Origin: Pseudomonas helvetica
GTDB taxonomy: Bacteria; Pseudomonadota; Gammaproteobacteria; Pseudomonadales; Pseudomonadaceae
Assembly: GCF_039908645.1 (NCBI RefSeq)
Contig: NZ_CP150917.1
Span: 1,212,501 to 1,276,500 of the forward strand
Direction: 5' to 3'
DNA: 64,000 nucleotides
Shown here piece by piece: positions 1-64,000 of this stretch. The number at the start of each line of letters is the position of its first letter. Within the stretch, counting starts at the first letter, position 1. The notes under the pieces were generated by a model that saw nothing but the letters and a program-made list of their open reading frames with translations, had not been told where the DNA came from and searched no databases. The position numbers were made by a program, and so were the translations under genes.

Positions 1-691
<691 letters not shown>

Positions 692-693
692 GA

Positions 694-834
694 GCATTCC
701 GCATCGAGTTCAAAGGTGGCGAGAACCCGTACGAAGGCAACAAGAACACGCTTACAGACCGCCAGGTCAACAAGAAGCGCCGCTTGATGACGCACCACAA
801 GAAAGCCGACAAGAAGCGCCGCGACAAGCGCTGA
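694..834 (+). pseudogene. der: 3' end of der (EngA) GTPase, separated from its 5' part by insertion sequences
   Basis: Forty-six codons and a TGA stop (832-834) encode a tail reading AFRIEFKGGENPYEGNKN, then DRQVNKKRRLMTHHKK, ending in KKRRDKR. This is the characteristic C-terminus of Pseudomonas Der, the two-GTPase-domain ribosome-assembly factor: the last strand of the KH-like domain plus the basic tail. The frame is open upstream only into IS sequence, and the IS3 terminus sits at 691. The GTPase domains should lie on the other side of the insertion, beyond the left edge. Der is essential in E. coli, so either the truncated product still works, an intact copy exists elsewhere, or the population is mixed. 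The fragment is identified with confidence; its fate is inference. Confidence 0.8.
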
Positions 835-870
835 TTGGTGCGCCGGCTCGTCCCGTCGGGATGGGCTTTT

Positions 871-1001
871 GTGGCGAGGGAGCTTGCTCCCGCTCGGCTG
901 CAAAGCAGTCGCAAAATCAGCGGATGCGTTCTATCTGAATACCCTCGGTTCCAGGTTTTGGGGTCGCTTCGCGGCCCAGCGGGAGCAAGCTCCCTCGCCA
1001 C
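871..1001. repeat. REPIN (inverted pair of REP palindromes)
   Basis: Begins GTGGCGAGGGAGCTTGCTCC and ends with its reverse complement, with about 90 bp of partly palindromic sequence between. This is the common REP type of fluorescent pseudomonads. It lies in the gap between the der tail and the aminotransferase gene. Confidence 0.9.
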
Positions 1002-1126
1002 AGGTTAGGTGGCGGCTGTATTAGAAGAAGGGCGCCCATGGCGCTCTTTTTCGTGTCTGGCGTTTGAGCTATCCTCGGGCTCTCCCGCGCCGCCGTTAGC
1101 GTCGGGTGTTCAGTAGGGAATCACCG

Positions 1127-2275
1127 ATGATCACCAGCAAGCTGCCGAATATCGGCATCACTATTTTCACCCAAATGTCTCAGCTCGCGGCACAGACCGG
1201 CGCGATCAACCTGTCCCAGGGGTTCCCCGATTTCGATGCTCCGCAAGCCTTGTGCGATGCGGTCGGCCGGCACATCGCCAATGGCCATAACCAGTACTCA
1301 CCGATGACCGGCCTGCCGGCGCTGCGCCAGCAAGTGGCGGCGAAGATCGCCCGCAGCTATGGCGTGAGCGTCAATGCCGACACCGAGGTGACCATCACCC
1401 CCGGCGCGACCCAGGCGATCTTCTGCGCCATTGCGGCGGTTATCCACAGCGGTGACGAAGTGATCGTCTTCGATCCGGCCTACGACAGTTATGAGCCTTC
1501 GGTGGCGCTGGCCGGCGGTCGTTGCGTACATGTGCCATTGGCCGGAAAGGACTTCGCCATCGACTTCCAGAAGCTCGGCGAAGCACTGAGCCCGCGCACG
1601 CGAATGATCATCCTCAACTCGCCGCATAACCCGAGTGGTGCGCTGATCTCGCGTGCCGAGCTGGATCAGTTGGCGGCCTTGATCCGCGACCGCGATATCT
1701 ACCTGATCAGCGACGAAGTATATGAACACCTGGTGTTTGACGGTGTAGCGCATGCCAGCGTTTTGGCCCACGAAGAGCTGTACCAGCGCGCCTTCGTGGT
1801 CAGTTCTTTTGGCAAGACTTATCACGTCACTGGCTGGAAGACCGGCTACGTGATCGCGCCACCGGCGCTCACGGAAGAACTGCGCAAGGTGCATCAATAC
1901 GTCAGTTTCTGCGGTGTGACCCCGTTGCAGTACGCGCTGGCCGACTTCATGGCCGAGCACCCGGAGCATGTCGAAGAGTTGCCGGGTTTCTATCAGGCCA
2001 AGCGTGATCTGTTCTGTGATTTGCTGGCACCTTCGCGGTTCAGCTTTACCAAGGCCACCGGGACCTATTTCCAGTTGGTCGACTATTCGCAGATCCGCCC
2101 GGACCTGAACGATGTCGAGATGGCCAAGTGGATGACGCGCGAGCATGGCGTGGCGGCGATCCCGATTTCGGTGTTCTACCAGAACCCGCTGCCGGAACAG
2201 CGTCTGGTGCGCCTGTGTTTTGCCAAGCGTGAGGAGACGCTGCGTCAGGCAGCGGAGAAACTATGCGCGATCTGA
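1127..2275 (+). CDS. PLP-dependent aminotransferase, methionine/glutamine transaminase type (YbdL-like)
   Basis: The start is placed at the ATG at 1127 (MITSKLPNIGITIF), because the longer frame from 1106 adds seven residues not seen in the family and AGGGA lies upstream of 1127; this gives 382 aa. The fold-type I aminotransferase signatures are clear: NLSQGFPDF near the N-terminus, GATQAIF, the NSPHNPSG motif, SDEVYEHL, and SSFGKTYHVTGWKTGY containing the PLP lysine. The closest named family is E. coli YbdL, a methionine aminotransferase; related enzymes also use glutamine or phenylalanine. The downstream omega-amidase gene starts before this one stops, which fits a transaminase-omega-amidase pathway where the amidase removes the keto-amide product and pulls transamination forward. 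The exact amino donor is inference. Confidence 0.9.
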   Translation: MITSKLPNIGITIFTQMSQLAAQTGAINLSQGFPDFDAPQALCDAVGRHIANGHNQYSPMTGLPALRQQVAAKIARSYGVSVNADTEVTITPGATQAIFCAIAAVIHSGDEVIVFDPAYDSYEPSVALAGGRCVHVPLAGKDFAIDFQKLGEALSPRTRMIILNSPHNPSGALISRAELDQLAALIRDRDIYLISDEVYEHLVFDGVAHASVLAHEELYQRAFVVSSFGKTYHVTGWKTGYVIAPPALTEELRKVHQYVSFCGVTPLQYALADFMAEHPEHVEELPGFYQAKRDLFCDLLAPSRFSFTKATGTYFQLVDYSQIRPDLNDVEMAKWMTREHGVAAIPISVFYQNPLPEQRLVRLCFAKREETLRQAAEKLCAI

Positions 2276-3054
2276 CCGTCTTGCCCAATCTGAACGTTGC
2301 GTTGATCCAGACCACATTGGCCTGGCATGACCGCAAGGCCAACCTCGAGCATTTCGAACAGTTGCTGGAGCAGGCGCGGGGCGCCGATCTGATCGTGCTG
2401 CCGGAGATGTTCACCACCGGCTTCTCCATGGAGTCGCCCACCCTCGCTGAAGCGGAAAACGGCCCGACCAGTAAATGGTTGCGAGCGCAGGCCGCCAAAC
2501 TTGACGCGGTGATTACCGGCAGCGTGATTGTCCAGGCGGCCGATGGCAGCTATCGCAATCGACTGTTGTGGGCGCAGCCGGACGGTGAGGTGTTGCATTA
2601 CGACAAGCGTCACCTGTTTCGCATGGCCGGCGAGCACAAACATTACACCGCCGGTGAGCATCAGGTGCAGTTCGAGCTCAAGGGTTGGCGGGTGCGTCCG
2701 TTGATTTGCTACGACCTGCGTTTCCCGGTGTGGAGCCGCGATGCGCAAGACACTGACCTGCTGCTGTACACCGCGAACTGGCCAGGTGCACGGCGTCAGC
2801 ACTGGAACCGTTTGCTGCCGGCGCGGGCCATCGAGAACCTCTGCTATGTCGCGGCGGTGAACCGGATTGGCACTGACGGTAAAGGCTTTGCTTATACCGG
2901 TGATAGCCAGGTGCTGGACTTCCAGGGCGAGACACTGCTCGCTGCCGGTGAGGCCGACGGGGTATTTCAGGTCGTGCTGAGCGCTGCGGAGTTGGCGGCG
3001 TATCGCACACGGTTCCCGGCGAATCTGGATGCCGATACCTTCGAGCTGACCTGA
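2263..3054 (+). CDS. Omega-amidase / carbon-nitrogen hydrolase (YafV/MtnU-like)
   Basis: The 263-aa nitrilase-superfamily protein shows the Glu-Lys-Cys triad in order: Glu in VLPEMFTTGF, Lys in YDKRHLFRM, and Cys in LICYDLRFPVWSR. Its length matches omega-amidases, which hydrolyse alpha-ketoglutaramate or 2-oxo acid amides to the dicarboxylic keto acid and ammonia. The ATG at 2263 lies 13 nt inside the upstream aminotransferase gene, so translation is probably coupled. GGAGAAACT just before the start can serve as the ribosome binding site. The pairing supports roles in glutamine transaminase or methionine salvage chemistry; related nitrilase-family amidases remain possible. A strong terminator follows 38 bp downstream. 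Confidence 0.88.
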   Translation: MRDLTVLPNLNVALIQTTLAWHDRKANLEHFEQLLEQARGADLIVLPEMFTTGFSMESPTLAEAENGPTSKWLRAQAAKLDAVITGSVIVQAADGSYRNRLLWAQPDGEVLHYDKRHLFRMAGEHKHYTAGEHQVQFELKGWRVRPLICYDLRFPVWSRDAQDTDLLLYTANWPGARRQHWNRLLPARAIENLCYVAAVNRIGTDGKGFAYTGDSQVLDFQGETLLAAGEADGVFQVVLSAAELAAYRTRFPANLDADTFELT

Positions 3055-3092
3055 GATCTTCGCTGCCTGACAGGCAACGAAAACCTGAAGAT

Positions 3093-3128
3093 AAAAAAGG
3101 CCCCGAGGTTTTCACCTCGGGGCCTTTT
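3093..3128. terminator. Bidirectional intrinsic terminator between the omega-amidase and leuA
   Basis: The hairpin AAGGCCCCGAGG / CCTCGGGGCCTT with loop TTTTCA carries an A-run upstream and TTTT downstream. It can end transcription of the plus-strand amidase operon and of the convergent leuA gene. Confidence 0.85.
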
Positions 3129-3145
3129 GTGTTTCAGCGGACGGG

Positions 3146-4825
3146 TTACGCTGCTTTCGCTTCCGGCTGGCTCAGGGAGCGGTTCAGCGCGCTGAACAGG
3201 GCCTTGAAGCTGGCGGTGGTGATGTTTTCATCGATGCCGACGCCATGCACTGCACGCTCGCCGTTCACGCGCAGTTCAATGTAGGCCGCAGCCTTGGCAT
3301 TGGTGCCTGCGCCGATCGCGTGTTCGTTGTAGTCCATGATCTCCACCGGGATCGGCAGACCGGCCACCAGTGCTTCCAGGGCGCCGTTGCCCTTGCCGCG
3401 CCAGTGCAGGTTGGTTTCGCCCTGGCCTTTGCTGGAGACTTCAACTTCGACGGCGCTATGACCGTTCTCTTCCTGCAGGCGATGGCTGACCAGCGCGTAC
3501 GGCGTGTTGGCCTGCAAGTACTCGCTGTGCAGCAGCGCGTGGATCTGCTGGGCTGTCATCTCGAGGCCCAGGCGATCGGTCTCGCGTTGTACCACCTGGC
3601 TGAACTCGATCTGCATGCGGCGCGGCAAGTTGATGCCGTATTCCTGTTCCAGCAGGTAAGCGATACCGCCCTTGCCGGACTGACTGTTGACGCGAATCAC
3701 CGCCTCGTAGCTGCGACCGATGTCGGCCGGGTCGATCGGCAAGTACGGCACTTCCCACAGTGCATCCGGTTTCTGCTGGGCGAAGCCCTTGCGGATGGCG
3801 TCCTGGTGCGAGCCGGAGAACGCGGTGTGAACCAGGTCGCCGACGTACGGGTGACGCGGGTGCACCGGAATCTGGTTGCACTCTTCAACGACTTTGCGCA
3901 CGCCGTCGATGTCGGAGAAATCCAGCTCAGGGTCAACGCCCTGGGTGTAGAGGTTCAAGGCCACGGTGACGAGGTCGACGTTACCGGTACGCTCGCCGTT
4001 GCCGAACAGGCAGCCTTCGACACGGTCGGCGCCCGCCATCAGGCCCAGCTCGGTGGCCGCAACGCCAGTGCCACGGTCGTTGTGGGTGTGCAGGCTGATG
4101 ATCACGCTGTCACGACGGTTGATGTGACGGCCGAACCATTCGATCTGGTCAGCGTAGATGTTCGGTGTAGCGCATTCGACGGTGGCCGGCAGGTTGAGGA
4201 TGACCTTGTGCGCAGGTGTCGGGTTCCAGACCTCGATCACCGCGTCGCAGACTTCCTTGGCGAACTCCAGCTCAGTGGCGCTGAAGGTCTCTGGCGAGTA
4301 TTCGAAGGTCCACTCGGTGTCCGGCTGCTGGGCGGCATATTTGACGAACAGCTTGGCGGCGTTCACGGCGATGGCCTTGATCCCGTCCTTGTCCTGATTG
4401 AAGACAATCCGGCGGAAGGAAGGGCAGGTCGCGTTGTAGAGGTGAACGATGGCTTTTTTCGCGCCACGAAGGGATTCGAAAGTCCGCTCGATCAGGTCTT
4501 CACGGCCCTGGGTCAGCACCTGAATGGTGGTGTCGTCCGGGATGTGGCCGCCTTCGATCAGGGTCCGCACGAAGTCGAAGTCGGTTTGCGAAGCGGCCGG
4601 GAAGGAGGCTTCGATTTCTTTCACGCCGACGGCGACCAGGGTTTTCCAGAAGCGCAGCTTTTTCACCGCGTCCATTGGCTCGATCAGCGACTGGTTACCA
4701 TCGCGCAAGTCGGAGCTGCACCAGATCGGCGCGGCAGTGATGGTCTTCGACGGCCAGGTGCGATCCGGAATGTCGATAGTCGGGAAGGCGCGGTATTTCG
4801 AAGACGGGTCTTTGAGCATGCTCAT
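3146..4825 (-). CDS. leuA: 2-isopropylmalate synthase
   Basis: The 559-aa protein condenses acetyl-CoA with 2-oxoisovalerate, the first committed step of leucine synthesis. The catalytic TIM barrel is recognised by [15 protein letters not shown] near residue 40, the metal-binding SLHTHNDRG around residue 245, and [11 protein letters not shown] after it. The C-terminal regulatory domain, where leucine binds, includes [14 protein letters not shown]. The length matches the longer LeuA class found in Pseudomonas. The start at 4825 ([14 protein letters not shown]) is preceded by AAGGA about 7 nt upstream. The gene is monocistronic here, convergent with the omega-amidase gene, and preceded by a possible leader peptide that could attenuate it. 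Confidence 0.95.
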
Positions 4826-4993
4826 CGGAAAATCCTTATTGTGTGGGCCGAAAAAAGGCGGCCTGCCGGTGGATCAAAAAAACGTTGGATAAAACGTGGG
4901 ACGAGGCACCGCGATTCAGCCCGGCAGTCGTGCGCTGACGAGGCACAGGCTGCGGTGCTGGCGGAGCTGAATGAGGGTGTGAGAAGTTTTCAT
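4826..4993 (-). promoter_or_regulatory. Possible leuA attenuator region with short leader ORF
   Basis: On the leuA strand a 25-codon ORF (4993 down to stop at 4916) begins MKTSHTLIQLRQ and has five leucine codons. About 90 nt separate it from leuA. Its codons containing GCACCGC can pair with GCGGTGC just after the leader stop. Further on, ACGTT and AACGT flank a 6-nt loop followed by a T7 run, resembling a weak terminator. This arrangement fits leucine-dependent attenuation, but leucine codons are not contiguous, so the assignment is inference. Confidence 0.4.
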
Positions 4994-5144
4994 GTCTTCA
5001 ACCCTAACCGCGAGGGTGAAAGATGGCAAGCAGTCGAAAAACTTTGAGAGGAATACTCGAAAAATATGTTTTTGCGAGATTTTATTCTGGAAAGAACAAT
5101 ATTGTTTGATAGGTATTGCGCGGACCGTTCGTCGTGCGCAATAC

Positions 5145-5236
5145 CTGTGGGAGCAAGGCTTGCCCGCGATGAACGATAACGCGGTGTATCTGTGACACCG
5201 CATCGCGGCATTCGCGGGCAAGCCTTGCTCCTGCGA
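5145..5236. repeat. REP doublet (GGAGCAAGGCTTGCCCGCGA type)
   Basis: Two copies of the GGAGCAAGGCTTGCCCGCGA palindrome lie in opposite orientations with about 40 bp between them. This is a different REP class from the GTGGCGAGGGAGC type. It lies between the leuA leader and the M23 peptidase gene. Confidence 0.85.
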
Positions 5237-5248
5237 GATTACGCTGAC

Positions 5249-6070
5249 TTATGGCTGGAATGCGCCGATGAAAATCGCCGGGTCCACGCGGGCATCGTTC
5301 AGGCTGACGTTCCAGTGCATGTGCGGTCCGGTCGCACGACCGGTGGAGCCGACTTTGCCGACCACGCCTCCGCGCGCCAGTTGCTGGCCGACTTTCACGT
5401 CGATTTTCGACATGTGGCAGAACATGCTGATAAAGCCCTGGCCGTGGTCGACGAATACCGTGTTGCCGTTAAAGAAGTAGTTGCCGATCAGGATCACCTT
5501 GCCGGCCGCCGGGGTCTTGATCGGCGTACCCGCCGGCACCGCGAAGTCCAGGCCCGCGTGGGGATTGCGCTCTTCGCCGTTGAAGAACCGGCGCACACCG
5601 AACTTGCTCGACAGCGGACCATTGACCGGCTTGTCCAGCAGCAGATTGCTCGGCGTTACCGGGCTGAAACTGCGATAAGCACGAATCTGTTCGTCCAGCT
5701 CAAAGTCGATGCGTTTCAGGTCGTCCGGGTTCGGATTGACCTGACGCTGGTTCTTCAACGTGATGTGCTGTTCCGGGTACTTCTTGTTGCCGACCACGAA
5801 GTTCAGGTTACGGCCACCACTACTGAGCTGCTGGTTGCCGGGTTTGACGGTCAGCGGCACGCCGACAACCGCCAGCCAGTTGTTCTGTTCCTTGACCACC
5901 AGCACCGGTTTGCCTTGATAGCTGGCCTTGGGCGCCTGCGCCGAAGTGCCCAGGTCGACCACCGCCACACCGCCGGGTACCGGTTTGTTCAGCAGGCGCG
6001 TGATGTAGCTGTCGGCGTGGGCGTTGAAGGTCAGGCAAAGCAACAACAGCGGTGCAAGAAAACGCGGCAT
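5249..6070 (-). CDS. Periplasmic M23-family peptidase (LytM-type cell-wall endopeptidase)
   Basis: The 273-aa precursor starts with a cleavable signal peptide (MPRFLAPLLLLCLTFNAHA). A middle region with SPVTPSNLLLDKPVNGP leads to the C-terminal LytM domain. The zinc-binding and catalytic residues are visible in NPHAGLDFAVPAGTP (H and D), the FCHMSKIDV segment, and GPHMHWNV (HxH). The family cuts peptide cross-links in peptidoglycan or acts as a cofactor for amidases; all metal ligands appear intact, so enzymatic activity is likely. The gene starts only 3 bp after the stop of xseA, so the two are almost certainly cotranscribed. Confidence 0.9.
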   Translation of the reverse strand: MPRFLAPLLLLCLTFNAHADSYITRLLNKPVPGGVAVVDLGTSAQAPKASYQGKPVLVVKEQNNWLAVVGVPLTVKPGNQQLSSGGRNLNFVVGNKKYPEQHITLKNQRQVNPNPDDLKRIDFELDEQIRAYRSFSPVTPSNLLLDKPVNGPLSSKFGVRRFFNGEERNPHAGLDFAVPAGTPIKTPAAGKVILIGNYFFNGNTVFVDHGQGFISMFCHMSKIDVKVGQQLARGGVVGKVGSTGRATGPHMHWNVSLNDARVDPAIFIGAFQP

Positions 6071-6073
6071 GGA

Positions 6074-7453
6074 TCAATCCAGTAAAGAAAGGGTGACGGG
6101 CGTCAGGTGGTTGTCTTCGACCCGGACCTGCAATTGGCCTTCGCCGAGTATGGCTTTCAGGCGTTGGCCGTTTTGGGTCTGCGCGGCGCTGCGGATCGCG
6201 TTGCCGCGTTCATCGAGCAAAATGCTGTAACCACGGCCCAGTGTCGCCAGCGGGCTGACCACATGCAGGGTTTGCATTTGGGTTTGCAGTTGCAGGCGAC
6301 GAGCCTTGAGACCCTCGCGCATCGAGCGCGGCAGGCGCTCGGCGAGGCTGTCGAGGCGCTGGCGCAGCAGCGCCAGTTGGCGTCCCGGATGTTGCCCGGC
6401 GAGGCGGGTTTCGAGACGAATCAGTCGCTCGCGACGGGTATTGAGGCTGCGCTCGAAAGCCCGGCGCAGGCGCATGTCCAGGTCGTCCAGGCGTTGCGCT
6501 TGCTGACGCAGGCGTTCGCCGGGATGGCGCAAGCGGCGCGAGATGCCTTCCAGGCGCAGGCGATCACGCATCAAGCGGTCGCGGATGCGCATCACCAAAC
6601 GCCGATGCAGGCTTTCGACCCGGCGCACCAGGTCGCTGGAATCCGGCGCCAGCAGTTCGGCTGCGGCGGAAGGCGTCGGTGCACGAACGTCGGCCACGAA
6701 GTCGCTGATCGACACATCGGTTTCATGGCCGACGGCGCTGACAATCGGGGTGACGCAGGCATCTATCGCGCGGGCCACGGCCTCTTCGTTGAAACACCAG
6801 AGATCTTCCAGCGAGCCACCGCCACGCGCGAGAATCAGCGCATCGAAACCGCGGGCGTCAGCCAGTTTCAGTGCGCGGACAATCTGCGCGGTGGCTTCGC
6901 GGCCTTGCACGGCGGTGGGGATCAGGGTCAGCACCACTTGCGGCGCACGGCGGCGGAATACGCTGATGATGTCGCGAATCACCGCGCCGGTCGGCGAGCT
7001 GATGATGCCAATGCGTTGCGGGTGTGCCGGCAGCGGCACTTTGCGTTCGGCACTGAACAGGCCTTCGGCGCTGAGTTTTTCTTTCAGCGCATCGAACGCC
7101 AGGCGCAGCGCACCGTCACCGGCAGGCTCCACGGTGTCGAGAATCAGCTGATAGTCGCCACGGCCCTCAAACAGCGAAACCTTGCCCCGGACCTTGACCG
7201 CCAGGCCATCCTTCAGCGCCTGGCGAACCCGCGCAGCGTTCTGCCGAAACAGCGCGCAACGCACTTGGGCGCCACTGTCCTTTAGGGTGAAATAGATGTG
7301 GCCGGACGCCGGGCGGGCGAGGTTGGAGATTTCGCCTTCGACCCAGATGTTGCTGAACACGTCTTCAAGCAGCACCCGTGCGCGGCCGTTGAGCTGGCTG
7401 ACCGTCAGGACTTCTCGGTCCAGGCCGAGTCTTGCAAAGGGATCTTTAATCAT
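6074..7453 (-). CDS. xseA: Exodeoxyribonuclease VII large subunit
   Basis: The 459-aa protein has the N-terminal OB-fold (NIWVEGEISNLARPASGHIY) that binds single-stranded DNA. The nuclease core contains RIGIISSPTGAVIRDI, ARGGGSLEDLW and SAVGHETDVSISDFVADVRA. A long basic coiled-coil-rich region around residues 280-400 (many R, L and Q) binds the small XseB subunits. ExoVII digests single-stranded DNA in both directions. The full family length is present and no defect is seen. It forms a tight two-gene unit with the M23 peptidase gene; xseB is not in the window, as is usual in pseudomonads. Confidence 0.95.
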   Translation of the reverse strand: MIKDPFARLGLDREVLTVSQLNGRARVLLEDVFSNIWVEGEISNLARPASGHIYFTLKDSGAQVRCALFRQNAARVRQALKDGLAVKVRGKVSLFEGRGDYQLILDTVEPAGDGALRLAFDALKEKLSAEGLFSAERKVPLPAHPQRIGIISSPTGAVIRDIISVFRRRAPQVVLTLIPTAVQGREATAQIVRALKLADARGFDALILARGGGSLEDLWCFNEEAVARAIDACVTPIVSAVGHETDVSISDFVADVRAPTPSAAAELLAPDSSDLVRRVESLHRRLVMRIRDRLMRDRLRLEGISRRLRHPGERLRQQAQRLDDLDMRLRRAFERSLNTRRERLIRLETRLAGQHPGRQLALLRQRLDSLAERLPRSMREGLKARRLQLQTQMQTLHVVSPLATLGRGYSILLDERGNAIRSAAQTQNGQRLKAILGEGQLQVRVEDNHLTPVTLSLLD

Positions 7454-7533
7454 GGGGCGCAGTTTAAAGGCATTCGACGATCAATCTCCATGGCCGATTA
7501 CCTTCTGGCTGAAGTGAACGCTGTGCGATCCTT

Positions 7534-7558
7534 TGTGGCAGCGAGCCTGCTCGCTCCC
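7534..7558. repeat. Single REP-like palindrome
   Basis: GTGGCAGCGAGCCTGCTCGC forms a short palindrome between the xseA start and the TauE-type exporter gene. It is a solitary degenerate REP. Confidence 0.5.
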
Positions 7559-7607
7559 ACCGGGGGGCGCAGGCTAAAACCATCACAGTGATAAAAAGGA
7601 AGTTGCG

Positions 7608-8369
7608 TTGCTGGAATTACTGAATCAATGGGCCTTCGGCGCCATGGACTGGCTGGTGATCGGGCTGGGCATCAGCCTGGCGTACATCGTCTTCGGCGTC
7701 GCCGGTTTCGGTACGGCGCTGGTGGCCGGGCCGATCCTGATTCTGTTCATGCCATTGTCGAAGATCGTGCCGCTGCTGGTGCTGCTGGATTTTATCGCGG
7801 CATTCGGCAATCTGCTGCCGTCGCGGCGCGATGTCGCCAGGCCCGAGTTGTTGCGCTTGCTGCCGTGCATGGCGGTGGGGTGCACGTTGGGAGTGATCTT
7901 CCTGCTGAACCTCAAATCGAACCTGTTGCTGCTATTGATGGGGTTGTTTATCAGCGCGTATGCGATTTACAGCTTGTGGGGGATAGCCCGCCCGACACAA
8001 TTGGCTGCCGCGTGGGCGATCCCGATGGGCACGGTGGGCGGAATGTTCGGGGCGTTGTTTGGCAGTGGCGGCTTTTTATATGCAATTTATCTGAACAGCC
8101 GCCTGCCCAAGGATGAGGCCCGCGCCACGCAAAGTGCGTTGATCAGTTGCAGTACGGTGGTGCGCTTGAGCCTGTTCGCGATCGCCGGGGTCTATGCCGA
8201 GCTACCCTTGTTGGTACTGGCGGTATGTTTGTTGCCGGCAATGGCGCTGGGGCTGTGGACCGGTCGACGGTTGACCATGAAGTTGTCCCGCGAGGCCTTT
8301 GTGCGGCTGGTGACCTGGCTGGTGCTGGCCAGTGGCATTGCCTTGATCGGTCGCTATATCAGTACTTGA
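7608..8369 (+). CDS. TauE/SafE-family membrane exporter
   Basis: The 253-aa protein consists of about eight hydrophobic segments in two similar halves, as in the TauE/SafE (DUF81) family of sulfite, sulfonate or organic-anion exporters. The first half contains GVAGFGTALVAGPILILFMPL and the second GGMFGALFGSGGFLYAIYL, the paired glycine-rich family motifs. Translation starts at TTG 7608, which is preceded by AAAAAGGA seven nt upstream; no ATG or GTG in frame is better placed. It stands alone between xseA (divergent) and a hypothetical gene. The transported compound cannot be read from the sequence. Confidence 0.85.
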   Translation: MLELLNQWAFGAMDWLVIGLGISLAYIVFGVAGFGTALVAGPILILFMPLSKIVPLLVLLDFIAAFGNLLPSRRDVARPELLRLLPCMAVGCTLGVIFLLNLKSNLLLLLMGLFISAYAIYSLWGIARPTQLAAAWAIPMGTVGGMFGALFGSGGFLYAIYLNSRLPKDEARATQSALISCSTVVRLSLFAIAGVYAELPLLVLAVCLLPAMALGLWTGRRLTMKLSREAFVRLVTWLVLASGIALIGRYIST

Positions 8370-8410
8370 CCGGATTTCGTCAGGGATTAAGCTGCCGCGC
8401 CTCATATCGC

Positions 8411-8503
8411 TATCGCGGGCAAGCCTTGCTCCTACAGATTGATGTCAGGCCACAATAATGTGATCGACACATAACCTGTAGGAGCAAGGCTTGCCCGCGA
8501 TGA
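8411..8503. repeat. REP doublet (GGAGCAAGGCTTGCCCGCGA type)
   Basis: TCGCGGGCAAGCCTTGCTCC at the left and its reverse complement at the right bracket about 50 bp. It follows the exporter gene and may act as a 3' mRNA stabiliser. Confidence 0.85.
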
Positions 8504-8554
8504 CGCCAGGCCGGTTACTGCCGATCTCTCATTGAACGCTTCAGGGCTGCACCC

Positions 8555-9103
8555 ATGAACTCGCAAAGCATTATCGTCCCGAAAATCTCCACACTACCGG
8601 TGCACGAACCTCGGGCGCGGGCGATTGTGCGGTGGCTGGTGCGCAAGAACATCATTGAAGAACAACTCACTACGTGCGGTCGTACCGGCAATCGCATGGC
8701 CCACGCCATCGCACCGGGTGCGCGGGCGGTGGTGTTGCATCCCGAAGCGCTGCCGTTTGGCGAGCCGATCAATGGGCTGGAAATCATCACCAAGCGCTGC
8801 ATCTATACACCGGCCAAGGGCTTTCTCGAAGAAGCCGGTTGTGCTGAATGCCGCAAGGAGATTGGCGAAGCGCTGTTCGAAAGCCTGGAAGACTGGATGC
8901 CGGGGCGCACCGACAACTTCATCTGCCCGGAATGCGGGCATGAAGACGACATCAACGGTTTTCTGTTCCTGCAGGAATGCGGCTTCTCGAATCTGGGTTT
9001 TATCTTCAATAACTGGGCCGAGGCCGGATTCAAGCAGAGCTTCATCGACGAGTTCGCCGAATGGCTGGACCTGCCGGTGAGTTGGGTCAAGGTGGAACTG
9101 TAA
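8555..9103 (+). CDS. Hypothetical protein with a zinc-ribbon-like cysteine pair arrangement
   Basis: The 182-aa soluble protein is not assigned to a characterised family. It has four cysteines spaced as two CxxC pairs, AGCAECRKE and FICPECGHED, about 35 residues apart, which suggests a structural zinc ribbon. The C-terminal part (FSNLGFIFNNWAE, then DEFAEWLDLPVSWVKVEL) is well conserved in feel and acidic. Similar pseudomonad proteins have been loosely labelled as sugar ABC transporter ATPases, but no Walker motifs are present here. It lies upstream of guaB on the same strand with a hairpin between them, so cotranscription is uncertain. Confidence 0.7.
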   Translation: MNSQSIIVPKISTLPVHEPRARAIVRWLVRKNIIEEQLTTCGRTGNRMAHAIAPGARAVVLHPEALPFGEPINGLEIITKRCIYTPAKGFLEEAGCAECRKEIGEALFESLEDWMPGRTDNFICPECGHEDDINGFLFLQECGFSNLGFIFNNWAEAGFKQSFIDEFAEWLDLPVSWVKVEL

Positions 9104-9112
9104 GGCGCCGCC

Positions 9113-9151
9113 GTCCCTGTAGCAGTCGCCTGCGGCAACTGCTACAGGGAC
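9113..9151. repeat. Perfect long-stem inverted repeat upstream of guaB
   Basis: GTCCCTGTAGCAGT and ACTGCTACAGGGAC form a 14-bp stem around an 11-nt loop. There is no T-run, so it looks more like a REP-class palindrome than a terminator. Confidence 0.75.
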
Positions 9152-9185
9152 CGCGTCAGGCCAAAATAAGCCCATCCGATAATAG

Positions 9186-10733
<1,548 letters not shown>

Positions 10734-10758
10734 GCCTTCAAGCAAATCGTTAAGCAAC

Positions 10759-10781
10759 CGGGGCTGTTCTATTCAGCCCCG
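10759..10781 (+). terminator. Hairpin in the guaB-guaA gap
   Basis: CGGGGCT and AGCCCCG form a 7-bp stem with a 9-nt loop, followed by a mixed T-rich stretch. This could be a weak terminator or processing site that tunes guaA relative to guaB. Confidence 0.5.
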
Positions 10782-10832
10782 AGTTGTTTCTGAATCACGA
10801 CTGTTTTTGAATTACTTAGACGAGACTGAATC

Positions 10833-12410
10833 ATGGCCCTCGACATTCACGCTCACCGCATCCTGATCCTCGACTTCGGTTCCCAGTACACCCAACTGAT
10901 CGCCCGTCGCGTGCGTGAAATCGGTGTTTACTGCGAACTGCACCCGTTCGACATGGATGAAGACGCGATTCGCGAATTCGCTCCAAAAGGCGTCATTCTC
11001 GCCGGCGGCCCCGAGTCCGTGCACGTAGCTGACAGTCCGCGCTGCCCGCAAGCCGTATTTGACCTGGGCGTCCCGGTCTTCGGGATCTGCTACGGCATGC
11101 AGACCATGGCTGAACAGTTGGGTGGCAAGGTTGAAGGTTCCGAACTGCGTGAGTTCGGTTACGCCCGTGTCGACGTGGTCGGCAAGAGCCGCCTGCTGGA
11201 TGGCATCGAAGACCACATCGACGCTGATGGCCTGTTCGGCCTCGACGTATGGATGAGCCACGGTGACAAGGTCACCAAGATGCCGCAGGACTTCCACATC
11301 CTGGCCAGTACCCCGAGCTGCCCGATTGCCGGCATGTTCGACGATGCTCGCGGCTACTACGGCGTGCAGTTCCACCCGGAAGTGACCCACACCAAGCAGG
11401 GCGGTCGCATCCTCTCGCGCTTCATCCTCGACATCTGCGGCTGCGAAGCCCTGTGGACGCCTTCGAAGATTGCTGAAGACGCCATCGCTCAGGTCCGCGC
11501 TCAGGTCGGCACCGACAACGTACTGCTCGGCCTGTCCGGCGGCGTTGACTCCTCGGTAGTTGCCGCGCTGCTGCACAAAGCCATCGGCGACCAACTGACC
11601 TGCGTCTTCGTCGACAACGGCCTGCTGCGTCTGCACGAAGGCGAGCAAGTGATGGCCATGTTCGCCGAGAACATGGGCGTCAAGGTGATCCGCGCCAACG
11701 CCGAAGACCAGTTCCTGAACAACCTGGCAGGCGAGTCGGACCCAGAGAAGAAACGCAAGATCATCGGCCGTACCTTCATCGACGTGTTCGATGCCCAGTC
11801 CAACAAACTGGACAACATCAAGTACCTCGCCCAAGGCACCATCTACCCGGACGTGATCGAGTCGGCTGGCGCGAAAAGCGGCAAGGCGCACGTGATCAAG
11901 TCGCACCACAACGTGGGCGGCCTGCCGGAAGAAATGAACCTCAAGCTGGTTGAACCGCTGCGTGAGCTGTTCAAGGACGAAGTCCGTCGTCTGGGCCTGG
12001 AGCTGGGCCTGCCGTACGACATGGTCTACCGTCACCCGTTCCCGGGCCCGGGCCTGGGCGTGCGGATCCTCGGTGAAGTGAAGAAGGAATACGCCGACCT
12101 GCTGCGTCGCGCCGACCACATCTTCATCGAAGAACTGCGCAAGGCCGACTGGTACCACAAAGTCAGCCAGGCATTCGTGGTATTCCAGCCGGTGAAATCG
12201 GTAGGCGTGGTCGGTGATGGCCGTCGTTACGCCTGGGTTGTCGCCCTGCGTGCCGTTGAAACCATCGACTTCATGACCGCACGTTGGGCGCACCTGCCTT
12301 ACGAGCTGCTGGAAACCGTCAGCGGCCGGATCATCAATGAAATCGAAGGCATCTCCCGCGTCACTTACGACGTGTCGAGCAAGCCGCCAGCGACGATTGA
12401 GTGGGAATAA
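10833..12410 (+). CDS. guaA: GMP synthase (glutamine-hydrolysing)
   Basis: The 525-aa enzyme converts XMP to GMP using glutamine and ATP. The N-terminal class I amidotransferase domain has the nucleophile elbow GICYGMQTM and the His/Glu pair in [10 protein letters not shown]. The ATP pyrophosphatase domain begins about residue 200 with the P-loop [13 protein letters not shown]. The C-terminal dimerisation domain contains [13 protein letters not shown] and ends in ATIEWE. The length is standard. The 3' end is notable as a known integration target in many bacteria: it ends GATTGAGTGGGAATAA, and a near copy reading GATCGAGTGGGAGTGA occurs at 14885, suggesting that DNA between the two was inserted here. 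Confidence 0.96.
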
Positions 12411-12484
12411 TGAGGCGACCCACAAAGCCGGCACCCTCTAGAGTTCGACGTTAGATTCGGAGGGGCGCTGGAGGGTTTTTAGCC

Positions 12485-12516
12485 AATGCCAGTCAGTTAT
12501 GCTGACTGGCATTTTT
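12485..12516 (+). terminator. Intrinsic terminator after guaA
   Basis: AATGCCAGTCAG and CTGACTGGCATT form a 12-bp stem around TTATG, followed by TTTTT-rich sequence. It ends guaA transcription and lies inside the proposed insert. Confidence 0.85.
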
Positions 12517-12584
12517 GTTTTTGGGGGGAAAGCTCCGAAGCAAGAGCTGTCGCTTTCAATGAACGGCAAAGGCTGGCGTAGGTA

Positions 12585-14657
12585 TTAGAGAAACTGTGAT
12601 CGAATCAGATCCGTATCGAACGGCGTTATCCCTTGATCAGGTGCAAACACCGCCTGTGCCTGCTGCGGCGAAGCCACTCGTTCCCCCCGGGCTCGAACAT
12701 GTAAATCGAACAGAGTCTCCAAATCAGGCCGAGGTGTATGTACCAAAGCCCGCAGCATCAACGATATTCCACTGAGGTTGTTCCTGACATTGTTCCACCG
12801 GGGAGATGAAGTCAGCCCCAGATCGGCCCAGATCACTTGTCGCTCCTGCAAGTCCATCACAAATGGCAGACAGATCTGTGTGTCGGATGCGATATCGATA
12901 CGATCGAACACCGATCGCGGCTCGAACACTTCACCCGACGCCGCGTCGGTGCGGGCCATCCAGCCAGCGAAGCATTCTGGAAGGTCGCAGTACGGCTGCT
13001 CGGTGAATGAGTTGATAGACGTGACGACATAGCGGATACCCTTCTCGACGAGGACATCAATGTCGAGGTCGATGAACTCCGAAGCCCCGTCGGGCGCGTC
13101 GACGATGTCGCCGCTGTGGTAGCCGCCGAAACCTTTCAGGTTGTAGTACGCGACCGTTTGTGTGAACACGAAGTTGGCGTCGAAAAATGCGGCGGACAAG
13201 TCAATGTCAGTGCGTTCACGACCGTTTTTCCACCACAGGAATAGGCGAATAAAACGTGTGTCAGGTATAGGCAACCGACTGCCCCGCACCAGCGTACGTA
13301 GCGATTTCGATGAGGAACGCTGCGCCAGCGGAACCCGGTATTCGCGTAATGCTGGATCGATGAAACAGCGGCCTAGCGGTGGCAGTGACGCAAAACGCTT
13401 TACGAGGGCGTCTTCACAGATTCGGGCCGCACGAGCCAACACGTCGGGTGTGAGCGGTCCGCGTCGATCCTTGATGCCATAGATTTTGGCGAATGAACCT
13501 TTCGGTGTGAAGGCCCGCAGGGGCAGGGGGCGCGGAGCGCGTACTTGGGCCAGCAACTGTAGCAGGACAGGTGACGACACTTGTGTCGCAACAGCCTCGA
13601 ACGCGTCGAGAACTGACTCTGGTTCCGTCGCGCGCCGCAGGGTCACGTCCAGCCGTCGTGCGAACTCACCAGGACGGTTCTGTAGTATGGGCATAAGCGT
13701 TGCGATGTGACGCTGGGCAAGCAATGTTTCGACACGTGATCCAAATGAGGCTGGCGCTTCGTTGCGACGCGCTGCCGTGATGGCGGCTAGCGCTCGTGGG
13801 TACTTATCGGCGTAGTCGCCCGGATGCAGTACTTCAGCCAGACGTTTCCAGCGCTCAGCATGGCGCATCACGTCTTCTGCAGCGTTGGGTATGTGATCGA
13901 GCAGGCGCAACAGCAGACGGCGCATCGAGCGCTTCATCGCTGTGAAACGTGTTGAAGCTGTCGTCAGTGACACGTCTCCTCCATTCAGTGCGATCGCCAG
14001 TCGTAGCACGTCAGTCGCCGTTTCGACGTTTCTCTCCAGGAATGCGTCCACCCGTGCATCGCCAGCTACATGCAGGATCAGTGCGCCGCCAAGCTGCGCA
14101 CGGATCTCCCGGAACGGGATGGCCTCAGGCAGCAGACGGAACACATCGCTTTTGTACTCTCGGACAAACCAGACGACATCGGCATTTTCTTCTTCGGAGA
14201 GCGAGGTGCGCGATGAAACCAGCGGCTCGAGCAGTGACTCGAACTCAGAGACGCTTCCCGGTTCGATAACGCGGGATATGAAGTTGCCTTCAAGCATCGC
14301 AGGTCGAGCGTGTTCAGTCGGTGGTAAACGCCAATGCGTGAGGTAGTGCATGACGGCGTTAAGGTACAACTCCGCCTCTGAAGCCGTCAGAACTTGCTCT
14401 GGAAAGTCAGGATAAAACGGCTTGTGGTGAACATGAGCGCCGGCCTGCCGTCGAAGCACTCCGACAACGTCGCGCAGCCAGTGCGTGAGTTCTGCCGCCG
14501 ACAGCATGCCGATTTGCTCAATCAGGGGCTCGGACAGAACGCATCGGAATGCCGCAACTTCCCGGACAGCCGACGCGACCTGAGCGCGCGTGGCACCGCC
14601 AGTGCCCATCGGGACGTGAACTTTGGTACGGCGACGCAGGAACAGCTCCTGATTCAT
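12585..14657 (-). CDS. Large TerD-like / MXAN_6230-SCO0854-like protein of unknown function
   Basis: With the start at 14657 (MNQELFLRRRTKVHV; AAGGGAG and AAGGA lie upstream) the product is 690 aa; a longer frame from 14702 adds 15 unlikely residues. The C-terminal 250 residues resemble TerD-type domains: LFLWWKNGRERTDIDLSAAF, YYNLKGFGGYHSGDI, and GASEFIDLDID. The N-terminal two thirds are helical with many alanine and arginine residues and no clear motif. The overall plan recalls the MXAN_6230/SCO0854 family, though I see no RING-type cysteine cluster. TerD domains bind calcium and occur in stress and phage-defence-linked systems. The gene stands alone between guaA and a displaced guaA-like end, so it is probably horizontally acquired. 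Function is unknown. Confidence 0.6.
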   Translation of the reverse strand: MNQELFLRRRTKVHVPMGTGGATRAQVASAVREVAAFRCVLSEPLIEQIGMLSAAELTHWLRDVVGVLRRQAGAHVHHKPFYPDFPEQVLTASEAELYLNAVMHYLTHWRLPPTEHARPAMLEGNFISRVIEPGSVSEFESLLEPLVSSRTSLSEEENADVVWFVREYKSDVFRLLPEAIPFREIRAQLGGALILHVAGDARVDAFLERNVETATDVLRLAIALNGGDVSLTTASTRFTAMKRSMRRLLLRLLDHIPNAAEDVMRHAERWKRLAEVLHPGDYADKYPRALAAITAARRNEAPASFGSRVETLLAQRHIATLMPILQNRPGEFARRLDVTLRRATEPESVLDAFEAVATQVSSPVLLQLLAQVRAPRPLPLRAFTPKGSFAKIYGIKDRRGPLTPDVLARAARICEDALVKRFASLPPLGRCFIDPALREYRVPLAQRSSSKSLRTLVRGSRLPIPDTRFIRLFLWWKNGRERTDIDLSAAFFDANFVFTQTVAYYNLKGFGGYHSGDIVDAPDGASEFIDLDIDVLVEKGIRYVVTSINSFTEQPYCDLPECFAGWMARTDAASGEVFEPRSVFDRIDIASDTQICLPFVMDLQERQVIWADLGLTSSPRWNNVRNNLSGISLMLRALVHTPRPDLETLFDLHVRARGERVASPQQAQAVFAPDQGITPFDTDLIRSQFL

Positions 14658-14702
14658 CCTTGATTTTCTCCCTTGGCCGCCGTCGTGAACGAGCTGCAGC
14701 AT

Positions 14703-14884
14703 CGTGTCTACAACCGATATAAAAACGCCTGCAAGAAGCAGGCGCGGTGTGGAGAGCGGAACCCCTAGGTCATAGGAGGTTTAGAAGGAAGGTGTTCCAT
14801 AGCCACGAAGGCATTCTACGGGAGGTAATCCCTGCTTGTCAGGTTGCTGCATACCTCAACGGTAACAAGCTACTTCGCCAGAAG
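14703..14884. other. Non-coding right part of the proposed guaA-linked insert
   Basis: No gene is seen. A small hairpin CGCCTGC / GCAGGCG sits near 14726-14745. The stretch ends at a copy of the guaA 3' end. Confidence 0.5.
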
Positions 14885-14900
14885 GATCGAGTGGGAGTGA
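14885..14900 (+). other. Displaced guaA-like 3' end, candidate attachment site remnant
   Basis: GATCGAGTGGGAGTGA reads I-E-W-E-stop in frame, like the real guaA end GATTGAGTGGGAATAA at 12395-12410. It is followed closely by a strong terminator, as expected downstream of a native guaA. It is interpreted as the right attachment site of an element inserted at guaA. Confidence 0.5.
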
Positions 14901-14932
14901 TCCCGGTTTCAACTGATCGTCCGTAACACCTG

Positions 14933-14967
14933 AAAGGCCCCGTGAATGCGAGTTCACGGGGCCTTTT
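14933..14967. terminator. Strong intrinsic terminator, convergent position
   Basis: AAAGGCCCCGTGAA and TTCACGGGGCCTTT make a 14-bp stem around a 6-nt loop, with flanking A and T runs. It may be the original guaA terminator and also ends the minus-strand toxin gene. Confidence 0.88.
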
Positions 14968-14972
14968 GCGTA

Positions 14973-17951
14973 TCAGGTGCCTGCCACCTGGACCTGTTTG
15001 AGCCCAATGAGCCTTAATGCCGCCGAGAACTCCGCAATGCTGGGGTAGCGTCGGCCACTGATGGACGGCCATTTGGGTCGCTCAACGTAGAACGAGCCAT
15101 GGTCGCGCTGTATCGGTGTGCGAACGATAGAGCCGTCGCTGCTGCGATGAATGAGCGTGGCCCGTTTATCGATATTCATCACTGTGTAATCACCTGTATT
15201 GCGCAGACCTTTTTCCAGATTTTCGGCCAGCGCAACACTGGGCGGTGTATCCAGTTGCAGGCGCAGATCACCTTTGACGCTGGCCAGCGGCCGGCCGAAG
15301 TTATCGGTTGGAATACGCCCCGGGTCCACTTCGATGCCTCTCGCCGTACCGGCATCGGTGCTTTCTATGCGCAAACTGATGCCTCCCTCCAGTTCGCTGA
15401 CACCCGGCACGCCTTCCCATGTGCTGGCGTGACTGTCTCCCATCAATGCAACCCAGCGATGAGCACCTCGGGCAGCCTGATCGGCGCTGATCACCTCATG
15501 GGCAAAAAAATTCATCATCCGCTGGCGAAAGTTACTTTCGACACCGGTCATCCCCGTGCTCCTGTAGCTGGCCATGCAATCGATGGCCTGGATCCGGATA
15601 TGGCTTTTGCGGGCGGCCTTGACCACTTCCAGAAACGTGAACTGACCACTGGGGTCGGTGCCGTGTCCTCGATCCTGAGCTCTCAAGTAGCTCTCGAGAT
15701 CTTCGGACAAGGTGCCCGTCCGGTTGAAGATGTCCAGGTCGGCCTGATGGAAGTCGCTCAGCAAATGCTCCATGTAGAGCGTCTTGACCTTTTGCTTGCT
15801 CAGCACCTCCATGTTTTCGATCAGGAACTGTTTGCTGGCAACGCTTGAATGGCTCTCACCGACCACCAGCCCCGATATCAGGCGATACAGTTTCTTGATG
15901 ATTTCCTTGTTGGGCAGGTGGGCTGGCAGGGAAGGAATCTCGGGCCTGGCTGGCAGAGTGTTTGATTCGAAGAAAGCCGTAGCGTCCCGGTACAGGGTTT
16001 GCCGCATGGCCTTGAAGTCGGCAACGGGATTACTGCCGTCAGGCTTGGGCAGGCTGGCGGTGTAGTCTTTGAGGTCGTATTTGCTTCCGCCCCCTCGGGC
16101 GAGGTCTTTGAGCTGTGCGCGCGAGGCCTGTGGCATATCGTATGCGCTGGGCGGGCTGTCGATGTCCGGCAGCGGCGTGCTATCACGGCCCCACGGCCAT
16201 AACCCATCGAATTTGCCACCGCCGAACAGGCCCGGACGGTTGATGGGTTGCCATTCTCCAGCCGCATCCAGGCGAACGGGCAGGCTGCGATAAAACGAGT
16301 AGGGGTTGGCCGGGTCAATGATGACCCAGGTTTTCAATGCCTCGACGTAGCGTACAAGGTAATAGCTGTCGTTGATCAGCACATAGTTGCCGCCGCTTGG
16401 CGGCTGATAGATACCGGCGAACTTGCCTTCCTCGCTGATGGGCGACAAGCCATCCAGCACTTCATTGGTTTCGAAGGATGAGAGCAGCTCCGCGCCTTGC
16501 TCCGCGTAGGCCGGGCCGGGGGCGAATCGGGCAATGGGGGGTATGCCTGAAGGGGTGGTTGGTGCTTCATCGACAGGTTCGGTGACGCTTTCCTGTGGAC
16601 TGAAGGTTTCGCTGGCTTCACCTACTTCGGCAAGCTCCGTTGCGCCACGCAGGAAAGGCAGGTTGAACAGGGTTTCGATACCGCTGGAGATGGCGCCAAC
16701 GACTCCCGCCTTGCGCTCGGCCTTGGTACTGCCGTTGATCGCCTGATCAATGTTCAACCCCATATCGGCAATGCCGGCGCCAACGGCAGCCAGTGCCACC
16801 GGCCAGCCAAGACCGGCCATTGAGCCGAAGAGGTGAACAAACGCGTTCAGATAGCCAATCCACAGCTTTTTTCGCAGTTGTCCGTTGGAATGCAGGGACA
16901 AGTCCGCATCGCTGTACATGCGAGCCTTCACCGAGTCTCGCAACCAGCTGAAAACATCGTCGGTGATCGGCTCGGCGTTTTGATTGATCAGGTGATGGTC
17001 GTAGGCGCCCCACGTGGTGTAGAGCAGGTCGATCGTGGCGTTCAGACCGATTTTGCCGTTGTCCTGCTGTTGGGCGGACAACGGGAAATGGCTCATGAAT
17101 CGCGCCCGGTTTTCCGCAAAGTTGTTTTGCAGCAGTAGCCACCAATGGAAATCGAGCAGGGTGGTGAAGATGTGAAATGTTTGGGTTTCACCCGGTGTGT
17201 AAAGAATGTTCACGCCGTTGCGGTCGGTGATGCAGAGGATGTCGGTGGCCTGATAACCCCCGATATCCAGGGCACACACGCGTAACCCGTCCACAGGGTG
17301 TGCCTGCGTTTGCAGCATGTCGAGGCTGACCGGCCAGGAGACATTGCCGGCCACGGCTTTGATCACGGTCTTGAGGTTTTCGTTGTTCAGCCGAGCCCCA
17401 TCGTGTTCGTCGAGTGCCTGCACCAGGAAATTGAGTTTGGCCAGGGTACGAAAGTCGTCCGAATGGAGGGGCCAGAAACGCTCCATTTTTTCTCGGTAGG
17501 ACTGACTGAAGTTGAGGGCCCAGAAGTCCTTCAGGACGTCCCTGGGGTACATCCGCACTTCGTTGGTTTCGTTGAAAATGGAGGCATGCGGACCTTCGTT
17601 ATAGAAGCCGCCGTCGCCGTCCGGCATGCCAGGGTCTTCCTGATCGCTGAGGCGGAATCGCTGGACGACCAATTGCGGCAAGGTCAACGACTCACTGGGT
17701 TTCGGATAACGCTCCCAGCCCAGAAAAGCCTTGGGGCTGCTGACCGATACGTTATCGAAACGGTGCCACCAGACCTTGTCCGGGTCGATGCCTTTGATTC
17801 CGTGTTTGGCGAGTATGCCCTTTGCTACTTCGTGGGCCATCGCATGCATGTCGGGGCAGGCCTCGGTAAAAGGTACTACCAGTGCTTTTAGAGATCGTTC
17901 GTCGGCTGGGTTCGGGAGGAGGGACGGGGAAATTGATTCAGGCGTGTGCAC
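14973..17951 (-). CDS. Putative membrane-targeted effector toxin with TIKI/ChaN-like domain
   Basis: The 992-aa protein lacks a standard signal peptide. The N-terminal 350 residues resemble the N-terminal region of large pseudomonad dermonecrotic-toxin-like proteins (DKVWWHRFDNVSVSSP, then MYPRDVLKDFWALNF). A hydrophobic stretch near residues 375-415 (GSMAGLGWPVALAAVGAGIA) could target membranes. A conserved patch GGNYVLINDSYYLVRY follows at about 520. From about residue 690 a metallohydrolase-like domain of the TIKI/ChaN/EreA type appears: LVVGESHSSVASKQF, then YMEHLLSDFHQADL and LMGDSHASTWEGVPG, with the paired GESH and GDSHAS motifs. Similar domains occur in the Pasteurella multocida toxin family. 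Host target and secretion route are unknown. It is monocistronic, between the guaA terminator and treR. Confidence 0.65.
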   Translation of the reverse strand: MHTPESISPSLLPNPADERSLKALVVPFTEACPDMHAMAHEVAKGILAKHGIKGIDPDKVWWHRFDNVSVSSPKAFLGWERYPKPSESLTLPQLVVQRFRLSDQEDPGMPDGDGGFYNEGPHASIFNETNEVRMYPRDVLKDFWALNFSQSYREKMERFWPLHSDDFRTLAKLNFLVQALDEHDGARLNNENLKTVIKAVAGNVSWPVSLDMLQTQAHPVDGLRVCALDIGGYQATDILCITDRNGVNILYTPGETQTFHIFTTLLDFHWWLLLQNNFAENRARFMSHFPLSAQQQDNGKIGLNATIDLLYTTWGAYDHHLINQNAEPITDDVFSWLRDSVKARMYSDADLSLHSNGQLRKKLWIGYLNAFVHLFGSMAGLGWPVALAAVGAGIADMGLNIDQAINGSTKAERKAGVVGAISSGIETLFNLPFLRGATELAEVGEASETFSPQESVTEPVDEAPTTPSGIPPIARFAPGPAYAEQGAELLSSFETNEVLDGLSPISEEGKFAGIYQPPSGGNYVLINDSYYLVRYVEALKTWVIIDPANPYSFYRSLPVRLDAAGEWQPINRPGLFGGGKFDGLWPWGRDSTPLPDIDSPPSAYDMPQASRAQLKDLARGGGSKYDLKDYTASLPKPDGSNPVADFKAMRQTLYRDATAFFESNTLPARPEIPSLPAHLPNKEIIKKLYRLISGLVVGESHSSVASKQFLIENMEVLSKQKVKTLYMEHLLSDFHQADLDIFNRTGTLSEDLESYLRAQDRGHGTDPSGQFTFLEVVKAARKSHIRIQAIDCMASYRSTGMTGVESNFRQRMMNFFAHEVISADQAARGAHRWVALMGDSHASTWEGVPGVSELEGGISLRIESTDAGTARGIEVDPGRIPTDNFGRPLASVKGDLRLQLDTPPSVALAENLEKGLRNTGDYTVMNIDKRATLIHRSSDGSIVRTPIQRDHGSFYVERPKWPSISGRRYPSIAEFSAALRLIGLKQVQVAGT

Positions 17952-18102
17952 TTCTCGCTCCTTGAGAAATGGGGGTAAGAGACGAGGAACTATGCCAACC
18001 AGACCCGTTTGAATCTGTAGGAGCGGGAGCTATCGGGTTTTGGTCTTGATCGACGAACCCTGTAAGAAAAGAGTGTCTTCGAACTTCGCTGCAGGCGCCG
18101 AG

Positions 18103-18807
18103 TCAGCGCCGCGCCACATCCGAAAAGTAGAACTTGTCCAGGGTATGCCGTGATTCGGTGTATTCGAACTGGCGACCATCCTGCAAAAAGGTCTGGTTGC
18201 TGACCACGATCACATGGCTCTGGCCGTCGAGGTCCAGGTGCTGCTGGTCGTCCTTGCTGCGCGGCACCGCTTCGATGGTGCGTTGGGCGTAGGCGATTTG
18301 CAGTTGCAGGGTCTGCTCGATGAAGGCGTAGATCGAGTGCTCGGCGATCTCGCGGTTCAGCCCCGGAATGAGCTCGGCGACGAAGTGGTTGATGTCGAGG
18401 ATGACCCTTTTTCCATCGATTCGCCGTACGCGCTTGATCCGCGTGATCAGGCTGCCTTCTTCGGCTTTCAGGTGTTCGAGCAAGGCGCCTTGCAGGGGAA
18501 TCTGCTCGAACTCCACGACCTCGGTGCTGACGTCGTTGCCCAGCCTTGGGTAGGTCTCCTGAAAACTGACGATGCCGCCGAGCTGGAATTCGATCGGGTT
18601 GGTCGACAGTACGAAGGTGCCTTTACCGTGGATTTTTTGCGCGAAGCCGCGTTCCTGAAGCAGTTCGATAGCCTTGCGCACGGTGCCGCGACTGGCCTGG
18701 TAGCTGTCCATCAATTCGGTTTCGGAAGGTAACCGCGCGCCGCGTTCCAGACGTTCGGTGGTGATGCTGGCAAGCAGATCGCTGTAGATCTGGTTGTATT
18801 TGCTCAT
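18103..18807 (-). CDS. treR: GntR/HutC-family trehalose operon repressor
   Basis: The 234-aa regulator has an N-terminal winged helix (LPSETELMDSYQASRGTVRKAI, residues about 27-48, quoted in part) and the wing GFAQKIHGKGTFV. The C-terminal UTRA ligand-binding domain runs from about residue 75 to the end, including TRIKRVRRIDGKRVILD and FEYTESRHTLDKFYF. TreR proteins of this type bind trehalose-6-phosphate and release the operator. The gene is divergent from treB across 222 bp that contains a 42-bp palindrome, its probable operator. Position and family together support the name. Confidence 0.88.
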   Translation of the reverse strand: MSKYNQIYSDLLASITTERLERGARLPSETELMDSYQASRGTVRKAIELLQERGFAQKIHGKGTFVLSTNPIEFQLGGIVSFQETYPRLGNDVSTEVVEFEQIPLQGALLEHLKAEEGSLITRIKRVRRIDGKRVILDINHFVAELIPGLNREIAEHSIYAFIEQTLQLQIAYAQRTIEAVPRSKDDQQHLDLDGQSHVIVVSNQTFLQDGRQFEYTESRHTLDKFYFSDVARR

Positions 18808-18933
18808 GGTAGTGGCTGCGTTGTGCTCAAGGCAGGAACCTTAAGGGCAGAGGTGGGGTTTGTCCATTTAGCGTTGAAATCCTCACCTGTGGGAAATAGG
18901 GCCGCTGGTCGGCTTGTGAGTAAACAAATCGAA

Positions 18934-18975
18934 ACTCGTCTGTACGAGTTATTGCAATAACTCGTACAGACGAGT
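18934..18975. promoter_or_regulatory. TreR operator: two inverted 16-bp boxes
   Basis: ACTCGTCTGTACGAGT at 18934-18949 and its exact reverse complement at 18960-18975 are separated by TATTGCAATA, which is itself palindromic, giving a perfect 42-bp palindrome. Each box also has ACTCGT/ACGAGT arms, as expected for a dimeric GntR-type regulator. It lies 54 bp upstream of treB and about 125 bp from the treR start, so it can control both. Confidence 0.8.
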
Positions 18976-19029
18976 ACTTTTCGCTTCGGCATGCTGCCAA
19001 CAACAAAAAAACACAGTGGATGAAAAAGC

Positions 19030-20472
19030 ATGAGCCACGATTACCCGACTATCGCCAGCGAGCTGCTTCATAGCCTCGGTGGTGCTGACAACCTCGAACA
19101 GGCCGCGCATTGCGTTACGCGTTTGCGCCTGGCCCTCAAAGACCCGCAGCGGGTCGACAGCGCGACGCTGAACCAGATCGACCTGGTCAAAGGTTCGTTT
19201 TTCACCGGCGGCCTGTTTCAGGTGGTCATCGGTCCCGGCGAGGTCGAGAAGGTCTACGCCGCGCTGCGCCAACAGACCGGCCTTGCCGCGTCGACCATCG
19301 CCGATGTGAAACAAAAGGGCGCCGACAAGACCAATGCCATGCAGCGTCTGGTGCGGGTGTTCTCCGATGTGTTCATGCCGATTCTGCCGGCGCTGATCAT
19401 TGCCGGCCTGCTGATGGGCGTGAACAACCTGATCGGCGCCAAAGGCATGTTCATTGCCGGCAAGACTCTGCTTGAGGCCTATCCGACACTGGATGGTGTC
19501 TGGAGCCTGATCAATCTGATGGCCAACACTTCGTTCGTGTTCCTCCCGGCGCTGGTCGGCTGGTCGGCGGCCAAGCGTTTTGGCGGCAGTGAAATCCTCG
19601 GCATCGTGCTCGGCCTGATGCTGGTTCACCCGGACCTGCTGAACGCCTGGAACTACGGCAAGGCGGTGGCCGGGCTGGACGGCCAGAGCCTGCCGTACTT
19701 CGATATTTTCGGCTGGTTCAAGATCGAGAAGGTCGGCTATCAGGGCCAGATCCTGCCGATCCTGATGGCCGCCTACGTTATGAGCGTCATCGGAAAATGG
19801 TTGCGGGCACGCGTGCCGAACGCCATTCAACTGTTGGTGGTGCCGATTACCACCATCGTCGTGACCGGGGTGTTGGCGCTGGCCGTGATCGGTCCGGTGA
19901 CCCGGCACCTGGGGATTCTGATTACCGAAGGCGTGGTGACCTTGTTCGACCTGGCGCCGATGGTTGGCGGGGCTATTTTCGGTCTGCTCTATGCACCGTT
20001 GGTGATCACCGGCATGCACCACATGTTCCTCGCGGTGGACCTGCAACTGATCTCGACCCAGGGCGGCACGTTCATCTGGCCGATGATCGTCATGTCCAAC
20101 CTTGCACAAGGCAGCGCGGCACTCGGGGTGTTCTACATGACCCGTAGCGCACGGGACAAAAGCATGGCTTCGACCTCGGCGATTTCCGCCTATTTCGGCA
20201 TCACTGAACCGGCGATGTTCGGCGTCAACCTGCGCTACAAGTTTCCGTTCTACGCGGCGCTGAGCGGCTCGGCGCTGGGCTGTATGTTCCTGTCGCTGAA
20301 CAAGGTTCAGGCCTCGGCGATCGGTGTCGGCGGCTTGCCCGGTTTCATCTCGATCATCCCGCAGTTCATTCCGATGTTCATTGTCGGGATGGTCATCGCC
20401 ATGGTCGTGCCGTTCGTGTTGACCTGTGGCATGAGCATGAAAATCGTTCGAGCGGGATATCGAGTGGCTTAA
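19030..20472 (+). CDS. treB: PTS trehalose transporter, EIIBC subunit
   Basis: The 480-aa inner-membrane protein imports trehalose and phosphorylates it to trehalose-6-phosphate. The N-terminal EIIB domain (about residues 1-85) carries the phosphorylated cysteine in AAHCVTRLRLALKD. A linker leads to the EIIC domain with about ten membrane segments, starting near VFMPILPALIIAGLLMG and including PLVITGMHHMFLAVDLQL and FGITEPAMFGVNLRYKFPF, both EIIC family signatures. No EIIA domain is attached; that function is provided in trans by the EIIA-HPr-EI fusion downstream. It is the first gene of the trehalose operon, transcribed from the TreR-controlled region. Confidence 0.93.
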   Translation: MSHDYPTIASELLHSLGGADNLEQAAHCVTRLRLALKDPQRVDSATLNQIDLVKGSFFTGGLFQVVIGPGEVEKVYAALRQQTGLAASTIADVKQKGADKTNAMQRLVRVFSDVFMPILPALIIAGLLMGVNNLIGAKGMFIAGKTLLEAYPTLDGVWSLINLMANTSFVFLPALVGWSAAKRFGGSEILGIVLGLMLVHPDLLNAWNYGKAVAGLDGQSLPYFDIFGWFKIEKVGYQGQILPILMAAYVMSVIGKWLRARVPNAIQLLVVPITTIVVTGVLALAVIGPVTRHLGILITEGVVTLFDLAPMVGGAIFGLLYAPLVITGMHHMFLAVDLQLISTQGGTFIWPMIVMSNLAQGSAALGVFYMTRSARDKSMASTSAISAYFGITEPAMFGVNLRYKFPFYAALSGSALGCMFLSLNKVQASAIGVGGLPGFISIIPQFIPMFIVGMVIAMVVPFVLTCGMSMKIVRAGYRVA

Positions 20473-20488
20473 CAGGCTGAGCACACCT

Positions 20489-20620
20489 GTGGCGAGGGAG
20501 CTTGCTCCCGTTCGGCTGCGAAGCAGTCGTAAAACCGGCGGATGCGGTGTGCTTGGCTAAATGCATTTACACGTTTTTGGGGCCGCTTCGCGGCCCAGCG
20601 GGAGCAAGCTCCCTCGCCAC
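20489..20620. repeat. REPIN between treB and treC
   Basis: GTGGCGAGGGAGCTTGCTCC at the left and its inverse at the right flank about 90 bp. Its position inside the operon could give different stability or termination to the treB and treC mRNA segments. Confidence 0.9.
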
Positions 20621-20664
20621 AAAAGAACAATGCTCAGCGCATAAATTCATTGAAGGAATCCGCC

Positions 20665-22314
20665 ATGCAAGACTGGCAGCGTTCGGTGATCTACCAGATC
20701 TACCCGAAGAGTTTTCACAGCCACGCCGGCAACCCCACGGGCGATCTGCTCGGGGTGGTGGCCAAGCTTGATTACCTGCAATGGCTGGGTGTCGACTGCC
20801 TGTGGATCACCCCGTTCCTGCGGTCGCCGCAACGCGACAACGGCTACGACATCAGCGACTACTACGCCATCGACCCGAGCTACGGGACCATGGCCGACTG
20901 CGAGTTGCTGATTGCCGAGGCGGGCAAGCGCGGGATCAAGCTGATGCTCGATATCGTGGTCAATCACACCTCCATCGAGCACAGCTGGTTTCAGCAAGCG
21001 CGCAGCAGCCTCGATAACCCGTACCGTGACTTCTACATCTGGCGCGACCAGCCGAACAACTGGGAGTCCAAGTTCGGCGGCTCGGCCTGGGAATACGAGG
21101 CGCAAACCGGGCAGTACTTTTTGCACCTGTTCGATCACACCCAGGCCGACCTCAACTGGGACAACCCGCAGGTTCGTGCTGAAGTCTTCAAGCTGATGCG
21201 CTTCTGGCGTGACAAAGGCGTGGGCGGTTTCCGTCTGGACGTGATCAACCTGATCTCCAAACCGGCGGACTTCCCCGAAGACCACACCGACGGCCGACGC
21301 TTCTACACCGACGGCCCGAACGTGCACGAGTACTTGCAGGAAATGCACCGCGAAGTCTTCGAAGGCCATGACCTGATCAACGTCGGCGAGATGTCCTCCA
21401 CCAGCCTTGAGCACTGCATCCGCTATTCGCGGCCGGACTCCAAAGAGCTGTCGATGACCTTCAACTTTCATCACCTGAAAGTCGATTACCCCAATATGCA
21501 GAAATGGGTTCGTGCCGATTTCGACTTCCTTGAACTCAAGCGCATCCTTTCCGACTGGCAAACCGGGATGCAGGCCGGCGGCGGCTGGAATGCGCTGTTC
21601 TGGTGTAACCACGATCAGCCGCGTGTGGTGTCGCGTTTCGGCGATGACGGCGAACACCGCGTGGTCTCGGCGAAGATGCTTGGCACTGCGCTGCACTTTC
21701 TGCAGGGCACGCCGTTCATCTATCAGGGTGAAGAGTTGGGCATGACCAACCCGGGCTTCGAGCGCATCGAGCAGTACCGGGATGTCGAAACCCTGAACAT
21801 CTATCGCCTCAAGCGCGAGGCGGGCGAGTCCGAGGCCTCGAGCATGGCCGCGATCATGCAGAAGTCCCGCGACAACAGTCGCACTCCCATGCAGTGGAGC
21901 GCGTTACCCAATGCCGGTTTCAGCAGCAGCGAGCCGTGGATCGGCGTGCCGGCCAACGCCACGCAGATCAACGTCGAAAACCAGCTCGACGACACGACTT
22001 CGGTGCTGCACCACTATCGCCAGCTGATTGCCTTGCGCCGCAGCGAACCGCTGATCCAGGACGGCGTGTATCGCCAGCTCTTGCCCACGCACAAACAGGT
22101 ATGGGTGTACCTGCGTGAAGGCTGCGGCGAGCGGCTGTTGGTGGTGAATAACTTCTATGGCACGGCGTGTGAAGTCGAGCTGCCGGAACGGGTGATCACC
22201 GACTGCATGTTGCAACGCCGGGTGATCAGCAATTACCCGGACTGTGAGGTGCGCAAGCAGCAGCTGTTCCTGCGGCCTTATGAATCGTTCGTTCTGCACC
22301 TGACCGACCACTAA
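20665..22314 (+). CDS. treC: Alpha,alpha-phosphotrehalase
   Basis: The 549-aa GH13 enzyme cleaves trehalose-6-phosphate to glucose and glucose-6-phosphate. The ATG at 20665 (MQDWQRSVIYQIYP) is used because the frame further upstream runs through the REPIN, and GAAGGA precedes this start. The conserved regions are present: DIVVNHTS, the nucleophile aspartate in FRLDVINLI, the acid/base glutamate in INVGEMSS, and the transition-state aspartate in WCNHDQPRVVSRFG. The C-terminal beta domain ends in YESFVLHLTDH. Its location after treB and under treR is diagnostic. Oligo-1,6-glucosidases are close relatives but the context favours TreC. Confidence 0.93.
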   Translation: MQDWQRSVIYQIYPKSFHSHAGNPTGDLLGVVAKLDYLQWLGVDCLWITPFLRSPQRDNGYDISDYYAIDPSYGTMADCELLIAEAGKRGIKLMLDIVVNHTSIEHSWFQQARSSLDNPYRDFYIWRDQPNNWESKFGGSAWEYEAQTGQYFLHLFDHTQADLNWDNPQVRAEVFKLMRFWRDKGVGGFRLDVINLISKPADFPEDHTDGRRFYTDGPNVHEYLQEMHREVFEGHDLINVGEMSSTSLEHCIRYSRPDSKELSMTFNFHHLKVDYPNMQKWVRADFDFLELKRILSDWQTGMQAGGGWNALFWCNHDQPRVVSRFGDDGEHRVVSAKMLGTALHFLQGTPFIYQGEELGMTNPGFERIEQYRDVETLNIYRLKREAGESEASSMAAIMQKSRDNSRTPMQWSALPNAGFSSSEPWIGVPANATQINVENQLDDTTSVLHHYRQLIALRRSEPLIQDGVYRQLLPTHKQVWVYLREGCGERLLVVNNFYGTACEVELPERVITDCMLQRRVISNYPDCEVRKQQLFLRPYESFVLHLTDH

Positions 22315-23634
<1,320 letters not shown>

Positions 23635-23695
23635 GCGATGCTGTCGGGGCTCGCGCTCCATCGGCACTTCAAAGAACAAAACCGCAGGTGAAGTC

Positions 23696-26230
23696 ATGAC
23701 CCTAACCCAACCCTTGCAATTGCTGGCGCCGCTGTCCGGGGTGCTGATGCCGCTTGATCACGTGCCGGATCCGGTGTTCGCCAGCCGGGTGATCGGCGAC
23801 GGCCTGTGCATCGATCCGACCTCGCAGGTCCTTTGCGCACCGTTGGCCGGCGTAGTCAGCAATCTTCAACACAGCGGCCATGCGATCAGCATCACCGATG
23901 ACAGCGGTGTGCAGGTGTTACTGCACATTGGCCTGGACACCGTGAACCTGAAAGGCCAGGGGTTCAGCGCCTTGGTCGAGCAGGGCCAGCGTGTCGAGGC
24001 CGGGCAGCCGTTGATCGAGTTCGATGCCGACTATGTCGCCCTGCATGCCCGCAGCCTGTTGACCTTGATGCTGGTGGTCAGCGGCGAGCCCTTCAGTCTG
24101 CTGACACCGGACAACGGTCTGGTGGCCTGTGCGCAGCCGGTGTTGCGCCTGAGCCTGGGCGATCCGCGTACCGTTGTTGCGCAGGAGGAGGGCGAAGCGC
24201 TGTTCTCCAAACCGGTTCATCTGCCTAACCCCAACGGTTTGCACGCACGGCCGGCGGCGGTCTTTGCGCAGGCGGCGAAAGGCTTTGCGGCGAGCATTTG
24301 CCTGCACAAGCAGCAGGACAGCGCCAACGCCAAGTCGCTGGTAGCGATCATGGCGTTGCAGACGGTGCATGGCGATGCGTTGCAGGTCAGTGCGGTGGGC
24401 GAAGATGCCGAATTGGCAATCAGCACGCTGGCTCAATTGCTGGCGGATGGTTGCGGTGAGGCTGTGACTCCGGTGGCAGTGGTAGCACCAGTGGTTGAGG
24501 CGCAGGAGGTATCGACGAAACTGCTGCGCGGTGTCTGTGCTTCAGCGGGTTCGGCCTTCGGCTACGTGGTGCAAGTCGCTGAACGTACCCTGGAAATGCC
24601 TGAGTTTGCCGCGGATCAACAGCTGGAGCGCGAGTCGCTGGAGCGTGCGCTGACACACGCGACGCAGGCGCTGCAACGCTTGCGTGACAACGCAACCGCT
24701 GAGGCGCAGTCGGACATTTTCAAGGCGCATCAGGAATTGCTGGAAGACCCGAGCCTGCTGGAGCAAGCCCAGGTCCTGATCGCTGAGGGCAAGAGCGCGG
24801 CGTTTGCCTGGAACAGCGCCACCGAAGCCACCGCTACGCTGTTCAAGTCGCTGGGCAGCACGTTGCTCGCTGAGCGCGCGTTGGACCTGATGGACGTCGG
24901 TCAGCGTGTGCTCAAGCTGATTCTCGGGGTACCGGACGGTGTCTGGGAGTTGCCGGATCAGGCGATTCTGATTGCCGAACAACTGACGCCGTCGCAGACC
25001 GCTGCGCTGGATACCGGCAAAGTGTTGGGTTTCGCCACCGTCGGCGGAGGTGCCACCAGCCATGTGGCGATTCTCGCCCGGGCCCTGGGTTTGCCGGCCG
25101 TATGTGGTTTACCGCTGCAAGTGCTGTCGCTGGCCAGTGGCACCCGAGTGCTGCTCGATGCCGACAAGGGCGAATTGCACCTGGACCCGGCAGTGTCGGT
25201 GATCGAGCAGTTGCATGCCAAACGCCAGCAGCAACGCCAGCGTCATCAACACGAGCTGGAAAACGCTGCACGGGCCGCCGTCACCCGCGACGGTCATCAC
25301 TTCGAAGTCACGGCCAATGTGGCTTCGCTGGCCGAAACCGAGCAGGCCATGAGCCTCGGGGCTGAAGGTATCGGCCTGTTGCGTTCGGAGTTTTTGTATC
25401 AGCAGCGCAGCGTGGCGCCGAGTCACGATGAACAGGCCGGCACCTACAGCGCCATCGCCCGCGCACTGGGCCCGCAGCGCAATCTGGTGGTGCGCACGCT
25501 GGACGTCGGCGGCGACAAACCCTTGGCCTACGTGCCAATGGACAGCGAGGCCAATCCGTTTCTGGGGATGCGCGGGATTCGCTTATGCCTGGAGCGGCCG
25601 CAGCTGTTGCGCGAGCAATTCCGGGCGATTCTGAGCAGCGCCGGGCTGGCCCGTCTGCACATCATGTTGCCGATGGTCAGCCAGCTGTCGGAGCTGCGCC
25701 TGGCGCGGCTGATGCTTGAAGAAGAGGCGCTGGCGCTGGGGCTCACGGAGCTGCCGAAACTCGGCATCATGATCGAGGTCCCGGCAGCGGCGCTGATGGC
25801 GGACCTGTTTGCGCCCGAGGTGGATTTCTTTTCCATCGGCACCAACGACCTGACCCAGTACACCCTGGCCATGGACCGCGATCACCCGCGCCTGGCCAGT
25901 CAGGCCGACAGTTTTCACCCATCGGTGCTGCGCTTGATCGCCAGCACCGTGAAGGCCGCCCATGCCCATGGCAAGTGGGTCGGGGTGTGTGGCGCGCTGG
26001 CGTCGGAGACCTTGGCGGTGCCGCTATTGCTGGGGTTGGGCGTGGATGAGCTGTCGGTCAGCGTGCCGCTGATTCCGGCGATCAAGGCGGCGATTCGCGA
26101 GGCCGAGCTCAGCGAGTGTCAGGCCATCGCACATCAGGTGCTCGGGCTGGAAAGTGCCGAGCAGGTCCGCGAGGCCTTGAGTGTGCAGCAGCAGGCAATG
26201 GTCGAAACTTCACAGGTGTTGGAGAGCTGA
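23696..26230 (+). CDS. PTS fusion protein EIIA(Glc-type)-HPr-Enzyme I
   Basis: The 844-aa protein carries three phosphotransfer domains in one chain. EIIA spans about residues 1-150, with the phospho-histidine in VQVLLHIGLDTVNLKG. HPr spans about 170-255, with the active histidine in NPNGLHARPAAVFAQ. Enzyme I fills the rest: the phospho-histidine in GGGATSHVAILARALG near 455, GIGLLRSEFLY, the PEP-binding EVPAAALMADLF and IGTNDLTQYTLAMDRDH, and the C-terminal GVCGALASE cysteine. The start at 23696 (MTLTQPLQLLAPLSG) follows GCAGGTGAAG. It can move phosphate from PEP all the way to the EIIB domain of TreB, making this island independent of other PTS proteins. Confidence 0.92.
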   Translation: MTLTQPLQLLAPLSGVLMPLDHVPDPVFASRVIGDGLCIDPTSQVLCAPLAGVVSNLQHSGHAISITDDSGVQVLLHIGLDTVNLKGQGFSALVEQGQRVEAGQPLIEFDADYVALHARSLLTLMLVVSGEPFSLLTPDNGLVACAQPVLRLSLGDPRTVVAQEEGEALFSKPVHLPNPNGLHARPAAVFAQAAKGFAASICLHKQQDSANAKSLVAIMALQTVHGDALQVSAVGEDAELAISTLAQLLADGCGEAVTPVAVVAPVVEAQEVSTKLLRGVCASAGSAFGYVVQVAERTLEMPEFAADQQLERESLERALTHATQALQRLRDNATAEAQSDIFKAHQELLEDPSLLEQAQVLIAEGKSAAFAWNSATEATATLFKSLGSTLLAERALDLMDVGQRVLKLILGVPDGVWELPDQAILIAEQLTPSQTAALDTGKVLGFATVGGGATSHVAILARALGLPAVCGLPLQVLSLASGTRVLLDADKGELHLDPAVSVIEQLHAKRQQQRQRHQHELENAARAAVTRDGHHFEVTANVASLAETEQAMSLGAEGIGLLRSEFLYQQRSVAPSHDEQAGTYSAIARALGPQRNLVVRTLDVGGDKPLAYVPMDSEANPFLGMRGIRLCLERPQLLREQFRAILSSAGLARLHIMLPMVSQLSELRLARLMLEEEALALGLTELPKLGIMIEVPAAALMADLFAPEVDFFSIGTNDLTQYTLAMDRDHPRLASQADSFHPSVLRLIASTVKAAHAHGKWVGVCGALASETLAVPLLLGLGVDELSVSVPLIPAIKAAIREAELSECQAIAHQVLGLESAEQVREALSVQQQAMVETSQVLES

Positions 26231-26232
26231 AC

Positions 26233-26523
26233 ATGTTCGAGAAAATGCAACGGGCGTTTTGGAAGGCGTTGACCCCGGACCTGGTGGTGGATGAGCCGAA
26301 GGTGGCTGCTCATCCTGTCTCGGGCCTGGCAGCGAATATCGTGGCCGCGCTGGGCGGGGCGAACAACCTCAAGTCGCAACAGCGGGTTGCCCTGACGCGG
26401 GTGCGAGTGGAGTTGAAGGATGCCGCGCTGCTGGACGCGACGGCCTTGCGTGCGGCGGGTGTACCGGGGGTGATGACGTTGACGGGTGGGGTGGTGCATC
26501 TGATCACAGGACTGGATGCGTAA
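26233..26523 (+). CDS. EIIB-like PTS domain protein lacking the phospho-cysteine
   Basis: The 96-aa protein starts 2 bp after the fusion gene stops (MFEKMQRAFWKALTP). Residues 35-95 form an EIIB-type domain: NIVAALGGANNLKSQQRVAL, TRVRVELKDAALLD, and GVMTLTGGVVHLITG. In active EIIB domains the position before xTRLR is cysteine (as in TreB, HCVTRLR); here it is alanine (VALTRVR). No other cysteine occurs in the protein. It therefore cannot be phosphorylated in the usual way and may regulate or stabilise the fusion protein or TreB. It is the last gene of the trehalose operon, followed by a REPIN. Confidence 0.85.
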   Translation: MFEKMQRAFWKALTPDLVVDEPKVAAHPVSGLAANIVAALGGANNLKSQQRVALTRVRVELKDAALLDATALRAAGVPGVMTLTGGVVHLITGLDA

Positions 26524-26532
26524 CCGAATCCT

Positions 26533-26663
26533 GTGGCGAGGGAGCTTGCTCCCGCTGGGGCGCGAAGCGGCCCTAAAACCTGAAATCGCATTCCGCCAGA
26601 CACCAAGCACAGGATGGTTTTACGACTGCTTCGCACTCGAGCGGGAGCAAGCTCCCTCGCCAC
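26533..26663. repeat. REPIN after the trehalose operon
   Basis: A GTGGCGAGGGAGCTTGCTCC palindrome pair in inverted orientation, separating the trehalose operon from the multicopper oxidase gene. Confidence 0.9.
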
Positions 26664-26771
26664 AGGTGATGTGCGTCTCTTTGTTGCCCTTACTGTTTCT
26701 CATCCGCAGGTGTATCGTATTCGCCTTTTGCGGGCACCGGCCTGCCGCTGATACGTGAGGTTGTTGAGTTC

Positions 26772-28148
26772 ATGTCCTTTACCCGTCGACAAATACTGGG
26801 TGGTCTGGCCGGTTTGGCAGTGGTGGGCGTCGGGGCCGGTGGTGCATCGCGTTACTGGCTGGGGAAAATGGCCGACGCCAACGCGGGTCATGACTACGAA
26901 CTGATCGCCGCGCCGCTGGATATCGAGCTGGTGCCGGGGCACAAAACCGAGGCCTGGGCCTTTGGTCCGTCGGCGCCGGGGACGGAACTGCGGGTGCGCC
27001 AGGGCGAATGGCTGCGGGTGCGCTTCATTAACCACCTGCCGGTGCCTACGACCATTCACTGGCACGGCATCCGTTTGCCGCTGGAGATGGACGGCGTGCC
27101 GTACGTCTCGCAATTGCCAGTGCTGCCGGGCGAGTATTTCGACTACAAATTCCGCGTACCGGACGCTGGCAGCTACTGGTATCACCCGCACGTCAACAGC
27201 AGCGAAGAGCTGGGGCGCGGGCTGGTCGGGCCGCTGATCATCGAAGAACGCGAGCCCACCGGTTTCAAGTACGAGAAGACCCTCAGCCTGAAAAGCTGGC
27301 ACGTCGATGAAGAGGGCGCTTTTGTGCCGTTCAGCATTCCTCGTGAAGCGGCGCGGGGCGGCACGGCCGGGCGTCTGGCGACCATCAATGGCGTGCCACT
27401 GCCGGTGATCGACTTGCCGGCCGGGCAGATCACCCGGGTACGCCTGCTCAATCTCGATAACACCCTGACTTACCGCCTCAACATTCCGGGCGTCGAAGCG
27501 CAGATCTACGCGCTCGACGGCAACCCGATCGAGCCGCGTCCGCTGGGTAAGGAATACTGGCTGGGCCCCGGCATGCGGATTTGCCTGGCGATCAAGGCCC
27601 CGGCGGCGGGTGAAGAATTGTCGCTGCGTAACGGGCCGGTGCGTATTGGCACCTTGCGTTCGGTGGCCAACAATGACGCGCCAACCCAGTGGCCACCGGC
27701 GCTGCCGGCCAACCCGATTTCCGAGCCGGACCTGGCCAATGCCGAGAAGCTCAACTTCAATTTCGAGTGGGTTGGATCGGTCTCGGTGAACGTCGATAAT
27801 GGCAAGCCGCCGAGCCTCTGGCAGATCAATGGCAAGGCCTGGGACATCACCGATAAAACCTGTGCCGACCGCCCGATTGCTACGCTGAAAAAAGGCAAAA
27901 GCTACATTTTCGAATTGAAGAACATGACCCAGTACCAGCACCCGGTTCACTTGCACGGCATGAGCTTCAAGGTCATTGCCTCGAACCGCAAAAAGATCAT
28001 CCCGTATTTCACCGACACCTACCTGCTGGGCAAGAACGAGCGCGCCCAGGTGGCGCTGGTGGCGGATAACCCCGGGGTATGGATGTTCCACTGCCATGTG
28101 ATCGATCACATGGAAACCGGCCTGATGGCCGCCATCGAGGTGGCCTGA
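26772..28148 (+). CDS. Tat-exported multicopper oxidase
   Basis: The 458-aa protein begins with a twin-arginine signal, MSFTRRQILGGLAGLAVVG, so it folds with copper in the cytoplasm and is exported. All copper sites are visible: IHWHG and WYHPHV in the first cupredoxin domain, and HPVHLHG plus FHCHVIDHMETG in the last, the latter holding the type 1 cysteine and the type 2/3 histidines. Proteins of this family oxidise Cu(I), Mn(II), phenols or other reductants and reduce oxygen to water. There is no methionine-rich segment like that of CueO. The stop overlaps the tadA start by ATGA, so the two are probably translated together. Confidence 0.9.
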   Translation: MSFTRRQILGGLAGLAVVGVGAGGASRYWLGKMADANAGHDYELIAAPLDIELVPGHKTEAWAFGPSAPGTELRVRQGEWLRVRFINHLPVPTTIHWHGIRLPLEMDGVPYVSQLPVLPGEYFDYKFRVPDAGSYWYHPHVNSSEELGRGLVGPLIIEEREPTGFKYEKTLSLKSWHVDEEGAFVPFSIPREAARGGTAGRLATINGVPLPVIDLPAGQITRVRLLNLDNTLTYRLNIPGVEAQIYALDGNPIEPRPLGKEYWLGPGMRICLAIKAPAAGEELSLRNGPVRIGTLRSVANNDAPTQWPPALPANPISEPDLANAEKLNFNFEWVGSVSVNVDNGKPPSLWQINGKAWDITDKTCADRPIATLKKGKSYIFELKNMTQYQHPVHLHGMSFKVIASNRKKIIPYFTDTYLLGKNERAQVALVADNPGVWMFHCHVIDHMETGLMAAIEVA

Positions 28149-28645
28149 TGCGTCAGATACGCCCGGCGAAGATCATCGACCGTAGCCGCGATCAGGACTT
28201 CATGCGTGAGGCCCTGGCGCTGGCCGCGCAAGGTGCCGCCCTCGGTGAAGTGCCGGTGGGTGCGGTGCTGGTGCAGGACGGTGAAATCATCGGCCGTGGC
28301 TTCAATTGCCCGATCAGCGGCAGCGACCCCAGCGCCCACGCCGAGATGGTCGCTATCCGCGCTGCGGCGCAGGCCGTGAGCAACTATCGCCTGCCGGGCA
28401 GCACGCTGTACGTCACGCTGGAGCCGTGCAGCATGTGCGCCGGTTTGATCGTGCATTCACGGATTGCGCGGGTGGTCTACGGGGCGCTGGAGCCCAAGGC
28501 CGGGATCGTGCAAAGCCAGGGGCAGTTCTTCACCCAGGGCTTTCTCAACCACCGGGTGCTGGTCGAAGGCGGGGTCTTGGCCGAAGAGTGCGGCACGGTG
28601 CTGAGCGAGTTCTTCAAGGCCCGACGCGCCAAGCCAACAGAATAA
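28148..28645 (+). CDS. tadA: tRNA(adenine34) deaminase
   Basis: The 165-aa enzyme converts A34 to inosine in the anticodon of tRNA-Arg(ACG), an essential decoding step. Zinc and catalytic residues are in SAHAEMVAI (H and the proton-shuttle E) and LEPCSMCAGLI (two Cys). The ATG at 28148 overlaps the stop codon of the multicopper oxidase gene; the longer frame from 28079 is only a shadow of that gene. The length matches TadA. In many pseudomonads tadA lies near guaA, so the intervening 15 kb here is likely a set of accessory and inserted genes. Confidence 0.92.
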   Translation: MRQIRPAKIIDRSRDQDFMREALALAAQGAALGEVPVGAVLVQDGEIIGRGFNCPISGSDPSAHAEMVAIRAAAQAVSNYRLPGSTLYVTLEPCSMCAGLIVHSRIARVVYGALEPKAGIVQSQGQFFTQGFLNHRVLVEGGVLAEECGTVLSEFFKARRAKPTE

Positions 28646-28685
28646 ACACCCACCCCTTCAAGTCTAAACATACAAGCGGGCTTTT

Positions 28686-28828
28686 GTGGCGAGGGAGCTT
28701 GCTCCCGCTGGGGCGCGAAGCGGCCCCAAAAAACAAACACCGCGATCCATCAGATATAGAGCGGCTACTGGTTTACGACTGCTTCGCCCGAGCGCGGACC
28801 GGCCGGCGGGAGCAAGCTCCCTCGCCAC
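28686..28828. repeat. REPIN between tadA and cmoB
   Basis: An inverted pair of GTGGCGAGGGAGCTTGCTCC palindromes in the convergent tadA/cmoB gap. The internal arm GACCGGCCGGCGGGAGC is slightly longer than in other copies. Confidence 0.9.
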
Positions 28829-28840
28829 AGGTGTGCTGCG

Positions 28841-29797
28841 TTATTTTTTGGCGACGATCACCGCGCGCATCGGCGCTGGCAGACCTTCAATGGTCTTGCT
28901 GTGATCGTCCGGATCGAGGAAGTCGCTCAGCGACTGATACTTCATCCACTCGGTCCCGCGTTGTTCTTCAACCGTAGTCACGCTGACATCCACGCAGCGC
29001 ACATCGCTGAATCCGGCGCGGCGTAGCCAGAGCATCAGCGCCGGCACCGACGGCAGGAACCAGACGTTGCGCATCTGCGCATAGCGGTCTTCCGGTACCA
29101 GCACCTGCTGCTCGTCACCTTCGATCACCAGCGTTTCCAGCACCAGCTCACCGCCCTTGACCAGACAATCCTTCAGCGCCAGCAAATGCTCGATCGGCGA
29201 GCGGCGATGGTAGAACACGCCCATGGAAAACACGGTGTCGAAGCCTTCCAGATTCGGTGGCAGGTCTTCAAAAGGAAATGGCAGGTGCCAGGCGTTGGGC
29301 TCGGACAGGTAACGCTGCACTGCCTGGAACTGGCAGAAAAACAGCCAGTTCGGATCGACGCCGATCACGCTGTCGGCACCCGCGCCGAGCATGCGCCACA
29401 TGTAGTAGCCGTTACCGCAGCCGACATCGAGGATGCGTTTACCTTTGAGGTCGAGGTGCGGGGCGACCCGCGACCACTTCCAGTCCGAGCGCCATTCGGT
29501 ATCGACGTGCACGCCGAACAGATCGAACGGGCCTTTGCGCCAAGGCGACAAGCCCATCAATGCGGTACGCATTTGCGCGCGGGTTTCATCGTCGCAGTCA
29601 GTGTCGAGTGTCAGGCCGTTCAGCAGATCGATTTCACTCGGCTGGAGCTTCGGCAAGGCGTCCAGCGCGCTCTGCCAGCGCTCGAGGTCGCCGTGACCTT
29701 TTTCCATTTTCACGTCGAGTTGCGCTTGCAGGGTGTTGGCCCAACCGGCCAGTGGCGTACCGGCCAGACGGCGGGCGAGGGGAGACAGATCAATCAT
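28841..29797 (-). CDS. cmoB: tRNA U34 carboxymethyltransferase
   Basis: The 318-aa enzyme transfers the carboxymethyl group of carboxy-SAM to 5-hydroxyuridine at tRNA position 34. Signatures are the N-terminal [16 protein letters not shown], the SAM-binding [20 protein letters not shown] (quoted at 20), and [17 protein letters not shown]. The C-terminus matches the family ([14 protein letters not shown]). The ATG overlaps the cmoA stop by 4 nt, so both steps are coupled: CmoA makes carboxy-SAM and CmoB uses it. Confidence 0.94.
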
Positions 29798-30537
29798 GGC
29801 AAGGCAATCAACGAGGCAAAGTTAAGACACTGGAACCACGGCACGACTTTCGAGAACCCGGCGGCCAGCAGGCGTTCGCGGTGTTCCTGGAGGCTGTCGG
29901 GCTTCATGACGTTTTCGATGGCGCTGCGCTTCTGGGCGATTTCCAGTTCGCTGTAGCCGTTGGCGCGTTTGAAGGCGATGTGCAGGTCGGTGAGCAGCGC
30001 GTGTTCTTCGGCGTCTTCGAAACGCAGCTTTTCCGACAGAATCAGTGCACCGCCCGGCAACAGCGACTGACGAATGCGCCCGAGCAGGGCCAGGCGTTGG
30101 TCCGGGGCGATGAATTGCAGGGTGAAGTTCAGCGCCACCACCGAGGCCGGTTTGAACTCCAGCGCGAGAATGTCGCCTTCGATCACTTCAACCGGCAGCA
30201 GCTCCTGGAACATCGAGTCCTGGCCGTTGAGGTATTCGCGGCAACGCTCGACCATGGCGGCGGAGTTATCCACCGCGATTACCCGGCAACCGTCGGTACG
30301 CACATGACGACGCAGGGCCTGGGTCACTGCGCCGAGGGAAGAACCCAGGTCGTAGAGCACGCTACCCGGTTGGGCGAACTGCGCCGCGAGCACGCCGAGG
30401 TTTTCGACAATGGTCGGGTAACCCGGCACCGAGCGCTTGATCATGTCCGGGAACACCCGCACCACGTCCTCGTTAAAGGCGAAGTCAGGCACCTGGGCCA
30501 AAGGCTGGGCGAAAAGGCGATCGGATTCTTTGCTCAC
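29794..30537 (-). CDS. cmoA: Carboxy-SAM synthase
   Basis: CmoA converts SAM and prephenate to carboxy-SAM for tRNA wobble modification. The preferred start is GTG at 30537 ([15 protein letters not shown]), giving 247 aa like other family members; a frame with an upstream ATG at 30582 adds 15 atypical residues. The core shows [38 protein letters not shown] (SAM-binding), and NFTLQFIAP. The typical E. coli motif is DLGCSLGA; here DLGSSLGA, a change common outside enterics. Coupled to cmoB. Confidence 0.9.
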
Positions 30538-30654
30538 GGCGGTTCCAGCGGCGGATGTGGAAAAGGCCGGCATTTTAGCCAACTTGGCGCGTGGATGCGC
30601 GGGTTGTCTGATAAACCGCCTGGTTCACGCAATCTGTGCGGCGAGCGGGCTGTT

Positions 30655-30776
30655 GTGGCGAGGGGGCTTGCCCCCGTTGGAGTGCGTAGCACTCGCAAAG
30701 GGTCTATCCAGCTAAAAACGCATTGACTGTTTTTAGGGCCGCTACGCGCCCCAACGGGGGCAAGCCCCCTCGCCAC
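30655..30776. repeat. REPIN (GTGGCGAGGGGGCTTGCCCC variant)
   Basis: The palindromes read GTGGCGAGGGGGCTTGCCCC rather than GAGCTTGCTCC, a REP sub-variant. Between the lysoplasmalogenase gene and cmoA. Confidence 0.9.
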
Positions 30777-30781
30777 AGGGT

Positions 30782-31417
30782 TCAGCGCGGTTTCTGGTGG
30801 AACGCCGACGCGGTAATCCCCCATTGCCCCAGCCAGTAGCTGAGGATGATCACGTAGGGCGCAGCCTCGAACGGCACGACAAAACGGCTGATGCCGATCA
30901 CGCTGTCGGAGAACACAAACGCCAGCGCGCCAGCAGCCGCCAACAGCGCCGAACGCTTGGGCACGTCGCTGCCCAAACGGGCCAGGGCGCGCCAGAGCAT
31001 GGCGCTGATGGCCACGCCGTAGACGATCACCGGAACCAGCAACGGTCCCAGGCCATGGCTGATCAGGATCCCCAGCTGCACGGCACCGACGCCTAGCGCG
31101 AAGATCAGCGGCGCCAGCGCCAGGCGTCGGCAATCACTCAAGTAGGCTTTCAAGTACACCAGGTGCGCCACCAGAAACGCGCCGAGGCCAAACACAAACA
31201 AATCCCCCGGCCACGCCAGCAGCACATCGCCGAGCACGGAAAACATCAGGCCAAGGCTGATCCAGCGCCGATAGTCGCTGGGCGGCGCGTCGTGCAGCCA
31301 GCCGAGCAGCGCCAACACCGGCAACGGTTTGACCACTAGGCACAGCAACGCGGCGTGCACGCTCACTCCGTAGAGAAACGTTACCGCGCCCATCAGCGCC
31401 AGAATCAGCCAGCCCAT
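30782..31417 (-). CDS. Lysoplasmalogenase-family membrane protein (YhhN)
   Basis: The 211-aa protein has about eight membrane helices and the YhhN family motifs: VKPLPVLALLGW near residue 30, SLGLMFSVLGDVLLAWP (a conserved acidic residue in the membrane), and the C-terminal FSDSVIGISRFVVPF and YVIILSYWLGQWGI. Members hydrolyse the vinyl-ether bond of lysoplasmalogens, but bacterial substrates are poorly defined. It starts 2 bp after the stop of the upstream icp gene, so they are cotranscribed. The first ATG is used. Confidence 0.85.
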   Translation of the reverse strand: MGWLILALMGAVTFLYGVSVHAALLCLVVKPLPVLALLGWLHDAPPSDYRRWISLGLMFSVLGDVLLAWPGDLFVFGLGAFLVAHLVYLKAYLSDCRRLALAPLIFALGVGAVQLGILISHGLGPLLVPVIVYGVAISAMLWRALARLGSDVPKRSALLAAAGALAFVFSDSVIGISRFVVPFEAAPYVIILSYWLGQWGITASAFHQKPR

Positions 31418-31419
31418 GA

Positions 31420-31812
31420 TCAGTTAACCGAAATCGCGCAGTCGAAGGTTTGCGCGGGTTCGACTTCCGGTTCCCACGGCTGTTGATAAGTCAGGCGCAA
31501 ACGCCCGTTGCCTGCGGCGAAGGCTTGAAAGCGCCAGGTCGATTGCCCGCCACTGCCCACCAACCCGGTGTTCTCCGGGTTGCTGTAAACCTCGGGGCTG
31601 ATCGCCCGCAGCACACCGCCAGCCGAATCCTGGATCGCCCAGCGATAACCGGTGGTCGGGTTGCTTGGCAGGGTCAGGATCAGGTGTTGCCCGTTGTTCA
31701 GTTGCACCGGGCATTCGCTTTGTTTTTCCACCGTCACGTTGTGTTTCGGTTGAGTGGCGCAGGCGGCCAGCAGGGCGAGGCTCAGGGGCAGAAGCAGACG
31801 GGTAGGGGACAT
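31420..31812 (-). CDS. Chagasin/I42-family cysteine protease inhibitor, lipoprotein
   Basis: The 130-aa precursor starts at 31812 (MSPTRLLLPLSLALLAAC), with a lipobox cysteine at residue 18 (LLAACA). The mature part has the inhibitor loops of family I42: NPTTGYRW (BC loop), GSGGQSTW (DE loop), and QPWEPEV (FG loop). Such proteins block papain-like proteases; in P. aeruginosa the homologous gene icp sits beside the asrA-type lon gene, as here. The longer frame upstream is not used. Its exact in vivo target is not evident. Confidence 0.85.
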   Translation of the reverse strand: MSPTRLLLPLSLALLAACATQPKHNVTVEKQSECPVQLNNGQHLILTLPSNPTTGYRWAIQDSAGGVLRAISPEVYSNPENTGLVGSGGQSTWRFQAFAAGNGRLRLTYQQPWEPEVEPAQTFDCAISVN

Positions 31813-31925
31813 TGGATCGGGAACTCCGGTAATCACGACGAACGGCGAGCATAACCGAAGATGAATCAAAGTGTGACGGTCCCGACCGGGACGGCCGAAG
31901 GTTTGGCGTCGTGAGTGCTGACGCC

Positions 31926-31987
31926 ATCGCGGGCAAGCCTTGCTCCTACAGATTGTGCGGACCGTAGGAGCAAGGCTTGCCCACGAT
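31926..31987. repeat. REP doublet (GGAGCAAGGCTTGCCCGCGA type)
   Basis: Two inverted palindromes with only about 20 bp between them, upstream of the inhibitor gene. Confidence 0.85.
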
Positions 31988-32012
31988 GGCGATGGTAATG
32001 GCGCTACATCAC

Positions 32013-32045
32013 TGTCAGAACAACACCTTCGCCACATCCGCAAAG
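32013..32045 (-). repeat. Duplicate copy of the lon 3' end
   Basis: Thirty-three bases are identical to 32794-32826, which encode the last residues of lon (FADVAKVLF-stop on the minus strand). Weaker similarity extends on both sides. The pair flanks the Ig-like gene. Confidence 0.85.
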
Positions 32046-32076
32046 TGCATGGCTGTTTTTCAGAGGAGAGTTGGTG

Positions 32077-32679
32077 TCACTCAACTGTTACGAGCAAGTC
32101 GTCACTCCACCGCGAAGTATGCTCTTTAAATATTTGCCTGCATTTGAGTACATAGGGGCCGGGCATCAAAGACCATTTTGGGGTTGCCTCCCACCATCCC
32201 GCTCCATCGGTGTTAGTTGTGGTGTGATAAGTGAGGGCAGGAGGGGTAGTTTTTGTCAGTTCAATTTCAATATTGGTGTTTATGTAAAGACCGGTGCCTT
32301 TAATCATTTGTTCGTGCTGATGCAGTGAATCTCCAGCGATGGGCTTAGTAATGACCGGCAGCGCGAGCAATTTCGTGAAGAAAACCTTTTCGCTTGGCTC
32401 CGACATTTCGGGTGGCCAATATTGTTCCTGCTTGGCACGAAACCAGAGCTCTCTAGGGATCTCGGCGCCCTTATCGATGACAGGGTATTGCCAGTGTCCA
32501 TCCGACTTCACCTCCGTCTTTTTTATCCATGGACTCTCATGCCCGTCGAGGAAGTTTGATTCCATTAAAATTGCAGCACCTGCTTTGCCCGTCCCCTCCA
32601 GTATCAGCGTATCAATCTTGTCTCCTTCTTTTGGGTTCAAGATAACGGGAGGGGTTAATGCAATGATTTTCTCTTCCAT
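32077..32679 (-). CDS. Protein of two Ig-like repeats, unknown function
   Basis: The 200-aa product has two similar domains of about 95 residues. The first starts PPVILNPKEGDKIDTLIL and the second LPVITKPIAGDSLHQHEQ; each continues with a GTG motif (EGTGKAGAAI, KGTGLYINTN) and ends in a W-containing strand. Such tandem Ig-like modules occur in pseudomonad surface and toxin-associated proteins, but no signal peptide is visible here. The base composition is clearly lower in GC than its neighbours, and the gene is bracketed by two copies of the lon 3' end, which points to acquisition or insertion. Start ATG 32679 is weakly supported by GAGTGAG upstream. No function can be assigned. Confidence 0.7.
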   Translation of the reverse strand: MEEKIIALTPPVILNPKEGDKIDTLILEGTGKAGAAILMESNFLDGHESPWIKKTEVKSDGHWQYPVIDKGAEIPRELWFRAKQEQYWPPEMSEPSEKVFFTKLLALPVITKPIAGDSLHQHEQMIKGTGLYINTNIEIELTKTTPPALTYHTTTNTDGAGWWEATPKWSLMPGPYVLKCRQIFKEHTSRWSDDLLVTVE

Positions 32680-32795
32680 GATTGCTCACTCTTGAATGCG
32701 GGGGTGAGCAACCGTTTTATCAGCCCAGAAGGTAAGCGCCACCTGTTAGAAATACCAGTTCCGACAGGTGGCGTTAATGAACAGTGCATCAGGTG

Positions 32796-35216
32796 TCAGA
32801 ACAACACCTTCGCCACATCCGCAAAGCGCTTGGCGAAGTGCACGGTGATCCCTTCCTTCAGGTAATCCGGGAGTTCCTCAAAACTGCCACGGTTCGGTTC
32901 GGGCAAGATCAGTTCGAAGATCTTCTGCCGCCGCGCCGCGATCACCTTCTCGCGGACCCCGCCAATCGGCAGCACGTGCCCGGTCAGCGTCAGTTCACCG
33001 GTCATGGCCACGCCTTTTTTCGGCGGCTGGTTGCGCGCCAGTGAGAGCAGGGCGCTGGCCATGGTTACGCCGGCGCTTGGGCCATCTTTCGGTGTTGCAC
33101 CTTCTGGCACGTGGAGGTGGATGAAGGCTTCGTCGAAGAACTTCGCGTCGCCACCGAATTGCTTGAGGTGCGAGCTGACGTAGCTGTAGGCGATCTCGGC
33201 CGATTCCTTCATCACATCGCCCAGTTGCCCGGTGAGCTTGAAGCCGCGGTTGAGGGTGTGAATGCGCGTGGCTTCGATCGGCAAGGTTGCGCCGCCCATG
33301 CTGGTCCAGGCCAGGCCGGTGATGACCCCGGTGCCGGACAGCACTTGTTCGTTGCGAAACACCGGCATGCCGAGTGAGGCTTCGAGGTCTTTGGGGCCGA
33401 TCTTGATCACAGCTTTCGGTTCGTCGATCAGCTTCACCACCGCTTTGCGCACCAGTTTGCCCAGTTGTTTTTCCAACTGGCGTACCCCGGCTTCGCGGGC
33501 GTAACCGTCGATCAGGGCTTTCAGCGCGCTGTCGCTGATGGACAGGCTGGTTTTCGACACCCCGGCTTTCTCAAGCTGTTTTGGCCACAGGTGACGCTTG
33601 GCAATGGCGACCTTTTCTTCGGTGATGTAACCCGACAGGCGAATCACTTCCATCCGGTCGAGCAACGGACCTGGAATCGAGTCCAGGGTGTTGGCGGTGC
33701 AGACGAACAGCACTTTCGACAGGTCCAGACGCAGGTCCAGGTAATGGTCGAGGAATTCGACGTTCTGTTCCGGGTCGAGGGTTTCCAGCAGCGCCGAGGC
33801 CGGGTCGCCCTGGAAGCTTTGGCCCATCTTGTCGATTTCGTCGAGCATGATCACCGGGTTCATCACTTCAACGTCTTTCAACGCCTGGACCAGTTTGCCC
33901 GGCAGCGCGCCGATGTAGGTGCGGCGGTGGCCCTTGATCTCGGCTTCATCGCGCATACCGCCGACGCTGAAGCGATAGAACGGTCGCCCCAGCGACTCGG
34001 CGATGGATTTACCGACGCTGGTCTTGCCCACGCCCGGCGGGCCGACCAGCAACACGATGGAGCCGGCGATCTCACCTTTGTAGGCGCCGACTGCAAGGAA
34101 TTCGAGGATCCGGTCCTTGATGTCGTCGAGCCCGGCGTGGTGTTGGTCGAGGACTTTGCGCGCGTGTTTGAGGTCGAGTTTGTCCTCGCCATAAACGCCC
34201 CACGGCACCGCTGTCGCCCACTCCAGGTAGTTGCGGGTGACGGCGTATTCCGGCGAGCCGGTTTCGAGGATCGACAGCTTGTTCATTTCCTCTTCGATGC
34301 GTTTCTGTGCCTGTGGCGGCAGGACCTTGCCCACCAGCCGCTGCTCGAACTGCTCGACGTCGGCGCTGCGGTCGTCCTTGGTCAGCCCCAGTTCCTGCTG
34401 GATGACCTTAAGTTGTTCCTTGAGGAAAAACTCGCGCTGGTGCTCGCCGATCTTGCGGTTCACCTCGGCAGAGATTTCTTTCTGCAAGCGCGCGACTTCG
34501 ACTTCCTTGCGCAGCATCGGCAGGACTTTTTCCATGCGCTTGAGCATTGGCACGCAGTCGAGCACTTCTTGCAGCTCGCTGCCGGTGGCCGAGGTCAGGG
34601 CGGCGGCGAAGTCGGTCAGTGGCGACGGATCGTTGGGGCTGAAGCGGTTGAGGTAGTTTTTCAGCTCTTCGCTGTACAGCGGGTTGAGCGGCAGCAGTTC
34701 CTTGATCGCGTTGATCAGCGCCATGCCGTAGGCCTTGACCTCATCGGTCGGCTCGCTTGGCTGGTGCGGGTATTCGACTTCCACCAGGTACGGTGGGCGA
34801 TGGTGCTTGAGCCAGGTCTTGAGGCGTACGCGGGTCAGGCCCTGGGCGACGAATTGCAGTTTGCCGTTTTCGCGGCTGGCGTGATGGATCTTCACCAGGG
34901 TGCCGTAAAGCGGCAGGGCGGAGGTGTCGAAGTGCCGTGGGTCTTCCTGCGGGGTGTCCATGAAGAACAGCGCGAGCGAGTGATGTTCGGATTTGGCGAC
35001 CAGGTCGAGGGTTTCGGCCCAGGGTTCTTCGTTGACGATCACCGGCAGTACTTGCGCGGGGAAGAACGGGCGGTTGTGAATCGGGATGATGTAGACCTTG
35101 TCCGGCAGGTTCTGGCCGGGCAGGGCCAGGCCTTTGCCTGTTGAGGTGGGGTGTTCGGCGTTTTCGGGGTCGGCGTAGTCGCTCGGGTTTTCCGGGAATT
35201 CTTGCTGGTCGCTCAT
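32796..35216 (-). CDS. ATP-dependent Lon-type protease (AsrA-like)
   Basis: The start at 35216 (MSDQQEFPENPSD) gives 806 aa. The N-terminal LON domain is divergent from classical Lon (KVYIIPIHNRPFFPAQVLP), as in the second Lon of pseudomonads, AsrA (PA0779-like). The AAA+ module has Walker A LVGPPGVGKTSVGK, the sensor region, and VIMLDEIDKMG as Walker B. The protease domain includes the catalytic serine in KDGPSAGVTMAS and lysine in GGVREKVIAARR. In P. aeruginosa AsrA affects the heat-shock response to aminoglycosides. The gene's last codons are duplicated at 32013-32045. Confidence 0.92.
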   Translation of the reverse strand: MSDQQEFPENPSDYADPENAEHPTSTGKGLALPGQNLPDKVYIIPIHNRPFFPAQVLPVIVNEEPWAETLDLVAKSEHHSLALFFMDTPQEDPRHFDTSALPLYGTLVKIHHASRENGKLQFVAQGLTRVRLKTWLKHHRPPYLVEVEYPHQPSEPTDEVKAYGMALINAIKELLPLNPLYSEELKNYLNRFSPNDPSPLTDFAAALTSATGSELQEVLDCVPMLKRMEKVLPMLRKEVEVARLQKEISAEVNRKIGEHQREFFLKEQLKVIQQELGLTKDDRSADVEQFEQRLVGKVLPPQAQKRIEEEMNKLSILETGSPEYAVTRNYLEWATAVPWGVYGEDKLDLKHARKVLDQHHAGLDDIKDRILEFLAVGAYKGEIAGSIVLLVGPPGVGKTSVGKSIAESLGRPFYRFSVGGMRDEAEIKGHRRTYIGALPGKLVQALKDVEVMNPVIMLDEIDKMGQSFQGDPASALLETLDPEQNVEFLDHYLDLRLDLSKVLFVCTANTLDSIPGPLLDRMEVIRLSGYITEEKVAIAKRHLWPKQLEKAGVSKTSLSISDSALKALIDGYAREAGVRQLEKQLGKLVRKAVVKLIDEPKAVIKIGPKDLEASLGMPVFRNEQVLSGTGVITGLAWTSMGGATLPIEATRIHTLNRGFKLTGQLGDVMKESAEIAYSYVSSHLKQFGGDAKFFDEAFIHLHVPEGATPKDGPSAGVTMASALLSLARNQPPKKGVAMTGELTLTGHVLPIGGVREKVIAARRQKIFELILPEPNRGSFEELPDYLKEGITVHFAKRFADVAKVLF

Positions 35217-35324
35217 GGGGCACCTGCGCAATGGGGTATGAGGGATAGATGGGGCAGGTGGTGGGTGGTTTCAATGGGGGGCGGTTGTTAGCGGGTGTTT
35301 CATAGAGTGTATTCACCCAACTAT

Positions 35325-35351
35325 TGTAGGAGCCGAGCTTGCTCGCGATGG
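35325..35351. repeat. Single REP
   Basis: TGTAGGAGCCGAGCTTGCTC followed by GCGATG, a lone REP upstream of lon. Confidence 0.7.
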
Positions 35352-35379
35352 CGGCCTGATAGCCGGCCAACCTCTTGCA

Positions 35380-35870
35380 GGTGTACATATCCATTCCTGC
35401 GGTAACGGCCACTTGGGGTTTCGCCTGACGGCGACTCACTTTTTTTACAAGCGCCTAAAAAAAGTAAGCAAAAAAACGCTCGCCCCAAGCGTACGGCACC
35501 TCGCCTAGGCTCGGCGTTCCCTCACTCCGGTGTCCATCAGGGGGCATCGCCTACGGTCTGCTTCGCGACGACCTCCTCTCGATGTGTCCGGCTGCGCCGT
35601 ACGGCGCTGCGCGCCAACCCCCTGATGAACACCTGCGCTCGGCCTGCCGAAGGGGCGGGTGGATCAAGATCAACAGCAAAGCACGGCGGCCTGCCGGCCG
35701 GCCTGAGTGGTAAGAGCGCGTACGGCTTGGATCTCGTTCTCACGCGTAGCAAAGGAATGCATCCTGTGACGCTCTGCGTCACGATTCGTGAGCTGAGGCA
35801 GAGCGTGGGAACGACCGCAATCATTCGCGGATGTACATCAATCAAAACGGTGGGGCGGGCCGGGCGGCCC
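35380..35870. repeat. Long non-coding intergenic repeat tract
   Basis: About 490 bp without a convincing gene. It contains the inverted arms ACTTTTTTTAC and TAAAAAAAGT, a stretch of CG-rich short palindromes, and near 35765-35815 a segment with TGACGCTCTGCGTCA. This composition is typical of a repeated intergenic sequence I recall from many fluorescent Pseudomonas genomes; ORFs of about 100 codons in it read through these palindromes and look non-coding. Confidence 0.5.
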
Positions 35871-35885
35871 TCCCACCGTCGGGTG

Positions 35886-36257
35886 TTACGGCGCTTCTGG
35901 CTGATCGAAATTATCCAGTGCCCGATTAACCAATAGTTCCCCCAACGAGATCATCTGCTGAATCGCCAGCGCCACATGTCGGCGCGTGCCTTCCAGCTCG
36001 AATGCCAAATCGCTGGCCAGTACATTGACCGAGGCGAAGGTTTCCGAGGCATGCGCCAGCAGGGTTTCGTTATCCAGATCAGGGATGACCGCGAAGATGT
36101 TGGAGGGGCGTTTGTCGGGCAGGTTGCCCTTGTCGAACGGTGGTTTGAGGTAGTGATCCAGCGCCCGCTCGGCAGCGTCGTGGAGTTTTTTGGAGTCGGT
36201 GGAGGCGTAAGGGGAAGTGCTTGGGGCTTCTGGGAAATCGGGGGTGACTTTGTGCAT
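35886..36257 (-). CDS. Small DUF6124-like protein
   Basis: The 123-aa hydrophilic, helical protein shows DSKKLHDAAERALDHYL, followed by NETLLAHASETFASVNVLAS and a C-terminal ISLGELLVNRALDNF. This matches the style of the pseudomonad DUF6124 family, whose members share the AAERALDHYL and ELxVNRALD motifs. No signal peptide, transmembrane segment or catalytic motif is seen. It stands alone between a repeat tract and a REPIN; function unknown. Confidence 0.7.
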   Translation of the reverse strand: MHKVTPDFPEAPSTSPYASTDSKKLHDAAERALDHYLKPPFDKGNLPDKRPSNIFAVIPDLDNETLLAHASETFASVNVLASDLAFELEGTRRHVALAIQQMISLGELLVNRALDNFDQPEAP

Positions 36258-36418
36258 GGTGACGCTCCTAAGTGCGCCTAGAGTGTGCTCGGACGGTCAA
36301 ACCCGGTCGCTGAATTGGCAGCGACCACCAAAGACTAGTGATGCGGCTTCCCACCGACAACCTGAAAACCATGTCGGAAGCTTCTCTGAGTCCTACTCAT
36401 TGGATAAACACACAACCT

Positions 36419-36549
36419 GTGGCGAGGGGGCTTGCCCCCGCTGGGCTGTGAAGCAGCCCCAAAACCTGCAATCGGGTTTTGTCAGGCACACCCGGTTCGC
36501 TGGGTTTGCGAGCGCTTCGCACTCGAGCGGGAGCAAGCTCCCTCGCCAC
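36419..36549. repeat. REPIN with unequal arms
   Basis: Left arm GTGGCGAGGGGGCTTGCCCC and right arm GGGAGCAAGCTCCCTCGCCA belong to two REP variants, a mixed REPIN. Confidence 0.85.
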
Positions 36550-36581
36550 AGTACGGTGTTGTATCAGTGATTTGTGGGCCA

Positions 36582-36619
36582 CAAAAAAGGCGACTACCTC
36601 GCGGTAGTCGCCTTCGTTT
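36582..36619 (-). terminator. Intrinsic terminator of gcd
   Basis: AAGGCGACTACC and GGTAGTCGCCTT pair around TCGC with a T/A run on each side, just downstream of the gcd stop. Confidence 0.85.
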
Positions 36620-36635
36620 TAACTGCGGTTAACGC

Positions 36636-39047
36636 TTATTCCGACAGTTTGTAAGCGATCACATAGTCGCCCATTTTGGTGCCCAGCGAACCATGGCCGC
36701 CAACTACCAGCAGCACGTACTGTTTGCCGTCCTTGCCGGTGTAGGTCATCGGTGTGGCCTGGCCGCCGGCCGGCAGGCGCGACTTCCAGAGTTCCTTGCC
36801 GTTGTTGACGTCATAGGCGCGCAGATACTGGTCCAGGGTGCCGCTGAGGAAGCCGACGCCGCCGGCGGTGACGATCGAGCCGCCCATGCTTGGCACGCCG
36901 ATTGGCAGGCCGATAGGCAGTGGCGAGCTGTCGCGGCTGGTGCCGTTCTTGCGTTTCCACACCACGTTGCTGGTGGTCAGGTCGATACCGGCGACGTAGC
37001 CCCAGGCCGGAGCCTGGCACGGTACGCCGAATGGCGACATGAACGGGTGCATGGTCACCGCGTATGGCGCGCCGGTGTTGGGTTGGACGCCGGAGGTCTC
37101 GCTCTCGCGCTTGCTCCCGGCAGCCACTTCAGCCTGCGGGATCAGTTTGGAGACGAATGCCATGTAGTTCGGGCTGGTGAACAGCATCTGGCGAACCGGG
37201 TCGAGCGACACGCTGCCCCAGTTGAACACACCAACGTTACCCGGATAGATCAAGCTGCCCTGCAATGACGGCGGGGTGTACTGGCCTTCGTAGCGCAGTT
37301 GCTTGAACTGGATGCGGCAGAGCATCTGGTCGAACGGGCTGGCGCCCCACATGGCCTTCTCGGTCAGATCCGGAGCGAGCAGGTTGAGGTCCGAGCGAGC
37401 CTGGGTCGGCGCGGTATGGTCGCCGGTGACTGCGCCTTGCGGCGCCGGCACTTCGCGAATCGGCACGATCGGTGTGCCGTTGCGACGGTCGAGCACATAC
37501 AGGCTGCCCTGCTTGGTCGGTGCGATCAGCGCCGGCTTGATGCCGTCGGCGGTTTTCATGTCGAGCAGGGTCGGCTGGCTGCCGACGTCCATGTCCCACA
37601 GGTCGTGGTGGGTGAACTGGAAGTTCCAGCGCACTTTGCCGGTCGCCAGGTCCAGGGCCACCATGCCGGCGCTGAATTTCTCTGCGCCCGGCGTGCGGTC
37701 GGCACCCCACTGGTCAGGCATCTGGTTGCCCAGCGGCAGGTAGACCATGCCGAGTTTCTCGTCGACGCTGGCCAGCGACCACATGTTCGGCGAGTTGCGG
37801 GTGTAGGTCTTGCCCGGTGCCAAAGGCTCGGTCGCTTCAGGGTTGCCGCTGTCCCAGTTCCAGACCAGGTGACCGTCGCGGATGTCGAAGGCGCGGATTA
37901 CGCCCGACGGCTCGTTGGTCGATTCGTTGTCGGTGACGTGGCCGCCCATGATCACCAGATCACGGGTGATCGCTGCCGGCGAGGTCGCGTAGTAGCCACC
38001 GGGGGTGAACGGACCGATACCTTGGGTCAGGTCAACCACGCCGTGATCGCCGAAGCCTTCGCAGACTTTGCCGGTGTCGGCGTTCAGGGCGATCAGGCGA
38101 GCATCGGCGGTGGGCAGGTAGAGGCGACGCGGACAGGCTTGCGCAACCGCTTTGCCAGCTTCGGAGATGACTGCGGCCGAAGCGTTGTCAGCCTTGGCGT
38201 AGGCGTTCTCGTCGTAGTAGGAAACGCCACGGCAGGTCATGTGGGCGAAGCCCTTGAAGCCCACCGGGCTCTTGATCTGCGGGTCGAAGCGCCAGAGTTC
38301 CTTGCCGGTGTCCGGGTCCAGCGCCAGCACCTTGCTGTGGGCGGTGCAGGCATAGAGCATGCCGTTGACCTTCAGCGGGGTGTTCTCGTTGGTCAGTTCC
38401 ACCGGGTCATCGGCGGTCGGCAGGTCGCCGGTGCGGATGCGCCAGGCTTCCTGCAGCTTGCCGACGTTGGCCGGGGTGATCTGTTTCAGCGGCGAGTAGC
38501 GGTCGCCGAATTCGGTGCGGCCATAGGCCTGCCACTCGCCTTCGGGCATTGCTGGCGCGGTGCTGGTCATGTCGGCAGTGTCGCGGCCCAACTCGCCCAT
38601 GATCTCACCCGGGTGGGTGAATTGGCTGGCAACGGCGGTGGCGCCGGCCAGAACCACGGCCACGCTCAGCGCGGCAGTGCCCAGCGGAGCGGCGCCATCA
38701 CGCAGCAGCGGACGGCGGAACCACGGCAACAGCAGGACTACGCCAAGGGCGAACCACAACGACAGACGTGGCACCAGTTGCCACCAGTCGAGGCCGATTT
38801 CCCACAGCGCCCACACCGTACTGGCGAACAGCACCACGGCGTACAGGCCCAATGCTGCACGGCGGGCAGCCAGCAGCAAAATCCCGGTCAGCACCAGGCC
38901 GATCCCGGCCAGCAGGTAATACAGCGAGCCGCCGAGCATGCTCAGCTTGATCCCCCCGGCCAGCAAGGCCAGGCCCATTAGCAGAAGCACGATACCGAGC
39001 AGGCTCGGTAGCAGGCGGCTTCGACTCAAAGCACCATCAGTGCTCAT
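36636..39047 (-). CDS. gcd: Membrane-bound PQQ-dependent glucose dehydrogenase
   Basis: The 803-aa quinoprotein oxidises glucose to gluconate in the periplasm and passes electrons to ubiquinone. The N-terminal 140 residues contain five membrane segments (LLPSLLGIVLLLMGLALLAG onward). The catalytic eight-bladed propeller has the opening WQAYGRTEFGDRYSPLKQI, the PQQ-binding residues in MTCRGVSYYD and GGHVTDNESTNEPSG, and the C-terminal blade ending GSLGTKMGDYVIAYKL. The length agrees with Gcd. It lies next to the oprB-like porin gene on the same strand, as in other pseudomonads; the PQQ synthesis genes are elsewhere. Confidence 0.94.
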   Translation of the reverse strand: MSTDGALSRSRLLPSLLGIVLLLMGLALLAGGIKLSMLGGSLYYLLAGIGLVLTGILLLAARRAALGLYAVVLFASTVWALWEIGLDWWQLVPRLSLWFALGVVLLLPWFRRPLLRDGAAPLGTAALSVAVVLAGATAVASQFTHPGEIMGELGRDTADMTSTAPAMPEGEWQAYGRTEFGDRYSPLKQITPANVGKLQEAWRIRTGDLPTADDPVELTNENTPLKVNGMLYACTAHSKVLALDPDTGKELWRFDPQIKSPVGFKGFAHMTCRGVSYYDENAYAKADNASAAVISEAGKAVAQACPRRLYLPTADARLIALNADTGKVCEGFGDHGVVDLTQGIGPFTPGGYYATSPAAITRDLVIMGGHVTDNESTNEPSGVIRAFDIRDGHLVWNWDSGNPEATEPLAPGKTYTRNSPNMWSLASVDEKLGMVYLPLGNQMPDQWGADRTPGAEKFSAGMVALDLATGKVRWNFQFTHHDLWDMDVGSQPTLLDMKTADGIKPALIAPTKQGSLYVLDRRNGTPIVPIREVPAPQGAVTGDHTAPTQARSDLNLLAPDLTEKAMWGASPFDQMLCRIQFKQLRYEGQYTPPSLQGSLIYPGNVGVFNWGSVSLDPVRQMLFTSPNYMAFVSKLIPQAEVAAGSKRESETSGVQPNTGAPYAVTMHPFMSPFGVPCQAPAWGYVAGIDLTTSNVVWKRKNGTSRDSSPLPIGLPIGVPSMGGSIVTAGGVGFLSGTLDQYLRAYDVNNGKELWKSRLPAGGQATPMTYTGKDGKQYVLLVVGGHGSLGTKMGDYVIAYKLSE

Positions 39048-39132
39048 AGTGTGGTTCTCCGTGACGTTTAAGTAGTCCCGCGCCTGTTCACTGTAGATGA
39101 CGATCAGGTACGGGCAGGTTTCAGTAAGGGTT

Positions 39133-40515
39133 TTAGAACGACGATTGCACCTTAATCCCGCCGATCAGCGCGTCATCGACCTCATTCACGCCACCGGGAT
39201 GGCGGATGTATTGCAGGTTCGGGCGTACGGTCAGCCAGTTGGTTACATGCACGCCGTAATAGAGTTCGGCGCTGTATTCGGTGTCTTGTGGCGGCAGGTA
39301 GGACGGGTCGTTGAAGTCGAAGACCGCGTGCGCCTGATTGATTGCCTCGGCGTTTTTGCGGAAGGCCGGGTTGACGTGGACCCGGGCCATGGCGAAGCCG
39401 ATGTCGTCTTTGCTGCGGGCATCGAACAGGCCTTTGTAGACGACGCCGGCCTGGACATAGTTGTCGACGGCGTTGGTCTTTTTGTCGTGCATCGTGCCGT
39501 TGGCAAACACACTCAAGCCTCGCGAGTTATCGCTGGCGCGGCTGGTCAGTTGCTGCTGCACGCCCAGCCAGACGCCGTGCTTGCTCGATGCGCTGCGGTA
39601 GGGCTGACCACTCAGGGCGGCGGGTTGGCCGTTGTTGTCCTTGTAGACGTCGGTGGCCTTGGCGCTGCTGTAGTAGTAACCGGCGCGGTATTCGCCCGGC
39701 AGGCCATTGAGCTTCGGTGTCCACACCAGCTCCACCGGCAGCACCGTGCCTTGGGTGCCGCTGCCGCTGAGCTTGAAGCCGTTGTCGCGATCCAGGTTCG
39801 ACGGGTTCTGCTCGTACGCACCGATTTGGGCGTAGAGCTCGGGCGTCAGGTGATATTTGACCCGCAGCGCCCATTGGCTGACTGGCCAGTTGTACCAGAT
39901 GCCACCGGCCCAGTTACCGACCTGGGAGCCGCAAAACGCCAGGTTCTGGAAGTCGCAGGGGAAGCTGTTGAAGTCTTCGCCTTCGCCAAAACGGCCGGCC
40001 TTGATGTCGAGTTTCTGATCGAAGAATTTCTGCTGATACCACATCTGCGTCAGCCGGGTGGTCTGACCACGGCCCCAGACTTCCTGGGCCGAGGTGAAGC
40101 CGCCGACACGCGGATCATTGACCCGGTCGTTGCTGATGTTGTTGCCGTTGCGTTCGGTGATGGTCAGCTGAAATTCAGCGTCGTGCCAGCCGAGGATCTT
40201 TTGCAGGTCCAGGTGCGTGCCGAGGCCGAACTGGTCGCTGTAGCGCGCGGTGCGATCATGGTCGTAGCCGCCGTGCAGGTTGCTGCCCATCTCGCCGGTG
40301 TAGTCGAGCTTGAAGTCGTAGCCTTTTTCCGCGAGTTCGGTGCGTGTGCCGTTCCAGTCGCCGAGCATCCACGGTGAGTCGCTATCGAATGCAGGGGCAG
40401 CTTGAGTGCAAGTGGCAAGGCCGAGGGCGCTGAGCCCACCGATCAGGCTTATGGCTTTTCGAGCAGCAATAGTGGGGCGGACAGCGCTGTCTCGCAAAGT
40501 CTGAATGTCAGGCAT
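39133..40515 (-). CDS. oprB: OprB-family carbohydrate porin
   Basis: The 460-aa precursor has a long N-terminal signal ending ATCTQAAPAF, then SPWMLGDWNGTRTELAEKG, the family opening, and barrel strands up to GGIKVQSSF with a C-terminal phenylalanine. OprB porins admit glucose and other sugars through the outer membrane. Transcribed first, with gcd 85 bp downstream on the same strand, it can feed the periplasmic glucose oxidation pathway. Specific sugar preference is inferred from this pairing. Confidence 0.88.
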   Translation of the reverse strand: MPDIQTLRDSAVRPTIAARKAISLIGGLSALGLATCTQAAPAFDSDSPWMLGDWNGTRTELAEKGYDFKLDYTGEMGSNLHGGYDHDRTARYSDQFGLGTHLDLQKILGWHDAEFQLTITERNGNNISNDRVNDPRVGGFTSAQEVWGRGQTTRLTQMWYQQKFFDQKLDIKAGRFGEGEDFNSFPCDFQNLAFCGSQVGNWAGGIWYNWPVSQWALRVKYHLTPELYAQIGAYEQNPSNLDRDNGFKLSGSGTQGTVLPVELVWTPKLNGLPGEYRAGYYYSSAKATDVYKDNNGQPAALSGQPYRSASSKHGVWLGVQQQLTSRASDNSRGLSVFANGTMHDKKTNAVDNYVQAGVVYKGLFDARSKDDIGFAMARVHVNPAFRKNAEAINQAHAVFDFNDPSYLPPQDTEYSAELYYGVHVTNWLTVRPNLQYIRHPGGVNEVDDALIGGIKVQSSF

Positions 40516-40694
40516 AGAGAAGGAATTCTTGGTCTTTTAGGGGAAGAGAGCTGAACGCTGCGAAGGGAAATCGGGCAGGTGAAGCGATTCAGCTTTTAGG
40601 CCTGCAAGGATAATGATCTGTAACAAAGAGAGAAAGGGCTTTTCTTGACATGGATCATTTCGGATTTGGTAACAGTGTGCGGTCATCCTTGAAA

Positions 40695-40752
40695 AGATCG
40701 CAGCCTGTGGCAGCTCCACATCGGAAGGTGAACACCCGCAGGCTGCGAACTT
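40695..40752. repeat. Inverted repeat of another REP class
   Basis: GATCGCAGCCTGTGG and CCGCAGGCTGCGA arms enclose about 30 bp, in the oprB / VF530 divergent region. The rest of the 40516-40859 gap shows no gene. Confidence 0.65.
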
Positions 40753-40859
40753 TCAGAGTTCACCTACATTTAACCGATAGCGCACAGAGTCCTTCCACCG
40801 CAGGACACCCTCGGCTAAGGTGCGCGGCTTCCTCTACTTTCTTCGTTCAAAGGCCCGGC

Positions 40860-41090
40860 ATGACCGAACAGAACACCAACCCGCTGCACGGCGTGACCCT
40901 GGAACAGATCCTTAACACGCTGGTTCAACACTACGAATGGTCGGGGCTGGCCGAGCGCATCGACATTCGCTGCTTCAAGAGCGATCCGAGTATCAAGTCG
41001 AGCCTGACCTTCCTGCGCAAAACCCCGTGGGCCCGTGAGAAAGTCGAAAAACTCTACGTGAAGCTGATGCGCACCAAACGTCCGCTCTAA
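40860..41090 (+). CDS. VF530-family small DNA-binding-like protein
   Basis: The 76-aa protein (start ATG 40860, [18 protein letters not shown]) matches the compact VF530/DUF2132 family: [38 protein letters not shown], and the basic tail [11 protein letters not shown]. Structures of relatives are helical and proposed to bind DNA, but the role is not established. The Pr6Pr-type gene starts 9 bp downstream, so the two are probably cotranscribed. The upstream frame to 40650 is non-coding. Confidence 0.85.
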
Positions 41091-41099
41091 GGAATATAG

Positions 41100-41780
41100 A
41101 TGCCCGCCGAGTCGACTCGACTGTCGCCCGTCATGAGCCGTTTTGCCCACTCGGCCGCCGTGCTGGGCTGGCTGGGATTGAGCATTCAGCTGTACCTGGT
41201 GTTTTACGGCCGCTGGAGTGTCAGCGCCAGCCAGCTGGGTGGGCTGGTGAGTTACTTCAGTTACTTTACGGTCCTGACCAATACGCTGGTGGCGACGGTG
41301 CTGACTTGCGCCGTGACTGCACGTGAGTCGAAGGGCCGTACGTTTTTTTTACAGCCGTGGGTCAGCAGCGGGATTGCCGTGAGCATTACCCTGGTCGGCC
41401 TGGCGTACAGCCTGTTGTTGCGGCATTTGTGGCATCCGCAGGGCTGGCAGTTCATTGCCGACGAGTTGTTGCATGACATCATGCCGCTGCTGTTTCTGTT
41501 CTATTGGTGGCGGTGCGTACCCAAGGGCACCTTGCGCCTTGGGCACATCGGTTTGTGGGCGATTTACCCGGTGCTGTATTTCGCTTTTACCTTGCTGCGC
41601 GGGCACTCGCTGGGGCTTTACCCGTATCCCTTTATTGATGTCGAAAAACTCGGTTATCCCCAGGTGTTCATCAATGCCAGCGGGATATTGCTGGGGTTTG
41701 TGCTGATTGCGCTGGTGGTGGTCGGGCTGGATCGCTGGCGCGGGACTGGGGCAGGCCGAGTGGGCATAGATTCAAAGTGA
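41100..41780 (+). CDS. Pr6Pr-family membrane protein
   Basis: The 226-aa protein has six hydrophobic helices and the family segments YFSYFTVLTNTLVA, LLRHLWHPQGWQFIADELLH (quoted at 20), and YPVLYFAFTLLRG. No function has been assigned to this family. The last part of the gene (from codon about 188, CAGGTGTTC) is the source of the repeated tail in the tandem array immediately downstream; the array copies lack 17 bp and 15 bp that the intact gene keeps. Confidence 0.8.
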   Translation: MPAESTRLSPVMSRFAHSAAVLGWLGLSIQLYLVFYGRWSVSASQLGGLVSYFSYFTVLTNTLVATVLTCAVTARESKGRTFFLQPWVSSGIAVSITLVGLAYSLLLRHLWHPQGWQFIADELLHDIMPLLFLFYWWRCVPKGTLRLGHIGLWAIYPVLYFAFTLLRGHSLGLYPYPFIDVEKLGYPQVFINASGILLGFVLIALVVVGLDRWRGTGAGRVGIDSK

Positions 41781-41789
41781 ACATCAAAT

Positions 41790-41920
41790 GTGGTGAGGGG
41801 GCTTGCCCCCGTTGGGTTGCGCAGCAGCCCTAAACCCATTAAACGCGGTGTGCCAGACAAAGCCCGATTGCAGGTTTTGGGAGTGCTACGCACTCCAACG
41901 GGGGCAAGCCCCCTCGCCAC
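41790..41920. repeat. REPIN 0 of the array, diverged type
   Basis: Left arm GTGGTGAGGGGGCTTGCCCC and matching right arm. It is a different REP variant from the four REPINs inside the 394-bp units. Confidence 0.85.
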
Positions 41921-41932
41921 AAGTGTTTGTCA

Positions 41933-42326
41933 TTACTCCTCGTCGCTGTCGTCGAGTTTCCAGTAGCCGACGGCTTTCACCTGATCCTGACTCAAACCCT
42001 TCTCGTCCAGCAGCACGCGGCGGATCTGTCGTGAGGCTCTGGATTCTGTCGCGATCCACGCATACAACTCGCCACTCGGCATTGGCAGGTGTTTATTGCT
42101 GGGCTTTGTGCTGATTGCGCTGGATCGGTGGCGCGGGACGGCGGCAGGCCGAGTGGGCATAGATCCAAAGTGAACATCGATTGTGGCGAGGGAGCTTGCT
42201 CCCGCTCGGCGGCGAAGCCGTCGTAAACCGGGTAATGTGGTCTGCCTGATACAACTCGATTGAATGGCTTTGGGGTCGCTTCGCGACCCAGCGGGAGCAA
42301 GCTCCCTCGCCACGGGTGTTTGTCGC
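41933..42326. repeat. Array unit 1
   Basis: Contains a yqjH tail encoding PSGELYAWIATES onward to DDSDEE, the shortened Pr6Pr tail from 42089, and a REPIN at 42181-42315. Small substitutions distinguish it from the other units, such as TCTGGATTC in the yqjH tail. Confidence 0.9.
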
Positions 42327-42720
42327 TTACTCTTCGTCGCTGTCGTCGAGTTTCCAGTAGCCGACGGCTTTCACCTGATCCTGACTCAAGCCCTTCTCGT
42401 CCAGCAGCACGCGGCGGATCTGTCGTGAGGCTTTGGACTCTGTCGCGATCCACGCATACAACTCGCCACTCGGCATTGGCAGGTGTTTATTGCTGGGCTT
42501 TGTGCTGATTGCGCTGGATCGGTGGCGCGGGACGGCGGCAGGCCGAGTGGGCATAGATCCAAAGTGAACATCGATTGTGGCGAGGGAGCTTGCTCCCGCT
42601 CGGCGGCGAAGCCGTCGTAAACCGGGTAATGTGGTCTGCCTGATACAACCCGATTGAATGGCTTTGGGGTCGCTTCGCAACCCAGCGGGAGCAAGCCCCC
42701 TCGCCACAAGTGTTTGTCAT
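42327..42720. repeat. Array unit 2
   Basis: Same order as unit 1; its REPIN (about 42575-42710) has a right arm GGGAGCAAGCCCCCTCGCCA, a mixed variant. Confidence 0.9.
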
Positions 42721-43114
42721 TTACTCCTCGTCGCTGTCGTCGAGTTTCCAGTAGCCGACGGCTTTCACCTGATCCTGACTCAAGCCCTTCTCGTCCAGCA
42801 GCACACGGCGGATCTGTCGTGAGGCTTTGGACTCTGTCGCGATCCACGCATACAACTCGCTACTCGGCATTGGCAGGTGTTTATTGCTGGGGTTTGTGCT
42901 GATTGCGCTGGATCGGTGGCGCGGGACGGCGGCAGGCCGAGTGGGCATAGATCCAAAGTGAACATCGATTGTGGCGAGGGAGCTTGCTCCCGCTCGGCGG
43001 CGAAGCCGTCGTAAACCGGGTAATGTGGTCTGCCTGATACAACGCGATTGAATGGCTTTGGGGTCGCTTCGCGACCCAGCGGGAGCAAGCTCCCTCGCCA
43101 CAGGTGTTTGTCGC
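42721..43114. repeat. Array unit 3
   Basis: Same order; single-base differences include GCACACGGCGG and CTCGCTACTCGG within the yqjH tail. REPIN about 42969-43103. Confidence 0.9.
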
Positions 43115-43508
43115 TTACTCCTCGTCGCTGTCGTCGAGTTTCCAGTAGCCGACGGCTTTCACCTGGTCCTGACTCAAGCCCTTCTCGTCCAGCAGCACGC
43201 GGCGGATCTGGCGTGAGGCATTGCACTCTGTCGCGATCCACGCATACAACTCGCCGCTCGGCATTGGCAGGTGTTTATTGCTGGGGTTTGTGCTGATTGC
43301 ACTGGATCGGTGGCGCGGGACGGCGGCAGGCCGAGTGGGCATAGATCCAAAGTGAACATCGATTGTGGCGAGGGAGCTTGCTCCCGCTCGGCGGCGAAGC
43401 CGTCGTAAACCGGGTAATGTGGTCTGCCTGATACAACCCGATTGAATGGCTTTGGGGCTGCTTCGCGACCCAGCGGGAGCAAGCTCCCTCGCCACAGGTG
43501 TTTGTCGC
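43115..43508. repeat. Array unit 4, adjoining the intact yqjH-like gene
   Basis: Same order; its yqjH tail has GGCATTGCACTC in place of GGCTTTGGACTC. Its REPIN (about 43363-43497) is the one that sits next to the complete gene. Confidence 0.9.
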
Positions 43509-44294
43509 TTACTCTTCGTCGCTGTCGTCGAGTTTCCAGTAGCCGACGGCTTTCACCTGATCCTGACTCAAACCCTTCTCGTCCAGCAGCACGCGGCGGA
43601 TCTGTCGTGAGGCTTTGGATTCTGTGGCGATCCACGCATACAACTCGCCGCTCGGCATTGGCAGTTGTTGCACGGTGCTCAGCAGGTGGTTCTGACCGGC
43701 TTCGCGCAAGACCCATATCACCTTGACCTCTGCCTGGCTTTCGAGGACTTGCTGTTCGGCACCGTTCTCGATTTCCACCACCACCAGCGCGCGCCGGTTG
43801 GCCGCCAGGCCTTCGAGGCGGCGGGCGATGGCGGGCAGGGCGGTCTCGTCGCCGATCAACAGATAACTGTCGAAGATGTCCGGCACGACCATCGAGCCCC
43901 GTGGCCCGCCGATGTGCAGGAACTGGCCGGGTGTGGCCTGTGCTGCCCAGGTCGAGGCGGGGCCATCGCCGTGCAATACGAAGTCGATGTCCAGCTCCAG
44001 CGTGTCCAGGTCGTAACGGCGGGGCGTGTAGTCACGCATCGCCGGCAGAGGTCCATTGTCCTTGCCGGCGCCCAGCACCAAAGTTTCCAGAGCGGCGTGT
44101 TCCGCAGCGGTTTGCGGGAAAAACAGCTTTACGTGGTCGTCCGTACCGAGGCTGACGAAGCCGGCCAGTTCCGCTCCGCCGAGGGTGATCCGGCGCATGC
44201 GCGGGGTCAGGTCGACCACCCGCAGCACTTCCAGGCGACGGCGTTTGAGTTCGTGGCTGACGCGGTGAATGGTTTGCACAATGACTTCAGTCAT
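43509..44294 (-). CDS. Siderophore-interacting FAD-dependent ferric reductase (YqjH-like)
   Basis: The 261-aa protein binds FAD and releases iron from ferric siderophores with NAD(P)H. The flavin motif MRDYTPRRYD and the following LDIDFVLHGDGPASTWA, FLHIGGPRGSMVVPD and LLIGDETALPAIARRLEG are the family signatures. It is preceded by a His-rich PadR regulator with a 4-nt overlap, the E. coli yqjI/yqjH partnership, though there the genes are divergent. The gene's last 50 codons are the source of the 394-bp array, and all repeated tails share its frame and stop codon. Confidence 0.88.
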   Translation of the reverse strand: MTEVIVQTIHRVSHELKRRRLEVLRVVDLTPRMRRITLGGAELAGFVSLGTDDHVKLFFPQTAAEHAALETLVLGAGKDNGPLPAMRDYTPRRYDLDTLELDIDFVLHGDGPASTWAAQATPGQFLHIGGPRGSMVVPDIFDSYLLIGDETALPAIARRLEGLAANRRALVVVEIENGAEQQVLESQAEVKVIWVLREAGQNHLLSTVQQLPMPSGELYAWIATESKASRQIRRVLLDEKGLSQDQVKAVGYWKLDDSDEE

Positions 44295-44869
44295 TCGGCC
44301 TTCTCCTGAACAGATTGAACGACAGGGCCATCGACGATGGCTTTGGCGGTGTTGTTGAGCAGGTCACGCACCCGCAGGATTTCCTCCGGGCTCCAGCGGC
44401 CGTGATGCATTTGCAAGGCATGCCGCAGGTTGTGCACCGCTTCGTGGATCTCGGCCGGGCGGTCTTGCCCGCGCAACGAACGCTTGCTGACCTCGATGCG
44501 CATGCGCACGCCGTCCAGGGCAATGGCCTGCTCGCTTAATGACAGACGTCCGGCGTCGGTGATGCTGTAGCGTTTTTTTCCAGCTTCGGCATCGCCGAGG
44601 ATCATTTCGCTTTCTTCAAGAAAGGTCAGGGTCGGGTAGATCACGCCGGGGCTGGGGCTGTAGGCGCCATCGAACATGCTTTCGATCTGGCGGATCAGGT
44701 CATAACCATGGCACGGCTGCTCGGCGATCAGCGCCAGCAACAGCAGTTTCAGATCGCCGGGGGCGAATACCCGCGGGCCGCGCCCACCGCGTTCGCGGCC
44801 GGGGCCAGGGCGTTTTTCGAAGCCGTCACGGCTGTCGCTGTGGTCTCGATGGGAATGATGGTCTCTCAT
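44291..44869 (-). CDS. PadR-family regulator with His-rich N-terminus (YqjI-like)
   Basis: The start at 44869 (MRDHHSHRDHSDSRDG) gives 192 aa. Four histidines in the first ten residues resemble the metal-sensing extension of E. coli YqjI, a nickel/iron-responsive repressor of yqjH. The PadR winged helix follows: DLKLLLLALIAEQPCHGYDL, then SPSPGVIYPTLTFLEES and KKRYSITDAGRLSL. The helical C-terminal part is typical for dimerisation. It overlaps the ferric reductase gene by 4 nt, and a 14-bp palindrome lies 36 bp upstream. The frame extending to 44992 is not supported. Confidence 0.85.
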   Translation of the reverse strand: MRDHHSHRDHSDSRDGFEKRPGPGRERGGRGPRVFAPGDLKLLLLALIAEQPCHGYDLIRQIESMFDGAYSPSPGVIYPTLTFLEESEMILGDAEAGKKRYSITDAGRLSLSEQAIALDGVRMRIEVSKRSLRGQDRPAEIHEAVHNLRHALQMHHGRWSPEEILRVRDLLNNTAKAIVDGPVVQSVQEKAE

Positions 44870-44904
44870 TTTTTCGTCTTCTCTCGTCGTGTTTAGATAC
44901 AACT

Positions 44905-44918
44905 TAAGATATATCTTA
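44905..44918. promoter_or_regulatory. Candidate operator of the PadR regulator
   Basis: TAAGATATATCTTA is a perfect 14-bp palindrome in the AT-rich stretch just before the regulator gene. PadR-type repressors bind such ATAT-centred palindromes, so autoregulation of the two-gene operon is likely. Confidence 0.6.
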
Positions 44919-45380
44919 TGGCTTGCGCAAGCGTTCTGGACCAACGGTCGCCATCCTGTCGTCCTTGGGCGGCGCTTAAAGACCACGGGCAATGAATGAT
45001 GAGTTGATTGCTTTTTTAGAGTAATTGAACTAATTATAAAGTTAATCTGCTGATCATTAACCGAGTGCCGGGAGTTAAGTAGTGCCGGTCTTACAGAAGT
45101 TTGGTTAGTTCTTATCTGTGTGCTTTTTTAGTTAGCGCTGTGTGTAGTATTTCTCTGAGGGTAAAGAAGTGCTGTTAGTACTTTTTTGACTTTTCTCCTG
45201 CGGCTCGAAAGTCGTTGTTACTACCTGTTCTTAGGAAGTTGCGTACTTACTTTCTCAACGGATTTGACGATCATTCTCCGGCGTCGAAAGTTAAGAGAAT
45301 TCGCCATCGTTGTATTGAGTGGTATTCGCATTTCAAGACTTTTCTCGGCCCAATCCTTTGAAATAGACAGGTACTTAATA
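44919..45380. other. AT-rich control region before the fimbrial operon
   Basis: Over 400 bp with low GC and no convincing gene; the long frame starting at 45186 is only the upstream extension of the fimbrial subunit frame. Direction of transcription away from the regulator suggests that the fimbrial promoter lies here, and the composition suits silencing by MvaT-type proteins (inference). Confidence 0.5.
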
Positions 45381-45866
45381 ATGTTCAAGAAGTTTGCAGT
45401 CGCCGTTCCGATGACCCTCCTGGCCCTGAGCTCTTCAATGGCGTTCGCTGCGGATGAAGCGCGCTCGTCCATCAACATCAGCGCTAATATCCCCACCTGG
45501 CAATTCCACGCCCAACCGGTGAATCCTGACTTCGGTAAAGATGAAAAAATGTCCTGGAACGTGGTAACCGAGAGCTTGGCCCCGCTGCGTGCGACTTACG
45601 ATATTCGCCACTCTCTCGGTTCGGTCAATGCTTATGTGGAAGGTGGTCCGCAACCCCTGCACAACGGCAAAGACTTCCTCGCGCTGACCTACGTCTTCAA
45701 CGGCGTAACCTTGACCGGTACTTCCAAAGAAGTGGTCGGCGATACCGAATCCAACGCGGGCATGCGGGCTGATCTGGTGATTAGCGCCGCCCTGCCGGGC
45801 AGCACTCAGACAGGTGTTTACACGGCCAATCCAGTCGTGGTTTTCGATGCCGTTCCGCGCATCTAA
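45381..45866 (+). CDS. CS1-type fimbrial major subunit, copy 1
   Basis: The 161-aa precursor (ATG 45381, signal MFKKFAVAVPMTLLALSSSM ending AFA) fits the alternate-chaperone (CS1/CFA-I, alpha) pilin group: NISANIPTWQFHAQPVNP, a strand pattern with no disulfide, and a tail VVVFDAVPRI. Subunits polymerise by donor-strand exchange in the outer-membrane usher. It is the first gene of the fimbrial operon and is paired with a second, diverged subunit at 50587. Confidence 0.8.
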   Translation: MFKKFAVAVPMTLLALSSSMAFAADEARSSINISANIPTWQFHAQPVNPDFGKDEKMSWNVVTESLAPLRATYDIRHSLGSVNAYVEGGPQPLHNGKDFLALTYVFNGVTLTGTSKEVVGDTESNAGMRADLVISAALPGSTQTGVYTANPVVVFDAVPRI

Positions 45867-45975
45867 GTCAGCCATGACTTAAGGCTCAGCCTTATTCGTT
45901 AGCACTTACCGGTCGATGGGTAGCCACTGCCTGTCGATCGGGTTTCAACGCATTTATCTTCAGAGTATTTCGTTC

Positions 45976-48498
45976 ATGTTCCCGATGACTCCCATCGCGA
46001 CGGCGCTTGCCCTATGTTTTTGTGCAACCGCCCTGGCCGCGCCAGCGGATAACGGCCACACGCCCCGAAGTTTGCTTGCGCAAGCCAAGGGTTTACCGAG
46101 CGAGTTCGAAGAGCACTTCTTTGATGTGCCGCTGGCGGTGCGCGTGGAACTTGATCAACAATTTCTCGGTGAAGCGATGGTCGTGTTGACCCGCGACGAT
46201 CGAATCACCCTGGTTGACTTCAATGATGTCGGCGACAGCACAATCCAGCCCAGCGAACGCGACATCTGGGCCAACCATCTGAAACAAGGCGTGACGCTGG
46301 GCGCCTGCCAGGCCAACTGCCCCGAACAACTGTTGGCCGTGCACTACAGCCTCGAAAACTCGTTGGTGTCGATTCTCACGGAGAACGCCGAACGGGACGA
46401 TCAAGTGCAGCAGTATTACAACCTGCCCGAAGGCGGCAGCACTGGCTTGATCGTGCGCAACCAGTTGAACCTCAATGGTGGCCAGAACCAGGACCTCGGG
46501 GGTCGTTACGGTCTGGAAGCCAGCAGCAGCCTGGGCAACTGGACCCAAGCGGTCAACATGCAGCTGTCGCGCCTGGGCGGTGTCGACAACCAGACCTATC
46601 ACGCGGTGCATGAGCTTTTCACCCAGCGTGAATTGCAGGGCAACTTTCTGCGCCTGGGCTATTTCACGCCCACCTCCGAAGGCCTGACCCGTCAGCCGCG
46701 TACGTTTGGCACGAGCCCCGATACCGCGTTGGGCGTCATGTATGGCAGCTCCGACAGCCTGGCGATCAACAATCCGAAACCGGCGGTTTATCCGATCTAT
46801 GTCACGGCCAATCGACTGGGCTCTGTGGAAATTTACCGCGACGGATTGCTGATCAACACTCAGGCAGTCCCGGCAGGGTTGCAGACCCTCGATACGCGTC
46901 CGCTGCCCGGCGGGATTTATGAAGTGGAAGTGCGCCTGATCGAAGACGGCCAGATCACCTCCAGCACCCTGGAGCTGGTCTACAAGCCGAGCAATTGGCG
47001 CAATCATGACGAGCGCTGGCGCTACAACCTGTTCGCCGGTCGCGAATCCAAATTGCTCAGCAACTGGGAACAGCAGGCCGCTGGCGACATGACCGCCGGT
47101 GCCGCATTCAACTTCCTGTGGCACCCGCGTGTGATCCTCGGCCTGACAGGGCGGCAGGTCCGCGACTCGCTGCAATACGGCACGTCGGTTGACTGGACGA
47201 TCGTCAACAACGCCAGCCTTTTCGCCAACGTCTACAGAACCGAAGACTACGGCACCGGCCTCGATGTGCAGGGACTGTATTCCTATGGCAGCGGTAGCCT
47301 CGTCGCCAGCCATAACCGCAGCTGGCTCGACACCACTCGGCTGTACGACACCCTGCCGGACGGCACGCGCGTGCGGCAGCGCAACGTCTTTATCGGTCAG
47401 ACCAGCAACTCTTCCTTATCGTTGAATCATCGACTCACCAGTAAAAGTTCGGTCAATGCCCGGGTGTCCCACAGCGAGGGCAACACCGAAGGCGTCGGCC
47501 TGGATCTGGGATGGAACCAACGCACTCAACTGTTCGGCAGCGATGCCAACTGGCGCCTGTCGTTGTTCGACCGTCCGGGTAGTTTCAGTTCGGGCAATGA
47601 TCGCAATCGCGGCCTCGACCTGAGTGTGAACATCGCGCTGGGCGGCCCGGGAGAGCAGTGGTCCGGCAGCATCGGCACCCGCACCGATCGCGATGGCGGG
47701 CGCGATAACAATGCCTCGCTCACCTACCGCAAAGACCTGCAGGATCACCTGCTGCAGAGCGTCTCGGCCACGGCAATCACCGACACCTACGGCATCGGTT
47801 TGAACGCGATGGCGTCGATGCAATCGGACCTGGCCAACGGTGACGGGTTTATCCAGCGCTCGTCGTTCAACAACGACCTCACCGGCGGTTTGAACCTGGA
47901 CAGCACCGTGGCCGTCGGCGGACAAAAAATGGTCATGACCAGCCAATACCACCGCAGTGGTGCGGGCATGATCATCGATGTCGAGTCGGACATCGACGGC
48001 ATTACCCTGCGCGCCGACGATTTGAGCGGTGGCAGTGCGGTGCTCAAGCCCGGGCGCAATTTTGTGCCGATCACGGCTTACAAAAGCAGCTCGGTCAGTT
48101 TCGATTTCGAGGGCACCGATGTCCCCGCCGCGACCATTCAACCGGCCCGTTCCAGCTATCACCTGAACAAGGGCGGGGTGGGCTATCGGCAGATTCGCGT
48201 GATGCAAACCCTCACCGTGCTCGGTCGCCTGATCGATCCCCAGGGCAATCCACTCAAGGGCCACCACATCATCAACCACGCCAGTCGCGGGGTCAGCGAA
48301 GTGGACGGGTTCTTCTCGATGGAAATGAACGCCGGTTCACCGACCCTCGAAGTGCGTCATGGCAATCAGTTGCTGTGTCAGTTCCGGCTGGACCCAAGCC
48401 GTGGGCGTACTGAAAACAATGTGTTGATGATCGGGGATTTGCGCTGCAGCCCAGACACGCTGGCCGATGTTGGCGATGCCGTGCAGAGCGCCGGTTGA
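45976..48498 (+). CDS. CS1-type fimbrial usher (CooC/TcfC-like)
   Basis: The 840-aa outer-membrane protein has a signal at MFPMTPIATALALCFCATAL, then an N-terminal domain (GLPSEFEEHFFDVPLAVRVE), a long beta-barrel with many aromatic and charged alternations, and C-terminal E-set-like domains including LGRLIDPQGNPLKGHHIINH. This is the usher family of CS1-type pili, distinct from classical FimD ushers. The start at 45976 is chosen because the signal peptide begins there. It sits between the major subunit and tip genes. Confidence 0.85.
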   Translation: MFPMTPIATALALCFCATALAAPADNGHTPRSLLAQAKGLPSEFEEHFFDVPLAVRVELDQQFLGEAMVVLTRDDRITLVDFNDVGDSTIQPSERDIWANHLKQGVTLGACQANCPEQLLAVHYSLENSLVSILTENAERDDQVQQYYNLPEGGSTGLIVRNQLNLNGGQNQDLGGRYGLEASSSLGNWTQAVNMQLSRLGGVDNQTYHAVHELFTQRELQGNFLRLGYFTPTSEGLTRQPRTFGTSPDTALGVMYGSSDSLAINNPKPAVYPIYVTANRLGSVEIYRDGLLINTQAVPAGLQTLDTRPLPGGIYEVEVRLIEDGQITSSTLELVYKPSNWRNHDERWRYNLFAGRESKLLSNWEQQAAGDMTAGAAFNFLWHPRVILGLTGRQVRDSLQYGTSVDWTIVNNASLFANVYRTEDYGTGLDVQGLYSYGSGSLVASHNRSWLDTTRLYDTLPDGTRVRQRNVFIGQTSNSSLSLNHRLTSKSSVNARVSHSEGNTEGVGLDLGWNQRTQLFGSDANWRLSLFDRPGSFSSGNDRNRGLDLSVNIALGGPGEQWSGSIGTRTDRDGGRDNNASLTYRKDLQDHLLQSVSATAITDTYGIGLNAMASMQSDLANGDGFIQRSSFNNDLTGGLNLDSTVAVGGQKMVMTSQYHRSGAGMIIDVESDIDGITLRADDLSGGSAVLKPGRNFVPITAYKSSSVSFDFEGTDVPAATIQPARSSYHLNKGGVGYRQIRVMQTLTVLGRLIDPQGNPLKGHHIINHASRGVSEVDGFFSMEMNAGSPTLEVRHGNQLLCQFRLDPSRGRTENNVLMIGDLRCSPDTLADVGDAVQSAG

Positions 48499-48532
48499 TG
48501 TGTGTTGCGCAATCTCTGGAGTCCATAACTCG

Positions 48533-49798
48533 ATGAATGTTTCGACTGTTTTCCCATGGCGTTCGGTAGTGGCTCTTTTCATAGGGGCCTGCCTGGTTGC
48601 GACAAGCCTCCAGGCCGTCGCAGTCGTGCTTCCGATTACAGCCACTTTCAACCCTGAGCCTGGTAACCCACAGAAAAACGAGTTCAAGAACACCACGCGC
48701 AATGAAGGATTTTGCTGGGCTTACCCCGCCATCTGCAAAAGTTACGGCATATTCAGTTTGCGTTCTCACGTGAAGGTTGGAGTCCAAGGCGCGATCCAAC
48801 CCAACCAAGAGGACGTGCGTAAAGGCGCGATGATCAAGACGCCAGCCGCCTGGCGAGCGTTGACGGTGTTGAACCGCGAGACCGGAGAGTCCGCCACGGT
48901 CGAGGTGCGCATTGCCGGGATGGGCGGCGTTTACAGGCTCAGCGATTCCGTGATGGAGCTGACAGGGGAAACGGAGTATGTCAGGGCGCATACGGCATTG
49001 TGGGGAAGCGACTGGCGAACAGCGCCGGGGCCATGCGTGGCCATCGGCACCACAACCTATTACGGTCACACCGGTTTCCAATTCTTCTGGCTGACGCCTG
49101 AAGAAACGGTGTGTGGCAAGCAGGCTAAATTCCTCATTCCCGGGTTTGGTTACGAGTCTCTGGACTTTACTTACGAACTGCGCACGCCAGATCCGCTGAA
49201 GATGTCCTCGGGCGTCTACCAGGGCACGCAGGTTTATTCGATCGGCCCTGGCGGCGACTTCGATCTGGGCGATGTCGTCGCGCCCTCGGACAACATTATT
49301 CAGCTCGACTTTACCCTGACAGTCGAACACACCCTCAAAGTCGAGATTCCGCCGGGCGGCAACCGGATTGAACTGGTGCCGCAAGGTGGCTGGCAAGCCT
49401 GGTTGCAACAGGGCCGTAAACCCACGCGTCTGTTCCGCGACCAGACTTTCAATATCTCGGCCAGTTCGCGCTTCAAGATGAATCTGGAGTGTGAATACAC
49501 CCAGGACGGCAAGACCTGTTCATTGCGCGAGCCGGTGACCGGTCATGTCGTACCGCTGAACGTCAGCGTCAGTCTTCCCCCTGGCTTGACCGATGCGGGC
49601 GGACAGTCTGTCAGTCGTCGGCAGTTACTGCGTGATGGCAGTACTACCAAAATGTTCCAGCCGGGTTTTTATGTCGACCGTAAACCGGGAACCCTGCATT
49701 TCGAAATTCCTTCAAGCGACGTGGCAGAGATGATTCGTCCCGGATCACAACGGCAGTACTCGGGAAGCGTGACGGTTATCTGGGATTCAGAGGTTTAG
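48533..49798 (+). CDS. CS1-type tip adhesin/initiator (CooD/CblD-like), copy 1
   Basis: The 421-aa precursor (ATG 48533, signal up to QAVAVV) resembles the CblD/CooD tip proteins that start pilus assembly and bind the host. The N-terminal half is cysteine-bearing (FCWAYPAICKSYG, AKFLIPGF) and likely forms the adhesive domain. The C-terminal half has the conserved pilin region LDFTLTVEHTLKVEIPPGGN, QGGWQAWLQQGRKPTRLFRD and a final SVTVIWDSEV. The second copy at 51219 is nearly the same in this half but differs in the first. Confidence 0.8.
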   Translation: MNVSTVFPWRSVVALFIGACLVATSLQAVAVVLPITATFNPEPGNPQKNEFKNTTRNEGFCWAYPAICKSYGIFSLRSHVKVGVQGAIQPNQEDVRKGAMIKTPAAWRALTVLNRETGESATVEVRIAGMGGVYRLSDSVMELTGETEYVRAHTALWGSDWRTAPGPCVAIGTTTYYGHTGFQFFWLTPEETVCGKQAKFLIPGFGYESLDFTYELRTPDPLKMSSGVYQGTQVYSIGPGGDFDLGDVVAPSDNIIQLDFTLTVEHTLKVEIPPGGNRIELVPQGGWQAWLQQGRKPTRLFRDQTFNISASSRFKMNLECEYTQDGKTCSLREPVTGHVVPLNVSVSLPPGLTDAGGQSVSRRQLLRDGSTTKMFQPGFYVDRKPGTLHFEIPSSDVAEMIRPGSQRQYSGSVTVIWDSEV

Positions 49799-49841
49799 TG
49801 CGTCGCGCCATTGCAGCATTCATTCAACGAGGGACAGGACG

Positions 49842-50582
49842 ATGAAACACCTGGTGGCATTATTTGGTTTTTGCTTATTTACCCAAGCGGCTCATGCCGG
49901 CCCGAGCATCAATGTCGGGACGGTGTATGACTATCTGGACGGGGACAAAAGTACTTACTTGAAACGCGTGTTCAACGGAGGTGACAGCACCGCGTTCGTC
50001 AAGGTCAATATTCTCGAAATTATTTATGAAGCCGATGGCAGCGCACGGGAAGAACCGCTCAAAACCCAGGCCGACGCCACCGCGCGCGATGGTTTGATGG
50101 CCAGCCCGGCCCGATTGATCGTGCCGGCCAATGGCATGCAGGGCACACGCCTGTTGTATATGGGCGAGCGTGAGAAAGAGCGGTATTTCCGGGTGCGTTT
50201 CGTACCGGTGGTTCCGGAGAAGGAAGACGAGTTCGCCGTCTCCAGCGAAGAACGTGAAGATTACAAGAAAGGCCTGTCCGCCGGGGTCAATGTGCTGGCC
50301 GGGTACGGCACGGTATTTTTCGTGCGTCCCAAGGAAACCCGCTTCGACAGCGCGATCGAGAACGACGCGCGCAACTATCGGATTCGCAACAACGGCAACA
50401 GCGTGGTGGTGATCGATGAGTTCAAGGACTGCGCGGTGAAAAACGAGCAGGACTGCCAGCCGACGACCAAGCATCACATTCTTGCGGGCCGGACCTTTCA
50501 GTTCGAGAAACAGGCCGGTCGCGAATACCACTTCACTCTGGTTGAAGGCGAGAACAGCAAAAAACTCGACGTGAAGGGATAA
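49842..50582 (+). CDS. CS1-type fimbrial chaperone (CooB-like)
   Basis: The 246-aa periplasmic protein (signal MKHLVALFGFCLFTQAAHAG) belongs to the alternate chaperone group: INVGTVYDYLDGDKSTYL, PARLIVPANGMQGTRLLYMG, and RVRFVPVVPEK are the two-domain Ig-like signatures. It delivers pilin and tip subunits to the usher. GAGGGACAGG lies upstream of the ATG. The second pilin starts 4 nt after its stop. Confidence 0.83.
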   Translation: MKHLVALFGFCLFTQAAHAGPSINVGTVYDYLDGDKSTYLKRVFNGGDSTAFVKVNILEIIYEADGSAREEPLKTQADATARDGLMASPARLIVPANGMQGTRLLYMGEREKERYFRVRFVPVVPEKEDEFAVSSEEREDYKKGLSAGVNVLAGYGTVFFVRPKETRFDSAIENDARNYRIRNNGNSVVVIDEFKDCAVKNEQDCQPTTKHHILAGRTFQFEKQAGREYHFTLVEGENSKKLDVKG

Positions 50583-50586
50583 CGCC

Positions 50587-51087
50587 ATGTTCAAGAAACC
50601 GTTCCTGGTGTTTTCGTCCGCCGCTTTCGTGCTGGCCAGTGCTTCGGCCTTCGCCGCTCGGGAGGTTCATCAGTTTGATGTGTCGGTCTCTGTTCCTTCC
50701 CTGGGGTTTTATGTCATTCCCGCTGATTCAGGCTGGATTCATCAGGAGCAACAACTGCCTTGGAACCTGTCGGCCTCGAAGCTGGGCAGTTTGCGCAAGT
50801 ATTTCGACGTGAAGAACGAAGCGGGCTCGATCAACGCGCGGCTTGAAGGCCGGCCGTATCTGTCGAACGGCACCGATGCGCATGACATTAATTTACGCGT
50901 GTCGTTTAACGGAAAGTTGTTGAGCGAGCAGGGGAGCAGCGAAGTGGTTTCTTTGACTGACGCCGCTCTTGGCAAACGCGTATTGCTCGAAATAGTGCCG
51001 ATGCCACCCGCCGATGGGGTGTACCAGCCCGGCAAATATTTTGGCAGCGTCAACATGATTTTCAATGCGCTGTTGTCGGGTGCCTGA
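50587..51087 (+). CDS. CS1-type fimbrial major subunit, copy 2
   Basis: The 166-aa precursor (signal ASASAFA, strong GAAGGGA site) keeps the same fold pattern as copy 1: DVSVSVPSLGFYVIPADSGW, LPWNLSASKLGSLRKYFDVK, and a C-terminal GSVNMIFNALL. The two subunits are clearly homologous but well diverged, so they may form different filaments or positions in one. Confidence 0.8.
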   Translation: MFKKPFLVFSSAAFVLASASAFAAREVHQFDVSVSVPSLGFYVIPADSGWIHQEQQLPWNLSASKLGSLRKYFDVKNEAGSINARLEGRPYLSNGTDAHDINLRVSFNGKLLSEQGSSEVVSLTDAALGKRVLLEIVPMPPADGVYQPGKYFGSVNMIFNALLSGA

Positions 51088-51218
51088 GGCCGGACGAGAT
51101 CGCCCATTGCACGAGACGATCCCGCCACACGGCCACAAGCGTTAGAACAAAAAGAAGTGCCGATACTTATGTCTTTGAGTGCAGTCCTTTAACAGTTTTT
51201 GCAGGGAGTTTGTGAGCC

Positions 51219-52448
51219 ATGAAGGTAATAAGGGCATTGAAGCCTGCGAAGGCATCGATGGTTGCCGGTGTGTTGTTGGCAGTACTCACTACACCGGTGG
51301 TAGCGGTGACCGTGGAAATGAGCGCAATGTTCCGGCCTGATCCGGCAAAGCCGATGCAAAATGCTTTCGAAAACACCACACCACAAGGCGGTTATTGTGG
51401 CGATCATCCGTCTTATTGCGACAACGGGGTCTTCAGCATCGCCTTGCCGATTCGTTTCAGGTCAGTCGCGGCCATTCAGCCGTTGCATGACGAACGCCGG
51501 GGGCCCATGTTCCGGGTTCCCTCCTCCTGGAAGGAGGTTACGGTCATCAATGACAGTACCGGTGAACCCGAGACAGTTAAAATGCGCATCAACGGGATAG
51601 GGGCGGCCTATACGATCAAAGCGCCTCTTACACCCGGTGTCTGGCAAGCCTCTTGGGTATATGCGCCTCCCCCCTGTCAGGCTGGCGGAGTGGGTTATGG
51701 TCATGCCTTGTACTACGCTTTTTTTTGGCGAGTGCCGGCTAATGCAGGTGTTTGCTCGAAACAAGCACAGCAGCTGATTCCTGAGTCACTCCAGTTTGCC
51801 TATCAGGATGTAAGTTTCTCCTATGAACTTATTACCCCCGATCCGCTAAAGATGTCGGCCGGCACTTACCGGGGGGTATTGAACTATACCGTCGGGCCTC
51901 ATAAAGACTTCGACATGGGCGACATCTTGTTGCCCGATGATGATTTGATAACCCTTAACTTCACCCTGACGGTCGAACATACGCTCAAGGTCGAGATTCC
52001 ACCGGGCGGCAATCGCGTTGAGCTGGTGCCACAGGGCGGCTGGCAGGCCTGGCTGACTCAGGGGCGCAAGCCAACGCGGCTGTTTCGTGATCAGACGTTC
52101 AATATTTCGACGTCGAGTCGTTTCAAGATGCTCGTGGAATGCCAGATTCCGGGGCTGTTCGATTGCATGATCCGTGACCCGGTTTCACAACGCGCAGCCA
52201 CGGTGCAGCTCAGTGTCAGCCTGCCCAATGGCTTGACGGACGTCAGCGGGCAACCGGTCAAACGTCGTCCGTTGCACTTGGGGGAGGTGAATGCGCAAGC
52301 ATTCAAACCTGGGTTTTATGTGGATCGGGCTCCAGGTGTTTTGCACTTCGAAATTGCACGCTCTTACGTGGACTACATGTTGAAACCCGGCGTAGCGGCC
52401 AACTATTTTGGGAGTATCACGGTGATCTGGGACTCCGAAGTGGGATAA
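51219..52448 (+). CDS. CS1-type tip adhesin/initiator, copy 2
   Basis: The 409-aa precursor has a signal ending TTPVVAVT, then a cysteine-containing N-terminal domain (GGYCGDHPSYCDNGVFSI) that differs strongly from copy 1. The C-terminal half is almost identical (NFTLTVEHTLKVEIPPGGN, QGGWQAWLTQGRKPTRLFRD, SITVIWDSEV). This suggests a duplicated tip gene whose binding domain has diversified. CAGGGAG precedes the ATG. The gene is convergent with the NEL protein gene, 71 bp away. Confidence 0.8.
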   Translation: MKVIRALKPAKASMVAGVLLAVLTTPVVAVTVEMSAMFRPDPAKPMQNAFENTTPQGGYCGDHPSYCDNGVFSIALPIRFRSVAAIQPLHDERRGPMFRVPSSWKEVTVINDSTGEPETVKMRINGIGAAYTIKAPLTPGVWQASWVYAPPPCQAGGVGYGHALYYAFFWRVPANAGVCSKQAQQLIPESLQFAYQDVSFSYELITPDPLKMSAGTYRGVLNYTVGPHKDFDMGDILLPDDDLITLNFTLTVEHTLKVEIPPGGNRVELVPQGGWQAWLTQGRKPTRLFRDQTFNISTSSRFKMLVECQIPGLFDCMIRDPVSQRAATVQLSVSLPNGLTDVSGQPVKRRPLHLGEVNAQAFKPGFYVDRAPGVLHFEIARSYVDYMLKPGVAANYFGSITVIWDSEVG

Positions 52449-52519
52449 CTGCGAGGCGCGAACCGGTTTGCCTGTAAAGCCCTGAAAGCCGGTCCGCAAG
52501 CCTTCAGGGCGGGTTACCT

Positions 52520-55500
52520 CTATACGGCCTTGCGCAACGCCTCGCGCGTCAACCGCCTGCTCAGCTGCTGCTCCTCGTAGCCGATGTCGTTCAACAATCT
52601 GCCATAGGCCTCATCACTCATGTCCTCATCGGTGAGTACAACGCTGTCGTCGACGTTAAATTGCCTGGCGAGGTCCTGGACGCGTTGTTTGAGTGCCCGT
52701 CGTTGAGCAATCTGCATGCCTTTGGAACGGGCCCAGGCGTGTTGAGCTTCGCGCAACTGATCCAGCAGGTCGGTCTTGTTTTCGTACAGTCGGGCATTGC
52801 GCCTGAATTCGATCGGGTAGGTGTTGCGCAGGTATTTCTCCCAGAACGGCTGTTCGAGCATGTCGTTGATCAAGCCATCGCCGGCTTCCATCGACATCAC
52901 TGTGTTGAAGGCCGTGTCGAGGGTTTTTGCGCTCACGCCAGCCACTCGTCGATGCAACATGATCTCCGATTGCCACGGCAAATCGAGGCGTTGCGCCAGA
53001 CCGCTCTCATAGGCGAGGTACACCTCAACCTCATCGGGATTACCCGGTCGGCTGCCGAAATCGGCACGTGCAATGTCATCCACCCGCGCGAGACGAGCGG
53101 CGCCTTTGGCCAGGTTGACCAGTCGGCTTTCAAGGAACGCGCCTGACGTCGACAAGGCGTAGGCTTCAGACGCGAGGACCTTGATGCCCATATGGTTGAA
53201 CACCTGGGCCCCGGCATCAGCGCAGGTGGTAGGCGCTGTCGCCATCTCGAACAGTTCCTTGCGCAACTCGCTGTCCAGGTCGATGGCCTCGACCATTCGC
53301 CATACCCGGCTGCTGAGCTGTTTGCGCCATTCACCGTCGGCCCGGTAATCGGCCGAGAGCGTCTGTTTCTGGATCAAGGAGAAAAAATCTGCAGAGCCAG
53401 GCTCGGTCATCAAGTCGTGCCAGGCTTCCTGCCGGAAAGTGCCCAGCCCGGAGACCTCGGCACTCCACCATTGAGAGTCGTCGTTCATTGGCCATTGGGC
53501 CATCGCATCGGTAGCGGCGTCGGTATAGAGCTGCTTGGAAGAAATGCCGACCGAGCGCCGATAGTCTTTGAAAATGACCAGATTTACCTCTGAAAGATTC
53601 CTTTCGTACAAACGGGTTCGCGCCACGATGAATGCATCCTCCGAGCCGGGTACGACGGTCGGAATTCTACTGATCGGGTTCTCCTGCAGATCCAGGAAAA
53701 AACCACGCGGTCGACGCTTGCCGACGGGCGCGAAAAGGCCGTCGGGCCAGGTGGTTGCGCCCGTGTTGCTCAAACTCAGGATGCTCAGCTTGGGCATGCG
53801 TTCAACGTTCGGTAACCTCGTCAATTGCGGGTTGTCATCGAGCCTGAGCGTTTCCATATGGGTCAGGTTTTTCAGGTGTTCGACAGCCGAGGGTGTCAAC
53901 GTGATGTCGTTGTTCATCAGCCGCAAAGTACGCAGGTGATGCATCTTGCCAATGCTTGCAGGCAGCTGCGTCAATCCGCAGCTCCTGGCACTCAGTTGCC
54001 GAAGATGAGGAAAGTCGTTCAACAGGCCGGAGGCGGTTTCGGAAAAGGTCGTGCGGTCCAGGTTCAAGGTGCCGATTTGATCGAGGTAGTGCTTGATATC
54101 CGGCAGCTCTTTCCACCAGCGTTCGAGATCAAGAACATCGAACTCTGTTGACAGATCCAGCGCATAGCCGCCGTCGGCGGTGATACTGCGTTCGCCGAAG
54201 ACGGTGGGTTTTCTTTTAAAACAATCGACGAGCCGTTCGAAAATGTGTAGCCCGCCGCCTCGCACGAACCCTTGTCGATCCGGCCCCCACGTCTCGGGTT
54301 GCCGGTATCGCCAGCGATGGAGCAGCACGCGAAGATCATCCAGTTCGCGGTCCAGTCGTGTCAGTGTCCGATGCCCTTGCTCTTGCGAGCCCAGGGATCG
54401 AACAAAGGTATTGACCTCCCTGTCGTTGAAGTGGGGGTAGATGTCCTGCACCCGTTCGTCGAGCGTGGCAGCGGTGGTGGAAAAGCCGGGACCGCGCAAC
54501 AGCAGCATGTCTTCATGGTCAGCCAACGGCCGGATCGGCGGTGCGGCGAGCGCTGTTCGGCGTTCGGCAGGCGTCTCGGTCTTGACCATCACCCATTGCT
54601 TGAAAAATGCACCCTGGCCAGGCCGATAACCCAATTGCGTTTGTTGGTTTTTCGGCAAGGCCTTGAGCACGGCTTCGAAAAAGTCTGCGGCTTCATGCAG
54701 TTTGTGGTTTTCAGCGTCCCAGACTTCGAATCGGTTCACGTCATCCTTGACCAGTATCCGGACCGTCGACGCGTCCTGCACACCCACACTGCCACGCAGT
54801 GGTCCGGCATCGCTGCCTTCGCGAACCTCGATGCGCAATTGCGCGAACGTGTCGGTATGAATCCTGAGCGCGTTCAGTACCAGACTTTCGGTTTCGGGCA
54901 CCCACTGCGCGCCATCGTGAAAGCCTTCGTACGCATGGTTGGTCCGTGCTTCGAAGGCCGCTTCACGCGCGCGGATCTTGAGGCGCAACGGTAGGCGTTG
55001 CTCCTGAGTCATGCGCACGAGGTCTGCACCCTCGCTACTGTTCAACAGCGTCTGCGCCGCTCGGGACGGCAGCTCTGGAAATGCCTGACGAATGAGACGG
55101 ACCTGCGGATCGTCGGACGCTTCTGCCCCCTGATACAGCTGATTGACGATATCGGCGTTCAGGCGGTTTGCTTCGTCCGCCAGACGATTTCGCAGCGCTT
55201 GCACCTGTTCGTTGTTGGCGATTGGTCGACCGAGCACCGCTTGCAGCTCTTCTTCGCTGAGGAGCTCGACAAGGCTTGGCGCAAACCGCTCGCTCAGGAG
55301 GTGGGACAGACTGGTGGAAAGGGTTTGCTCGTCGCTCGCGTCGGCATTGCCGTACTGGCGGAACCGCCCTGACATGTCGGCGTTTTCATAGACCTTCAGG
55401 GCTTTATCCGAAGGCCAGCCGTCCAGGTAAGTCGCCAGCGGTTCAAACCAGTAAGACGATGGGTCCAGAGACCGGCCTGCTCGAATTCGCTGAATGGTTT

Positions 55501-57592
55501 GTCGGGTCTGGCGCTGGATGTTCAAGCGTTTGAGGCTGTCGTCCAGTAACGGTGGCGGGGCCGTGTTGTCGACGTACATCCGACGCAAGGCACCGTCGTC
55601 GGTACCACTGGCGATGCGAACTTGCTCCAGCTCTGCGTCGCTGAAACCGTCCACGGAGTGGCCGAGACGACGCATCAGTGTCGGGCTTGCCCACGCGCGT
55701 GGATTTTCGCCTTCGTGAGTCCAGGCACCGAGACCGTTGTGTTTCAACTGCGGTGAATAGGTGTTGGAACGGTGTGGATGCTTGACGCGATAGCTACCCG
55801 TTTTCGGGTCTTGCTGCACGGCATAATGTTTTTCATCCAGCGGCAGAATGTCCTGGCCTTCGTGGGAGTGAATACCCAACGCGTCGGGCCTGGAGTTGGT
55901 CGGTAACGTGTAATCGGGCAGTTCGTAAGATTTGAGATCGGGGTGCCACAGGCGGGGCTGGCCGTTGGGCAGTTCCACTGGTTTCATGCCTTCGATCAAC
56001 GGCGAGAGCTTCAAGCGAGCGAACTGGCCAATCTGCGCGCCCGCCGCAAAGGCCGCCAGCTGAACGACGTCGGTCACCACACCTACGATATGCTCGGCGG
56101 CTTCGATCCACAGGCCTTCTGCCAGGTCGACGATGGATTCGATGACGTCGTTGGCGATCTGATACGCGGTGTAGGCCATCATCAATTCGCCCAGTCCCGG
56201 GACGAAGGGGGTGGCGATCATCAGCGCGACGTTGAAGAGGTCCGAGACTATTTTTTTGAAATTGTCCCACCAGGCCCAACGGGCGTTGCGATCGGTATCG
56301 GCGGTGGACACGGCAATGTGTCGGGCGTCATTGAGGATCTTGTTCAGTTTTTGCTGGTAAAGGTACTCCCAGAATTCGCCGGTGATCGGTGCGGCGCTGA
56401 ATTGCAGATTGGGCTTGGTGACCGGGACTTCCTGCCAGCCAGGACTCTGGTCCAGCGGTTCTTTCTGATGCCATTTCACCTCGAACAGGCGTTGTTGCAA
56501 CCCGCCGAAAAAATGCCCGCGCTGTTGCTGATCGACGAACCGGCTGAAGTACTGCTGGTAAGTCATTCCTGTGGACGATATGACGTCGTTGTCGCGCAGC
56601 TGGCGAGTCAGTTCATTCATGAACGCGACGGTTGACGGGTACTCTTTCAGTGGATGCTCAGGGTCCTGTGGGACATAAGCGATCACCGGCGTAACGTCGC
56701 GGATTTTTTGTTCCGGGCTCGATGTAATCAACACGACTCCGGTCAGGAGCTTGTCCAGGATGGACAGTTCAGCGAACTGCATCACCCGGCCTTTGCGGGT
56801 GAGGTTGCGTTGGCCATCGAGCATCATCAGGATCAGGTCGCGGGCATCGGCGTCGATGTCGCCGGTCATCACCGCCTGTTGCGCAGCCGCTTTAAAGGCG
56901 GCTTTCTCGCTCTCGACAATGTTGAGTTTCAAAAAGCCCTGTGCGAGGCCGTCACTGGGCAGCAACTGTTCTTCGAGGTATTGGGTATAGCGCGCGCCAA
57001 TGTCCAGTTCGCGGCACAGGGCCTGGAACTGGGCGATGGAGATTTTGCGTTTGATCGCCAGGATGTCGAAGTGCCCGCGAGCATCGGGCTGGCTGATGAA
57101 GTCGGAGTCTGGCTCACAGGTTTCAGTACGCGCGAAGTTGTGTAAGGCGGCGTCCAGCAGCGAAACGGTTCGGGTGACAACGCCGCCGGACGTGTTGATG
57201 ACATACCAAGGGCGTTCCTTGGGTAGATAGAGGTGCAAGTAAGTGGTTCTGACATTGGCATTGACGCCGAACTGTTTTATCAGTGCGTGGGTGAGTAGGG
57301 GTTCTGCGAACTCATAAACGTCTTGTAACTTATCAATAAACCGGTCCACCTTGTTTTGAGCGGACCAGAGTTTAAGGTTGGCCTCTTGTAACAGCGTGTG
57401 ATCGAAGTCTGTGGCTGTGGTTATCCATTGCGCAGCCCGTGTTTTTGTGAGGCTAAGCTCCCGAACCCTTTGCAATGAAGTGTTCTTGAAAGCGGGGTGG
57501 ATCCGGCTCTTGATGAAGTCGTAATGGCGGCCTTTATTATCGCTTGCCTCCAGTGCCTGGCGAGCAGAGATACTTCCTTGTAAATCAGACAT
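52520..57592 (-). CDS. Large LRR and NEL-type E3 ubiquitin ligase effector
   Basis: The 1690-aa protein has an N-terminal region of the dermonecrotic-toxin/DUF6543 style (residues about 1-600, with a hydrophobic stretch NVALMIATPFVPGLGELMMA near 455). Leucine-rich repeats occupy about 1185-1315 (LRQLSARSCGLTQLPASIGK, LRTLRLMNNDITLTPSAVEH). A NEL domain follows, with the catalytic cysteine at about residue 1457 in TAPTTCADAGAQVFNHMG, the CxD signature of IpaH/SspH-type ligases. Such domains transfer ubiquitin to host proteins, which bacteria do not have, so a eukaryotic target is implied. No type III secretion genes are in the window and no standard signal is seen, so the delivery route is unknown. 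Confidence 0.8.
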   Translation of the reverse strand: MSDLQGSISARQALEASDNKGRHYDFIKSRIHPAFKNTSLQRVRELSLTKTRAAQWITTATDFDHTLLQEANLKLWSAQNKVDRFIDKLQDVYEFAEPLLTHALIKQFGVNANVRTTYLHLYLPKERPWYVINTSGGVVTRTVSLLDAALHNFARTETCEPDSDFISQPDARGHFDILAIKRKISIAQFQALCRELDIGARYTQYLEEQLLPSDGLAQGFLKLNIVESEKAAFKAAAQQAVMTGDIDADARDLILMMLDGQRNLTRKGRVMQFAELSILDKLLTGVVLITSSPEQKIRDVTPVIAYVPQDPEHPLKEYPSTVAFMNELTRQLRDNDVISSTGMTYQQYFSRFVDQQQRGHFFGGLQQRLFEVKWHQKEPLDQSPGWQEVPVTKPNLQFSAAPITGEFWEYLYQQKLNKILNDARHIAVSTADTDRNARWAWWDNFKKIVSDLFNVALMIATPFVPGLGELMMAYTAYQIANDVIESIVDLAEGLWIEAAEHIVGVVTDVVQLAAFAAGAQIGQFARLKLSPLIEGMKPVELPNGQPRLWHPDLKSYELPDYTLPTNSRPDALGIHSHEGQDILPLDEKHYAVQQDPKTGSYRVKHPHRSNTYSPQLKHNGLGAWTHEGENPRAWASPTLMRRLGHSVDGFSDAELEQVRIASGTDDGALRRMYVDNTAPPPLLDDSLKRLNIQRQTRQTIQRIRAGRSLDPSSYWFEPLATYLDGWPSDKALKVYENADMSGRFRQYGNADASDEQTLSTSLSHLLSERFAPSLVELLSEEELQAVLGRPIANNEQVQALRNRLADEANRLNADIVNQLYQGAEASDDPQVRLIRQAFPELPSRAAQTLLNSSEGADLVRMTQEQRLPLRLKIRAREAAFEARTNHAYEGFHDGAQWVPETESLVLNALRIHTDTFAQLRIEVREGSDAGPLRGSVGVQDASTVRILVKDDVNRFEVWDAENHKLHEAADFFEAVLKALPKNQQTQLGYRPGQGAFFKQWVMVKTETPAERRTALAAPPIRPLADHEDMLLLRGPGFSTTAATLDERVQDIYPHFNDREVNTFVRSLGSQEQGHRTLTRLDRELDDLRVLLHRWRYRQPETWGPDRQGFVRGGGLHIFERLVDCFKRKPTVFGERSITADGGYALDLSTEFDVLDLERWWKELPDIKHYLDQIGTLNLDRTTFSETASGLLNDFPHLRQLSARSCGLTQLPASIGKMHHLRTLRLMNNDITLTPSAVEHLKNLTHMETLRLDDNPQLTRLPNVERMPKLSILSLSNTGATTWPDGLFAPVGKRRPRGFFLDLQENPISRIPTVVPGSEDAFIVARTRLYERNLSEVNLVIFKDYRRSVGISSKQLYTDAATDAMAQWPMNDDSQWWSAEVSGLGTFRQEAWHDLMTEPGSADFFSLIQKQTLSADYRADGEWRKQLSSRVWRMVEAIDLDSELRKELFEMATAPTTCADAGAQVFNHMGIKVLASEAYALSTSGAFLESRLVNLAKGAARLARVDDIARADFGSRPGNPDEVEVYLAYESGLAQRLDLPWQSEIMLHRRVAGVSAKTLDTAFNTVMSMEAGDGLINDMLEQPFWEKYLRNTYPIEFRRNARLYENKTDLLDQLREAQHAWARSKGMQIAQRRALKQRVQDLARQFNVDDSVVLTDEDMSDEAYGRLLNDIGYEEQQLSRRLTREALRKAV

Positions 57593-57758
57593 GCTTTTAA
57601 TAAACCTTGAGTCTTTATCGGGAGTATCAGCCTAACGCCCGAGGCTCAAAGTAATAGCCTGAATTTCAACTGTTAAACAGGTGTTCGCGCGGATAAGGCA
57701 TTGAAATTTACAATGCCGAAAACAACTAATTACTACCTTCCTTTAATGTTCTGCTTCA

Positions 57759-60700
57759 TCAGCGCTGCGCTACGTTGACAGGCAGACACAGCGTGTTGCT
57801 CCCCGGTTGCAAATACGGTGTGAGAATCGGTGCCATGCCCTTGAGTACCTGCACCGGCAATGCCGAGGTGAATTTGAAGGCTTCGGCCGAGGCGCCTGGC
57901 ACGAAGGCGGTGAGGGTGCCGAAGTGATGCTCGCCAATGTAGAACACGAACGTGGCGGTGCGGTTGATCGATTTCGAGCTCAGCACCCGTCCGCCGGAGC
58001 CGAAGGCTTCAATGCGGTTGTCACCGGTGCCGGTCTTGCCGCCCATGGCCAGCGGGGTGCCGTTTGGCAGTTTGAACGTACCGGCGACCCGTTTGGCGGT
58101 ACCGGCGTCGACCACTTGCGACAACGCTTCGCGCATCGCCGTCGCCACTTCGGACGGCATCACGCGTTTGCCTTTGTCCGGGTCATTGATCACCGTTGTT
58201 TCATACGGCGTGCCGGCGGCGAAATGCAGGCTGTCGATGCGCAAGGTCGGCATCCGCACGCCATCGTTGAGGATCGTCCCGATCAGCTCTGCCAGAGCCG
58301 CTGGCCGATCGCCGGAGCTGCCGATGGCGGTGGCCAGTGACGGCACCAGGTGATCGAACGGGTAGCCGACTTTCTGCCAGCGCTGGTGAATGTCGAGGAA
58401 GGCTTCGATCTCCAGCATGGTCCGGATGCGGCTGTCGCGAGCGCTCTTGTGCCGGCTCTTGAACAGCCAGCTGTAGACTTCCTGACGCTCGAATTCACTG
58501 GCTTTGACGATCTGGCTGAACTTGGCGTCGGGGTGGTTCAGCAAGTAGCCCATCAGCCACAGATCCAGTGGGTGGACCTTGGCGATGAAGCCTTGATCGG
58601 GCAGGTCAAAGGCGCCTGGTCCGTAGGTTTTATAGAGTTTTTCCAGGCGCTCGTCAGTGAGCTTTTCGTTGATCTTGCCGGCGGTTCTGTCGATATTCTT
58701 ATCGGTATTTTTGGCCGTTTTCAGGTGTGCGCGGACAAAGCTGTTGAAGCTTTCCTGACTGGCTTCGGGCAGCAGGTAACGGTGCACCGCGGCCAGACGA
58801 ATCGCCGTCGGGTGCATGCTGTCGAGGAAGGTCTCGAGGCGAGCCTGGGTGTCTTTTTTCTGGTACTTCTTCCAGAAGCGCAGTAAAAACGCGGTGCCTT
58901 CGTGGTCGGCGAATTGCGCCAGATATTCCTGGCGCCGTGGGTTGTCATCGTCACTGAGCAACTGGCCGCTGCTGTTGGGCCCCGAGTAAGTGCTGTAGCG
59001 CACCAGGTCGCGCATCAGGCGAATGAACGGCAGGTTGATCGATTCGCGCAGGGCATCGCGCAGGGTCGGGCTGCGACCGTTGTCTTCCTTGCGGAAGTTG
59101 TGAAAGGTGTGCAGGCCGCCACCGGTGAAAAATGATTCGCCGGGGTTGGCCGAGTACGTACGGTTGAGCGCCGCATCGAGCATTTTCGGCAGGCTGCGGT
59201 CGGTGTTCTGGATCAGGTAATCGACGGCCCAGCGGCTAATCACGTCCTGCTCGGGGACCGCGGTTTTTTTCAGCTCGGCCGGTGACTGGTCGCCATAACG
59301 GTCGTGCAGTTCGGAGATGATTTGCAGGTAGGAGGTCAACACCCGCAGTTTGGCGGTGGAGCCCAGTTCCAGTTTGCTGCCTTCGTTGATGTCGAAGGGC
59401 TGATCGGTGCTGTCGGTCTGCACGCGCACCCGCGAGCCATCGGGGGTCCGCTCGAACAGGGTGAAGCTGTAACGCACCTGGGTCGTGCTGGTGGGGGTCA
59501 GCAAGTGTTCGCCAAGCAGGCCCAGTTGCGCCGCGTAGGTCGGGTCGGCCAAATGCTTGAGGTACGCGGTGGCCTTGGTTTGCAGGTCGTACTGCAAGGT
59601 GCTGGTGGCCGACAGGTCAAGGCGATCGAGGTCATACAAAGGACGATTGAGCAGGGCGGCCAGCCGACTGCGCGCCACACTGATGCCCTTGTTGGATTCG
59701 ATCGGTTGAATGGTCGGTTGTTGTTGCCAGTCGCGGTAGGTCACCTTGCTGGCCAGTGCGGCAGCGGCCAGCGGGTCGTCGATCACGCCGTTTTGTGCGA
59801 GCAGGCGGATGTGGCTGTCGGTGAGTTCTGCCAGTTCGTCACGGCCATTGGCCAAGTAATGTGAAGGCCGACGCTGGGCGATCATCAGTGACAGTACCTG
59901 ACGCAGGGCCAGACCGCGTTGAGACAGACTCAGCGGGTCACTGGCAACACTCGTCAGGGCTTTATTGACCTGATTGAAATCGGCGCCGTACCACACGCGC
60001 AACCCTTCGGCCATGCCATGCACTTCACCATGACCAGGCACGGCTGACAGCGGCACGCTGTTGAGGTAATCGCGCACGATATTTTGACGAGCCGTGAGGG
60101 TTTGCGGGCCATCCTGATAAGCGCGCACGCTGGCGGAAATCATCTGGCGGATTTTCTCGCTGCCCGACACCGTGAGGCCATCGGGTGAGTGGCGGTATTT
60201 TTCCAGCTGAGTGGCCAGGGTGCTGCCACCGGCAGTCTGACCGGGCAGGTGCAGCAGTTTGGCGATTTGCGACCAGGCCGCCTTGCCAAAACGCGGCCAG
60301 TCCACAGCGGGGTTGGCCAGGGGTTGTTTGGGGTCGAGCAGGTCGCGGTTCTCGATGAATAGCAGGCTGTGCACCACCAGCGGCGGGATAGCGGCAAAGC
60401 TCGAATACAGCTGCTGCGGATAGTTGTACTGATACAACGGCAAGGCGCGGCAGTCGGTAATGGATAAACCGGCCTGGATTTTTTCCGCGTAGGGCACGAA
60501 GAAGCCCTTTTCGCTGTAGTTGAACAGTTTCGGTGAGAAACGGGTTTGCGCAGAGATCATGTAGCCACGCTTGAGCAAGCGCGGCAAAAACTCACCCAGA
60601 GAACTGTAGCCCAGGCGTTTGTCGAAAGGCCCGGCACCCGGATAGAAAATCGAATCGCTGGGCCCCGGTTGCATCGAGTAACTCAGCGATGCAGCAAACT

Positions 60701-60920
60701 GGCTGAATTCGCGCGCCTGCAGTTTCGAGGTACGCATTTCCTTGGAGGCTGCCCAACCGAGCGCGACCAGAGTAATCAATAACAGCAACCAGAACAGCCG
60801 CCAGCCATAACGACGACGGCGAGGTTTTTTCGGTGAAGGCGCTTCTTCCACGTTGTCAGTTGGCACAACAGCTTCACTCGAATCGGATTGCCACAAAGCG
60901 CCCATAGTCGATTGATCCAT
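57759..60920 (-). CDS. Large class A penicillin-binding protein (transglycosylase-transpeptidase)
   Basis: The 1053-aa inner-membrane protein has an N-terminal cytoplasmic stretch, one membrane anchor at about residues 38-58 (RLFWLLLLITLVALGWAA), and a GT51 glycosyltransferase domain with FIENRDLL and GGSTLATQLEKY. The transpeptidase domain shows SxxK in GSTAKLR (about 520), SxN in RESINLPF, and KTG in GGKTGTGDN. A long insert lies between SxN and KTG. It builds and cross-links peptidoglycan. It is larger than PBP1a/1b and probably an accessory third class A enzyme; monocistronic. Confidence 0.85.
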   Translation of the reverse strand: MDQSTMGALWQSDSSEAVVPTDNVEEAPSPKKPRRRRYGWRLFWLLLLITLVALGWAASKEMRTSKLQAREFSQFAASLSYSMQPGPSDSIFYPGAGPFDKRLGYSSLGEFLPRLLKRGYMISAQTRFSPKLFNYSEKGFFVPYAEKIQAGLSITDCRALPLYQYNYPQQLYSSFAAIPPLVVHSLLFIENRDLLDPKQPLANPAVDWPRFGKAAWSQIAKLLHLPGQTAGGSTLATQLEKYRHSPDGLTVSGSEKIRQMISASVRAYQDGPQTLTARQNIVRDYLNSVPLSAVPGHGEVHGMAEGLRVWYGADFNQVNKALTSVASDPLSLSQRGLALRQVLSLMIAQRRPSHYLANGRDELAELTDSHIRLLAQNGVIDDPLAAAALASKVTYRDWQQQPTIQPIESNKGISVARSRLAALLNRPLYDLDRLDLSATSTLQYDLQTKATAYLKHLADPTYAAQLGLLGEHLLTPTSTTQVRYSFTLFERTPDGSRVRVQTDSTDQPFDINEGSKLELGSTAKLRVLTSYLQIISELHDRYGDQSPAELKKTAVPEQDVISRWAVDYLIQNTDRSLPKMLDAALNRTYSANPGESFFTGGGLHTFHNFRKEDNGRSPTLRDALRESINLPFIRLMRDLVRYSTYSGPNSSGQLLSDDDNPRRQEYLAQFADHEGTAFLLRFWKKYQKKDTQARLETFLDSMHPTAIRLAAVHRYLLPEASQESFNSFVRAHLKTAKNTDKNIDRTAGKINEKLTDERLEKLYKTYGPGAFDLPDQGFIAKVHPLDLWLMGYLLNHPDAKFSQIVKASEFERQEVYSWLFKSRHKSARDSRIRTMLEIEAFLDIHQRWQKVGYPFDHLVPSLATAIGSSGDRPAALAELIGTILNDGVRMPTLRIDSLHFAAGTPYETTVINDPDKGKRVMPSEVATAMREALSQVVDAGTAKRVAGTFKLPNGTPLAMGGKTGTGDNRIEAFGSGGRVLSSKSINRTATFVFYIGEHHFGTLTAFVPGASAEAFKFTSALPVQVLKGMAPILTPYLQPGSNTLCLPVNVAQR

Positions 60921-61015
60921 TTACGTAGATTGATCGGACTTGTCTGAAGCTTAGTCGCTGGTTGGAACTGGTGAAAAATTTGTGAATGCAAAAAAACACG
61001 AACCCATCACTGACC

Positions 61016-61047
61016 GTGGCGAGGGAGCAGGTACCCCCGAACGTCAA
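61016..61047. repeat. Partial REP fragment
   Basis: GTGGCGAGGGAGCAGG is the start of a REP whose centre is changed (GTACCCCC), next to the intact REPIN at 61049. Confidence 0.55.
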
Positions 61048-61048
61048 T

Positions 61049-61178
61049 GTGGCGAGGGAGCTTGCTCCCGCTGGAGTGCGAAGCAGTCCCAAACCTGCGA
61101 GCGCGGTTTGTCAGGTGAATTGCGTTTATCTGTTCTGCGGCGGCTTCGCCCCCGAGCGGGAGCAAGCTCCCTCGCCAC
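61049..61178. repeat. REPIN on the 3' side of the RAYT gene
   Basis: A 130-bp inverted REP pair, identical to 61773-61902 except for one base (GCGGCGGCTT here, GCGGGGGCTT there). The two flank the transposase as direct repeats. Confidence 0.95.
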
Positions 61179-61206
61179 AAAAGCAGGAACCGCTCTAATG
61201 ATGTGG

Positions 61207-61665
61207 TCAGAGCCAGCTTGCATCCCAGAGTGGATAGTCTCCGATGTTTTCCACCAACCCGGCCCGCAATGGGTTGGCGACGATGTATCGGGCGAATGGG
61301 CGCAGGTCTTCACCGTCGCGTATTGCCCTGTCGTGGTAACCGCTTTGCCAGAAGGCTCCTGAGCCATTGACCGCTCTATTGATAGTGAGTGTGCTACGAG
61401 ATTTGATTGATTGCATGACCTGAGACAGGGTGCCTTGCTTCAGTTCAAGCAACCAGTGGAAATGATCAGGCATGACGACCCAGGCCAGAGAGTAGATTTG
61501 ATTTCTTTCATGAGCCCGTTTCATTTCTGTTACCAGCAATCGGCCTATACGCCAGTCGGCGAAGAGCGGGCACCGCTGGTGAACGACGGTCGTGACCATA
61601 TAGGCCCGTCCGGGTTCAGAGTACCTGCCACGGTGTAGACAATGAGAGTTTGGGCGGGGATGCAT
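61207..61665 (-). CDS. REP-associated tyrosine transposase (RAYT)
   Basis: The 152-aa protein has the Y1/HUH nuclease features of the TnpA_REP family: GRAYMVTTVVHQRCPLF near the start, the HUH metal site in VMPDHFHWLLELKQG, and the catalytic tyrosine in FARYIVANPLRAGLV, followed by GDYPLWDASWL. RAYTs are single-copy vertically inherited genes thought to spread REPINs. Near-identical REPINs lie on both sides (61049 and 61773). The length is at the short end of the family but complete in motifs, so the protein is probably active. Confidence 0.92.
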   Translation of the reverse strand: MHPRPNSHCLHRGRYSEPGRAYMVTTVVHQRCPLFADWRIGRLLVTEMKRAHERNQIYSLAWVVMPDHFHWLLELKQGTLSQVMQSIKSRSTLTINRAVNGSGAFWQSGYHDRAIRDGEDLRPFARYIVANPLRAGLVENIGDYPLWDASWL

Positions 61666-61772
61666 TCCATTGCGTCCTTAGGTCTGGGGTATCAATTGAC
61701 CTTAGCTGCCCAGCCATGGAGTCGAAGCTGCCACTGCTGAGTGAAAAGTCCGAAAACACTGAAGTCCTCAAT

Positions 61773-61902
61773 GTGGCGAGGGAGCTTGCTCCCGCTGGAG
61801 TGCGAAGCAGTCCCAAACCTGCGAGCGCGGTTTGTCAGGTGAATTGCGTTTATCTGTTCTGCGGGGGCTTCGCCCCCGAGCGGGAGCAAGCTCCCTCGCC
61901 AC
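61773..61902. repeat. REPIN on the 5' side of the RAYT gene
   Basis: The partner of 61049-61178, in the same orientation and 129/130 identical. It lies upstream of the RAYT start. Confidence 0.95.
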
Positions 61903-62277
61903 GGGGGCTGGTGGTTGTCTGAGAGTATTGGGCTAGAGCCATCAAGCCGGTAAATACGGCCTAGGTAGGGGCATGACGCCGCACCATTGCTGTGCAATAC
62001 TCGGTGCCGCTTCGCTGGCGAGTTCAAGGCTGAATCCCAGGTAATGCCCCTCCGCAAGGACCGCTTTTGCCGAGAGTTCTGGCTGAATCTTGTCGTTTAT
62101 ATAGTGAAAAGCCCTACGTTGAGCTTTTTATACTGCACGCCCCGCTGATCTTGCAGGTTTTGTCCTACAAGACGTATCTACCCATGAAGTGGATCCGGTT
62201 TCAGGAGGTTCAGGCTTATGGGTCTGTACCTCGACACTCGGTGGCTATATCCAATAACAAGATGAGGTTTGTACCCT
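61903..62277. other. Non-coding upstream region of the amino-acid permease
   Basis: About 375 bp with no convincing ORF or RNA gene. The plus-strand frame from 62067 is only an overlapping shadow of the permease. AT-rich stretches near 62095-62135 may hold the promoter, but I cannot place boxes with confidence. Confidence 0.4.
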
Positions 62278-63696
62278 ATGACCGTTGGCAATCACCTGCC
62301 CCACGGCGAGACCGCTCAGGGCGGCCCGCTCAAACGCGAACTCGGCGAACGGCATATTCGCTTGATGGCGCTCGGCGCCTGTATCGGTGTCGGTCTGTTC
62401 CTCGGTTCAGCCAAGGCCATCGAAATGGCCGGCCCGGCAATCATGCTGTCTTACATCATCGGTGGTCTGGCGATCCTGGTGATCATGCGCGCCCTTGGCG
62501 AAATGGCGGTGCACAACCCGGTCGCCGGCTCGTTCAGTCGTTACGCACAAGATTATCTCGGCCCGTTGGCGGGTTTCCTCACGGGCTGGAACTACTGGTT
62601 CCTGTGGCTGGTGACCTGCGTCGCGGAAATTACCGCGGTGGCGGTGTACATGGGCATCTGGTTCCCCGAGGTGCCGCGCTGGATCTGGGCACTGGCGGCG
62701 TTGGTGAGCATGGGCTCGATCAACCTGATCGCGGTCAAGGCCTTCGGTGAGTTCGAGTTCTGGTTCGCCCTGATCAAGATCGTCACCATTATTGCAATGG
62801 TGGTCGGCGGTGTCGGTGTGATCGCCTTCGGTTTCGGCAACGATGGTGTTGCGCTGGGGATTTCCAACCTGTGGAGCCATGGCGGCTTCATGCCCAATGG
62901 CGTGCAGGGCGTATTGATGTCCCTGCAAATGGTGATGTTCGCCTACCTGGGTGTCGAGATGATCGGCCTCACGGCCGGTGAAGCGAAGAACCCGCAGAAG
63001 ACTATTCCGAATGCCATCGGCTCGGTGTTCTGGCGCATCCTGCTGTTCTACGTCGGCGCGCTGTTCGTGATTCTGTCGATCTACCCGTGGAACGAAATCG
63101 GCACTCAGGGCAGTCCGTTTGTGATGACCTTCGAGCGCCTGGGCATCAAGACTGCTGCCGGCATCATCAACTTCGTGGTGATCACCGCCGCACTGTCGTC
63201 CTGCAACGGCGGTATCTTCAGCACCGGGCGCATGCTTTATAGCCTGGCGCAGAACGGCCAGGCTCCGGCCGGTTTCGCCAAAACCTCGAACGGTGTGCCG
63301 CGTCGCGCCTTGTTGCTGTCGATCGGCGCGCTGCTGCTGGGCGTGTTGCTCAACTACCTGGTGCCGGAAAAAGTCTTTGTCTGGGTCACCGCCATCGCGA
63401 CCTTCGGTGCGATCTGGACCTGGGTGATGATCCTGCTGGCGCAGCTCAAGTTCCGCAAAGGTCTGAGCCCGGCTGAACGTGCCGCTCTCAAGTACCGCAT
63501 GTGGCTGTACCCGGTGAGTTCCTACCTGGCGCTGGCGTTCCTGGTGATGGTGGTTGGTCTGATGGCCTACTTCCCGGACACCCGCGTCGCACTGTACGTG
63601 GGACCTGCATTCCTGGTGCTGCTGACGGTGCTGTTTTATGTGTTCAAGCTACAACCGACCGGTGTCCCGCAAGCTGCGGTGCGCACGGCGTCGTAA
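62278..63696 (+). CDS. APC-family amino-acid permease (ProY/HutT/GABA permease-like)
   Basis: The ATG at 62278 (MTVGNHLPHGETAQGG), with GATGAGG 10 nt upstream, gives 472 aa; a TTG start three codons earlier is less likely. Twelve membrane segments and the AAT-family opening LKRELGERHIRLMALGACIG and GVGLFLGSAKAIEMAGPA are clear, as are GEMAVHNPVAGSFSRYA and GLTAGEAKNPQKTIPNA. It imports an amino acid with protons. The subfamily is near ProY, HutT and GabP, but substrate cannot be decided from the sequence. A terminator follows. Confidence 0.88.
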   Translation: MTVGNHLPHGETAQGGPLKRELGERHIRLMALGACIGVGLFLGSAKAIEMAGPAIMLSYIIGGLAILVIMRALGEMAVHNPVAGSFSRYAQDYLGPLAGFLTGWNYWFLWLVTCVAEITAVAVYMGIWFPEVPRWIWALAALVSMGSINLIAVKAFGEFEFWFALIKIVTIIAMVVGGVGVIAFGFGNDGVALGISNLWSHGGFMPNGVQGVLMSLQMVMFAYLGVEMIGLTAGEAKNPQKTIPNAIGSVFWRILLFYVGALFVILSIYPWNEIGTQGSPFVMTFERLGIKTAAGIINFVVITAALSSCNGGIFSTGRMLYSLAQNGQAPAGFAKTSNGVPRRALLLSIGALLLGVLLNYLVPEKVFVWVTAIATFGAIWTWVMILLAQLKFRKGLSPAERAALKYRMWLYPVSSYLALAFLVMVVGLMAYFPDTRVALYVGPAFLVLLTVLFYVFKLQPTGVPQAAVRTAS

Positions 63697-63716
63697 GCGG
63701 CTAGCGCAGTAAAGAA

Positions 63717-63748
63717 AAAGCCCTGGTCGCAAGATCAGGGCTTTCTCG
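63717..63748 (+). terminator. Intrinsic terminator after the permease
   Basis: AAAGCCCTG and CAGGGCTTT pair around a 10-nt loop and are followed by a T-rich run (TCGTTTT). Confidence 0.8.
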
Positions 63749-63775
63749 TTTTGGTTGGGACAACGCGATTTACCT

Positions 63776-63899
63776 GTGGCGAGCGAGCTTGCTCGCGCTG
63801 GGGTGCGTAGCACTCCCAAACCTGCGGTCTGTCAGGTAGATCGTGTTTATCTGTTCTGCGGCGGCTTCGCCCCCGAGCAGGAGCAAGCTCCCTCGCCAC
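63776..63899. repeat. REPIN at the right edge
   Basis: An inverted REP pair whose left arm reads GTGGCGAGCGAGCTTGCTCG and right arm is of the standard type. Its centre closely resembles the two RAYT-flanking REPINs. Confidence 0.85.
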
Positions 63900-63918
63900 A
63901 GATGTGCGCTTTGATCAT

Positions 63919-64000
63919 CTAAACCGCGGCCACTTGCGCCGGCCGGTTCAGCCGTTTGTTCCAGTCCAGCCACGCCGCCAGTACCGCCATCAATCCCGCC
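63919..64000 (-). CDS. C-terminal end of a gene cut by the window edge
   Basis: On the minus strand the frame ends with LDWNKRLNRPAQVAAV and a TAG stop at 63919-63921. The preceding residues (AGLMAVLAAWLDW) are hydrophobic, so it may be the last membrane helix of a transport protein. Only about 26 residues are visible; no family can be named. Confidence 0.5.
   Translation of the reverse strand, partial: AGLMAVLAAWLDWNKRLNRPAQVAAV

Follow-up and report, generated by a model that had tools for sequence, protein, structure and literature searches.

Introduction

Ordered clusters of REPINs are known from Pseudomonas fluorescens SBW25, where 16 of them were counted and their formation was ascribed in 2011 to a second mechanism that is not named in the cluster section of that account (PMC3116915). 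The largest of these clusters packs four REPINs and one REP into slightly more than 700 bp, and a short unrepeated stretch is said to lie "usually" between the units (Figure S7 legend, PMC3116915). The same source describes evenly spaced tandem arrays, GI-GIII and GI, that are built from single REPs. For large REP clusters, it has been reported that most have tandemly reiterated units with flanking DNA segments, and that many Pseudomonas repeats are tandemly reiterated (PMC3733652). Tandem REPINs can also be lost: in E. coli, five of six copies of a cluster disappeared in a mutation-accumulation line, and a local copy change of about 1.45e-8 per REPIN per generation was derived from this one event (PMC8049555). 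Finally, intergenic repeats, REPs included, favour gaps between convergent genes (PMC2718517).

Here, we analyse a tandem array (A1 in the following) from Pseudomonas helvetica, located in a stretch of 64,000 nucleotides (contig NZ_CP150917.1, positions 1,212,501 to 1,276,500) that we call the window. As far as the class is described in the cluster passages of the two accounts, A1 is a member of the published REPIN clusters with flanking DNA (PMC3116915, PMC3733652), i.e., its flanks of 97 and 166 bp lie within the repeat. In contrast to what the SBW25 account says of its clusters, the units of A1 abut directly, and each extends into both neighbouring genes (PMC3116915). The arrays of this genome also differ from those clusters in size, with units of 239-394 bp and up to 11 copies. 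Compared to the GI-GIII and GI arrays, A1 shares the even spacing but not the restriction to single REPs. The E. coli cluster resembles A1 in that the copy number of tandem REPINs changed, but the reported event is a deletion and not a first duplication (PMC8049555). The account of large REP clusters holds, in its part on such clusters, neither a joint nor a unit-by-unit analysis (PMC3733652), both of which are given below for A1. Our literature search found no paper that joins tandem duplication, microhomology, palindromes and REP elements, and a broader search yielded only PMC3116915 as pertinent among the matches listed.

Results

A1 consists of five head-to-tail units (41661-43661), i.e., one of 425 bp followed by four of 394 bp (Table 1). 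Within each unit, a 131-bp REPIN is preceded by the 3' end of the Pr6Pr gene and followed by that of the convergent gene for a siderophore-interacting protein (SIP). TRF reports a period of 394 for 41726-43669 (4.9 copies, 94% matches, score 3378). Together with the unit alignment, this bears out a preliminary description of the locus as a tandem array of five copies, four of them with a 394-bp period. Its statement that both genes remain whole on the outside of the array also agrees with the ORFs and domain profiles; the Pr6Pr product has no Pfam match. In units 2-5, 97 bp lie to the left and 166 bp to the right of the REPIN. Pairwise comparison of these four units reveals differences at 9-16 of 394 sites, such that they are distinct copies. 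Unit 1 is indeed longer because it keeps the intact Pr6Pr end, as had been described, but this is not its sole difference, since its REPIN shares no more than 73-75% identity with the REPINs of units 2-5. A repeated protein was considered and rejected, because the period of 394 is not divisible by 3. Each unit contains an ORF of 126 aa in which the SIP C-terminus is fused to REPIN-derived sequence.

Table 1. Features of array A1, the RAYT gene and further REPIN arrays of the genome. Positions refer to the window unless marked as genome positions.
Feature	Position	Strand	Remarks
Pr6Pr-family membrane protein gene	41100..41780	+	complete; 3' end opens unit 1; ORF; NCBIfam NF038065 E 4.5e-40
A1 unit 1	41661..42085		425 bp; intact Pr6Pr end kept, divergent REPIN
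REPIN of unit 1	41790..41920		73-75% identical to inner REPINs
A1 unit 2	42086..42479		394 bp; joint at start
REPIN of unit 2	42183..42313		131 bp; predicted ssDNA fold -49.7 kcal/mol, z -9.3
A1 unit 3	42480..42873		394 bp; four-site tract in common with unit 1
REPIN of unit 3	42577..42707		
A1 unit 4	42874..43267		394 bp
REPIN of unit 4	42971..43101		
A1 unit 5	43268..43661		394 bp; continues into intact SIP gene
REPIN of unit 5	43365..43495		
SIP (yqjH-like) gene	43509..44294	-	complete; 3' end closes every unit; Pfam PF08021 and PF04954
RAYT (REP-associated tyrosine transposase) gene	61207..61665	-	sole PF01797 match in genome; NF047646 E 3.8e-47
A2	genome 1208471-1213570		period 373; six units and a seventh inside the window
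A2 last (seventh) unit	698..1070 (L009 8199-8571)		period 373; remainder left of the window
A3	genome 4303229-4304476		period 370, 3.4 copies
A4	genome 1026029-1027282		period 239, 5.2 copies
A5	genome 4894846-4896935		period 298, 7 copies
A6	genome 5219969-5222640		period 243, 11 copies

The REPIN of A1 is formed by two inverted REPs and is predicted to fold into one long hairpin (values for unit 2 in Table 1; z of -8.3 for the single-stranded fold of the unit 1 REPIN). Allowing up to 3 mismatches, its REP has 345 forward and 339 reverse matches in the genome, i.e., it is dispersed in a genome that carries a RAYT. The RAYT gene is found about 18 kb from A1 and is flanked on both sides by REPINs (61049-61178 and 61773-61902). 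For the region G000:C1:1315281-3009050 of this genome, there is no exact forward match of the 21-bp REP among the 100 places listed; variant REPINs are present there.

The REPINs of units 2-5 are 97-99% identical to one another, from which unit 1 deviates. The right flank of unit 1 is 93-96% identical to the other units while the left flank reaches only 67%, because units 2-5 carry deletions. The first unit of A2 (L009 3472-3844) has a REPIN that is 63% identical to the rest, with 94-99% for the left and 80-90% for the right flank. We also compared both arrays with the single REPINs of P. fluorescens HK44. With regard to A1, the inner units show 97.7-98.5% identity vs. 73% for unit 1; the respective values for A2 are 93-94% vs. 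66%. Given that the HK44 REPIN is nearer to the inner units, the first REPIN of A1 and of A2 may have been replaced in place. A donor search for the REPIN of unit 1 gave no close source, the best other match being 82% identical (40 of 361 candidates scored). The leftmost copy of A3 retains by eye just one short palindrome, and the first unit of A6 is not divergent.

Within units 2-5, the joint reads TTGGCAGGTGTTTATTGCTGG, where the native left side is CAGGTGTTCATC...ATATTGCTGG and the native right side GGCAGTTGTTGCAC. It had been proposed that only CAG is shared at the joint. CAG is common to both native sides, but it is not all: they also share the 8-mer CAG(G/T)TGTT with one mismatch, and 17 bp of the Pr6Pr side are missing from the repeated joint. 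Exact matching results in an overlap of -5, i.e., none, such that the left breakpoint can be placed anywhere from 41661 to about 41690. This leaves two readings, namely that the sides joined via the 8-mer and a few bases were lost afterwards, or that they joined nearer to 41690 at lower homology. Units 2-5 show a second small deletion of 15 bp, that is, gene remnants in A1 do lose bases. The exact-match overlaps of other arrays are -2 for A2, 1 bp for A5 and 0 for A6. REPIN and joint are about 172/70 bp apart in A2, 54/114 bp in A5 and 76/37 bp in A6, compared to 97/166 bp in A1. The A1 joint is located in gene-derived sequence outside of any REP or REPIN, which is not the boundary that REP-REP recombination would leave.

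Among pairs of biallelic sites at which at least two units agree on either variant, 24/45 are incompatible in A1, 49/91 in A5 and 41/78 in A6. In A1, a run of four sites (columns 233-273) is common to units 1 and 3, with further sites common to units 1 and 5. This mosaic suggests conversion or crossing over between units, and it backs the earlier proposal of an expansion by homologous recombination; recurrent mutation could be behind some of the site conflicts.

The genome contains at least five further REPIN arrays with periods of 239-373 (Table 1). In all six arrays, a gene end is found by eye inside the unit. We take the gene end in A2 to be that of der and the one in A3 to be that of DUF6124. 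An insertion of about 2.5 kb, bordered by GAG at either end, separates the seventh unit of A2 from the rest; A2 and this element cover 1-691 and 698-1070 of the window (L009 3472-8571).

We assessed the relation of REPINs and arrays in 120 evenly spaced stretches of 20 kb (2.4 Mb or 37% of the genome, not including A1 and A2), for which TRF reports 13 arrays with a period of at least 40. A REPIN is present in 4/4 arrays with a period of at least 200 and at least 3 copies, where these cut-offs were chosen after the list was seen. A whole REPIN is expected in 1.8-3.1% of random units of the same length (at least 50 bp non-coding), which gives P of about 2.7e-7 for 4/4 under a null based on a crude ORF mask and 108 single REPINs. 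Just under the cut-offs is a 306-bp repeat (1.9 copies) that is REPIN-free and apparently coding. Apart from the four REPIN arrays, the sample comprises four arrays that look coding by eye, the 306-bp repeat among them, and five with a unit of 72-73 bp. The latter (G000:C1 2579783, 3555425, 3703769, 3764812, 4131566) appear by eye to belong to another REP-like family and may be nearer to the GI-GIII and GI arrays of SBW25 than A1 is, as far as those are described (PMC3116915). The sample thus backs the REPIN involvement that had been suggested, with the post hoc choice of cut-offs in mind, and shows an association of REPINs and arrays, not a cause. Cause and effect are not separated by it, since REPs prefer gaps between convergent genes and such gaps may simply tolerate duplications.

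The preliminary description had called for a search for similar REPIN-bearing tandem arrays elsewhere, and such arrays are found in the own genome as well as in others of the genus. Array candidates occur in at least 11 of 398 genus genomes (own genome included), a lower bound because the search used a single exact pattern within a single range of spacings. At the 30 loci fetched, TRF reports periods of at least 200 for 8 of these 11 (G000, G038, G073, G131, G205, G247, G365, G398) and none for G125, G153 and G210. The joint overlap by exact matching is -4 in G073 and 2 in G398 (L290), where the joint is at the REPIN edge. In G205 (L315), the periodic stretch begins and ends at REPINs, as expected from REPIN-REPIN recombination. 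Given these two cases, more than one route into arrays is likely. The array unit of G247 (L294 1384-2085) includes by eye an apparent 3' end of a RAYT gene, and G365 (L292 918-2752) shows nine REPINs in less than 2 kb with periods of 118, 220, 254-255 and 338.

To compare A1 with relatives, we used 109 orthologous loci, of which 80 are the best among 538 of a first search and 29 come from a second search, with some species likely included twice. The A1 joint (up to 4 substitutions) is found in 0/109. The 3' end of the SIP gene is single-copy in all 84 loci with a match, 25/109 giving none; a Pr6Pr match is missing from 10 loci and is not convergent in 3. Allowing up to 3 mismatches, the joint is also in none of the 56 other genomes among 57 searched (35/56 of the same genus), a set without the nearest species found (G108, HK44, H3). 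For each genome, the second relatives search scored 2 candidates, and even in the own genome it shows just 2 of the 5 copies, i.e., it is unfit for counting copies. In the A1 gap, HK44 (L012) has one REPIN, to which the above identities refer, and G108 (L092) has one REP pair in 174 bp. Pseudomonas sp. H3(2019), the closest relative by protein, shows no such REPIN in its gap. HK44 and H3 are drafts (contigs L011 and L012), in which the absence of an array says little because drafts can hide arrays; G108 is one contig.

The locus corresponding to A2 likewise holds a single REPIN in both HK44 and G108, and so does the one corresponding to A6 in HK44. At the A5 place, the REPIN of G108 has a different loop and may thus be an independent insertion; HK44 lacks the right flank there. 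For A3 and A4, we found no relative that carries the same REPIN in one copy. In the loci closest to A3 (L279, L280), the gene end is present, with nothing but possible REPIN remnants by eye. The only two orthologous loci found for A4 (L251, L252) differ in the downstream region and lack a REP of the A4 type.

Discussion

We consider it about 60% probable that the REPIN hairpin promoted a duplication at short homology and that homologous exchange then expanded the array. At the start, there would have been one REPIN between two convergent genes, whose predicted long hairpin would have destabilised replication or repair when single-stranded. With hardly any homology or none, the new strand or a broken end would have resumed at a point upstream of the REPIN, which would have duplicated the REPIN with about 97 bp of left and 166 bp of right flank. 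The resulting direct repeat of about 400 bp would then have grown to five units, partly homogenised by exchange or conversion between units, presumably via RecA. Its copies are probably neutral, since a tandem duplication that ends inside both convergent genes leaves each of them whole at an edge. A start from one REPIN is favoured by HK44 and G108, each of which has just one at this locus. The REPINs in the sampled long arrays, the predicted fold and the absence of the joint from the relatives searched also speak for our reading. A start with near-zero homology is favoured by the overlaps of A5, A6 and A2 (1, 0 and -2) and by joints that lie away from the REPIN, but it does not fit A3 and A4, where 138 and 59 bp of the periodic stretch are left over beyond whole units. 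G205 and G398, with array ends or a joint at REPINs, also speak against our reading, and the different REPIN in unit 1 of A1 does not follow from it.

The preliminary description had a similar sequence of events in mind, i.e., a first duplication promoted by the REPIN, for example through a RAYT nick, and subsequent recombination. The role of the REPIN and the exchange are supported by our results, but the nick is not. If the RAYT cut at a REP end, repair or re-insertion of the excised strand could yield the first tandem copy with flanks. That the one RAYT of the genome has REPINs on both sides is in accordance with this, as are the joint of G398 (L290) at a REPIN edge and the unit of G247 (L294) that resembles by eye the 3' end of a RAYT gene. 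However, the joints of A1, A2, A5 and A6 are 37-173 bp from the REPIN ends, and the 97 and 166 bp observed for A1 disfavour a cut at the REPIN edge, which renders this route unlikely. The position of the A1 joint in gene-derived sequence outside the REPIN also led us to reject REP-REP recombination as the origin of A1. Unequal homologous recombination of two REPINs in direct orientation would account for G205 (L315), which begins and ends at REPINs, but given the single REPIN in HK44 and G108 it is highly improbable here.

Selection might keep the array, e.g., if it terminates transcription between the convergent genes or contributes to mRNA stability. A gene end within all six arrays (by eye) and the hairpin nature of REPINs would suit such a function, and Bertels and Rainey propose specific roles of clusters in their discussion of them (PMC3116915). 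On the other hand, the array was not seen in the relatives searched and the copy number varies widely between arrays, from 3.4 to 11, such that we regard selection as quite improbable. The sequencing method is not stated, which leaves room for an assembly artefact. We rejected it based on the unit-specific sites, i.e., the differences among units 2-5 reported above; in addition, the genome is a single contig of 6,437,446 bp, and similar arrays exist elsewhere in it and in other genomes. An artefact is thus extremely improbable.

Only tentatively, the hairpin-promoted duplication might be extended to the whole genus. REPINs would then be general hotspots of short tandem duplication in Pseudomonas that act via their hairpin, without the joint being cut by a RAYT, and the edge REPIN would later be swapped in place for an unrelated one. 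Short-read draft genomes may conceal such arrays. Since several joints are readable and relatives with a single REPIN exist for some arrays, the first step and the later exchange can be separated. The copies and joints of A1 help to show how REPIN clusters start and grow.
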